DNA of 37,025 nt, from assembly GCA_903868145.1 (NCBI GenBank), contig CAIPTY010000076.1:1-37025 (forward strand), given 5' to 3'. A program made the position numbers and the translations under genes. The stretch is from an uncultured Desulfuromonadales bacterium. Its GTDB lineage: Bacteria; Desulfobacterota; Desulfuromonadia; Geobacterales; Pseudopelobacteraceae. This document shows positions 1-37,025 of the stretch, piece after piece; the stretch's first letter is position 1; each line of letters opens with the position of its first letter. The notes under the pieces are model-generated. The model saw nothing but the letters and a program-made list of their open reading frames with translations, did no database searches and had not been told where the DNA came from.

Positions 1-622
1 GGTGATGTCACCGTACCACGCAGTTGCTTCCCCACCCGTGTTATCAGTATCGGTCATGATGGCAATTGCACCGATCTCCCGCGGCTCCTCGCCGAACAGC
101 TTCCGGTAATCCGAGAGAATATCGCGCTCTTCCGTGACCCACTGTCCGACCTTATCGGATCCGGACTCTACGGCCAGCATCATGGCGTTGGCGGTGAATG
201 CATTGGGGAGGTGCGCGCCCTTTGACAGCCGGTTGGCCCAGATATAGTTGACAGCTTTGGTCTGCCAGAAAAAACGTCCCGGAAAAACTACATAGACCCG
301 CGCTGCATAATCATCCCCCACCTTGCTTCTCTCATCTCCATTCCGAACGGTTGCAGCCACTTTCCACGTCCATCGCAGATAGCGATACCGGGCCGGATCA
401 AGCTGCACCTTTTTAAAGAGTCCTGAAGCCGTCCCCTTGCTCACGGCTTTTACCACCTTCCGTTCGCCATCCGGGATGAGAGTGTACTCCGTACTACCTT
501 TAAAGCTCTTTGCATCCCATCCTGACAGACCTTCAGTTGTAAAACTGCCGACCGCAATCGTGGCGGCATGGACAGTCGGCGGTAGACATAAGAAAATTAT
601 AAATAAAATAACTGTTTTCATC
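1..622 (-). CDS. DUF3047 family exported protein (C-terminus cut by window edge)
   Basis: The gene runs off the left edge, so only about 207 N-terminal residues are seen. It begins with a typical Sec signal peptide: a short basic start (MKTV), a hydrophobic core of about 12 residues, and a likely cleavage after VHA-A near residue 20. The mature part contains the features I associate with DUF3047: a lone early W (GLSGWDAKSF), a YLRWTWKV strand, DDYAARVYVVFPG, and a late IAIMTDTDNTGG segment. The family is found in envelope proteins of proteobacteria, and its biochemical role is not known to me. The start is set by a GGGGGAG ribosome site 7 bases upstream of ATG at 622. It is divergent from the LysR gene, which may control it; that is inference from layout only. 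Confidence 0.8.
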
Positions 623-660
623 AAATATCTCCCCCAAATTTTTTCTACCATGCATTGTTA

Positions 661-689
661 TTGTAATACAGACCGAATTTTTGTATATT
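661..689 (+). promoter_or_regulatory. Predicted sigma-70 promoter of the LysR gene
   Basis: TTGTAA at 661-666 and TATATT at 684-689 are separated by 17 bases, matching four and five of six consensus positions. The start codon at 732 would leave a leader of roughly 36 bases. It is prediction by eye only. Confidence 0.5.
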
Positions 690-702
690 GCCGATGGATT
701 GT

Positions 703-717
703 ATCGATTATGACGAT
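703..717. promoter_or_regulatory. Candidate LysR-type operator (T-N11-A dyad)
   Basis: ATCG at 703-706 and CGAT at 714-717 form an inverted repeat with 7 bases between the arms, and it contains the T-N11-A pattern of LysR-type boxes. It lies between the predicted transcription start and the LysR start codon, a position compatible with autorepression. The dyad is short and could be chance. Confidence 0.3.
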
Positions 718-731
718 AATGGTGAAATAAC

Positions 732-1664
732 ATGACGTTAAAACAGCTTGAAGTATTCGTCGCTGTAGCGGAAACCTGCAGCTTTTCCCGGGGTGCCGAT
801 AAAACCTGTATTACCCAGTCAACGGCCAGCCAACATATCCAGGGGTTGGAGGAGGAACTGGGTGCAAAGCTGTTTGATCGGGGTCGGGGCGGCGCTCTCC
901 TGACTGAAGCTGGAAAAATACTGTTTTCCCGTGCCACCAGAATACTGTCGGAATGTGACGAGTCACGCTCGGCGATCCGGCGCTTTCTGGGGATGGAGGA
1001 TGTGGTGCTGAAGGTCGGTGCCAGCAATATCCCCGGAACCTGCCTGATTCCCGGGATGCTGGGCCGCTTCCAGGTCGAATGCCCGCGTGTTCGTCTGGAA
1101 GTCTCACAGGGCGACAGCAGGTCGGTCGCCCTGCAGCTGGTGAATGAAGAAATCGAGCTGGGTTTCATCGGCGGACGATACGAGGATGACCGCGTCCGCT
1201 TTGAGGAGATCGGTGAGGACTCGATCGTCTGCGCCGTATCCCCCGGCAAGGTTGAAGCAGCAAAAGCCAGTCTGAGCCAGGCCGAGTTGTGCAAGGTTCC
1301 CCTGATTGTGAGGGAGTCGGGTTCAGGCACGCAGCAGGCGGTCTATGACGCCCTGTCCGGGACGTGGATCAATCTGGATTCGCTGAGAATCATCGCGGTT
1401 CTGGGGAGCAGCGAAGCGGTGAAACGGGCACTTCTGGAGGGAGTCGGCTATGCCTTCGTCTCCAGCAAATCGATTGCGGAAGAGCTTGCGGACGGTCAAC
1501 TGATGACTGTCCGTATTCCAGGGGTGAATATTTCCCGAAAATTCTACGCTGCGCAACGTGCAGGCAGAGAACTCTCTCCGGCTGCTGCTGCTTTCCTCGC
1601 CATGATACTGGCCGACCGGGATCAGTGCCAGCTTAAAACGGGAGCCGGTAAGGGATACCGGTAA
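732..1664 (+). CDS. LysR-type transcriptional regulator
   Basis: This 310-residue protein has the standard LysR length. An N-terminal winged helix-turn-helix covers about residues 1-60, with the signature ITQSTASQHIQGLEEELG followed by KLFDR. The effector-binding domain covers about residues 90-295, with LRIIAVLGSSEAVKRALLEG and GVGYAFVSS as the typical late segments. It binds DNA as a dimer or tetramer and responds to a small ligand that cannot be read from the sequence. The overall pattern resembles the CysB/CysL-like group and regulators linked to selenium metabolism in anaerobic Desulfuromonadota, but that subgroup call is tentative. It is divergent from the DUF3047 gene, with 109 bases holding a promoter and a T-N11-A dyad. 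It ends 22 bases before the convergent rubredoxin-like gene. Confidence 0.9.
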   Translation: MTLKQLEVFVAVAETCSFSRGADKTCITQSTASQHIQGLEEELGAKLFDRGRGGALLTEAGKILFSRATRILSECDESRSAIRRFLGMEDVVLKVGASNIPGTCLIPGMLGRFQVECPRVRLEVSQGDSRSVALQLVNEEIELGFIGGRYEDDRVRFEEIGEDSIVCAVSPGKVEAAKASLSQAELCKVPLIVRESGSGTQQAVYDALSGTWINLDSLRIIAVLGSSEAVKRALLEGVGYAFVSSKSIAEELADGQLMTVRIPGVNISRKFYAAQRAGRELSPAAAAFLAMILADRDQCQLKTGAGKGYR

Positions 1665-1686
1665 TTTTCAGCTCGTTACGGCAGGC

Positions 1687-1791
1687 TTATTCAGCCTTGA
1701 CGAATTGCCCCTTCTCTCCGCATTTCTCGCATTTCTGAGGTTTGCAGCGCCCTTCCTTAGCGAATCCGCACGAACATTTCCAGGTAGCCAT
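1687..1791 (-). CDS. RCKP-type rubredoxin-like miniprotein (34 aa)
   Basis: A 34-residue protein starting MATWKCSCG and containing GRCKPQKCEKCGEKG. Cysteines occur as C-x-C near the N-terminus, then C-K-P, then C-x2-C, so four to five could bind one iron or zinc as in half a rubredoxin. The RCKP motif names a recognised family of tiny rubredoxin-like proteins common in Desulfuromonadota and other anaerobes; function is not established. The start is ATG at 1791 because GGGAGG lies 8 bases upstream. The longer in-frame extension up to 1872 has no ribosome site and looks non-coding. It would be cytoplasmic, since there is no signal peptide. It converges on the LysR gene and diverges from a small membrane protein. 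Confidence 0.8.
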   Translation of the reverse strand: MATWKCSCGFAKEGRCKPQKCEKCGEKGQFVKAE

Positions 1792-1881
1792 GGTGTTTCC
1801 TCCCGTGTGTGGAATGTGTGATACTCTTGTGATGGATGGTTTGCAATGCAGGAGAAGTGATGATACATTCAATCCCGCTGG

Positions 1882-1896
1882 TTGTTATATTAACAA
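1882..1896. repeat. Perfect 15-bp inverted repeat upstream of small membrane protein gene
   Basis: TTGTTA at 1882-1887 and TAACAA at 1891-1896 flank a central TAT. It lies in the 117-base gap between the divergent rubredoxin-like and small membrane-protein genes, 12 bases before the latter's start codon. It could be an operator or chance in an AT-rich stretch. Confidence 0.35.
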
Positions 1897-1908
1897 GGAC
1901 TTGATCTC

Positions 1909-2109
1909 ATGAGTGAAATGATTTTTCTGCTACTTTTCTTCGGAATTCCGGGTCTGTTCGGCTGTATCATGGCTCGGAAGCGGGGCAAGAACCCTTTCCT
2001 ATGGGGTATTCTCTGTGCAATCTTTCCCTTTTTTCTGCTGGTACTCAAGTTGCAGTACAAGCCTATGCAAAAGTCACTTGATACGCCACCAGCTCCACCC
2101 ATCCCCTGA
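1909..2109 (+). CDS. Small single-helix or two-helix membrane protein (66 aa)
   Basis: The protein starts MSEMIFLLLFFGIPGLFG, a hydrophobic segment, then a basic loop (MARKRGKNP), then a second hydrophobic segment (FLWGILCAIFPFFLLVL), and a proline-rich tail. The layout suggests a helical hairpin with the basic loop in the cytoplasm. I do not recognise a function. The KRGKNPxLWG loop between two short helices recurs in small uncharacterised bacterial membrane proteins. AAGGA lies about 11 bases before the ATG, which is a little far. It converges with the GspE-type gene, whose stop lies 12 bases away. It is probably real given its clear membrane pattern, but there is no other support. Confidence 0.55.
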   Translation: MSEMIFLLLFFGIPGLFGCIMARKRGKNPFLWGILCAIFPFFLLVLKLQYKPMQKSLDTPPAPPIP

Positions 2110-2121
2110 GGTGGCTCCGTA

Positions 2122-4428
2122 TTACTTTATGCAGACCTTCCGCACCTCTTTAATATCTGTCAAACCTGCAAAACACTTGAGAATGCCGTCCTGTTTAAGG
2201 GTCGTCATGCCGTCATCCATGGCCTGACGCCTGATCAGTTCGATCTCCGACTTGCGTTTGATGAGAGCCTTCATCGGATCAGTCCCCTCCAGCAGTTCAT
2301 GCAGACCCAACCGCCCCTTGTAGCCCGAATCACCGCACTTTGGACAACCGACCGCCTTATGCAGCTTTATGTCCACCGGTTTGATGCCTGTTTTTCTAAA
2401 ATCCTCGATACCATATTCGATAATGATGTCTTCGAGTTCTTTCCGTTCGGGGGAATATTCCTGCTTGCATTCGCCGCACAGCCGCCGTGCCAGACGCTGA
2501 GCCAGGATGCAGAGGATGGCATCCGAGAAGCTGAACGGGTCAAGCTCCATGTCCAGCAGACGCGTGATCGTCTCCGGCGCCGAATTGGTATGCAGGGTTG
2601 AGAATACCAGATGACCGGTCAGGGAGGACTCCACGCCGATTTCGGCCGTCTCCTGGTCTCGCATCTCGCCCACCATGATTACGTCCGGGTCGGCGCGGAG
2701 GAAGGAGCGCAGGGCGGCGGCAAAGGTAAAACCGATTTTCGGATGAACCTGAACCTGGCGCAGGCCGCGCTGGGTTATTTCAACCGGGTCCTCGGCGGTC
2801 CAGATCTTTGTTTCCGGCGTATTGATGACCGAGATGGCCGAATGAAGCGTCGTTGTCTTGCCCGAGCCTGTTGGTCCGACAACCAGTATCAGGCCGTAGG
2901 GTTGTCTGACGCAGCTTTCAAGCACGCGCGAGTTGCGTTCGGTAAGTCCCAGCTTGTCGTAGGGGAGCGCCGCTTCGCCTGATGCCAGCACGCGCATCAC
3001 CACATCCTCAAGCTGCCCGGCAGTCGGAACGGTGGCGACGCGCAACTCTACAGCCAGCGGGCCGAACTTCTTGAAATCAATCTTGCCGTCCTGGGGTTTG
3101 CGGCGTTCCGAGATGTCCAGGCCGCACATGATCTTGATGCGTGAGGGGATGGCGTATTTGTATTTGTAGGGTATGCGCTGGTAGAGTTGGCAGCGACCGT
3201 CGATGCGCATGCGTACCTGGACATCTTCCTTGCCGGGGTACGGCTCGATGTGGATATCCGAGACCTTCCGCTGTACAGCGTCCATGATGATCTTGTTGAC
3301 CAGTTGCACGATCACGCTGTCCTGTTCCGAAACCTTTTGGGACTCGTTCTCTATTTCCGGTTCGTCGCTGGAATCCAGCTTGTTGAGCAGATCGTTGATG
3401 CTGCCGCTCGATGCGATTGATGCGCCCTGGTTGTAGAAAAGGCTCACGTAGTTCTGGATATCGTCCCGGAAGGCTCCCAGGTAGCTGATGCGCTTGTATT
3501 CGGGATAGACGAACTTGATGGTATCGTGCCGCGCAAGGTCAGTCGGCTCATCCATGATGATGTGCAGGATGCCGTTTTCGATCTTGAAAGGCACCCACCG
3601 CTCCTTTACAAGCCGGTCGGGTCTGACCCGTTTCAGGAGTTCGTCGTCCAGCGGCGGAGAGGTTGGCTCGTATCCGATGAATTCGGTGCCGAAAAACAGG
3701 GAAAGGTTTTTGGCCATTTCCTCTTTCGGAATGCTGAAATCCCGCATCAGTACATAATCCATCCCGATTCTTGGCACATCCGGATGAGCCGCAGCTTTTT
3801 CCAGTATCTTGTCGTCCAGAAGATTCTTGTCCAGCAGGTAATTGTAGCGCGCCTTGTGCCTGATGACCTTGGTGGTGATCGAGAGACGGTAGATATTGTG
3901 AATGGCGATGGAGAGCGACGCAGCCAGTTCCTGGGCATAGCTGATGTCAATGTCGTCGAAAAGCGTGCCATCTTTCTTGTTTATGACCTGGATGACGCCG
4001 ATCAGGGTTTTCTGGAACTTCATCGGGATGCACAGAACCTGTTTTGTGAGGAATCCGGTTTTCTTGTCCCAACTGTCGTCAAATTTCAGATTGCTGCCAA
4101 TCATGTAGAGCTCGTGGGAATCGTAGGCATTCTTTATGTGGAGGGTCGTTCCGGTTATGGCGCAGTAGCCCGCCAGGCTGCTGTCGCTTGTCGGAATAAC
4201 GATCTGCTGCACCTCTATTCCTGACTTTACCTTTGAAATAAGCATGTTACGCTTGGCATCAGCCAGGAATATGGTCAGCCGTTCGGCGCTGAAGAGGCCG
4301 GCGATGCTGTCTTTGATCTGAATAAGAATGGTGTTGAGATTGTCGGCAGAGTGGATTTCGTTGATCTTGTCCATCAGCCGCTTGCGGTATTCAAGCTGTT
4401 GCCTGAGGGCGTCTGTTTCCTGAGCCAT
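2122..4428 (-). CDS. GAF domain-fused GspE/PilB-type secretion or pilus ATPase
   Basis: A 768-residue protein if started at ATG 4428, where AGGA lies 7 bases upstream; an in-frame ATG at 4476 lacks a ribosome site. The N-terminal 180 residues are a GAF sensor domain (VLCIPMKFQ, LIGVIQVINK). An MshEN/GspE N-terminal domain follows, then the hexameric ATPase core: Walker A GPTGSGKTTT near residue 520, Asp box with AEDPVEI, Walker B DPDVIMVGEMRDQETA, His box TGHLVFSTLHTN, and a zinc-type CxxC pair (CGECKQEY, then CPKCGDSGYKG). All catalytic motifs look intact. Such ATPases power type II secretion or type IV pilus assembly from the cytoplasmic membrane face. No other pilus or secretion gene is nearby, so the partner machine is unknown. 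The GAF domain suggests control by a small ligand or redox signal (inference). Confidence 0.9.
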   Translation of the reverse strand: MAQETDALRQQLEYRKRLMDKINEIHSADNLNTILIQIKDSIAGLFSAERLTIFLADAKRNMLISKVKSGIEVQQIVIPTSDSSLAGYCAITGTTLHIKNAYDSHELYMIGSNLKFDDSWDKKTGFLTKQVLCIPMKFQKTLIGVIQVINKKDGTLFDDIDISYAQELAASLSIAIHNIYRLSITTKVIRHKARYNYLLDKNLLDDKILEKAAAHPDVPRIGMDYVLMRDFSIPKEEMAKNLSLFFGTEFIGYEPTSPPLDDELLKRVRPDRLVKERWVPFKIENGILHIIMDEPTDLARHDTIKFVYPEYKRISYLGAFRDDIQNYVSLFYNQGASIASSGSINDLLNKLDSSDEPEIENESQKVSEQDSVIVQLVNKIIMDAVQRKVSDIHIEPYPGKEDVQVRMRIDGRCQLYQRIPYKYKYAIPSRIKIMCGLDISERRKPQDGKIDFKKFGPLAVELRVATVPTAGQLEDVVMRVLASGEAALPYDKLGLTERNSRVLESCVRQPYGLILVVGPTGSGKTTTLHSAISVINTPETKIWTAEDPVEITQRGLRQVQVHPKIGFTFAAALRSFLRADPDVIMVGEMRDQETAEIGVESSLTGHLVFSTLHTNSAPETITRLLDMELDPFSFSDAILCILAQRLARRLCGECKQEYSPERKELEDIIIEYGIEDFRKTGIKPVDIKLHKAVGCPKCGDSGYKGRLGLHELLEGTDPMKALIKRKSEIELIRRQAMDDGMTTLKQDGILKCFAGLTDIKEVRKVCIK

Positions 4429-4810
4429 GGCGCGATCCTGAGCAGAAGTGATGTAAAATCGATGCGATACTAACATAAATGCATCAATTCACAAGAGCAT
4501 AATACGCAATAATCCTGAAAGCGGCAGTTGAATACCACAGTGAGGCTGAGATCCCAGATAAATCAACGGCTTGAAACAAAAAAGCTGTAATCCTTCCGGG
4601 TGAGTTGTAAAACCAGTTTTCAGCTTATATCTCTCTGATTTACTCTGTGCTTCTGTATTTCAAATTCTTTTTGCGAATAATTCTATAACGAGCTGTACCG
4701 AATTTCACTGTACATAATCAGAAAAGTGGGATAGTTTGCCTCCCCACGTGATACGAGAGCTTCGTTCTCACGGAAATAAACCCAAACCCACAAAGGAAAG
4801 GAGTACCCGG
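4429..4810. other. Intergenic region between GspE-type gene and split lipoprotein gene
   Basis: This 382-base divergent gap is AT-richer than its surroundings. It must contain promoters for both neighbours. TATAAC near 4683 and CATAAT near 4710 are possible -10 boxes for the plus-strand lipoprotein, and TATTAT on the minus strand near 4510 is possible for the ATPase. None has a convincing -35 at normal spacing. I see no RNA gene or convincing open reading frame. Confidence 0.4.
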
Positions 4811-5004
4811 ATGAAAAGAATTTCTGCTGTTGTTACCCTGCTGATTGTCGCCTTGTTTGTTGCTGGTGGTTGTACCAGTGATCCTGTCAAGGATGATATT
4901 GTCTCGTATACCAAAGCGGTTGCGCCCGTGATAAAGGGGGCTCAGGGTATTGAAAAAAAGAGTGCGGAGATTGGCAAGGAAACCGATCCGAAGGTATTGG
5001 CCAC

Positions 5005-5007
5005 TAA
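5005..5007. repeat. Target-site duplication, left copy (TAA)
   Basis: TAA directly precedes the left inverted repeat and recurs at 5933-5935 after the right one. The flanks CTAAG on both sides also allow a 4-base CTAA reading that fits the YTAR preference of IS5-group elements. The exact edge cannot be fixed from one copy. Confidence 0.7.
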
Positions 5008-5026
5008 GAACCTATCCGTAAATAAA
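5008..5026 (+). repeat. IS terminal inverted repeat, left (transposase 3' side)
   Basis: The sequence GAACCTATCCGTAAATAAA matches the reverse complement of 5914-5932 at 18 of 19 positions, differing only at the fifth base. Confidence 0.88.
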
Positions 5027-5416
5027 GCCTGCTTTTCTAAAGGCGATAATGGCCGCAGCCATGTGTAATAATGCTTCATAGGTATTGGTGATTTTTTCGT
5101 ATCGCACCAGCAGTTTTCTGAATCTGTTGAACCAGGAGTGAGTTACCTCGACAATCCACCGGCGGCATTTAAACTCCGGGTTGTCTTTCTTCTCCTGAAT
5201 TTCTTCACCCCGCTGCTTTACATGTGGGATGTAGTTCCGATCTTTGATAGCTTTCTTCGCAGGTTCGCCGGTGTAACCCTTGTCAGCACACAGATGCTGA
5301 ACAGTGTCTGGGCGTTCGATGATGATCTCATCGAGTACGAGTTCAAGTTGGCTCACATCGTGTCTGTTTGCTCCTGTTACGACTATCGACAAGGGGACGC
5401 CACGCCCGTCCACCAA
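5012..5416 (-). CDS. IS5-family transposase, C-terminal frame (orfB)
   Basis: This frame encodes the second half of a DDE transposase: DGRGVPLSIVVTGANRHD, the second catalytic Asp in ADKGYTG, and the Glu in IVEVTHSWFNRFRK, ending AAAIIAFRKAGFIYG close to the element's edge. The listed start is a TTG with no ribosome site. The frame is open only from a TAG just upstream of the A6 run, so it is probably expressed as a fusion with frame A. It lies one base forward (+1) of frame A. The overlap is 74 bases. Confidence 0.8.
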   Translation of the reverse strand: MVDGRGVPLSIVVTGANRHDVSQLELVLDEIIIERPDTVQHLCADKGYTGEPAKKAIKDRNYIPHVKQRGEEIQEKKDNPEFKCRRWIVEVTHSWFNRFRKLLVRYEKITNTYEALLHMAAAIIAFRKAGFIYG

Positions 5417-5846
5417 GATATGGCGCTTGCTGCCGTTTTTTCCCCCGGTCAGTCGGGTTGCGACCTACGGTCTCTTGAGCCATTGGGGCTTTGGTCATCG
5501 CTCCATCAATACTTTGCCAGTGCCAGGCAATGCCTTCCATCTCATCGTATTCTGCAAGGCCGGCACGCCAGATGGAAACAAAGAAACCGGCATGCATCCA
5601 TCGCATGAAATGGGTGTGAATTGCGCTTGGGCTTCCAAACCGCTCCTTTGGCAATGCCTTCCATTGGCACCCAGTTCGTAGCACGTACATGATAGCTTCA
5701 AAGATCTGACGATGCTCCATCGGTTTCCTGCCGCCTCCAGATTTGCGCCGGTAAGCTTTGTTCGGGTCACGCTCTGGAGCAGGAACCAGGGAAGATACCT
5801 TCTCCCAGAAAGCATCAGAGACTTCCCATGACTGAATCTTTGCCAT
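5343..5846 (-). CDS. IS5-family transposase, N-terminal frame (orfA)
   Basis: Frame A starts MAKIQSWEVSDAFWEKV, with GGAGG about 6 bases before the ATG. It carries the N-terminal DUF4096-like helix-turn-helix region (RRKSGGGRKPMEHRQIFEAI, TGCQWKALP) and the first catalytic Asp in SIDGAMTKAP. The family-like protein continues TDRGK and then NGSKRH, but here the frame switches at an A6 run preceded by G5 (near 5440-5450). Reading straight on gives a divergent tail ending SKQTRCEPT. One A fewer would fuse the frames in phase. This may be programmed slippage, as in other elements of this group, or an inactivating mutation. Confidence 0.8.
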   Translation of the reverse strand: MAKIQSWEVSDAFWEKVSSLVPAPERDPNKAYRRKSGGGRKPMEHRQIFEAIMYVLRTGCQWKALPKERFGSPSAIHTHFMRWMHAGFFVSIWRAGLAEYDEMEGIAWHWQSIDGAMTKAPMAQETVGRNPTDRGKKRQQAPYLGGRAWRPLVDSRNRSKQTRCEPT

Positions 5847-5913
5847 AACATCCTCCCAGCAAATGTGATCAATGCTGGAAGGTGATAGTACCAGAAAAGC
5901 TAAAAAAGTATAT

Positions 5914-5932
5914 TTTATTTACGGATAAGTTC
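5914..5932 (-). repeat. IS terminal inverted repeat, right (transposase 5' side)
   Basis: The reverse complement reads GAACTTATCCGTAAATAAA, pairing with 5008-5026 at 18 of 19 positions. It sits about 67 bases upstream of the orfA start. Confidence 0.88.
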
Positions 5933-5935
5933 TAA
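5933..5935. repeat. Target-site duplication, right copy (TAA)
   Basis: This is the second TAA copy, directly after the right inverted repeat. The host reading frame resumes through it as AAG TTT AAA. Confidence 0.7.
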
Positions 5936-6242
5936 GTTTAAAAATGAGCTGCTGCCATTAGTGGTAGATCTTAAAGGAAAGTTGGAAGCGGTAAAACCGG
6001 CAACCAAGGAAGTTCAGGATATTCATAATGCGTATCTTGGCGTCATAAAAAATACGGAAGACGGTATCAGGGGTGTGGCCGAGGCTTTGGAAAAACAGGA
6101 TCAGAAGCTTGCCAAGGCGTCAGCAGACAAACTGTCGGGTGTTGATCAGGGAGAACAGAAGTTCCTGAAGGATATTGCCGATCTTGCGCAAAAACATAAC
6201 GTAAAGCTTCAATAGTCAACGACAAATGAACTGAAAGACACA

Positions 6243-6272
6243 CAAGGCCCGGAGCGAACGCACCGGGCCTTG
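6243..6272. terminator. GC-rich hairpin between convergent genes
   Basis: CAAGGCCCGG and CCGGGCCTTG form a perfect 10-bp stem with a 10-base loop, 27 bases after the lipoprotein stop. The T-tract is weak (TTGTTCC). It lies between the split lipoprotein and the convergent helicase gene and could serve both strands. Confidence 0.7.
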
Positions 6273-6353
6273 TTCCGCGTCCAGTATGCTGATATAACAA
6301 TCTACGATCGGCTCATTGCCTGCAATGCAGCGTATGATTTGTCCTTTGCACCC

Positions 6354-9300
6354 TTATTTCCTGCTTATCTCCTGGCACCACCGGCAGTATTTTCTGCCGC
6401 ATTCCGTGCCGAACTCCCGATTCATGATGCCCAGGTGAACCGTCTCGATCAGGTTTGTAACAAACTTCATATCCTCCTGACTGATCGCGACTTTCTGGTT
6501 GATGAACTTCCCGGTGGCCGCATCAGGCTCCACAAAGCAGAACTGCGCCGATGCGACGTGATAGGCCGCAGCGTGGCTGCTTTCAAGGAGAAGCTTGTAG
6601 AAAACGGCCTGACGCCAGTAGGTTCCACCAAATCGATCCTCGATCGCGGGGGTCTTTCCGTCGCTCTCGGCCTTTATCACCTTGTCCGGATTCGGCGGCT
6701 GGAACTTCTTCCGGTCGTAGTTTCCAGTCTTGTAATCCACCAGGTTGACCTGTTTCTCTTCATAAAGCTCCAGTTTGTCCACTCTGCCGACGATGCAGAT
6801 TCCATCGCCCATAACCGCTTCAAAAGACTGCTCGATCATCACGTTTCGATGCCAGCGGTCAATATTTTCATCATACAGCCGGGCCATGGATGCCGAGCCG
6901 CCGGCCACTCTGCGCTGGAATTCGACATCTGTGAACGCGTCCTGCTGCTTGTTCATCTGGCAAGTGAAGAACTCCAGAAACGCCTCCTTCGGCGGGAACG
7001 TTGTGCCGGGTGATTCTTTCAGGGAGCGGAACAGGAATTCCAGGCTGTTGTGAGCCGCCGTTCCGTATGCCGTCGCAGCGTTTTTAGGGGTCGGTACACG
7101 AAGAACATGCGTGTAGAAGAATGTCCGGGGGCATTCCAGATACTGGTTGAGGTGGGAAAAACTGAGGCGGTAGTCGCTCAGCAGCTCTCCCACAAAATCG
7201 GAGTTGAATACGCTCTCACGATCAGGCTGCGGGGGCTGAAACCTCAGTTTCAGGGCATGGGCAAGTTCCTGTTCATCCAGCTGACAGGCGTTCACGGATA
7301 CGCTGCCGGACTGTTCGAGTTCAGCCACGAAGCGGGATTTTGAAAGGGGTTTGTCATTGTTGGAACGTTCGGGATAGCTGATGACCAGCCTGCGTTTGGC
7401 ACGGGTCATGGCCACGAAGAACAGCCTGCGCAGCTCCTCGTCATCGTCCTGCTCCGCGCTGCCGGGGCCTATTCCCGGAGGCAGGGAGAAGTCAGTCCGG
7501 GTGCGCTGCCCCTCCCAGTCAGATTCGGTGCAGCCCATCAGGTAGACGGTGTCAAATTCTAGCCCCTTGGATGAGTGTGTAGTGACAAGATTGATCCCGG
7601 TGCTGTTGAGCGCGATACGCTGCGCCGGAAGCTCGATGTTCTGGGATTCCATCGAATTGATCATGCCCACCAGTTGTGCCAGTGACAGTCGCGGGTTTTT
7701 GGCGCTACCGTCCTTGACAAAATCGAAGATGGTATTGAGGAGTTCCAGATGCCAGAGAGTTTCCCGCGTATCCTCATCACCGCCCAGCATCCCGAAACGG
7801 TTGATGATTTCATGAACCAGCTCCTGGATGGTTACGGCCTCGATACGTGTCAGCGTTGATTCGATCAGCTGCGAGATACGGGAGAAACAGGTGGATGAGT
7901 GCAGCAGGTGGCGGATGGGGAGGCGCCTCTCCTCCCGCGGTGCCCTCCCGTAGAGCCGGGCGATTTCCAGCGGGTCATGGCCGAACTGCGGATAATGGAG
8001 TATGCGGAACAGCTCCCCCTCCCCGGAGTGAGGACGGCTGTACTCCCCGGCCAGGTATTTCAGGATGGAGAGCAGCTGCATGCAGTAGGGATCGGTCAGC
8101 ACATTGCTGCGTTTCCGGGTGCTGTAGGGGACGCCCGCCGCTGACAGATAGGCAATCAGGTCATCGACCTGCCGGTGGGTATGGTAGAGCACAGCCATAT
8201 CGCCCAGGTCGCAGCCGGAGCGGTGCAGCTGCTCCAGTTCAAGCCCGATGGCTATGCTCTCCTGAATGCTTGTTGGAAATATTCGTATCTCGGGCAGTTC
8301 GGCGTCACCCTTGACCGCTGTCAGGGTTTTGTCAATATCCAGATACGGATACAGCTCCCGGTTCGCAAGTCTGCGGGTGTTGTTGCCGATCAGCGCCTGG
8401 GCGGCAGTCAGTATCTGCTGGCTGGAGCGGTAGTTGTGGGTCAGTGTGACCAGAGCAGGGCGATAGGTGGTGTTAAAGTCAAGGATATTTGCGACACTGG
8501 CACCCTGAAAACGGTAGATGGACTGGTCATCGTCGCCTACGACGAACAGGTTCGGATCATCCCAGTAGCTCATCAGCAGATTGACGATCTCGTTCTGACT
8601 GGTGCTGGTGTCCTGATACTCGTCCACCAGCAGATACTGGAAACGTTCCTGATAGTCGAAGAGCAGAGCCTGGTTCTGTTTGAAGGCACTGATAACCCAG
8701 AGAATCATGTCGTCAAAATCATAGCGGCTATTGTCGATGAGAATCTGCTGATAGACCGGATAGGTGTGCAGGGCCGCCCGGGTACGTTCAAACTTTCTGA
8801 TTTCGGCATCGATTTTATGCTGCATCAGATCGCCGGCGTTAAAGATGATCCCGTCGCGGGTGGTTTTGCGTTTGTAGCGCATGTCAGGGCTGGATGGCAG
8901 CGACTCGATGTACCTGTCAATGACCCCGCAGGCTGCCTCAATGTTCCAGTCCTCGCGTTTGATGGTGGCATACTGGTTCAGAAGCTTTTTACAGTCGTTG
9001 TACAAATCCCCTTTCTCCCTGGCCAGCGGATTTTCAAGCGGGAGCGAATCCAGGGTCTGCTTGACAAACTCGCGCTGTTCCAGTTCCGAGACGGGTCGAA
9101 GGTCGCCGTATCCGAACTGCATCGGGTTATCCTGAATGACAAGATTACAGAAGGAGTGGAACGTGAGGATGCTGACCCGGTAGGCATGTGACCCGATGAA
9201 CTGCAGCAGCCGCTCCCGCATGGCAATAGTTCCGGCATCGGTATAGGTGAGGCAGAGGATCGCTTCCGGCGGATTGCCCCGATTGATGATATTGGCGATG

Positions 9301-9455
9301 CGGGCGGCGATGATCTGCGTCTTGCCGGTGCCGGGTCCCGCAACCACGAGGAGGGTACCGTCGATCTGGTCGATGGCCTGTTTCTGGGCAGGGTTGGCTA
9401 CGCGGTACGCCTCAGAAAAATCTGTTTTCCGGGGTTCGACGGTGCGGCTTTGCAT
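6354..9455 (-). CDS. UvrD/AddA-type helicase fused to PD-(D/E)XK nuclease with Fe-S cysteines
   Basis: A 1033-residue protein if started at ATG 9455, with AGGT 8 bases upstream; a GTG at 9464 is an alternative. Superfamily 1A helicase motifs are all visible: Q-motif NPAQKQAID, Walker A AGPGTGKTQ near residue 40, motif II LLVDEYQDTS, motif III VVGDDDQSIYRFQGA, motif IV/V TTHSSKGLEFDTVYL, and motif VI LFFVAMTRAKRRL. The C-terminal 300 residues are a RecB/Cas4-like nuclease: GTAAHNSLEFL, GRVDKLELY, then VDYKTGNYDRKK. A cysteine in YLECPRTFFY and three in TECGRKYCRWC match the iron-staple arrangement of AddB-like nucleases ([4Fe-4S]). It should unwind and process DNA ends in repair. It is a lone gene, not an addAB or recBCD operon. 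Confidence 0.9.
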   Translation of the reverse strand: MQSRTVEPRKTDFSEAYRVANPAQKQAIDQIDGTLLVVAGPGTGKTQIIAARIANIINRGNPPEAILCLTYTDAGTIAMRERLLQFIGSHAYRVSILTFHSFCNLVIQDNPMQFGYGDLRPVSELEQREFVKQTLDSLPLENPLAREKGDLYNDCKKLLNQYATIKREDWNIEAACGVIDRYIESLPSSPDMRYKRKTTRDGIIFNAGDLMQHKIDAEIRKFERTRAALHTYPVYQQILIDNSRYDFDDMILWVISAFKQNQALLFDYQERFQYLLVDEYQDTSTSQNEIVNLLMSYWDDPNLFVVGDDDQSIYRFQGASVANILDFNTTYRPALVTLTHNYRSSQQILTAAQALIGNNTRRLANRELYPYLDIDKTLTAVKGDAELPEIRIFPTSIQESIAIGLELEQLHRSGCDLGDMAVLYHTHRQVDDLIAYLSAAGVPYSTRKRSNVLTDPYCMQLLSILKYLAGEYSRPHSGEGELFRILHYPQFGHDPLEIARLYGRAPREERRLPIRHLLHSSTCFSRISQLIESTLTRIEAVTIQELVHEIINRFGMLGGDEDTRETLWHLELLNTIFDFVKDGSAKNPRLSLAQLVGMINSMESQNIELPAQRIALNSTGINLVTTHSSKGLEFDTVYLMGCTESDWEGQRTRTDFSLPPGIGPGSAEQDDDEELRRLFFVAMTRAKRRLVISYPERSNNDKPLSKSRFVAELEQSGSVSVNACQLDEQELAHALKLRFQPPQPDRESVFNSDFVGELLSDYRLSFSHLNQYLECPRTFFYTHVLRVPTPKNAATAYGTAAHNSLEFLFRSLKESPGTTFPPKEAFLEFFTCQMNKQQDAFTDVEFQRRVAGGSASMARLYDENIDRWHRNVMIEQSFEAVMGDGICIVGRVDKLELYEEKQVNLVDYKTGNYDRKKFQPPNPDKVIKAESDGKTPAIEDRFGGTYWRQAVFYKLLLESSHAAAYHVASAQFCFVEPDAATGKFINQKVAISQEDMKFVTNLIETVHLGIMNREFGTECGRKYCRWCQEISRK

Positions 9456-9624
9456 GGGTGACACCTGATGAGCGGGAATTTTGATTGTTAAAGACTATAG
9501 CAGGAATATATCAGAGAAGAGTCTAAAATTCCCGATCAGTTTCCAAATTCGCATCTACCCTTTGTGACGGTTCTGTTGTAGTATATCCGGCGCAGTGATG
9601 ATCCGGCATTTCAAGGAAGCAGGC

Positions 9625-10233
9625 ATGATACTCCCGATACATCCCGATCACCCCCAGCCGCACAAGATTGCGCAGGTTGTCCAGTGCCTGAAAGAGGGCG
9701 GAATCATCGCCTATCCGACGGATACCACCTACGGCATCGGCTGTTCGATCTTCAATAAAAAGGGGATCGAGCGTATCTATCTCATGAAAGAACGCGATCG
9801 CCGCAAGCCGTTTTCGTTCATCTGCTCGACTCTTTCAGAGGTATCGCAGTATGCCAGGGTCAGCAACGTCGGCTTCAAACTTCTCAAACGCTACCTTCCG
9901 GGGCCGTATACCTTCGTGCTGGAGGCGACGCGCGATGTGCCAGACCTGCTGCTGACACGCCAGAAAACAGTCGGGATACGCATTCCCGACAACCGTATCT
10001 GCCTGGATCTGGTCAGTGCCCTGGGTAATCCGATCATCACAACCAGCGCCAACCTGTCAGGCGAGGAGCCGGTCGGCGACCCGTACCTGATTGAGAGTAC
10101 CTTCGGCTCGAAACTCGACTATGTGATCGACGGCGATATCCTGACCACGAACGTCAGCTCTGTGGTCAGTCTGGTCAACGATCTTCCCGAGGTGCTGCGG
10201 GAAGGTCTGGGGGATGTGTCATGGTGCGGGTGA
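9625..10233 (+). CDS. L-threonylcarbamoyladenylate synthase (Sua5/YwlC/YrdC family)
   Basis: The enzyme makes threonylcarbamoyl-AMP from threonine, bicarbonate and ATP, the first step of t6A formation at position 37 of ANN-decoding tRNAs. The YrdC fold is clear: GGIIAYPTDTTYGIGCS near the N-terminus, then IYLMKERDRRKPFSFIC, the KRYLPGPYTFVLEA segment, VGIRIPDN, and ITTSANLSGEEP. At 202 residues it is a stand-alone YrdC/YwlC-size protein without the Sua5 C-terminal domain. I chose ATG 9625 because AAGGA lies 8 bases upstream; the frame extends to a GTG at 9595. It is divergent from the helicase gene and is followed 21 bases later by a small membrane protein gene, probably co-transcribed. Confidence 0.92.
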   Translation: MILPIHPDHPQPHKIAQVVQCLKEGGIIAYPTDTTYGIGCSIFNKKGIERIYLMKERDRRKPFSFICSTLSEVSQYARVSNVGFKLLKRYLPGPYTFVLEATRDVPDLLLTRQKTVGIRIPDNRICLDLVSALGNPIITTSANLSGEEPVGDPYLIESTFGSKLDYVIDGDILTTNVSSVVSLVNDLPEVLREGLGDVSWCG

Positions 10234-10254
10234 TGGTCGGGGGAGAGGCGCCTG

Positions 10255-10620
10255 ATGCGTAAGCGTACAATCAGAAACGGTTTGCGTCTGGTATTGACAG
10301 CACTTGCCCTGATTATCATTGCCAGTTTTTATCTGGGCAGCGTGGGGGATGCGTTGTCATTGACAGGTGAAGTCGAGCTGCGCAGTTATCGGATCGGGAT
10401 TTTCCTGGCGGCTGCCCTGGGAAGCTACGGTGTTGTGGTGGCAGCCTTTGGCTTTGTGCTTCCTGCCGAAAAGCGTGATGCAGATGCCCGCATTATGCCG
10501 GTCTTTCTGATGATCGTAGTCGGCATGTTCCTGTTTTTCTACCTGCTGGCCGCTTCGTTCAATACTCCGCAGAAGCCCCGCCACGAGCGCCTCCGTCCCG
10601 GAGAGGCCATCACTATCTGA
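10255..10620 (+). CDS. Small membrane protein with about three helices (121 aa)
   Basis: No family is recognised. Three hydrophobic segments are visible: LRLVLTALALIIIASFYLG, IFLAAALGSYGVVVAAFGFV and IMPVFLMIVVGMFLFFYLLA. The N-terminus is basic (MRKRTIRNG) and the C-terminal tail is hydrophilic, which suggests an inner-membrane protein with an inside N-terminus. GGGGGAGAGG precedes the ATG at 10255 by about 7 bases. It follows the threonylcarbamoyl-AMP synthase gene closely, so the two are likely one transcript. Its stop is only 5 bases from the stop of convergent queH, and a 13-base palindrome covers both stops. Confidence 0.7.
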   Translation: MRKRTIRNGLRLVLTALALIIIASFYLGSVGDALSLTGEVELRSYRIGIFLAAALGSYGVVVAAFGFVLPAEKRDADARIMPVFLMIVVGMFLFFYLLAASFNTPQKPRHERLRPGEAITI

Positions 10621-10625
10621 AATTT

Positions 10626-11186
10626 TCAGGAATCCTGCGTGCCTCCGGCTGATCTTGACACCGGCAGATACCGTTCCTTCTCGCTGTAGATGCAGCCGCA
10701 GTACTGCTGGCGGTAAAGCCCCGATTCCTTTGATAACCGGATACCCTCCTGCCAGCCGGGGCGGAAGTCTTCGTAGTGGAAGGCAACGCCGGACTCCCTG
10801 CCAATCTGCTCCCCCAACTCGCGGATCTCGCCATGTTTCTGATAACGGCTGTACAGCAGGGCGGCTGTGAAGGCATCAAAACCCTGTTCGGCTGCCACCT
10901 GTGCAGTGGCTCTCAGGCGTGAGGCGTAACAATACGTGCAGCGTGTTTGCGGATTGGCGGCCACATTGGACAGAAAACCTTCCAGATCGTAGTCGTCCCG
11001 CATGATCAGCGGCATGGACTCAAGCTCTGCCATCTGCACAACGGCATCTCGGCGGCGGAGGTACTCCTGATAGGGGTGGATGTTGTGATTATAGAAAAAG
11101 CCGGTCACTTCATGACCGGCGCTTCGCAATGCCCGTAAGGGATACAGGGCGCAGGGGCCGCAGCAGGTATGGAGGAGGATGCGCAT
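10626..11186 (-). CDS. queH: Epoxyqueuosine reductase QueH
   Basis: QueH (formerly DUF208) carries out the last step of queuosine synthesis, reducing epoxyqueuosine to queuosine in tRNA; it replaces the B12-dependent QueG. The 186-residue protein shows the family's cysteine motifs: HTCCGPC at residues 6-12, TRCTYCYASRL in the middle and QYCGCIYSE near the end. These supply the ligands for an Fe-S cluster and a second metal site. The ATG at 11186 overlaps the ribBA stop as TGATG, so translation is probably coupled. A GTG one codon upstream is less likely. It is the last gene of the riboflavin operon and ends 5 bases from the convergent membrane-protein gene. Confidence 0.92.
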   Translation of the reverse strand: MRILLHTCCGPCALYPLRALRSAGHEVTGFFYNHNIHPYQEYLRRRDAVVQMAELESMPLIMRDDYDLEGFLSNVAANPQTRCTYCYASRLRATAQVAAEQGFDAFTAALLYSRYQKHGEIRELGEQIGRESGVAFHYEDFRPGWQEGIRLSKESGLYRQQYCGCIYSEKERYLPVSRSAGGTQDS

Positions 11187-12391
11187 CACAGATTCCCCAG
11201 CAGGTGTCCCATCTTGTCACGTTTGGTTTTGAGATAGCCCTTGTTGTTCCTGGTTGCCACAGCCTCGATAGGGACTCGTCCGACAACGTCGATGCCGTAG
11301 CCCTGAAGGCCGATCAGTTTTTTGGGATTATTGGTCATCAGGCGCATCTTGCGGATCCCCAGCGACAGCAGGATCTGTGCGCCGATACCGTAGTCGCGCA
11401 GATCGGCCTTGAAGCCCAGTTCCAGATTGGCCTCAACCGTGTCACGCCCCTTGTCCTGCAGCTCGTAGGCCTTGAGCTTGTTGATCAGGCCGATGCCGCG
11501 ACCCTCCTGGCGCATGTAGAGGATCACGCCTTTGCCTTCCTTCTCGATCATCTCCATGGCCCGATGGAGCTGCTCGCCGCAGTCACAGCGCTGGCTCCCC
11601 AGCACATCTCCGGTCAGGCACTCGGAATGCACCCGCACCAGCACCGGCTCACCGGAGTTGACAGTTCCCTTGATCAAAGCGATGTGGTCGAGCTTGTCCA
11701 CGTCGTTTTCGAATGCGACTGCGCGCCAGTCACCACCGTATCTCGACGGGAGATGTGCATCGGCGACGATGCGCACCAGGATTTCGTTCCTGAGACGGAA
11801 GGCAACCAGATCGGCAATGGTGCAGATCCTGATTTTGTGTTCCCGGGCGAATTTTTTAAGTTCTGGCATACGCGCCATGCTGCCGTTGTCGTTCATGATC
11901 TCGCAGATCACGCCGGCCGGTTTGAGGCCCGCCAGGCGTGCCAGATCGACAGACCCTTCGGTCTGCCCGGTGCGAACCAGTACGCCGCCGCTTCTGGCAC
12001 GCAGCGGGAAGATGTGACCGGGGCTGACCAGATCATTGCCGCTGGCGCCATCGGCCACGGCGGTCAGGATCGTGTGGGCACGGTCGGCGGCCGAAATGCC
12101 GGTGGTAACGCCCCGTTTCGCCTCGATGGATATGGTGAAGGCGGTCTCGAAGGGGGAGGTGTTGTCCCGTACCATGGGGCGCAGTCCCAGGTTGTCGCAG
12201 GCGCCGGGTGTCAGGGTCAGGCAGATGAGGCCGCGACCGAACTTTGCCATGAAGTTTATCGCTTCCGGCGTCACCGCCTCGGCCGCCATGGTCAGATCGC
12301 CCTCGTTCTCACGGTCTTCATCATCAACCAGGATGACCATCCTGCCCTGTCTGATGTCTTCGATTGCCGCTTCTATTGTTGCTACTGACAT
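11186..12391 (-). CDS. ribBA: Bifunctional DHBP synthase / GTP cyclohydrolase II
   Basis: The protein makes both riboflavin precursors. Residues about 1-200 are 3,4-dihydroxy-2-butanone 4-phosphate synthase (RibB): [46 protein letters not shown]. Residues about 205-400 are GTP cyclohydrolase II (RibA): [20 protein letters not shown], which supplies the three zinc cysteines, RQEGRGIGL, and [12 protein letters not shown] near the end. The 401-residue length fits RibBA. ATG 12391 is chosen because AAGGAA lies 9 bases upstream; the frame is open to 12469, but that part overlaps ribE and is not family-like. It is followed by overlapping queH and preceded 20 bases away by ribE. I saw no FMN riboswitch upstream of the operon. 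Confidence 0.96.
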
Positions 12392-12411
12392 GGATCCGGT
12401 TCCTTTCTGCA

Positions 12412-13053
12412 TTATACAAAACCATTTTCCGCAAGGGTTTTCATGCTTAATCCGCCCGACCCGCTCCACGGCTGTGTCAGGCGTTCCACATACTTGCCGA
12501 TGATGTCGGTTTCGATGTTGACCTGGTCTCCGATGCGCAGTTTTGAGAGGTTCGTCGCGGTAAAGGTGTGGGGAATGATGTTGACCGAAAAGCGGTCGCT
12601 GCCAACGCTGTTGAGGGTCAGACTGACACCGTCGACAGCCACGGAGCCTTTTTCCACCAGGTAGCGGGCTGACGCCGTCGGCAGGGTGAAGTCCAGTACC
12701 CGGTTGCCCGCATTCTCGCGCAGACGGGCCAGGCTGGCGATGCAGTCAATATGACCGGTTACAATGTGTCCTCCCAGACGGTCGCCACACCTCAGGGCAC
12801 GTTCCAGATTGACGCTGCTGCCGCTTCGCACCGTTCCCACGGTTGTGCGTGAGAGTGTTTCGGGCGAAACATCGAAGGTCAGTGCTTTCCCGTCGACCGC
12901 GGTCACCGTCAGACAGGCGCCGTTGACAGCTACGGAATCACCGATGGCAATCTCCGAAACCGTAAGAGCGGTCTCGATCCGCAGCAGACCGGCTTCGCCC
13001 CGTCTCTCACTGGCCGCCACCCGACCCACATCTTCGATCAGGCCGGTAAACAC
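12412..13053 (-). CDS. ribE: Riboflavin synthase alpha chain
   Basis: The enzyme dismutates two 6,7-dimethyl-8-ribityllumazine molecules into riboflavin and a pyrimidinedione. The 213-residue protein begins [12 protein letters not shown], the conserved start of the family. It contains two similar lumazine-binding beta-barrels: the first with [14 protein letters not shown] and FDVSPETL, the second with [25 protein letters not shown] and FSVNIIPHT. The start overlaps the end of ribD by 16 bases, implying coupled translation. The gene is often called ribC or ribE depending on genus. Confidence 0.95.
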
Positions 13054-14138
13054 GGCTGTTCCGGGCGGGCGGTCACAACAATATCGGAACCGATTCGAGA
13101 GACGTCGGTAAACTCAAGACGAATTGCCTCGGAGATACTGGTGATCCCCAGCAGGGTAAAGGGGGCGAAACCGTTGTTACCGATGATTTTGGGAGCCACG
13201 AAGAAAACCAGTTCGTCGATCTGTCGGTTCTGGAGCATCCTGCCCGCAAGCCGACTGCCCCCTTCCAGCAGGATTGACTGCACCCCCATGGACCCAAGTT
13301 TTCGCAGCAGGTCATCCATGGAGACACGCCCCTCAAATTCATCGCAGACCAGAATGGTGACACTCTGCTTCCGGTAGCGCAGATGCACACGCGGATTGGA
13401 TTCGCAGGTGGCGATGATTGTCCGCGTGGAGAGTTTTCCGCTCAGCATCGTAACGCTTTCGGGGGTTCGCAGGCGGGTGTCCACAATCACCCGCAGCGGG
13501 TTTTTACCACGGACGTGACGGACGGTGAGCTGGGGATTGTCCGCAATAACCGTATCAACCCCCACCATGATTGCATCCACGCGGGATCGCATGCGGTGGG
13601 CCTGTTTGCGTGACTCCTCGCTGCTGATCCAGCGGGATTCACCGGTGATCGTGGCGATGTTGCCGTCCAGGGTCATGGCGCATTTGTAGGTTACAAAAGG
13701 TATTCCGGTTGTGACCTGCTTGATGAAGGGGCGGTTGACGGCGCGGCACTCCTCCTCCAGAAGACCGCAGGATGTCTGGATGCCGGCCTGATTCAGCGCA
13801 GCTATTCCGCCGCCGCTGACCACCGGGTTGGGATCCAGCATACCGGCCACCACGCGTCTGACACCTGCCGCGATGAGCGCTTCGCTGCACGGAGGTGTTT
13901 TGCCGGTGTGGCAGCAGGGTTCGAGGGTGACGTACACATCCGCGCCACGAGCCGCATCACCGGCGGCCTGAAGGGCTAGCGCCTCGGCGTGGGGCGCTCC
14001 GGCCTTGTGGTGCCAGCCTTCACCGACAACAACGCCGTCCTTGACGATCACGCAGCCGACCGCCGGATTGGGAGATGTCTTTCCGATCCCCTTGCGAGCC
14101 AGGGTCAGTGCGCGTTTCATATATTTAATGTCTGTCAT
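13038..14138 (-). CDS. ribD: Bifunctional pyrimidine deaminase / reductase RibD
   Basis: RibD performs the second and third steps of riboflavin synthesis. The N-terminal 145 residues are a zinc deaminase: MKRALTLARKG, TSPNPAVGCVIVK, the zinc motif PHAEALAL, and LEPCCHTGKTPPC. The C-terminal 215 residues are the NADPH reductase: KCAMTLDGNIAT, SRWISSEESR, VGVDTVIADNPQLTVR, and SILLEGGSRLAG. The 366-residue length is normal. ATG 14138 is preferred, with AGGAC about 10 bases upstream; a GTG two codons earlier is possible. The gene lies 12 bases after nrdR and overlaps ribE. Confidence 0.96.
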   Translation of the reverse strand: MTDIKYMKRALTLARKGIGKTSPNPAVGCVIVKDGVVVGEGWHHKAGAPHAEALALQAAGDAARGADVYVTLEPCCHTGKTPPCSEALIAAGVRRVVAGMLDPNPVVSGGGIAALNQAGIQTSCGLLEEECRAVNRPFIKQVTTGIPFVTYKCAMTLDGNIATITGESRWISSEESRKQAHRMRSRVDAIMVGVDTVIADNPQLTVRHVRGKNPLRVIVDTRLRTPESVTMLSGKLSTRTIIATCESNPRVHLRYRKQSVTILVCDEFEGRVSMDDLLRKLGSMGVQSILLEGGSRLAGRMLQNRQIDELVFFVAPKIIGNNGFAPFTLLGITSISEAIRLEFTDVSRIGSDIVVTARPEQPCLPA

Positions 14139-14150
14139 CTGCACACCGTC

Positions 14151-14603
14151 CTATCTTTTCAGCAGATCCTGAAGCTCCTGCATGAATTCTCCAATATCCC
14201 GGAATGAGCGGTAGACCGAGGCAAAGCGGACGTAAGCCACCTCATCCATGCCGTGCAGTTCCTTCATGATCCATTCGCCGATGTCGGTGGTGGAGATCTC
14301 CTTATCGGAAGATTCCTGGAGTCGGGCTTCAAGACGATCAACCAGATGCTCGATGTCTTCCACCGGGATGGGTCTCTTCTCACACGCTTTTTTGATGCCG
14401 CTGATGATCTTCATGCGGTCGAACGACTCCCGACGCCCGTCCTTTTTGCAGACCTGCGGCAGCATCTCCTCAACCCGCTCATGGGTGGTGAAGCGCTTGC
14501 TGCATTCCTCGCATTCACGCCGGCGGCGGATGCCGGATCCCCCCTTGTCGGGGCGCGAATCCACCACCTTGCTGTCCGGGTTAGCGCAGAACGGGCATTT
14601 CAT
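14151..14603 (-). CDS. nrdR: Transcriptional repressor NrdR
   Basis: NrdR represses ribonucleotide reductase genes in response to ATP/dATP. The 150-residue protein has the N-terminal zinc ribbon ([17 protein letters not shown] with C3 and C6; [15 protein letters not shown] with the second pair) followed by an ATP-cone domain ([44 protein letters not shown] split here over two segments). Size and motifs fit the family throughout. It overlaps the upstream deaminase gene by 4 bases (ATGA). Its genomic link to comEB and ribD is common in bacteria. I did not find an NrdR box at the operon promoter. Confidence 0.96.
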
Positions 14604-15064
14604 GGCGTATCACCTGTATCGGATGTGAAATGAATAACTTCGATGGCAGCCTCGGCGATCATTTCGCGAGCCAGCTCATCGGCATATCCCTCACCGTAGA
14701 TCACCCTGGTTATCCCGGCGTTGATAATCATTTTCGTGCAGATAATGCAGGGCATGGTGGTGCAGTACAGGGTTGCGCCATCGATGTTGGTGCCGTGTTT
14801 GGCGGCCTGGATGATGGCGTTCTGCTCGGCGTGCAGGCCGCGGCAGAGCTCGTGTCGCTCACCTGATGGAACCTTGAGCCGCTCACGAAGACAGCCGACC
14901 GCATGGCAATGGGTGATGCCGGAGGGAACGCCGTTGTAGCCGGTCGCAAGAATGTTGCGATCCTTGACCAGCAGCGCCCCTACCTGCCTGCGCATGCAGG
15001 ATGAGCGGGTCGCCACCAGACGGGTTATGTCCATGAAATACTGATCCCAGGAAGGTCTCTGCAT
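14600..15064 (-). CDS. comEB: dCMP/cytidine deaminase family protein (ComEB-like)
   Basis: A 154-residue zinc deaminase predicted to convert dCMP to dUMP for dTTP synthesis. It starts [13 protein letters not shown], typical of the family. The catalytic motif is GLHAEQNAI, and the other two zinc cysteines are in [16 protein letters not shown]. Two further cysteines plus an extra histidine upstream ([15 protein letters not shown]) form the second, structural zinc site seen in deoxycytidylate deaminases. It is the first gene of the comEB-nrdR-rib-queH operon, 4 bases overlapping nrdR, with a predicted promoter 37 bases upstream. Confidence 0.93.
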
Positions 15065-15100
15065 ATACGGCTGTTTCCTCGTGTGCGAGATGTCGACATC

Positions 15101-15129
15101 AAACTACCCCACTCTGGCCGCAAGGTCAA
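15101..15129 (-). promoter_or_regulatory. Predicted sigma-70 promoter of comEB-nrdR-rib-queH operon
   Basis: On the minus strand TTGACC (15124-15129) and TAGTTT (15101-15106) are separated by 17 bases. The expected start site near 15094 leaves a leader of about 30 bases before the comEB ATG at 15064. Confidence 0.5.
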
Positions 15130-15294
15130 TATTGTTGCCCCGTTTTACATTTTTTATTTGTCGGCATCAAAAAAAAATGTGGTAGAATTGCCGCAAATCC
15201 GGTCTCTGCACCGAAGTGAAGTTATTGGAGTGCCTGACCGGACGCACTTCCCACTGCTGTACCGGTAGATTGAACCGGAAAATAGGAATCTTCC

Positions 15295-17289
15295 ATGCTG
15301 ACCGATAACCCTGATGACACGTTCGTACTGGTTGTTGAAGATGATTCCAGCCATGCAGAACTGATCCGGCGCAACTTTGAAGGCGCGCAGGAATCCTATC
15401 GACTGGAGATTGCCCGCTCCCTGAAGGAAGCGCAGGCGATCATGGAACATCGGACGCCCGGTATCGTTCTGACCGATTACCGACTGCCCGATGGAAATGG
15501 CAGTGAACTGGTGATGATGGCCGCCGGAGCATGGCCGGTCATCATGATGACCTCCTTCGGAAGTGAACAGGTGGCCGTCGAGGCCATGAAGATCGGCGTT
15601 CTGGATTACATCGTTAAATCGCCCCAGACCTTTGCGACCCTGCCATACATCGTGTCATTCGCCCTGAAATCCTGGTCACTGGTTTTGGCACGAAGGCTGG
15701 CGGAACAGTCGTTGCGGGAGAGTGAAGAAAAGTACAAAAAACTGGCAAACGAGCAGCAGATAATTCTTAACTGTTCGTCCGTGGGGATATCCCTTCTCAA
15801 GGGGCGAAAGGTGATCTGGGCCAACCCCGCTTTTGACAGGATATTCGGCTATGAAACCGGGGCGACACGTGACATGGGGACGTGGGAATTCTATGCCGAC
15901 AAGGCTTCATACGTGCACATCGGTTCTGCAGCATATACCGCGCTGACAGCAGGTAAGGTTTTCTCGCAGGATCTGATGATGAAAATGAAGGATGGCACCC
16001 GAATCTGGTGCAATCTTACCGGCCAGTCGGTAAGCTTCAGGAATATTGAGGACGGTTCCATCTGGTCAATTCTGGATATCACCGAGCGTAAACGTGCCGA
16101 GGAAGAACGCCAGAAGCTGGAACAGCAGTTCCAGCAGGCCCAGAAGCTGGAATGCCTCGGCGTGCTGGCCGGTGGAATAGCCCATGATTTCAACAACATC
16201 CTGACGATCATCATGGGGCATTGTTACATGGTGAAAGAGGAACTGGATGGGGGCATGACCGAAAAGGCCCATGTGCTTGAGATCGAGATCGCGGCAGGGC
16301 GGGCTGCGGAACTGTGCCGCCAGATGTTGGCATACGCGGGGAAGGGGCCGCAATTCAAGGAATTAATCTCTCTGTCGCTGCTGGTGGATGAAATTGTTAA
16401 GATGCTCCAGTCCGCCATCAAGAAAAATGTGGTTATCCAGCTTGATGTCAATCATGAGGTGCCGGAAATATCGGGCGACAGCTCTCAGCTTCAGCAGATT
16501 GTCATGAACCTGATCATCAACGCGTCGGAGGCGATCGCAGATAATAACGGAACGATCCGTGTTTCGTTTGATGAGTCGATCATATCGGCGGAACAGCCTG
16601 CCGACGATTTTATGGGCATGCCCATTCCGCCGGGAAGGTATGCCTGCCTGGTGGTTTCCGACGATGGCTGCGGTATGGACGATGAGGTCAGAATGCGGAT
16701 ATTCGAGCCATTCTACACCACAAAATTTACCGGTCGCGGGCTTGGCATGTCGGCCATCCTTGGCATCATAAAAACCCATGACGGTGCCTTGCAGCTGAGC
16801 AGCAGCCCCGGTGTCGGCACGACCTTCAGGGTGTACCTCCCGTTGGCTCACCGTCGTGGCGATTCGAAAGAAGAGCACGCGGCGGATTCACTCCCCGCCA
16901 TGATGGGGATCGGCACAGTCCTGCTGGTGGATGATGAAGATTCGCTGCTCACCATCGGAGCTGTCCTGCTGAAAGCCATCGGGTATCTCCCCATAACGGC
17001 ATCCAATGGTCGTGATGCTCTCCACATCTACCGGGAGCGCGGAAATGAAATAGACCTGATTCTGCTGGACTTGATCATGCCCGGGATGGGAGGGGTCGAG
17101 ACATATCATGAGATTCGGAAAATTGATCCGGATATTCCGATCATCATCTGCAGCGGCTACAGCGCTGAGGATGTCTCTGAACTCATCGACAGGGATTGCC
17201 AATTTGGTTTTGTGCAGAAACCCTATCGTCTTGACCATCTGCGGCATGCCTTGCAGAAGATGTTGGGAGAGGCGGAAGCGGCATTGTAA
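15295..17289 (+). CDS. Hybrid histidine kinase REC-PAS-HisKA-HATPase-REC
   Basis: A soluble 664-residue sensor kinase with no membrane segment. Order of domains: receiver 1 (residues 10-125, phospho-acceptor D61 in TDYRLPDGNG), PAS (about 150-265), HisKA with H297 in GGIAHDFNNIL, HATPase (N box NLIINASEAI, G1 box VSDDGCGMDDEV, G2 GRGLGMSAI), and receiver 2 (about 540-660, D592 in ILLDLIMPGMGG). The H-box type with DFNN belongs to the family of kinases that often feed sigma-54 activators. An N-terminal receiver suggests the kinase is itself controlled by another kinase (inference). AGGAA lies 8 bases before the ATG. It is followed 43 bases later by a FapA-family gene and may be co-transcribed with it. 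Its partner regulator is not in the window. Confidence 0.9.
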   Translation: MLTDNPDDTFVLVVEDDSSHAELIRRNFEGAQESYRLEIARSLKEAQAIMEHRTPGIVLTDYRLPDGNGSELVMMAAGAWPVIMMTSFGSEQVAVEAMKIGVLDYIVKSPQTFATLPYIVSFALKSWSLVLARRLAEQSLRESEEKYKKLANEQQIILNCSSVGISLLKGRKVIWANPAFDRIFGYETGATRDMGTWEFYADKASYVHIGSAAYTALTAGKVFSQDLMMKMKDGTRIWCNLTGQSVSFRNIEDGSIWSILDITERKRAEEERQKLEQQFQQAQKLECLGVLAGGIAHDFNNILTIIMGHCYMVKEELDGGMTEKAHVLEIEIAAGRAAELCRQMLAYAGKGPQFKELISLSLLVDEIVKMLQSAIKKNVVIQLDVNHEVPEISGDSSQLQQIVMNLIINASEAIADNNGTIRVSFDESIISAEQPADDFMGMPIPPGRYACLVVSDDGCGMDDEVRMRIFEPFYTTKFTGRGLGMSAILGIIKTHDGALQLSSSPGVGTTFRVYLPLAHRRGDSKEEHAADSLPAMMGIGTVLLVDDEDSLLTIGAVLLKAIGYLPITASNGRDALHIYRERGNEIDLILLDLIMPGMGGVETYHEIRKIDPDIPIIICSGYSAEDVSELIDRDCQFGFVQKPYRLDHLRHALQKMLGEAEAAL

Positions 17290-17332
17290 TAATACATTCA
17301 AATCTCTACACGCAGCGGAGGGGAGACCAGCA

Positions 17333-18808
17333 GTGTCGACAGAACCTGTCAAGAATGCTCCAGCTGATGCAAAAAATGAAATTGCGGGGGTAGAGACCAG
17401 GCGCCTCGGTTACAGCCTGTACATCTTCTTGTCCCCTGACAAGCTCGAATGCCGATGCAGTTATGTCCCGCACGAACAGGGGAGCATGATGACCCGCGAC
17501 GAATTGAACGGTTTTCTGAAAACGTCGGGGGTCAAAGAGGGCCTTATCGCGGAAGCGGTTGAAGATTTTGCCGTCAGGGCGGCCGCCGGGCAGATGCTGT
17601 CGATGGTGCTGCTTGCTTTGGGCACAGCCGCCGTCCCGGGCACGGACAGTGTCTTTACATATATAGCACAACCGTCCGTTATCACCGTATCCGGCACTGA
17701 AGATGATTCGTCCGACATCGATATGCATAATGTCCAGACCTTCATCAATGTGATGCCCGGTGACAAGATTGGCCGTATCACCCCGGCCGAACCCGGCAGC
17801 ACGGGCAGAACCGTGACTGCTCAGGTAATTCCGACCCGTCCGGGCAAGCCGCTGAGCATGAAGGTCGGCAAAAATATCACCCTGCAGGAAGATGGCTGTC
17901 TGCTGGTGGCTGACATTGCCGGCCGGGTCTGCTTGACCTCAGGCGAAATACTGGTGGCAAAGGAATATGTCGTTGTCGGTGATGTCAACTTCCGCATCGG
18001 GTCCATCGTTTTTAACGGTTTTGTAGAGGTTCGCGGAGACATCCTGGATGGTTTCAATGTGACTGCCACCGATGGGCTGCGCGTCAGTGGCAATATCGGC
18101 GACTGCCAGATCAAAAGTGATGGAAACGTCAGCTTTTGCGGTATGGACGGTCAGGAACGGGGTACGATCGAATGCGGCGGAGCCGTTACCGCCAACTTTA
18201 TCCACGAAGCGACCGTGACGTGTGCTGATAATGTGATCGCCGATATCGAACTGCATTCCTGCCTTGTTAATACGCTCGGCCGGATAATGGTCAATAAGGG
18301 CGCAATCGTCGGTGGAAGTTATACTGCGTTGCGTGGAATCGAAACAAAAAAGGCCGGATCGCTGGCATCGGTCAAAACCATACTCAGAGCCGGATTCGAT
18401 TATCGTGACAAGCCTGATCTGGTGCGCATCGTCACTGAACTGGAAACAGTCAAAGCGCAGATGGAAAAGGCCCAGTCGTTTGATGATATTGATCGGCTTC
18501 GCTCGGCGCGTGCAGGACTGACGGATCAGTTGGCGGCCATCCGACAGCGTTCGGAAGAACATGCCCATGCAAAGGTCAATGTTAAATCGATATTGTATGA
18601 CAATACGTTTCTGCGATTGGGGATGACGCCCAAATATAAGATCGAAGAGCGTGCCGGCCCCTTCAGCGTCATTGAAAATACCATCGAAGGCGGTCTGAGA
18701 TTTCTTCCCCTTACCAGTCTCGATGTGCGTGCGAAGGATATCGAACTGGCGATTGTGCGGGAGGAAACTCTGAAAAAAGAGGGAACCGTTTCGGAAAAAT
18801 CCGGGTAA
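17333..18808 (+). CDS. FapA-family (DUF342) protein
   Basis: A 491-residue protein if started at GTG 17333, preceded by GGAGGGGAG; the open frame extends back into the kinase gene, but that part is a shadow. The central part matches FapA: MPGDKIGRITPAEPGSTGRTV, LQEDGCLLVADIAGRV, and a repeated beta-helix-like region (FNGFVEVRGDILDGFNV, LRVSGNIGDCQIKSDGNV, GAIVGGSYTALRGIE). A coiled-coil segment (ELETVKAQMEKAQSF, LRSARAGLTDQLAAIRQ) follows. The known FapA of Vibrio affects polar flagellar and signalling proteins, and other members are uncharacterised. The N-terminal 130 residues are not recognisable. The gene sits after a hybrid kinase and before a chemotaxis locus, so a signalling or polarity role is plausible but unproven. 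Confidence 0.85.
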   Translation: MSTEPVKNAPADAKNEIAGVETRRLGYSLYIFLSPDKLECRCSYVPHEQGSMMTRDELNGFLKTSGVKEGLIAEAVEDFAVRAAAGQMLSMVLLALGTAAVPGTDSVFTYIAQPSVITVSGTEDDSSDIDMHNVQTFINVMPGDKIGRITPAEPGSTGRTVTAQVIPTRPGKPLSMKVGKNITLQEDGCLLVADIAGRVCLTSGEILVAKEYVVVGDVNFRIGSIVFNGFVEVRGDILDGFNVTATDGLRVSGNIGDCQIKSDGNVSFCGMDGQERGTIECGGAVTANFIHEATVTCADNVIADIELHSCLVNTLGRIMVNKGAIVGGSYTALRGIETKKAGSLASVKTILRAGFDYRDKPDLVRIVTELETVKAQMEKAQSFDDIDRLRSARAGLTDQLAAIRQRSEEHAHAKVNVKSILYDNTFLRLGMTPKYKIEERAGPFSVIENTIEGGLRFLPLTSLDVRAKDIELAIVREETLKKEGTVSEKSG

Positions 18809-18812
18809 CGGG

Positions 18813-18840
18813 ATGACAAGTTCGCGTGTTGTGGTATAGT
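18813..18840 (+). promoter_or_regulatory. Predicted sigma-70 promoter of the cytochrome P460 gene
   Basis: ATGACA (18813-18818) and TATAGT (18835-18840) each match five of six consensus bases with a 16-base spacer. The ATG at 18869 lies 28 bases after the -10 box. Confidence 0.55.
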
Positions 18841-18868
18841 TTGAAAAAAAATCACCGGAGGGATTGGT

Positions 18869-19339
18869 ATGAAAAGGTTGAAGGTGATGGCGTGGATCAT
18901 GGCTGTTTCGGTTGTTTTGCCCATAATCGCTGTTGCGGCCGGGCCTGTTTTGCCCAAGGGATACAGCGCATGGCAGAAAAGCGAGCGCAAACTGGTTACC
19001 GATAAAAGTTCACTTTTCTACGGCATCCACTACATCTATGCGGACAAGAAGGCCATGCAGGGCTATCAGGCCGAAAACAAATTCGCCGAAGGGAGCCGCA
19101 TCGTGGTGGAGTTCTTCAACATCAAGGAAAATCCTGCTGTCGATGGTTCCAAAAACATGGTTGTCCTGATGCAGAAGGAGAAACGCCGCGCGGAAACCGG
19201 AGGGTGGCTGTTTGCCGGTTTCACTGCCGACGGGAAACCGAGCGGAATTGATCCGGTCAAAAACTGTTTCGGCTGCCACCAGAAGGACGCCGCCCAGAAG
19301 GACTTCGTGATTTCCACCTTAAAGGATTTCAAAAGATAG
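18869..19339 (+). CDS. Cytochrome P460-family periplasmic protein
   Basis: A 156-residue exported protein. The N-terminus MKRLKVMAWIM plus a hydrophobic core and VAVAAG suggests Sec export with cleavage near residue 24. Features of the P460 fold follow: LPKGYSAWQKSERKL, GIHYIYADKKA, FAEGSRIVVEFF, VLMQKEKRRAETGGW, and a C-terminal heme-attachment motif CFGCH. P460 cytochromes oxidise hydroxylamine or bind NO in nitrifiers and methanotrophs, but short family members in anaerobes have no defined activity. In classic P460 a lysine cross-links to the heme; which lysine would do so here cannot be told. GGAGG is 7 bases upstream of the ATG. It has its own predicted promoter and lies 49 bases before the next gene's start. 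Confidence 0.87.
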   Translation: MKRLKVMAWIMAVSVVLPIIAVAAGPVLPKGYSAWQKSERKLVTDKSSLFYGIHYIYADKKAMQGYQAENKFAEGSRIVVEFFNIKENPAVDGSKNMVVLMQKEKRRAETGGWLFAGFTADGKPSGIDPVKNCFGCHQKDAAQKDFVISTLKDFKR

Positions 19340-19388
19340 TAATCCTGCTTTGATAAACAACTCCCCCAGTATCGCTCAAGGACTTTTC

Positions 19389-21242
19389 ATGATCATCGCG
19401 CCAAACGACATACCCATGGAAAAATCATCCCCGACCGAATTCGCCATTTTTCAAGAGTGGAGTGCCATCATTGCGCCTGCCCGGGAGGAACTGCAGAAAC
19501 TGGCTGGTGCAACCGAAGATGAGTTTCTTCAGATCGGTTCCCATCTGCAGGACTTCTATCAGCGCTCATCCGAAATTACCTCTCTGGCCAACCAACTTGT
19601 GGATTCGGTTTCGGGCGAGCAGATCCGTTTGCTGATCGACCATCTGCGCACCATACTGGGCGATATGAAAGCATATCTTGCCGGTGCGCGCAGTCAGAGT
19701 GTCGCCAGTTGCGTCGCCCTGGAACATATTCTGGAGCTGTTGTCACAGGTTTCCTATCCCCTTGAAAACTTTCAGAAAATGACCAAGACCTTGCGCATGC
19801 TGGGGATATCGACCAAGATCGAAAGTTCGCGCCTGGGAGAAACGGGGCTCGGATTTCTGACTCTGGCCATGGATGTGGAAAAACTCTCCCAGCTCGTCAG
19901 TGAAAAATCATCCAATATTCTCAGTCATCGTCAGCTTCTCTCCAATATGATCGCCGACAACCTGCGGATCGTGCGCAGCGGCGAGGTGGCCCAGGACAAA
20001 CAACTGGGCGATGTGCTCATCGGCGTATCGGGCAGCCTCGAAGAACTTGTGGCGGTCAACAGCCGTTGCGGCAGCTTTGGGACACTGGCTTCATCGGTTT
20101 CCTGCGAGGTGAGTGCCAACATCAGTGAAGTCGTTTCATCGATGCAGATGCATGACATGACCCGGCAGCAGATCGAGCACATTGTCGAGGCGCTGGATCA
20201 CCTTTCAGAGAAACTCCGGAACCCTGCCGTGAGTGATTCTCCTGATACGGACAGTCAACGCAGGCTGGTCATTGAGGCCGGGGACGTGTGCGAGCTGCAG
20301 TCAGCCCAGCTCCGTTTTGCCGCGTCGGAGTTGTGTGGCGCTGTGAGTGACATTGCGGAAAACCTTCGGGATGTGGCGAACAAACAGGGGATGATTGCGT
20401 CTGAATCCCTGTCCACCACCGGTGTTGCGGACTCTACCGACGGAACCTTCATGGATGCCCTCGATCGGGGAATGGGAACGATAACCGCTGTGCTGGCATC
20501 GTCTGCCCGCTCGGATCGGGACATGACCTCTACGTTGTCAAAAGTTGCCGATACCATGCACGAAGTTGCCGGTTTCGTAACCGATATCGAAGAGATCGGC
20601 ACCGAGATCGACCTGATCGCGCTCAACTCCCAGATCAAGGCAGCCCATACCGGAACGGAAGGCGCGGCTCTCGGAGTGTTGGCCGAGGCTATAAAACGTT
20701 TATCAGACCAGGCAATTCGCCAGACGGATCAGGTATCCCAGGCCCTGGTTCAGATCAACCAGTCTACCGAAAACCTCTTCCAGGAGGCCACAGAAGAGAC
20801 AGAACAGCTTGGCGCCCGAATAGCGAGCATGGACCATGATATCTCCGGAATCCTGACGGAACTGGGCAGTATGAACAGCAACCTGATGAGCCTGGTGACC
20901 TCACTGGGGTCACGGGTCAGTCACTTGACCGAAGACATCGAGCGGGTCACTGCCGCCATCAATGTGTATGATCGAGCCGAACGCATGGCTGTCGAGGTCA
21001 CGTCGGTTCTGGACAGGATTGTCTCACTGGCGCGAGAACGAGAACCGGCAAGTCCGGAGTTCAAGGATAACCTGCGCCACATGGAAGAGCGGTACACCAT
21101 GCAGAGTGAGCGGCATATCCATGAGTCCATCGCCCGCAAGCGCAGCGGCGGAACCCCTGTCGCACCTGCGGCACGTTTCAGGGAGAGCCCTGCCGGTGGT
21201 AATAAGGATTCCGGGTTTGGTGATAATGTGGATCTATTTTGA
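19389..21242 (+). CDS. Soluble MCP-like signalling protein with two hairpin motifs
   Basis: A 617-residue, mostly helical protein with no membrane segment. ATG 19389 is chosen (AAGGA 7 bases upstream) over a TTG at 19350. Residues about 400-440 contain a divergent chemoreceptor hairpin: IDLIALNSQIKAAHTG followed by GAALGVLAEAIKRLSDQA, compared with the canonical [16 protein letters not shown]. Residues about 135-170 hold a second similar stretch, LGISTKIESSRLGETGLG then FLTLAMDVEKLSQL. The protein therefore looks like two MCP-like coiled-coil units in tandem. The central part QMHDMTRQQIEHIVEAL resembles the DMTRQ motif of other chemotaxis adaptors. It is the first gene of the STAS-cheY-cheA block, so it may be a dedicated cytoplasmic input or scaffold. 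The role is inference. Confidence 0.78.
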   Translation: MIIAPNDIPMEKSSPTEFAIFQEWSAIIAPAREELQKLAGATEDEFLQIGSHLQDFYQRSSEITSLANQLVDSVSGEQIRLLIDHLRTILGDMKAYLAGARSQSVASCVALEHILELLSQVSYPLENFQKMTKTLRMLGISTKIESSRLGETGLGFLTLAMDVEKLSQLVSEKSSNILSHRQLLSNMIADNLRIVRSGEVAQDKQLGDVLIGVSGSLEELVAVNSRCGSFGTLASSVSCEVSANISEVVSSMQMHDMTRQQIEHIVEALDHLSEKLRNPAVSDSPDTDSQRRLVIEAGDVCELQSAQLRFAASELCGAVSDIAENLRDVANKQGMIASESLSTTGVADSTDGTFMDALDRGMGTITAVLASSARSDRDMTSTLSKVADTMHEVAGFVTDIEEIGTEIDLIALNSQIKAAHTGTEGAALGVLAEAIKRLSDQAIRQTDQVSQALVQINQSTENLFQEATEETEQLGARIASMDHDISGILTELGSMNSNLMSLVTSLGSRVSHLTEDIERVTAAINVYDRAERMAVEVTSVLDRIVSLAREREPASPEFKDNLRHMEERYTMQSERHIHESIARKRSGGTPVAPAARFRESPAGGNKDSGFGDNVDLF

Positions 21243-21271
21243 AGGGTGGCTTGGACCCTTTGGAGGTACTG

Positions 21272-21631
21272 ATGGGCGCATATACGATAGCAAAAAACGT
21301 TAATGCCGACGGATCGATATCGATCATTCTCGGTGGCTCCCTGTCCATCGAAAATTGTGGCGAGCTGCACAAAACGGTCTCGGATTCACTTGACGAGTCC
21401 CAGCAGATTGTACTGAATCCCCGAATGCTTGAGAGTATCGACCTGACCTGCATGCAGGTTATCTGCTCCGGCTGCAAGACTGCGGCTGCAATGGGTCGCG
21501 GATATGATTGCGAACCGGGTGCCATGCCGGACAGCATGATTTCTTTCGGCGGGGGCATGGGAGGCCCAAAGGGGTTGCCCTGCAGTCAGAACTACAATAG
21601 ACCATGTATCTGGTACGGAGGTATACAGTAA
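21272..21631 (+). CDS. Cysteine-rich STAS-domain protein (anti-anti-sigma-like)
   Basis: A 119-residue protein beginning MGAYTIAKNVNADG, with GGAGG 5 bases before ATG 21272. The first 85 residues have the STAS pattern: SISIILGGSLSIENCGEL, DSLDESQQIVLNP, and MLESIDLTCMQVICSGCK. The usual phospho-acceptor segment D-S-x-G is replaced by D-L-T-C, leaving only a threonine. The C-terminal 35 residues are glycine-rich and not STAS-like. Seven cysteines occur overall (in ENCG, LTCM, ICSGC, YDCE, LPCS and RPCI), unusual for a cytoplasmic STAS protein. Its stop overlaps the cheY start (TAATG), showing it belongs to the chemotaxis operon. It could be an adaptor or a redox or metal-sensitive switch; this is inference. 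Confidence 0.8.
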   Translation: MGAYTIAKNVNADGSISIILGGSLSIENCGELHKTVSDSLDESQQIVLNPRMLESIDLTCMQVICSGCKTAAAMGRGYDCEPGAMPDSMISFGGGMGGPKGLPCSQNYNRPCIWYGGIQ

Positions 21632-21996
21632 TGTCCAAACTGATCATGACAGCGGATGATTCGGCCAGTGTTCGACAGATGGTGAGTTTCACGCTCAGGC
21701 AGAATGGCTATGAGGTTATTGAGGCGGTGGATGGCAGTGATGCCTTGACGAAGCTCGGCGCACGTAAGGTTGACATGCTGATTACCGACCTGAACATGCC
21801 GAATCTTGACGGCATCGGGCTGATCAAAGGGGTGCGGGCCGGAACGTTGAACAAGTTTATTCCGATCGTCATGCTGACCACGGAATCCCAGGATACCAGG
21901 AAGGCCGAAGGCAAGGCTGCCGGAGCCACCGGCTGGATCGTAAAACCATTCAAACCGGAGCAATTGATTGCGGTGATCAAGAAGGTTCTGGGGTAA
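21631..21996 (+). CDS. cheY: CheY-type response regulator
   Basis: A 121-residue single receiver domain. Key residues are present: acidic pair in MTADDSASVRQ (residues 9-10), phospho-acceptor D53 in LITDLNMPNLDG, the T in MLTTESQD, and the lysine of IVKPFKPEQ. CheA is expected to phosphorylate it; output would be the flagellar motor or another target. GGAGG lies about 9 bases upstream and the ATG overlaps the STAS stop. It is immediately followed by cheA (4 bases apart), so it is the cognate regulator. Confidence 0.94.
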   Translation: MSKLIMTADDSASVRQMVSFTLRQNGYEVIEAVDGSDALTKLGARKVDMLITDLNMPNLDGIGLIKGVRAGTLNKFIPIVMLTTESQDTRKAEGKAAGATGWIVKPFKPEQLIAVIKKVLG

Positions 21997-22000
21997 GGTC

Positions 22001-24109
22001 ATGATCGAAGCACACATAGCCACGTACCGAGAAGAGGCTAACGAGTTGTTGACCGAACTGGAGACGTCCCTCCTGGAGCTGGAGGAAACACCTGAAGATG
22101 CCGAGCTGATCGGGCGTGTTTTCCGTGCCATGCACACCATCAAGGGTTCAGGCGCCATGTTCGGATTTGACGAGATCGCCGGTTTTACCCATGAGGTCGA
22201 GACGGTCTTTGACCTGGTCCGCAATGGCAGGATGGCTGTGACAAAACAGTTGCTCAACCTGACACTGCAGGCCCGCGACCAGATCAAGTCGCTGCTGGAT
22301 GCCTCTGTGTCGGGTATCCGTATCGACCGCGCCGCGGGGGATGCCATTATAGCGGGTCTCAAACAACTGCTGCCGGAGGGGGAACCGGTGGAAATCATGC
22401 GGCCGGTCAAGGATCCGTCCCCGGTTGTTCCGTCCCCTGCCGGTGGCCGTAAAACCTGGCGTATCCGCTTTAAGCCGGTTCCGGAAATTCTCCTGTCCGG
22501 CACCAACCCGCTGGCCCTGATCAATGAACTGCGTGATCTGGGCACCTGCCAGGTGATTGCCCACACCGATCTGATCCCTCATCTGAGTGAAATGAAGCCG
22601 GAACATTGCTATCTGTACTGGGATATTGTCCTGACGGGCATCTGCGGGCTGGACGCCATCAAAGACGTGTTCATCTTCTGCGAAGACGATTGCGAACTGA
22701 GGATTGACCTGATTGACGATGGTCTGTCGGAAAGTGACGATGGCTACAAAAAGCTGGGCGATATCCTGGTGGAGCGGGGCGACCTCTCGCAGACAGAGCT
22801 CCAGAAGATCCTCAGCCTGCAAAAACGTTTCGGCGAACTGGCCGTGGCGGTGGGAGCGGTTACCCACGACAAGATCCAGTCCGCACTGGCGGAGCAGCAG
22901 CAGGTCAAGGTAGTTCGCCAGGAACGTTCCAGCCAGGAAGCCGCCACCAGTATTCGCGTACCGGCAGAAAAACTCGACCAGCTGGTCAATCTGGTGGGCG
23001 AACTGGTGACCGTTCAGGCGCATCTCAGCCAGACCGCCGCGATCAGGAACAACGCTGATTTTGCCTCTATCGCCGAGGAGGTTGAGCGACTGACGGAAGA
23101 GCTGCGTGATACGGCGCTCAACATCCGCATGCTGCCCATCGGTTCCACCTTTACCAAATTCAAGCGGCTGGTGCGCGACCTCTCCCAGGAACTGGGCAAG
23201 GAGATCGAGATGGAGACGGAAGGGGCTGAGACAGAGCTGGACAAGACCGTCATCGAACGGCTCAATGACCCGCTGGTTCACCTGATCCGGAACAGTATCG
23301 ATCATGGAATCGAGATGCCTGAGGTGCGCCGGGCCGCCGGAAAACCGACCCAGGGAACGGTTCACCTGGGGGCGGTACATTCCGGAGACAGCGTGCTGAT
23401 CACCATCCGCGACGACGGCGCCGGTCTGGATCGGGACAGGATTCGCGAAAAAGCCATCGAGCGTGGTCTTATTTCGGCCAATTCCGAGCTGCCGGACAGG
23501 GAAATCTATACCATGATCTTCGCTCCCGGCTTTTCAACTGCCGCCAGAGTGACCAGCGTTTCCGGACGTGGTGTCGGTATGGATGTGGTCAAAAAGGGGA
23601 TAGAGGCGCTGCGTGGTTCGATCGAAATTACCAGTGCCAGGGGCATCGGCAGCACCATCACCCTGCGAATCCCGCTGACTCTGGCCATAATTGAGAGCCT
23701 GCTGGTGCGCATCGACACCAGTTATTTCGTGCTGCCGCTGTCCCACGTGGAGGAGTGTGTCGAACTGACCCGCGAGGATATCAAAAATGCCCATGGCCGC
23801 AACCTGGCCAACGTGCGGGGAGCCATCGTCCCCTACATCCTGTTGCGCGAGCAGTTCGGGATCGAGAGCAACCGCCCGGACATAGAGCAGATCGTCATAA
23901 CCGGCATCAATGGCAGCAAGGTCGGTTTTGTGGTGGATAGTGTGATCGGCCAACACCAGACCGTCATCAAGACCCTGGGACGCGTGTACCGTGATGTCAA
24001 GGGGGTTTCAGGCGCGACGATCCTGGGTGACGGTACCGTGGCGCTGATCCTTGATATGGGTGTGCTGTGCCGGGCGGTGGAAGAACGGGAGCACGCTTTG
24101 TTGCTGTAG
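22001..24109 (+). CDS. cheA: Chemotaxis histidine kinase CheA
   Basis: A 702-residue kinase. The HPt domain has H45 in RAMHTIKGSGAMFG. Residues about 145-235 form the accessory domain seen in many proteobacterial CheAs (WRIRFKP, AHTDLIPHLSEM, YLYWDIVLTG, FIFCEDDCELRI). A short repeat unit follows at about 245-300 (LGDILVERGDLSQTELQKIL, FGELAVAVGAVTHDKIQSAL), resembling the paired helices of MshEN domains. Then come the dimerisation domain (RVPAEKLDQLVNLVGELV), the ATPase (N box HLIRNSIDHGIE near 427, G1 DDGAGLD near 471, GRGVGMDVV) and the C-terminal CheW-like domain (YFVLPLSHVEECVEL, VIGQHQTVIKTLG). It phosphorylates CheY and CheB. It ends the first block, before a strong terminator. Confidence 0.95.
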   Translation: MIEAHIATYREEANELLTELETSLLELEETPEDAELIGRVFRAMHTIKGSGAMFGFDEIAGFTHEVETVFDLVRNGRMAVTKQLLNLTLQARDQIKSLLDASVSGIRIDRAAGDAIIAGLKQLLPEGEPVEIMRPVKDPSPVVPSPAGGRKTWRIRFKPVPEILLSGTNPLALINELRDLGTCQVIAHTDLIPHLSEMKPEHCYLYWDIVLTGICGLDAIKDVFIFCEDDCELRIDLIDDGLSESDDGYKKLGDILVERGDLSQTELQKILSLQKRFGELAVAVGAVTHDKIQSALAEQQQVKVVRQERSSQEAATSIRVPAEKLDQLVNLVGELVTVQAHLSQTAAIRNNADFASIAEEVERLTEELRDTALNIRMLPIGSTFTKFKRLVRDLSQELGKEIEMETEGAETELDKTVIERLNDPLVHLIRNSIDHGIEMPEVRRAAGKPTQGTVHLGAVHSGDSVLITIRDDGAGLDRDRIREKAIERGLISANSELPDREIYTMIFAPGFSTAARVTSVSGRGVGMDVVKKGIEALRGSIEITSARGIGSTITLRIPLTLAIIESLLVRIDTSYFVLPLSHVEECVELTREDIKNAHGRNLANVRGAIVPYILLREQFGIESNRPDIEQIVITGINGSKVGFVVDSVIGQHQTVIKTLGRVYRDVKGVSGATILGDGTVALILDMGVLCRAVEEREHALLL

Positions 24110-24123
24110 TTTTTTGTTTTTTT

Positions 24124-24151
24124 AACGCCGGGACTTGCACCCGGCGTTTTT
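24124..24151 (+). terminator. Rho-independent terminator after cheA
   Basis: AACGCCGGG (24124-24132) pairs with CCCGGCGTT (24140-24148) around a 7-base loop and runs into a T-tract. It begins 15 bases after the cheA stop and splits the chemotaxis locus into two transcription units. Confidence 0.88.
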
Positions 24152-24212
24152 GCTGATAAACTTTTACCCGTAGCTGTCATGATTATACGTTTGACGTTCA
24201 AGGAGGAAGGGT

Positions 24213-25895
24213 ATGCTTGGGAATATGAAGATCGGAAAGAGGATGACGCTTGCTTTCGGCTTGTTGCTGCTCATTACGGTTGTGCTGATCTGGGAGGGCG
24301 TGTCAAGCATGTCCGATATTCAGAAAAATCTTGAGCGCATCGTCAAGGTAAACAATGTCCGCATTGATCTGTGTAACGATGTCTATAAAGACATTGATCA
24401 AATTTCTCTCAATATCCGCAACATGATAATTGCAAATGAACCTGCAAAGTTGAGTGAATATCAACAGCGAATTACAAAATACCGTGAAGAGTACGCTGCC
24501 AACTTCAAAAAAGTTGAAGACATTACCAGCAAAGATGACAAGCTGTCCTGGGATCTCATTACAAAAGTAAAAGAGACAACAGCTCTCTTTTCACAACTCA
24601 ATACAAAAGTTATTGAGCTTGCCATGGCGCAAAAGGATGCTGAGGCAGGAGCCCTTCTTTCCAAAGAAGCCGCGCCGGTGGGAAGAAAGTTGTCCGAGGA
24701 AATGGAAAAACTGATTGATCACAACGCAGAGCGCAGTAAGATGCGATTTGAAGAGGCCAACAAGGAATATGAGAAATCCCGCAATATCATGCTCGCCTTG
24801 GGAGTAGCGGCTGTCCTGACAAGTATAATCACAGCAGTATTTCTTACCCGCAGCATTGTTCGTCCGCTGAATGAGGCGGTAATGATTGCCAATTCACTCG
24901 CACAGGGTGATCTGACCATGAAGGTTGAATCAAGATCAACAGACGAGACCGGGCAGATGATGTCAGCGATCGCCACCATGGTGGACAAACTCAAACATGT
25001 TGTCAGCGATTGCATGTCTGCCGCCGACAACGTTGCCGCCGGGAGCCAGGAACTCTCCGCCACCGCGCAGCAGCTCAGCCAGGGGGCCACAGAACAGGCC
25101 GCCAGCGCCGAAGAGATATCCTCCTCTATGGAAGAGATGAGCTCGAGCATCAGGCAGAACTCCGACAACTCCGGCCAGACCGAAAAGATCGCCATCAAAT
25201 CCGCCACCGACGCCAGAGAAGGTGGCAAGGCCGTCACCGAAACCGTCAGCGCCATGAAAGAGATCGCCACCAAGATCTCCATCATCGAAGAGATTGCCCG
25301 CCAGACCAACCTTCTCGCCTTAAACGCCGCGATAGAAGCCGCCCGTGCCGGTGAGCACGGCAAAGGCTTCGCCGTCGTTGCCTCCGAAGTCCGCAAACTG
25401 GCCGAACGGAGCCAGGCCGCCGCCGGTGAGATAAGCACCCTCTCATCCCGCAGCGTCCAGGTTGCCGAAACCGCCGGCGACATGCTCAACAAAATGGTAC
25501 CGGACATCCAGAAAACCTCCGAGCTGGTACAGGAAATATCTGCCTCCAGCAAAGAACAGGATACCGGAGCCGAACAGATCAGCAAGGCCATCCAGCAGTT
25601 AGACAGCGTCATCCAGCAGAACGCTTCAGCCAGCGAAGAAATGGCTTCCACCTCCGAAGAGCTGTCCGGCCAGGCTGAGCAGCTCAAAGACACCATCAGC
25701 TTCTTCCGCATCGACGGCAACCTGATGCGCAGTTCCTCCGGCGGCTCTCGTCGTTCCGCCCCGAAGAAACACGCCCAGATCGCGCATCTCAGTCACAAGA
25801 GTGCTCCTCCTTCCCGCAGGCTGCAGAGTGGCGGGGTGGCGCTCGACATGGGTGGCGGTCCCGATCATCTGGATGATGAATTTGAAAAATTCTGA
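24213..25895 (+). CDS. Methyl-accepting chemotaxis protein (4HB sensor, HAMP, signalling domain)
   Basis: A 560-residue transmembrane receptor. TM1 is at about residues 9-28 and TM2 at about 193-215 ([20 protein letters not shown]), so residues 30-190 form a periplasmic four-helix sensor of the 4HB_MCP type. A HAMP domain follows ([21 protein letters not shown]), then the cytoplasmic hairpin with the near-invariant tip [20 protein letters not shown] and [16 protein letters not shown]. There is no C-terminal NWETF-type CheR tether; it ends DDEFEKF after a basic linker. The signalling half uses mostly C-ending codons while the sensor half is AT-rich, suggesting recombination with a paralogue. 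AAGGAGGAAGG precedes the ATG. It heads the cheW-cheR-cheD-cheB block; the ligand is unknown. Confidence 0.95.
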
Positions 25896-25906
25896 GAGGT
25901 GAGAGT

Positions 25907-26383
25907 ATGAGCGTAACCGACATTAGTGAAACGGTGCAATATCTGACCTTCAAGCTGGCCGACGAAACCTTTGCGCTGGACGTGGCCAAGGTTCGCGAGA
26001 TTCTTGAATGCAGCACCATTACCAAAGTACCGCAGACCCCTGATTTCATGCGGGGCGTTATTAATCTGCGCGGCAGTGTTGTGCCGGTGATCGATCTGAA
26101 TCTGAAATTCGGAATGATGGCTACCGGTCAGACGGTAAACACCTGCATCATCGTGGTGGAGGTTCAACTGGAAGATGAGATCATCGTGCTGGGTGCTCTG
26201 GCCGACAGTGTCCAGGAGGTTATTGAAATGGAGCCGGAGCAGATTGAGGCTGCACCACACATCGGCACCCGCCTGAATACCGATTTCATCAAGGGTATGG
26301 GGAAGCACGACGGTCGTTTCATCATGATTCTGGATATCGATAAGCTTTTTACCAGCGAGGAGCTGGAAAAGGTGCAGGGCTAG
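25907..26383 (+). CDS. cheW: Chemotaxis coupling protein CheW
   Basis: A 158-residue adaptor linking receptors to CheA. The CheW fold is evident: VQYLTFKLADETFALDVAKV, REILECSTITKVPQTPDFMRG split over two strands, the signature GVINLRGSVVPVIDL, and the second-barrel strand GALADSVQEVIEM. GAGAGGTGAG precedes the ATG 11 bases after the MCP stop. It matches the family in length and motif order. Confidence 0.95.
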   Translation: MSVTDISETVQYLTFKLADETFALDVAKVREILECSTITKVPQTPDFMRGVINLRGSVVPVIDLNLKFGMMATGQTVNTCIIVVEVQLEDEIIVLGALADSVQEVIEMEPEQIEAAPHIGTRLNTDFIKGMGKHDGRFIMILDIDKLFTSEELEKVQG

Positions 26384-26395
26384 ATAAGGAGTACG

Positions 26396-27265
26396 ATGCC
26401 GCGGTATTCAAACACATCGCAGACGGCAACTATACCGGCTGTTCTCAGTGACAGGGTCTTCAACCGTTTCAGCAGCTTTATCTACGATGAGGTCGGCATC
26501 AAACTGCCGCATGCAAAGAAGACCATGCTGGAGGCCCGCCTGAATAAACGTCTCAAGGCTCATGACTTCAGGACGTTTGAGGAATATGCGGATTTTGTTT
26601 TCAGTGACGAGGGGAGGACTGTTGAACTTGTCAGCCTGATCGATGTGGTTACCACAAACAAGACCGATTTTTTTCGGGAACCCGCCCATTTTGAATATCT
26701 GGTCAAAAATGCCATTCCTGCTTTGATACATTCCCACGAAGCCGGTTTCAGAAAGCCTTTCAGGATCTGGAGCGCCGGATGTTCCACCGGTGAAGAACCG
26801 TACACGATGTCAATGGTTCTGTCGGAGTTTGCTGCATCGCAACCCGGTTTCAAGGCCTCAATTCTGGCAACCGACATTTCGACGGATGTTCTCGGCAAGG
26901 CAAAAAATGCAATCTACACCGAAGACCGCGTCGATACCATTCCGCTGCAACTTAAAAAAAAATACCTGCTCAAGAGCAAAGACAAGAGTAAACCGCTGGT
27001 GCGCATATCACCGGCTCTCCGCTCCATGATCCAGTTCCGGCGTCTGAACTTCATGGAGGATTTTGCCATGAACGAGCAGATGGACGTGATCTTTTGCCGC
27101 AACGTAATCATCTATTTCGACAAGCCGACCCAGGAGCGCCTTTTGAATAAATTCTGCAGACACCTGGTCAAGGGCGGCTATCTGTTTCTGGGTCATTCCG
27201 AGACGCTGAGCGGTCTGGACGTCCCCCTGACACCGGTTGCATCGACCGTATATCGCAAGCCATGA
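26396..27265 (+). CDS. cheR: Chemotaxis protein methyltransferase CheR
   Basis: This SAM-dependent methyltransferase adds methyl groups to receptor glutamates. The 289-residue protein has the CheR N-terminal helical domain (FSSFIYDEVGIKL, MLEARLNKRLKAH), the segment VTTNKTDFFREPAHFEYL, the SAM-binding loop WSAGCSTGEEPYTMSM near residues 123-138, ILATDISTDVLGKA, the MDVIFCRNVIIYFD motif and the late GGYLFLGHSETLSG. No TPR extension or beta-subdomain fusion is seen. ATG 26396 is preceded by AAGGAG. The stop overlaps the start of cheD by 4 bases. Confidence 0.95.
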   Translation: MPRYSNTSQTATIPAVLSDRVFNRFSSFIYDEVGIKLPHAKKTMLEARLNKRLKAHDFRTFEEYADFVFSDEGRTVELVSLIDVVTTNKTDFFREPAHFEYLVKNAIPALIHSHEAGFRKPFRIWSAGCSTGEEPYTMSMVLSEFAASQPGFKASILATDISTDVLGKAKNAIYTEDRVDTIPLQLKKKYLLKSKDKSKPLVRISPALRSMIQFRRLNFMEDFAMNEQMDVIFCRNVIIYFDKPTQERLLNKFCRHLVKGGYLFLGHSETLSGLDVPLTPVASTVYRKP

Positions 27266-27750
27266 AGAGTCTGCGCGATACGCATCTGCCCCACATTTTT
27301 CTCAAGCCGGGTGAGCTGTTTTTGTCCCGTGATCCGGCAATCGTTTCGACCGTGCTGGGATCCTGCGTATCAATAACCTTTTTTGAGCCTGTTGCCTGTC
27401 TGGGCGCCATGTGTCATGTGATGCTGCCGTCAGGCCCGATGCATGAGGGGTTCAGGTATGTAGATTCCACGCTGGGCTACATGGTGGAGAAAATCGGCGG
27501 TATGGGAATCCGGCTGGCTGTATGCGAGGTCAAGATGTTTGGCGGTGCTGATGTGCTGCTGCCCCGTGAACTCCAGGGGAGCAAGCTGTCAATAGGGTGT
27601 CAGAATATCCTGGAGGCCCAACGCGGGCTGGATCTGCTCGGGCTCGTGCCCAAGGCGTCCGATGTGGGAGGGAAGCATGGCCGCAAGCTTTTTTTCAATT
27701 CGCATACCGGGGATGTGTTCCTGAAAAAGGTGCAAAAAACGCACTTCTGA
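27262..27750 (+). CDS. cheD: Chemoreceptor glutamine deamidase CheD
   Basis: CheD deamidates specific receptor glutamines and, in some bacteria, works with CheC. The 162-residue protein has the catalytic Cys in VLGSCVSITFFEP and the His in LGAMCHVMLPSG, followed by RYVDSTLGYMV, VCEVKMFGGADV, the late DVGGKHGRKLFFNSHTGDV. No cheC is found in the window, so CheD probably acts only as deamidase here (inference). Start ATG 27262 overlaps the cheR stop (ATGA). It is followed 36 bases later by cheB. Confidence 0.94.
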   Translation: MKSLRDTHLPHIFLKPGELFLSRDPAIVSTVLGSCVSITFFEPVACLGAMCHVMLPSGPMHEGFRYVDSTLGYMVEKIGGMGIRLAVCEVKMFGGADVLLPRELQGSKLSIGCQNILEAQRGLDLLGLVPKASDVGGKHGRKLFFNSHTGDVFLKKVQKTHF

Positions 27751-27786
27751 AGAGCGGTAAGCCGTTACACCTGGCGGAGATGACAG

Positions 27787-28854
27787 ATGGCAAAAATAAA
27801 GGTGCTGATAGTCGATGACTCTGCGCTGGTCAGGCAGGCGTTGACCGATATTCTCTCGTCAGACTCGCAGATCGAGGTCATGGCTGCGGTTCCCGACCCC
27901 TTTGTCGCAGCGGAGCGCATGCGGGAATGCGTTCCGGACGTGATCACGCTGGATGTGGAGATGCCCCGCATGGACGGTATCACCTTCCTCCAGAAGATCA
28001 TGAGCCAGCATCCCATCCCGGTTGTCATGTGTTCAAGCCTGACCGAGTCGGGCAGCGAGACCGCCATGAAGGCGCTGGAGTATGGGGCGGTCGATATTAT
28101 CGTCAAGCCCAAGATGGGAACCAAACAGTTTATTGCGGAATCCCGGGTCAGTATCTGCGATACGGTAAAAGCTGCCGCCATGACGAAGGGGCGGAAGCGA
28201 GCGATTCAACCGATACGAGATGTTGCCCCCAAACTGACCGCCGATGTGATTATGGAAAAGCCGAACAGCAAGGCAATGGTTCAGACGACTGAGAAGGTGG
28301 TCGTTGTCGGGGCATCGACCGGAGGCACCGAGGCCTTGAAGGTCTTTCTGGAGATGCTGCCGGAAGATGCGCCCGGTATCGTGATTGTCCAGCATATGCC
28401 GGAACACTTTACGGCTGCGTTTGCCAAACGACTGGATTCAATCTGCCGCATATCGGTCAAGGAAGCGGCAGATAACGATTCGGTCGTGCGCGGTCGCGCA
28501 CTGATTGCGCCGGGTAACCACCATGCCCTGCTCAAGCGCAGTGGAGCCCGCTATTATGTGGAGATCAAGGACGGCCCGCTGGTGTCGCGCCATCGTCCCT
28601 CGGTTGATGTGCTGTTTCGTTCTGCGGCGCGCTATGCCGGCAGGAATGCGGTCGGCGTCATCATGACCGGCATGGGTGATGATGGCGCTCGCGGAATGAA
28701 GGAGATGTTTGACGCGGGCGCCATCAATATTGCTCAGGATGAGTCGAGTTGCGTGGTTTATGGCATGCCGCAGGAGGCGGTCAAGTCGGGCGGGGTGCAT
28801 AAGAGCATATCTTTGCAGAATATCGCTGCCGAGGTGCTGCGTCAGTGCTCGTAA
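27787..28854 (+). CDS. cheB: Chemotaxis methylesterase CheB
   Basis: CheB removes receptor methyl groups when phosphorylated by CheA. The 355-residue protein has an N-terminal receiver ([14 protein letters not shown], acceptor D56 in [12 protein letters not shown], the lysine in IVKPKMG) and a C-terminal methylesterase with its triad: Ser in [12 protein letters not shown], His in [10 protein letters not shown] and Asp in [11 protein letters not shown] linker of about 50 residues joins the two. GGCGGAG precedes the ATG. It is the last gene of the chemotaxis block and is followed by a long hairpin. Confidence 0.95.
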
Positions 28855-28878
28855 CCTATCAGAAGCTTTCTGAGGCTG

Positions 28879-28913
28879 AAACGCACGTGCCGTTTGATTC
28901 GGCATGTGCGTTT
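28879..28913. terminator. Hairpin terminator between cheB and small minus-strand gene
   Basis: Fourteen bases (28879-28892) pair with 28900-28913 around a 7-base loop, with a single G-U pair. It lies 24 bases after the cheB stop and 46 bases past the stop of the convergent 55-codon gene; TTTG and a later TCTTTTCTC follow. The reverse strand has its AAAC/GTTT edge too, so it may serve both directions. Confidence 0.75.
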
Positions 28914-28959
28914 GTCTAGTCTTTTCTCATTCAAGTTTGCAACCGGTTTCAGCTCTTTT

Positions 28960-29127
28960 TCAGGCGCTTGCGTTCAGCAGCGAGCAGCCTTCCCCGATAT
29001 AGTGGATCGCCTTGCCCTGCTCGACCACCCAGTAGAGATTATCCCGGCCGAGCAGGATTGCCACCGGAGAATCAAGGGTTATGGCGTACATCTGGGCTAC
29101 GGAATAAAATGGAAATTTTGCGTACAT
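28960..29127 (-). CDS. Unannotated small protein (55 aa) under a sigma-54 promoter
   Basis: On the minus strand, ATG at 29127 follows GAGGTAA by 6 bases and opens a 55-codon frame ending at 28960. It begins MYAKFPFYSVAQMYAIT, continues with VAILLGRDNLYWVVEQG and ends LLNASA. The composition looks protein-like: hydrophobic and aromatic residues alternate with charged ones, with a single cysteine and no signal peptide or membrane helix. I do not recognise a family. A near-consensus sigma-54 promoter lies 57-74 bases upstream. Its stop is followed by a hairpin terminator. A longer plus-strand frame across the same bases lacks these signals. The combination of promoter, ribosome site, coding frame and terminator makes it a credible gene. 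Confidence 0.68.
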   Translation of the reverse strand: MYAKFPFYSVAQMYAITLDSPVAILLGRDNLYWVVEQGKAIHYIGEGCSLLNASA

Positions 29128-29183
29128 GATCGTTACCTCGTCTGGTTATGTTCTGGTGGATTCGATACTCTTGATTTGGATAA

Positions 29184-29201
29184 AAGCATATCGCGTGCCA
29201 A
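29184..29201 (-). promoter_or_regulatory. Predicted sigma-54 (RpoN) promoter
   Basis: The minus strand reads TTGGCACGCGATATGCTT. The -24 part TTGGCACG is a full consensus match, GG and GC are exactly 10 bases apart, and the -12 part is ATGC instead of TTGC. Transcription would start near 29174 and reach the 55-codon gene at 29127. An enhancer-binding activator would be needed; none is adjacent. Confidence 0.72.
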
Positions 29202-29308
29202 CTAAAATATGCTTCAAATACAGGTATTTAAAAGAATAAGACAATATATTGACTTGGCCGGTAGGCGCGGCATGTACAAAGTATTCAAAATATTGACAGG
29301 AGCGGACT

Positions 29309-29857
29309 GTGGCGCGCTGGGAGATTGAGCTGCTTGGCAGATATTTCAAGGCTGAAGCACGAGCCCTTATCATAGCTCATGGCTGGGCTGTTGCCGGCCT
29401 GGCAGGAAAGGTGAGCGCCCGGCTCGCCCTGCCGGAGTCGGAGCGCAGTTTTATTGAACAGGCTTCTCTGCTGCACGACATCGGCGTCTGTCGTGTCCAT
29501 GCTCCTGAGATCGGCGCAGTGGGTGAGCACGATTACATCATGCACGGCGTTCTGGGGCGGGAAATTCTTGAGATGGAGGGATTTCCGCTGCACGCCCTGG
29601 TATGTGAGCGGCATACCGGCGTCGGACTGACGGTTGAGGATATCGTATCCCAGGGACTTCCACTCCCGCACCGGGATATGACGCCCCAGTCTCTGCCGGA
29701 GCAGATCATCTGTTTTGCCGATCTCTTCTATTCAAAAAAAGCGGGGAGGATTGCCGTGCAGAAGTCTCCCGTGAACGTGCGTCAAAAGCTTGAGAGATTT
29801 GGCGCGGATAAACTTCAAATTTTTGACATCTGGCTGGAGCGTTTTGGGCCGATCTGA
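29309..29857 (+). CDS. HD-domain protein (putative metal-dependent phosphohydrolase)
   Basis: A 182-residue protein starting at GTG 29309 with AGGAG about 7 bases upstream. It has the HD signature: an early His in IIAHGWAVAGLA, the pair in ASLLHDIGVCRVH, a later MHGVLGREIL, and VCERHTGVGLT, with a terminal Asp in ICFADLFYSKKAG. These can bind one or two metals. Such stand-alone HD proteins are usually called uncharacterised or nucleotide-phosphohydrolase-like, and the substrate cannot be inferred. It lies alone between the sigma-54-driven small gene (divergent) and the aromatic operon. A TTGACT near 29250 could be part of its promoter, but I find no good -10. Confidence 0.82.
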   Translation: MARWEIELLGRYFKAEARALIIAHGWAVAGLAGKVSARLALPESERSFIEQASLLHDIGVCRVHAPEIGAVGEHDYIMHGVLGREILEMEGFPLHALVCERHTGVGLTVEDIVSQGLPLPHRDMTPQSLPEQIICFADLFYSKKAGRIAVQKSPVNVRQKLERFGADKLQIFDIWLERFGPI

Positions 29858-29926
29858 AATTCTGAGACCGTGCGTACGCGTCTGTGCCTGATCCCACCCA
29901 TTTATGTACGATTCTAAAACAAAGTA

Positions 29927-29955
29927 TTGCTTTTAGGGCGATCATACAGTAAAGT
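29927..29955 (+). promoter_or_regulatory. Weak predicted sigma-70 promoter of the pheA operon
   Basis: TTGCTT (29927-29932) and TAAAGT (29950-29955) with a 17-base spacer. The match is modest, but the position, 44 bases before the pheA start, fits. No attenuator or leader peptide was seen. Confidence 0.32.
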
Positions 29956-29998
29956 GACCCTCCTTTAAAACCTCTACACAGTTTCCGGACGGTTCCCT

Positions 29999-31078
29999 TT
30001 GCAGCAGAAAACCTCGACAATCGATCAGCTTCGCACCGCCATAGACAGCATTGATGACCGCATCGTAGCGCTTCTCAATGAGCGTTCCCGGGTGGTGCTT
30101 GAGGTCGGCAGGCTGAAGTCCGGCAACAACATGCAGTTTCATGTCCCGGGGCGGGAACGCCAGATTTATGAGCGTCTGCTGAGCCTGAATCCCGGCCCGT
30201 TTCCCAACGATGCCCTGCGAAGCATCTACCGCGAGATTATCTCGGCCTGCCTTGCGCTGGAATCCCCCATGAAGGTTGCATTCCTGGGACCCAAGGCAAC
30301 GTTCAGCCATCTGGCAACCATGCAGCAATTCGGGTTGTCGGCGGAACTGGTGCCGCTCAAATCGATCCCGGCCGTCTTTGAAGAGGTGGAGAAGGGCAAG
30401 GCCCTGTACGGCGTGGTGCCGGTTGAAAACTCCACGGAAGGCGTCATCTCCCACACCCTTGATATGTTTGTGGACAGCAATCTCACGATTACCTCGGAGA
30501 TACTGCTGGAGGTTCATCACGATCTGCTCTCCCGAACCGGTCGCATGGAGGATATCAAAAAGGTCTACTCCCATCCGCAGCCCCTTGCCCAGTGCCGTCA
30601 ATGGCTGGACGAGAACCTGCCAGGCATCCCCGTCGTCGATGTTGCCTCCACAGCCGTGGCGGCGCAGATTGTCAGCGATGATTACTCTGCCGGGGCAATC
30701 GCAAGCGAGCTGGCGGCCTCCCTTTATGATCTCAAGGTGGTCAGGAGCCGCATTGAGGATCAGGTCAACAATTTCACGCGCTTTCTGGTGGTCTCGCGCA
30801 CCACCTGCGAACGCTCCGGCAATGACAAGACATCGGTGCTCTTCTCCGTCAAGGACGAACCGGGAATTCTCTGCCGTATGCTGGAGCCCTTTGCCAAACG
30901 AGGGATCAACCTCTCCAAGATTGAATCCCGACCCTTCAAGAAGAAGGCCTGGGAATACATCTTCTTTCTCGACCTCTTCGGCCATGTCTCCGATCCTGAT
31001 GTTGCGGCGGCCCTGGAAGAGCTTAAAGGGTGCTGCCAGTTTATCAAGGTTCTCGGATCATATCCGCGGTCGATGTAG
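29999..31078 (+). CDS. pheA: Bifunctional chorismate mutase / prephenate dehydratase (P-protein)
   Basis: The enzyme converts chorismate to prephenate and then to phenylpyruvate, for phenylalanine. The 359-residue protein has an AroQ chorismate mutase (residues 1-85: LRTAIDSIDDRIVALLNERS, RERQIYERLL), a prephenate dehydratase (about 92-270: VAFLGPKATFSHLA, VVPVENSTEGVISHTLD, NFTRFLVVSR) and a regulatory ACT domain (about 280-355: SVKDEPGILCRMLEPF, KIESRPFKKKAWEY). The ESRP motif implies feedback by phenylalanine. The start is a TTG at 29999; no ATG or GTG is available before residue 40, and the ribosome site is weak. It heads a run of genes through ispH. Confidence 0.95.
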   Translation: MQQKTSTIDQLRTAIDSIDDRIVALLNERSRVVLEVGRLKSGNNMQFHVPGRERQIYERLLSLNPGPFPNDALRSIYREIISACLALESPMKVAFLGPKATFSHLATMQQFGLSAELVPLKSIPAVFEEVEKGKALYGVVPVENSTEGVISHTLDMFVDSNLTITSEILLEVHHDLLSRTGRMEDIKKVYSHPQPLAQCRQWLDENLPGIPVVDVASTAVAAQIVSDDYSAGAIASELAASLYDLKVVRSRIEDQVNNFTRFLVVSRTTCERSGNDKTSVLFSVKDEPGILCRMLEPFAKRGINLSKIESRPFKKKAWEYIFFLDLFGHVSDPDVAAALEELKGCCQFIKVLGSYPRSM

Positions 31079-31089
31079 GACATCGTGAG

Positions 31090-31953
31090 ATGCCTGTGAT
31101 TATAGAACGCCTGGCAATAATCGGTGTGGGTCTTATCGGTGGTTCATTCGCCCGTGCGTTGCGTGAGGCGGGTGCCGTGAAAACCGTCGTCGGTATCGGC
31201 AGATCCCGCTCCAACCTGGAAGAAGCACTTTCGCTGGGGATCGTCGATGAGATTACCCAGGATGCGGTTGCAGGTGTGCGGGGAGCCCAGATGGTGTTTA
31301 TCTCGGTGCCGGTCTGTGCCATACCTGATGTGCTGGCAGAAATTTCTCCCGCCCTGACAGACGGTTGCATCGTCACCGACGGCGGCAGTGTCAAGGCTTC
31401 TCTTGTCAGTGAATGCGAACGACTCATGCCGACCGGATGTTTTTTTGTGGGTGGTCATCCCATCGCCGGCACAGAGCATTCGGGAGCGGCCGCATCATTT
31501 GCCACACTCTATAACGGCAAGCGCTGCATCCTGACGCCGACAAAGCAGACCGATGCCGCTGCGCTGGACGTTGTCACCCGGCTCTGGCAGATATGCGGCG
31601 CCGAAGTCTGCTTGATGGAACCGGGACATCATGACCGGATCTTTGCGGAGATTTCTCATCTTCCCCATATGGTCGCATATGCGCTGGTTCATGCTGTTGG
31701 AACTGCCGATGTCGAGGGGGAGAATGTCCTGTCCTACACGGCCGGCGGGTTTCGAGATTTTACCCGGATTGCCTCGTCGGATCCGGTCATGTGGCGCGAT
31801 ATCGCCCTGATGAACAGACATGCCCTGCTGGCGAGCATTGACGGTTTTTCGAAAAGTCTGCTCGAGTTGCGTCAACATATTCACAGCAGTGAGCCACAGG
31901 AGCTGGCAGAGTTTTTCACCATTGCCAAGCAGTTCCGTGACGGGATCGTTTGA
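31090..31953 (+). CDS. tyrA: Prephenate dehydrogenase
   Basis: The enzyme oxidises and decarboxylates prephenate to 4-hydroxyphenylpyruvate, for tyrosine. A 287-residue protein from ATG 31090 (AGGAC upstream); the frame is open back to 31030, but that part lies in pheA. The NAD-binding loop is IIGVGLIGGSFARAL. Further markers: VFISVPVCAIPDVL, the GGSVKASL loop, GGHPIAGTEHSG, FAEISHLPHMVAYALV, and GGFRDFTRIASSDPVMW. It has no ACT domain, which is usual for this length. It starts 11 bases after the pheA stop. Confidence 0.94.
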   Translation: MPVIIERLAIIGVGLIGGSFARALREAGAVKTVVGIGRSRSNLEEALSLGIVDEITQDAVAGVRGAQMVFISVPVCAIPDVLAEISPALTDGCIVTDGGSVKASLVSECERLMPTGCFFVGGHPIAGTEHSGAAASFATLYNGKRCILTPTKQTDAAALDVVTRLWQICGAEVCLMEPGHHDRIFAEISHLPHMVAYALVHAVGTADVEGENVLSYTAGGFRDFTRIASSDPVMWRDIALMNRHALLASIDGFSKSLLELRQHIHSSEPQELAEFFTIAKQFRDGIV

Positions 31954-31988
31954 TCCGGTCAACAAACCTGACACAAGCGGGAGATTAC

Positions 31989-33278
31989 GTGACGTCCATT
32001 ACCATCAATCCGGCAGCGTCTATTACGGGCGAGATATCGGTTCCCGGCGATAAATCCATCTCCCATCGCTCCATCATGCTGGGCGCGATTGCAAACGGCA
32101 CGACGACTGTGCGCGGCTTTCTGCGTGGCGGTGACAATATGGCCACCATGAGCGCCTTTCGCGGCATGGGTATACAGATTGCCGACGATGGTGAGGTAGT
32201 AACGATCAAGGGACGCGGCCTGCACGGCTTGACTGAACCGTTGGATTTCATAGATTGCGGCAATTCCGGCACCACCATCCGCCTGTTGACCGGTCTGCTG
32301 GCGGGACAATCCTTTTTCTCTATTGTAACGGGAGATCAATACCTTCGCAAACGTCCCATGAAACGGGTTGTTGAGCCCCTGTCCCGCATGGGGGCATTAA
32401 TTCAAGGGCGTCAGTCGGCAAGTCTGGCGCCGCTTGCCATCAGCGGAAGACCACTCAACGCCATCGGGTACGACTCGCCAATCTCCAGCGCCCAGGTGAA
32501 ATCGGCAATCATGCTCGCCGCTCTGTATGCTGACGGCGAGACATCCGTGCGCGAACCGAGCCTCTCTCGGGACCATTCTGAGCGCATGTTCCGCCTGTTC
32601 GGTGCCTCGCTGAAAACCTTCAATAACGGTGTGACGGTCAGAGGTGGCGTCGAGCTTAACGGCCAGGAGATTACTGTTCCCGGCGATATATCCTCTGCGA
32701 CCTTTTTTATTGTCGCCGCTTTGATAACTCCCGGCTCCGAACTGCTGATACGGAATGTGGGGGTCAATCCGACCCGCTCGGGCGCCATCGAAATTCTCCG
32801 AGCCATGGGCGGCTCAATCGAGATGTTGGAAGAACGGGAAATTTCCGGAGAACCGGTGGCTGATATTCTGGTCCGGTCATCCCGTCTCACCGGCACCGCC
32901 ATCTCCGGTAACGTGGTTCCCCGTGCAATCGATGAATTTCCGGCCATCTGCGTGGCAGCTGCCTGTGCGGAGGGGACGACCACGATTAATGATGCACGCG
33001 AACTGCGCGTCAAGGAGACCGACCGTATCGCAGCCATGGCGAAGAACCTTCGCCTGCTGGGTGTTCCTGTGGAAGAGAGTGATGACGGCATGACCATCAC
33101 GGGCGTGGACGTGCTTGCTGGCGGCAGTGTGGAGAGTTTCGGCGATCATCGCATAGCCATGTCTTTGTCGGTGGCGGCTCTGGTTTCAAAGGGGGGTATA
33201 ACGGTGTCCGACACGGAATGTGTTGCCACATCGTTTCCCACATTTTTTCAACTGCTTGAGCAGGTTGCCCGTGGTTGA
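31989..33278 (+). CDS. aroA: 3-phosphoshikimate 1-carboxyvinyltransferase (EPSP synthase)
   Basis: The enzyme transfers enolpyruvate from PEP to shikimate-3-phosphate, the sixth shikimate step. GTG 31989 is taken as start (GGGAGA 6 bases upstream), giving 429 residues. The open frame begins earlier at a TTG, inside the tyrA end. Motifs are intact: VPGDKSISHRSIMLGAIANG, the LDFIDCGNSGTTIRLLTGLL segment (two runs here), RPMKRVVEPLSRMGA, SAQVKSAIMLAAL, and the late DEFPAICVAAACAEGTT with ELRVKETDRIAAM. The glycine after LDFIDCGNS matches both enzyme classes, and I cannot assign glyphosate sensitivity from motif alone. It follows tyrA by 35 bases and overlaps cmk by 8. Confidence 0.95.
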   Translation: MTSITINPAASITGEISVPGDKSISHRSIMLGAIANGTTTVRGFLRGGDNMATMSAFRGMGIQIADDGEVVTIKGRGLHGLTEPLDFIDCGNSGTTIRLLTGLLAGQSFFSIVTGDQYLRKRPMKRVVEPLSRMGALIQGRQSASLAPLAISGRPLNAIGYDSPISSAQVKSAIMLAALYADGETSVREPSLSRDHSERMFRLFGASLKTFNNGVTVRGGVELNGQEITVPGDISSATFFIVAALITPGSELLIRNVGVNPTRSGAIEILRAMGGSIEMLEEREISGEPVADILVRSSRLTGTAISGNVVPRAIDEFPAICVAAACAEGTTTINDARELRVKETDRIAAMAKNLRLLGVPVEESDDGMTITGVDVLAGGSVESFGDHRIAMSLSVAALVSKGGITVSDTECVATSFPTFFQLLEQVARG

Positions 33279-33984
33279 GGCTCCCGGCGAACAGGTTCGG
33301 GGGCTGGTGATTGCAATTGACGGGCCTTCCGGCGCCGGAAAGAGTACGGTATCGCGCCAACTCGCGGAGCGGCTCGGCTATCTTCAGATAGACACAGGAG
33401 CCATGTACCGTGCAGTTGCATATCTGATGAACCAGGCCGGGATTGACCCTGCGGATCATGATGCTGTTCGGCGCTTTTGCACCACGGTGGATGTGCGGCT
33501 TGACTCTGTTGCAGGTGTCCAGCGTGTCATCGCCAATGGCCAGGACGTGACGCGCCAGATCAGAACCCCCGAGATGTCGCTTATGACGTCGCGCGTCTCA
33601 GCTCTTGCACCGGTGCGGGATGCCATGATGCTCGCACAGCGCAGAATGGGGGCTGCCGGCGGCGTTGTGCTGGAGGGGCGCGATATTGGAACGGTGGTAT
33701 TTCCGGATGCCGACGTCAAACTGTACCTTTCCGCATCGACCGAAGAGCGGGGCCGACGGCGTCATGCCGAACTTGTTGCCAGGGGAGAGCAGGTTACCCT
33801 TGAGGAAACAATCAACGCGGTCGCCGAGAGGGACGCGCAGGATTCACAGCGTGACCTGGCTCCCCTCAGGATGGCATCCGATGCGATTGCCATTGACTCA
33901 TCCGGCAAAGATGTGGCTGAAGTGCTCGACATGATGGAGGCAGCCTGTAAAATCAGATCCGGAATGGTGGGGTTCTCGTCATGA
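33271..33984 (+). CDS. cmk: Cytidylate kinase
   Basis: The enzyme phosphorylates CMP and dCMP with ATP. From GTG 33271 it has 237 residues; the P-loop is IDGPSGAGKSTVSRQLAERL near residue 17. Other signatures: IDTGAMYRAVAYLM, VVLEGRDIGTVVFPDADVK, SASTEERGRRRHAEL, RDAQDSQRDLAPL and IDSSGKDVAEVLDMM. A GTG at 33307 directly before the first strand is the other plausible start and would match shorter family members; a CAGG-type ribosome site before 33271 is weak. The first start overlaps the aroA stop by 8 bases, and the gene's stop overlaps ispH by 4. Linkage of cmk, ispH and rpsA is common in bacteria. Confidence 0.92.
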   Translation: MVEAPGEQVRGLVIAIDGPSGAGKSTVSRQLAERLGYLQIDTGAMYRAVAYLMNQAGIDPADHDAVRRFCTTVDVRLDSVAGVQRVIANGQDVTRQIRTPEMSLMTSRVSALAPVRDAMMLAQRRMGAAGGVVLEGRDIGTVVFPDADVKLYLSASTEERGRRRHAELVARGEQVTLEETINAVAERDAQDSQRDLAPLRMASDAIAIDSSGKDVAEVLDMMEAACKIRSGMVGFSS

Positions 33985-34823
33985 AAGTGATACTCGCAAA
34001 ACGTGCAGGATTCTGCTTTGGAGTCAAACGTGCAACACAGATGGCCTTCGAAGCAGCAGGGATGGACAAGAAAACCTACACGCTCGGACCGATCATCCAC
34101 TCGCCCCAGGTGGTAAAAAAGCTGGAGGAGATGGGAGTCAAGGCACTGAAAAGCCTTGAAAATATGGATAGCGGAACCATTATTATCCGTTCCCATGGCG
34201 TAGCCTCCGACGAGATCAGCGAGGCCACACAGAAGAGGCTTGAGATTGTTGATGCCACCTGTCCATTTGTCAAGAAGGCGCAGGAACATGTCAAAAGCCT
34301 CTCGGAGGCCGGCTACTGGGTCGTTGTAGTCGGTGATGCCGATCATCCCGAGGTTCAGGGGATCGTATCCTACGGCGGGGATCGGGTTTTTGTTGTCGGG
34401 TCGGGAGAAGAGGTTAAAAAGCTGCCCAAAATGAGCAAGGTCGGAGTTGTTGCCCAGACGACACAATCGTTTGAAAATCTCAAAAATGTCGTCTTTGAGT
34501 GCCTTCAGCGAGGCGGAGAAATACGGGTCTTCAATACGATCTGTGATGCCACCGCAGTGCGTCAGGAAGAGGCCAAGGAACTGGCCTGCCAGGCCGACTG
34601 CATGCTCGTTATCGGTGGTTTCAATAGCGCAAACACCCGGCGTCTCTCAGAGGTGTGCGCCGAGATTCAGCCGCGTACCCACCATATTGAAACAGCCGCC
34701 GAGTTAAACCCTTCATGGTTTGAGGGTGTGGAACGTGTGGGGGTTACAGCGGGCGCTTCGACTCCCAAGTGGATTATTGACGAGGTTATGACCAGGATCA
34801 GGGAACTTAATAATAGCGATTGA
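33981..34823 (+). CDS. ispH: 4-hydroxy-3-methylbut-2-enyl diphosphate reductase
   Basis: IspH makes IPP and DMAPP in the last step of the non-mevalonate isoprenoid pathway. The 280-residue protein starts MKVILAKRAGFCFGVKRA. The three cysteines that bind the Fe-S cluster are at positions 12 (GFCFGV), 94 (DATCPFV) and 188 (TICDAT). Other markers: LGPIIHSPQVV, IIIRSHGVASDE, VVVGDADHPEVQG, VIGGFNSANTRRL and VTAGASTPKWIIDEV. It is the stand-alone form, not the long fusion with S1 found in some Firmicutes, although the S1 gene rpsA follows directly. The start overlaps the cmk stop (ATGA). Confidence 0.96.
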   Translation: MKVILAKRAGFCFGVKRATQMAFEAAGMDKKTYTLGPIIHSPQVVKKLEEMGVKALKSLENMDSGTIIIRSHGVASDEISEATQKRLEIVDATCPFVKKAQEHVKSLSEAGYWVVVVGDADHPEVQGIVSYGGDRVFVVGSGEEVKKLPKMSKVGVVAQTTQSFENLKNVVFECLQRGGEIRVFNTICDATAVRQEEAKELACQADCMLVIGGFNSANTRRLSEVCAEIQPRTHHIETAAELNPSWFEGVERVGVTAGASTPKWIIDEVMTRIRELNNSD

Positions 34824-34847
34824 AATTTAGTACGAATGTGGTACATT
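34820..34847 (+). promoter_or_regulatory. Predicted sigma-70 promoter of rpsA
   Basis: TTGAAA (34820-34825, overlapping the ispH stop) and TACATT (34842-34847) with a 16-base spacer. A start near 34854 leaves a leader of about 60 bases to the rpsA ATG, room for the structured 5' region typical of S1 genes. Confidence 0.5.
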
Positions 34848-34914
34848 GTCTCGCTTCAAATGCGACAGCGGTTCGCAGGGATAACAAAGAAAAATGGTCA
34901 GGGGGGATGGTTTA

Positions 34915-36651
34915 ATGGTTGATTTCAAAAGGCTCGACACGGTAGACAACGGAGAACATGAAGATCCGGATGCCGAGCACCAGAGCAGCGAATTTGCAGA
35001 TCTCTACACTGAAAGCCTCAAGGAGAGGCCAGAGCGGGATAAAATAATAGAGGGCACGGTGGTTCGCATTGACCAGGAAACCGTGCTGGTGGATATCGGC
35101 CTCAAATCGGAGGGGCATGTGCCTGCCGCCGAGTTTCGCAATGCTGCCGGTGAAATTACCGCGCAGATTGGTGACCGAATAAAAGTGCTCATGACCCGTG
35201 AGGATGGAAAAAAGGGTTATATCCTCTCCAAACGCAAGGCAGACTACCAGGCCGCATGGGAGAAAATCGGTGATGCCGGCAAGGAAGGCGGTCTTATCGA
35301 AGGCACCATCACGGCTCGCGTGAATGGCGGTTTTACGGTGGACATCGGTCTTCAGGCGTTTCTTCCCGCTTCCCAGGTTGACATCAGGCCTTCCTCCGAT
35401 GCAGACAGCTACGTCGGGCTGAAAGGCACATTCAAGGTCATCAAGCTCAACCAGAAGCGCGACAATATCGTTCTTTCACGACGTGCGGTTCTTGAAGAAG
35501 AACGTTCCTCGACCCGTACCATCACTCTCGAAAAACTTGAAGAGGGGCAGATTATCGAAGGCTGCGTGAAAAATGTTACAGACTACGGCGCCTTCGTTGA
35601 TCTTGGGGGGGTGGACGGCCTGTTACATGTTTCCGATCTCTCCTGGGGTCGCGTTGGCAAGCCTTCGGAAATCCTTAAGCCGGGTCAGTCCATTACGGCC
35701 AAAGTTCTCAAGTTTGATCGTGCCAAAGGCAAGATATCACTGGGAGTCAAACAGATCCTGCCGGATCCGTGGCTCGATGTTCCTGCAAAATACGCCGTTG
35801 AAACGCGTGTAAAGGGTAAAGTTGTCAGCCTGATGGAATACGGTGCCTTTGTTGAACTTGAGCCCGGAGTTGAGGGGTTGATACACGTTTCAGAGATGTC
35901 CTGGACCAAACGGGTACGTCGCGCATCCGATGTTCTCAATGTCGGTGAAGAGGTCGAGACGGTGGTGCTTGGCATTGATATGGGCAACCGCAAGATATCA
36001 CTTGGCTTGAAACAGATTCTGGACAACCCCTGGGCATCCATTTCTGACAGGTATCCCGTTGGCACCAAGCTTGAGGGGCAGATAAAGAACATGACCGACT
36101 TCGGCATGTTTATCGGTATCGAAGACGGTATCGATGGTCTGGTTCATGTGTCTGATATTTCCTGGACAAAGCGGATAAAACATCCGGGTGATGTCTACAC
36201 AAAGGGGCAGTTGGTTCAGGCGGTCGTTCTCAAGGTGGATATCGAAAACGAGCGGCTTTCGCTCGGAATCAAACAACTTGAGCCGGATCCCTGGAGCCTG
36301 GCTCCCGAAAAGTATCGTTCAGGTACTGTTGTCAAGGGCAAGGTGACTTCCCTGACCGACTTTGGGGTGTTTGTTGAGCTTGAGGAGGGAGTAGAGGGGC
36401 TGATTCATGTTTCGGAGCTTTCTACAGAAAAGGTCGCTTCGGCCAAGGAATTTGCCGCAGTAGGAGACTCTCTTGAAGCTGTGGTGCTGAGTTGTGATCC
36501 GCGCGACCGCCGTATTTCTCTATCGATCAAGTCAATGCATGCAGCGGTTGAGAAAGCCGAGTTTGCCCAGTATATGGGATCGCAGGGAGAGGCAACCTCG
36601 AATCTGGGCCAGTTGTTGCAACAGGAAATAAATAATAAAAATAACAATTAA
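34915..36651 (+). CDS. rpsA: 30S ribosomal protein S1
   Basis: S1 binds mRNA and helps start translation. A 578-residue protein from ATG 34915 (AGGGGGGA upstream); an ATG seven codons earlier has only an A-rich leader. Six S1/OB-fold repeats follow a short acidic N-terminus: two divergent ones (EGTVVRIDQETVLVDIGL; EGTITARVNGGFTVDIGL) and four near-identical ones (each with a K-x-V-T-D-x-G-x-F-V core such as VKNVTDYGAFVDLGGVDGLL and a HVSDLSW or HVSEMSW segment). The C-terminus ends in an asparagine/lysine-rich tail. Repeat number and length fit full proteobacterial S1. It is followed by ihfB, an arrangement seen in enteric bacteria also. Confidence 0.96.
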   Translation: MVDFKRLDTVDNGEHEDPDAEHQSSEFADLYTESLKERPERDKIIEGTVVRIDQETVLVDIGLKSEGHVPAAEFRNAAGEITAQIGDRIKVLMTREDGKKGYILSKRKADYQAAWEKIGDAGKEGGLIEGTITARVNGGFTVDIGLQAFLPASQVDIRPSSDADSYVGLKGTFKVIKLNQKRDNIVLSRRAVLEEERSSTRTITLEKLEEGQIIEGCVKNVTDYGAFVDLGGVDGLLHVSDLSWGRVGKPSEILKPGQSITAKVLKFDRAKGKISLGVKQILPDPWLDVPAKYAVETRVKGKVVSLMEYGAFVELEPGVEGLIHVSEMSWTKRVRRASDVLNVGEEVETVVLGIDMGNRKISLGLKQILDNPWASISDRYPVGTKLEGQIKNMTDFGMFIGIEDGIDGLVHVSDISWTKRIKHPGDVYTKGQLVQAVVLKVDIENERLSLGIKQLEPDPWSLAPEKYRSGTVVKGKVTSLTDFGVFVELEEGVEGLIHVSELSTEKVASAKEFAAVGDSLEAVVLSCDPRDRRISLSIKSMHAAVEKAEFAQYMGSQGEATSNLGQLLQQEINNKNNN

Positions 36652-36672
36652 ACGTAATTGTTGGAGGATATC

Positions 36673-36951
36673 ATGACAAAAAGTGAACTTATTGAAAAGG
36701 TTGTACAGTCCCACGGAATGTTGAATATCAAGGTATCGGAGTTGCTGGTAAACACGGTCTTCGATTCGATCGAAGAGGCGCTCAGATCTGGTGACAAGGT
36801 AGAAATCCGCGGATTTGGAAGCTTCACGATACGTGAGAGAGTAGGGCGGGAAGCCCGCAACCCTAAGAGCGGCGAAGTGGTGCGTATACCATCGAAGAAA
36901 ACTCCATTCTTCAAGACGGGTAAAGAATTGAAAGAACGGGTTAACGGCTGA
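36673..36951 (+). CDS. ihfB: Integration host factor subunit beta (HU family)
   Basis: A 92-residue DNA-bending protein. It begins MTKSELIEKVVQSHG, with GGAGG 6 bases before ATG 36673. The HU/IHF signature is complete: DKVEIRGFGSFTIRERVGRE, then ARNPKSGEVVRIPSKKTPFF with the proline that wedges DNA, and KTGKELKERVNG. Placement after rpsA supports the beta subunit rather than HU. IHF commonly assists sigma-54 promoters by bending DNA. Confidence 0.92.
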   Translation: MTKSELIEKVVQSHGMLNIKVSELLVNTVFDSIEEALRSGDKVEIRGFGSFTIRERVGREARNPKSGEVVRIPSKKTPFFKTGKELKERVNG

Positions 36952-36987
36952 GCGCAACGGGATTCCCCGTCTGACCGTTTTTCCGCA

Positions 36988-37025
36988 GCCCGAATGGTGG
37001 AACTGGTAGACACAAGGGACTTAAA
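36988..37025 (+). tRNA. tRNA-Leu (anticodon UAA), 5' half only
   Basis: The sequence begins GCCCGAATGGTGGAACTGG, matching the acceptor and D-arm of bacterial leucine tRNAs, with the D-loop TAGAC. The anticodon stem follows as AAGGGAC then TTAAA, placing UAA at 37022-37024. The window ends in the anticodon loop, so the long variable arm and 3' half are outside. Confidence 0.9.

Follow-up and report, generated by a model that had tools for sequence, protein, structure and literature searches.

A conserved 55-codon gene with FleQ-type boxes and a predicted sigma-54 promoter is a probable member of the flagellar regulon in relatives of Geobacter

Analyzing the window, i.e. the whole stretch of 37,025 nucleotides from an uncultured Desulfuromonadales bacterium, we found that a 55-codon gene on its minus strand (28960..29127) carries two FleQ-type palindromes upstream of a predicted sigma-54 promoter. 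By sequence comparison these palindromes are a conserved feature and a new observation, absent from an earlier reading of the same DNA made from the sequence alone (the sequence-only reading). Given that such boxes also precede the gene of a FleQ-like activator, and that boxes with a sigma-54 site precede flgB, a FleQ-type regulon is where the small gene most likely has its place; we consider it very probable that it forms a single-gene transcription unit of this flagellar regulon, on which the FleQ-like activator would act via the boxes together with sigma-54. The gene is thus a probable, hitherto unnoticed component of the swimming programme, and it would add an uncharacterised protein family to the flagellar regulon in relatives of Geobacter.

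The gene starts with ATG at 29127, ends with TGA at 28962-28960 and is preceded on the minus strand by the ribosome-binding site GAGGTAA (29133..29139) and by a predicted leader of about 47 nt, taking the transcript start to lie about 12 nt past the GC of the sigma-54 box, all of which is present as the sequence-only reading had described it. The hairpin claimed to follow the gene is also real: located on the minus strand between the small gene and the convergent cheB (28879..28913), it has a folding energy of -19.3 kcal/mol (z -4.6), a stability reached by 0 of 200 shuffles, and is likely a two-way terminator; the output of a simple terminator scan did not include it. Scanning genome_contigs we detected homologues at 27 loci, and the gene was single-copy in each of 30 of the 97 genomes searched, the window's own included. 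Of the 141 genomes of the order, a profile search placed it in 41, and the 277 genomes of the class gave the same 41, with none added; beyond the family there was one weak match, in G099 (E 5e-11), that tblastn did not recover. Three of the 41 genomes carry extra, diverged copies, here described by eye. Two copies in G130 (L192, G130:C154), near outer-membrane-like and multihaem-cytochrome-like genes, and one in G139 (L194, G139:C721) have sigma-54 boxes and no clear FleQ box, and one in G137 (L193, G137:C69), near cheW-like and receptor-like genes, has neither a sigma-54 nor a FleQ box.

The search for homologues that had been proposed with the sequence-only reading showed that start, stop and sigma-54 box are conserved over 40 distinct loci (57 minus 17 duplicates; every count includes L034, which lies at a contig end). 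The product is exactly 55 residues long in 39 of the 40 and 54 residues long in the remaining one, and the alignment of the family has 19 invariant columns. The same reading had named the lack of synonymous-biased substitutions as an argument against the gene; the bias was found, with mismatches of 0.25, 0.17 and 0.56 at codon positions 1, 2 and 3 in the homologue comparison and a dN/dS of the window copy of 0.065-0.348 wherever this was computable (33 of 39 comparisons), leaving out L015, in which the stop lies one codon early, and five pairs without finite dS. That a chance reading frame lies behind a chance sigma-54-like box, as might be thought of a box that by itself is expected about once per window, is refuted by the 40 distinct loci, in which length, start, stop, codon-position pattern and promoter are all conserved; this leaves the explanation a negligible probability. 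By the same conservation, the 55-codon gene is a real protein-coding gene under purifying selection.

The sigma-54 promoter TTGGCACGCGATATGC, i.e. TTGGCACG-N4-ATGC with exact GG-N10-GC spacing, lies at 29186..29201 on the minus strand and matches 10 of 11 consensus bases (TGGCAC and TTGC context). By itself the box is no better than chance: allowing at most one mismatch, the window has one match versus 1.04 expected. It is upheld by its conservation at the loci and not by its single match in the window: GG-N10-GC is found in 40 of the 40 distinct loci, 43-71 nt upstream of the start codon, supporting the predicted promoter that the sequence-only reading had proposed. In Geobacter sulfurreducens, according to the consulted part of the regulon paper (PMC2725144), RpoN promoters have the consensus TTGGCACGGTTTTTGCT and the regulon includes flgB and other flagellar operons. 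The consulted part yielded no counterpart of the small gene, nor was an account of it found in excerpts of the literature on FgrM, the FleQ box, Geobacter RpoN/FleQ and the small proteins of Pelobacter propionicus.

Upstream of the promoter, the window carries two GTCA-N6-TGAC palindromes spaced 44 bp apart on the minus strand, a proximal box GTCAATATATTGTC at 29240..29253 and a distal box GTCAATATTTTGAA at 29284..29297, each matching 7 of 8 half-site bases. In half-sites and spacing, this palindrome is the FleQ box of Pseudomonas aeruginosa, which the consulted part of its description gives as the 14-bp palindrome GTCAAT-N2-ATTGAC (PMC10723142). Between -80 and -20, 13 of the 40 loci had a perfect GTCA-N6-TGAC site and 14 had a best site of 7 of 8, versus 0.0 and 0.4 in shuffles, and when half-site gaps of 0-11 were compared, perfect matches occurred at gap 6 only. 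Two sites of at least 6 of 8 bases are spaced 42-45 bp apart in 38 of the 40 loci (42-44 bp in 35, 45 bp in three); measured from the promoter TGG, 36 loci have a site of at least 6 of 8 at -55 to -52 and 37 have one at -99 to -94. The proximal site is missing in L005, and both are missing in L034, at the contig end. Between boxes and promoter, at about -31, most loci contain a third conserved element with the family pattern TAAC-N3-CTGTTT (29218..29230, minus strand; the window copy has 7 of the 9 specified bases), matching 8 or 9 of 9 bases in 20 of the 40 loci versus about 3 expected from shuffles. This element resembles, without matching exactly, a reversed IHF site, for which the consensus given in an excerpt of PMC7962754 was used.

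Genome-wide, the strict box-plus-promoter pattern was found at the small-gene locus only, which counts, together with the 7 of 8 matches of the window boxes, against membership in a regulon; a looser box-plus-promoter pattern gave five other places, none of them convincing. The looser box GTCAWNWWNWTGAC has 11 sites in the genome versus 3 in a reversed control. Two of the 11 stand ahead of the activator gene and of flgB, and most of the other nine fall inside reading frames. Taking the best 30 loci for each gene among the genomes matched, we found a perfect box 74-105 nt upstream of the activator gene in 29, our genome's own included (0.04 expected). In this genome a box precedes flgB-flgC-fliE, and at the best 30 flgB loci a box of 7 or 8 of 8 bases is present in 26 (about 1 expected), a perfect one in 17 (0.02 expected), a sigma-54 site in 28 (0.35 expected), and box and sigma-54 site together in 25. 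Many flgB genes of the family (L161-L190) have the FleQ-type boxes upstream as pairs, 17 bp apart. Given that the boxes of the small gene are of the published FleQ type and also occur at the activator gene and flgB, the flagellar activator is their most likely binder. The FleQ box, known from Pseudomonas, is seen here in a bacterial group far removed from it, with identical half-sites and spacing, and provides a motif for mapping the flagellar regulon in Geobacter relatives.

By sequence, FleQ is the best PDB match (E 2e-93) of the activator in question (G000:C10:19697-21094), which can be aligned with P. aeruginosa FleQ over nearly its whole length and has a FleQ-like recognition helix in a similar Fis-type DNA-binding end. 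Its receiver domain falls under the Pfam cut-off, and in this genome Asn takes the place of the usual phosphate-acceptor Asp; since Asp is kept in 20 of the 29 aligned orthologues covering the position (by eye), loss of phosphorylation is not general. Of four c-di-GMP contacts checked among those named in the consulted part of the FleQ report, R185 and R334 are kept here, R144 and E330 are not (PMC10723142). This comparison was read by eye from the alignment, assuming a numbering offset of two. N186 of FleQ, which we take to be a c-di-GMP contact, is likewise not kept; with the contacts only partly kept, c-di-GMP control of the activator cannot be assumed. The activator gene and a cheW-cheA cluster diverge from each other, and a transglycosylase gene follows the activator gene. 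This setting beside chemotaxis and transglycosylase genes, together with the box ahead of flgB, was compared by description with FgrM of G. sulfurreducens, which an excerpt of PMC8844916 presents as an RpoN-dependent activator essential for the flagellum, and the activator is perhaps the FgrM of Geobacter. It counts against the regulon that G006 keeps the small gene and its promoter although about 1.7 kb interrupts its FleQ-like activator gene (L207, G006:C3:917448-920523).

The sigma-54 activator domain has 24 matches in the genome (two partial), and the G130 and G139 paralogues with a sigma-54 box have, by eye, no clear FleQ box; both would suit a sigma-54-dependent gene under another activator, responding to a nitrogen, surface or metabolic signal, with the palindromes bound by something else. 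We regard this as quite unlikely, as the palindrome equals the published FleQ box in half-site and spacing and is also found at the activator gene and flgB. A second candidate binder, the activator at L061, has a similar recognition helix (by eye); in the 16 kb around it, a perfect box with an A+T-rich core was not found. The sequence-only reading had left the choice between a nitrogen-limited, a motility and a surface condition: the FleQ-type boxes argue for motility, and given this type of palindrome we do not favour nitrogen control. Its suggestion that a hybrid kinase in the window feeds into control of the small gene gained no support.

Of the two neighbours that the sequence-only reading had listed, one is general and one local. 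The divergent HD-domain gene (29309..29857, plus strand; Pfam HD) adjoins the small gene in 39 of the 40 loci, the exception being the contig end, whereas cheB, convergent with it in the window, lies beside it in 2 of 40; pheA was found nearby in 36 of 40. The distal box lies 11 bases ahead of the assumed GTG start of the HD gene and directly ahead of its ribosome site, and G053, in which the activator is present and the small gene absent, retains two 7 of 8 sites upstream of the HD gene, as would be expected if the boxes served mainly the HD gene and the small gene were a passenger. The HD gene is more widespread than the small gene (89 of 94 genomes). Against the passenger reading, 10 of 12 chosen genomes with the HD gene and without the small gene have no site of at least 7 of 8 in the 450 nt upstream. 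Since five of these 12 also have no activator, the telling figure is that of the activator-bearing genomes, 6 of 7 of which have no box ahead of the HD gene. Position is a further pointer to the small gene, both that of the sigma-54 box and its spacing from the FleQ-type boxes. The data suggest that the boxes go with the small gene rather than with the HD gene, making the passenger explanation highly unlikely.

The membership in a FleQ-type regulon was also examined through co-occurrence among genomes, in which an activator was counted present at a match of at least 64% identity, partial or split activator genes in G006, G032, G049 and G056 were scored present, a 52% match in G001 was scored absent, and G059, which the activator and flgB searches did not cover, was excluded. 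In genera 1 and 7, at a completeness of at least 90%, 17 of 17 gene-bearing genomes have the activator and flgB, while among 9 without the small gene the activator is missing in 5 and flgB in 4 (p 0.002 and 0.008, respectively, uncorrected for kinship). Family-wide, at the same completeness, the activator is present in 25 of 25 genomes with the small gene (the split gene of G006 counted) versus 17 of 22 without it, and flgB in 24 of 25 versus 18 of 22. The contrast is thus weaker than within the two genera: the activator association, uncorrected for kinship, has a p of 0.02 in all genomes and in those at least 90% complete alike, and that of flgB, likewise uncorrected, has a p of 0.09 and 0.14, respectively. 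Given that 17 of the 22 gene-less genomes have the activator, flagella in general do not need the small gene; it seems to go with the flagellar system and rarely to occur without it, but is often absent where the system is present.

The sequence-only reading had recognised no product family, in line with our searches: the window protein had no match in Pfam and NCBIfam profile searches, and among 40 family members PHROG gave none at 0.01 and Pfam none better than E 0.014. A PDB profile search returned a single match (E 0.58). The predicted model is beta-alpha-beta-beta-alpha with a short last strand (best of five models pLDDT 85, the other four 67-70), for which Foldseek gave no match at E 0.001, the best being 1.4. 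Likenesses of fold to part of human PrimPol (Z up to 5.7) and to a SPOR domain (Z 3.9) were rejected as too weak. Our guess is a small cytoplasmic adaptor or regulator of no enzyme family.

In the mechanism we propose, the FleQ-like sigma-54 activator would bind the two boxes 44 bp apart and, through a DNA loop, reach the sigma-54 RNA polymerase at 29201-29186, an IHF-like bend at 29230-29218 possibly assisting, and the 55-residue protein would be switched on together with the flgB operon. The protein may then have a partner in motility or signalling on which it acts; by conjecture, the first candidate is the divergent HD protein. A more specific role, which we put forward tentatively and think rather unlikely, is that of a flagellar checkpoint or feedback factor of a new kind in Geobacter relatives, which would be made only when the activator fires and would bind the back-to-back HD protein or the activator, tuning second-messenger signalling or flagellar output. 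In 25 of the 40 loci the convergent neighbour ends, by eye, like a protein that is EAL plus HDOD by Pfam (one example tested), which adds a hint of a signalling context.
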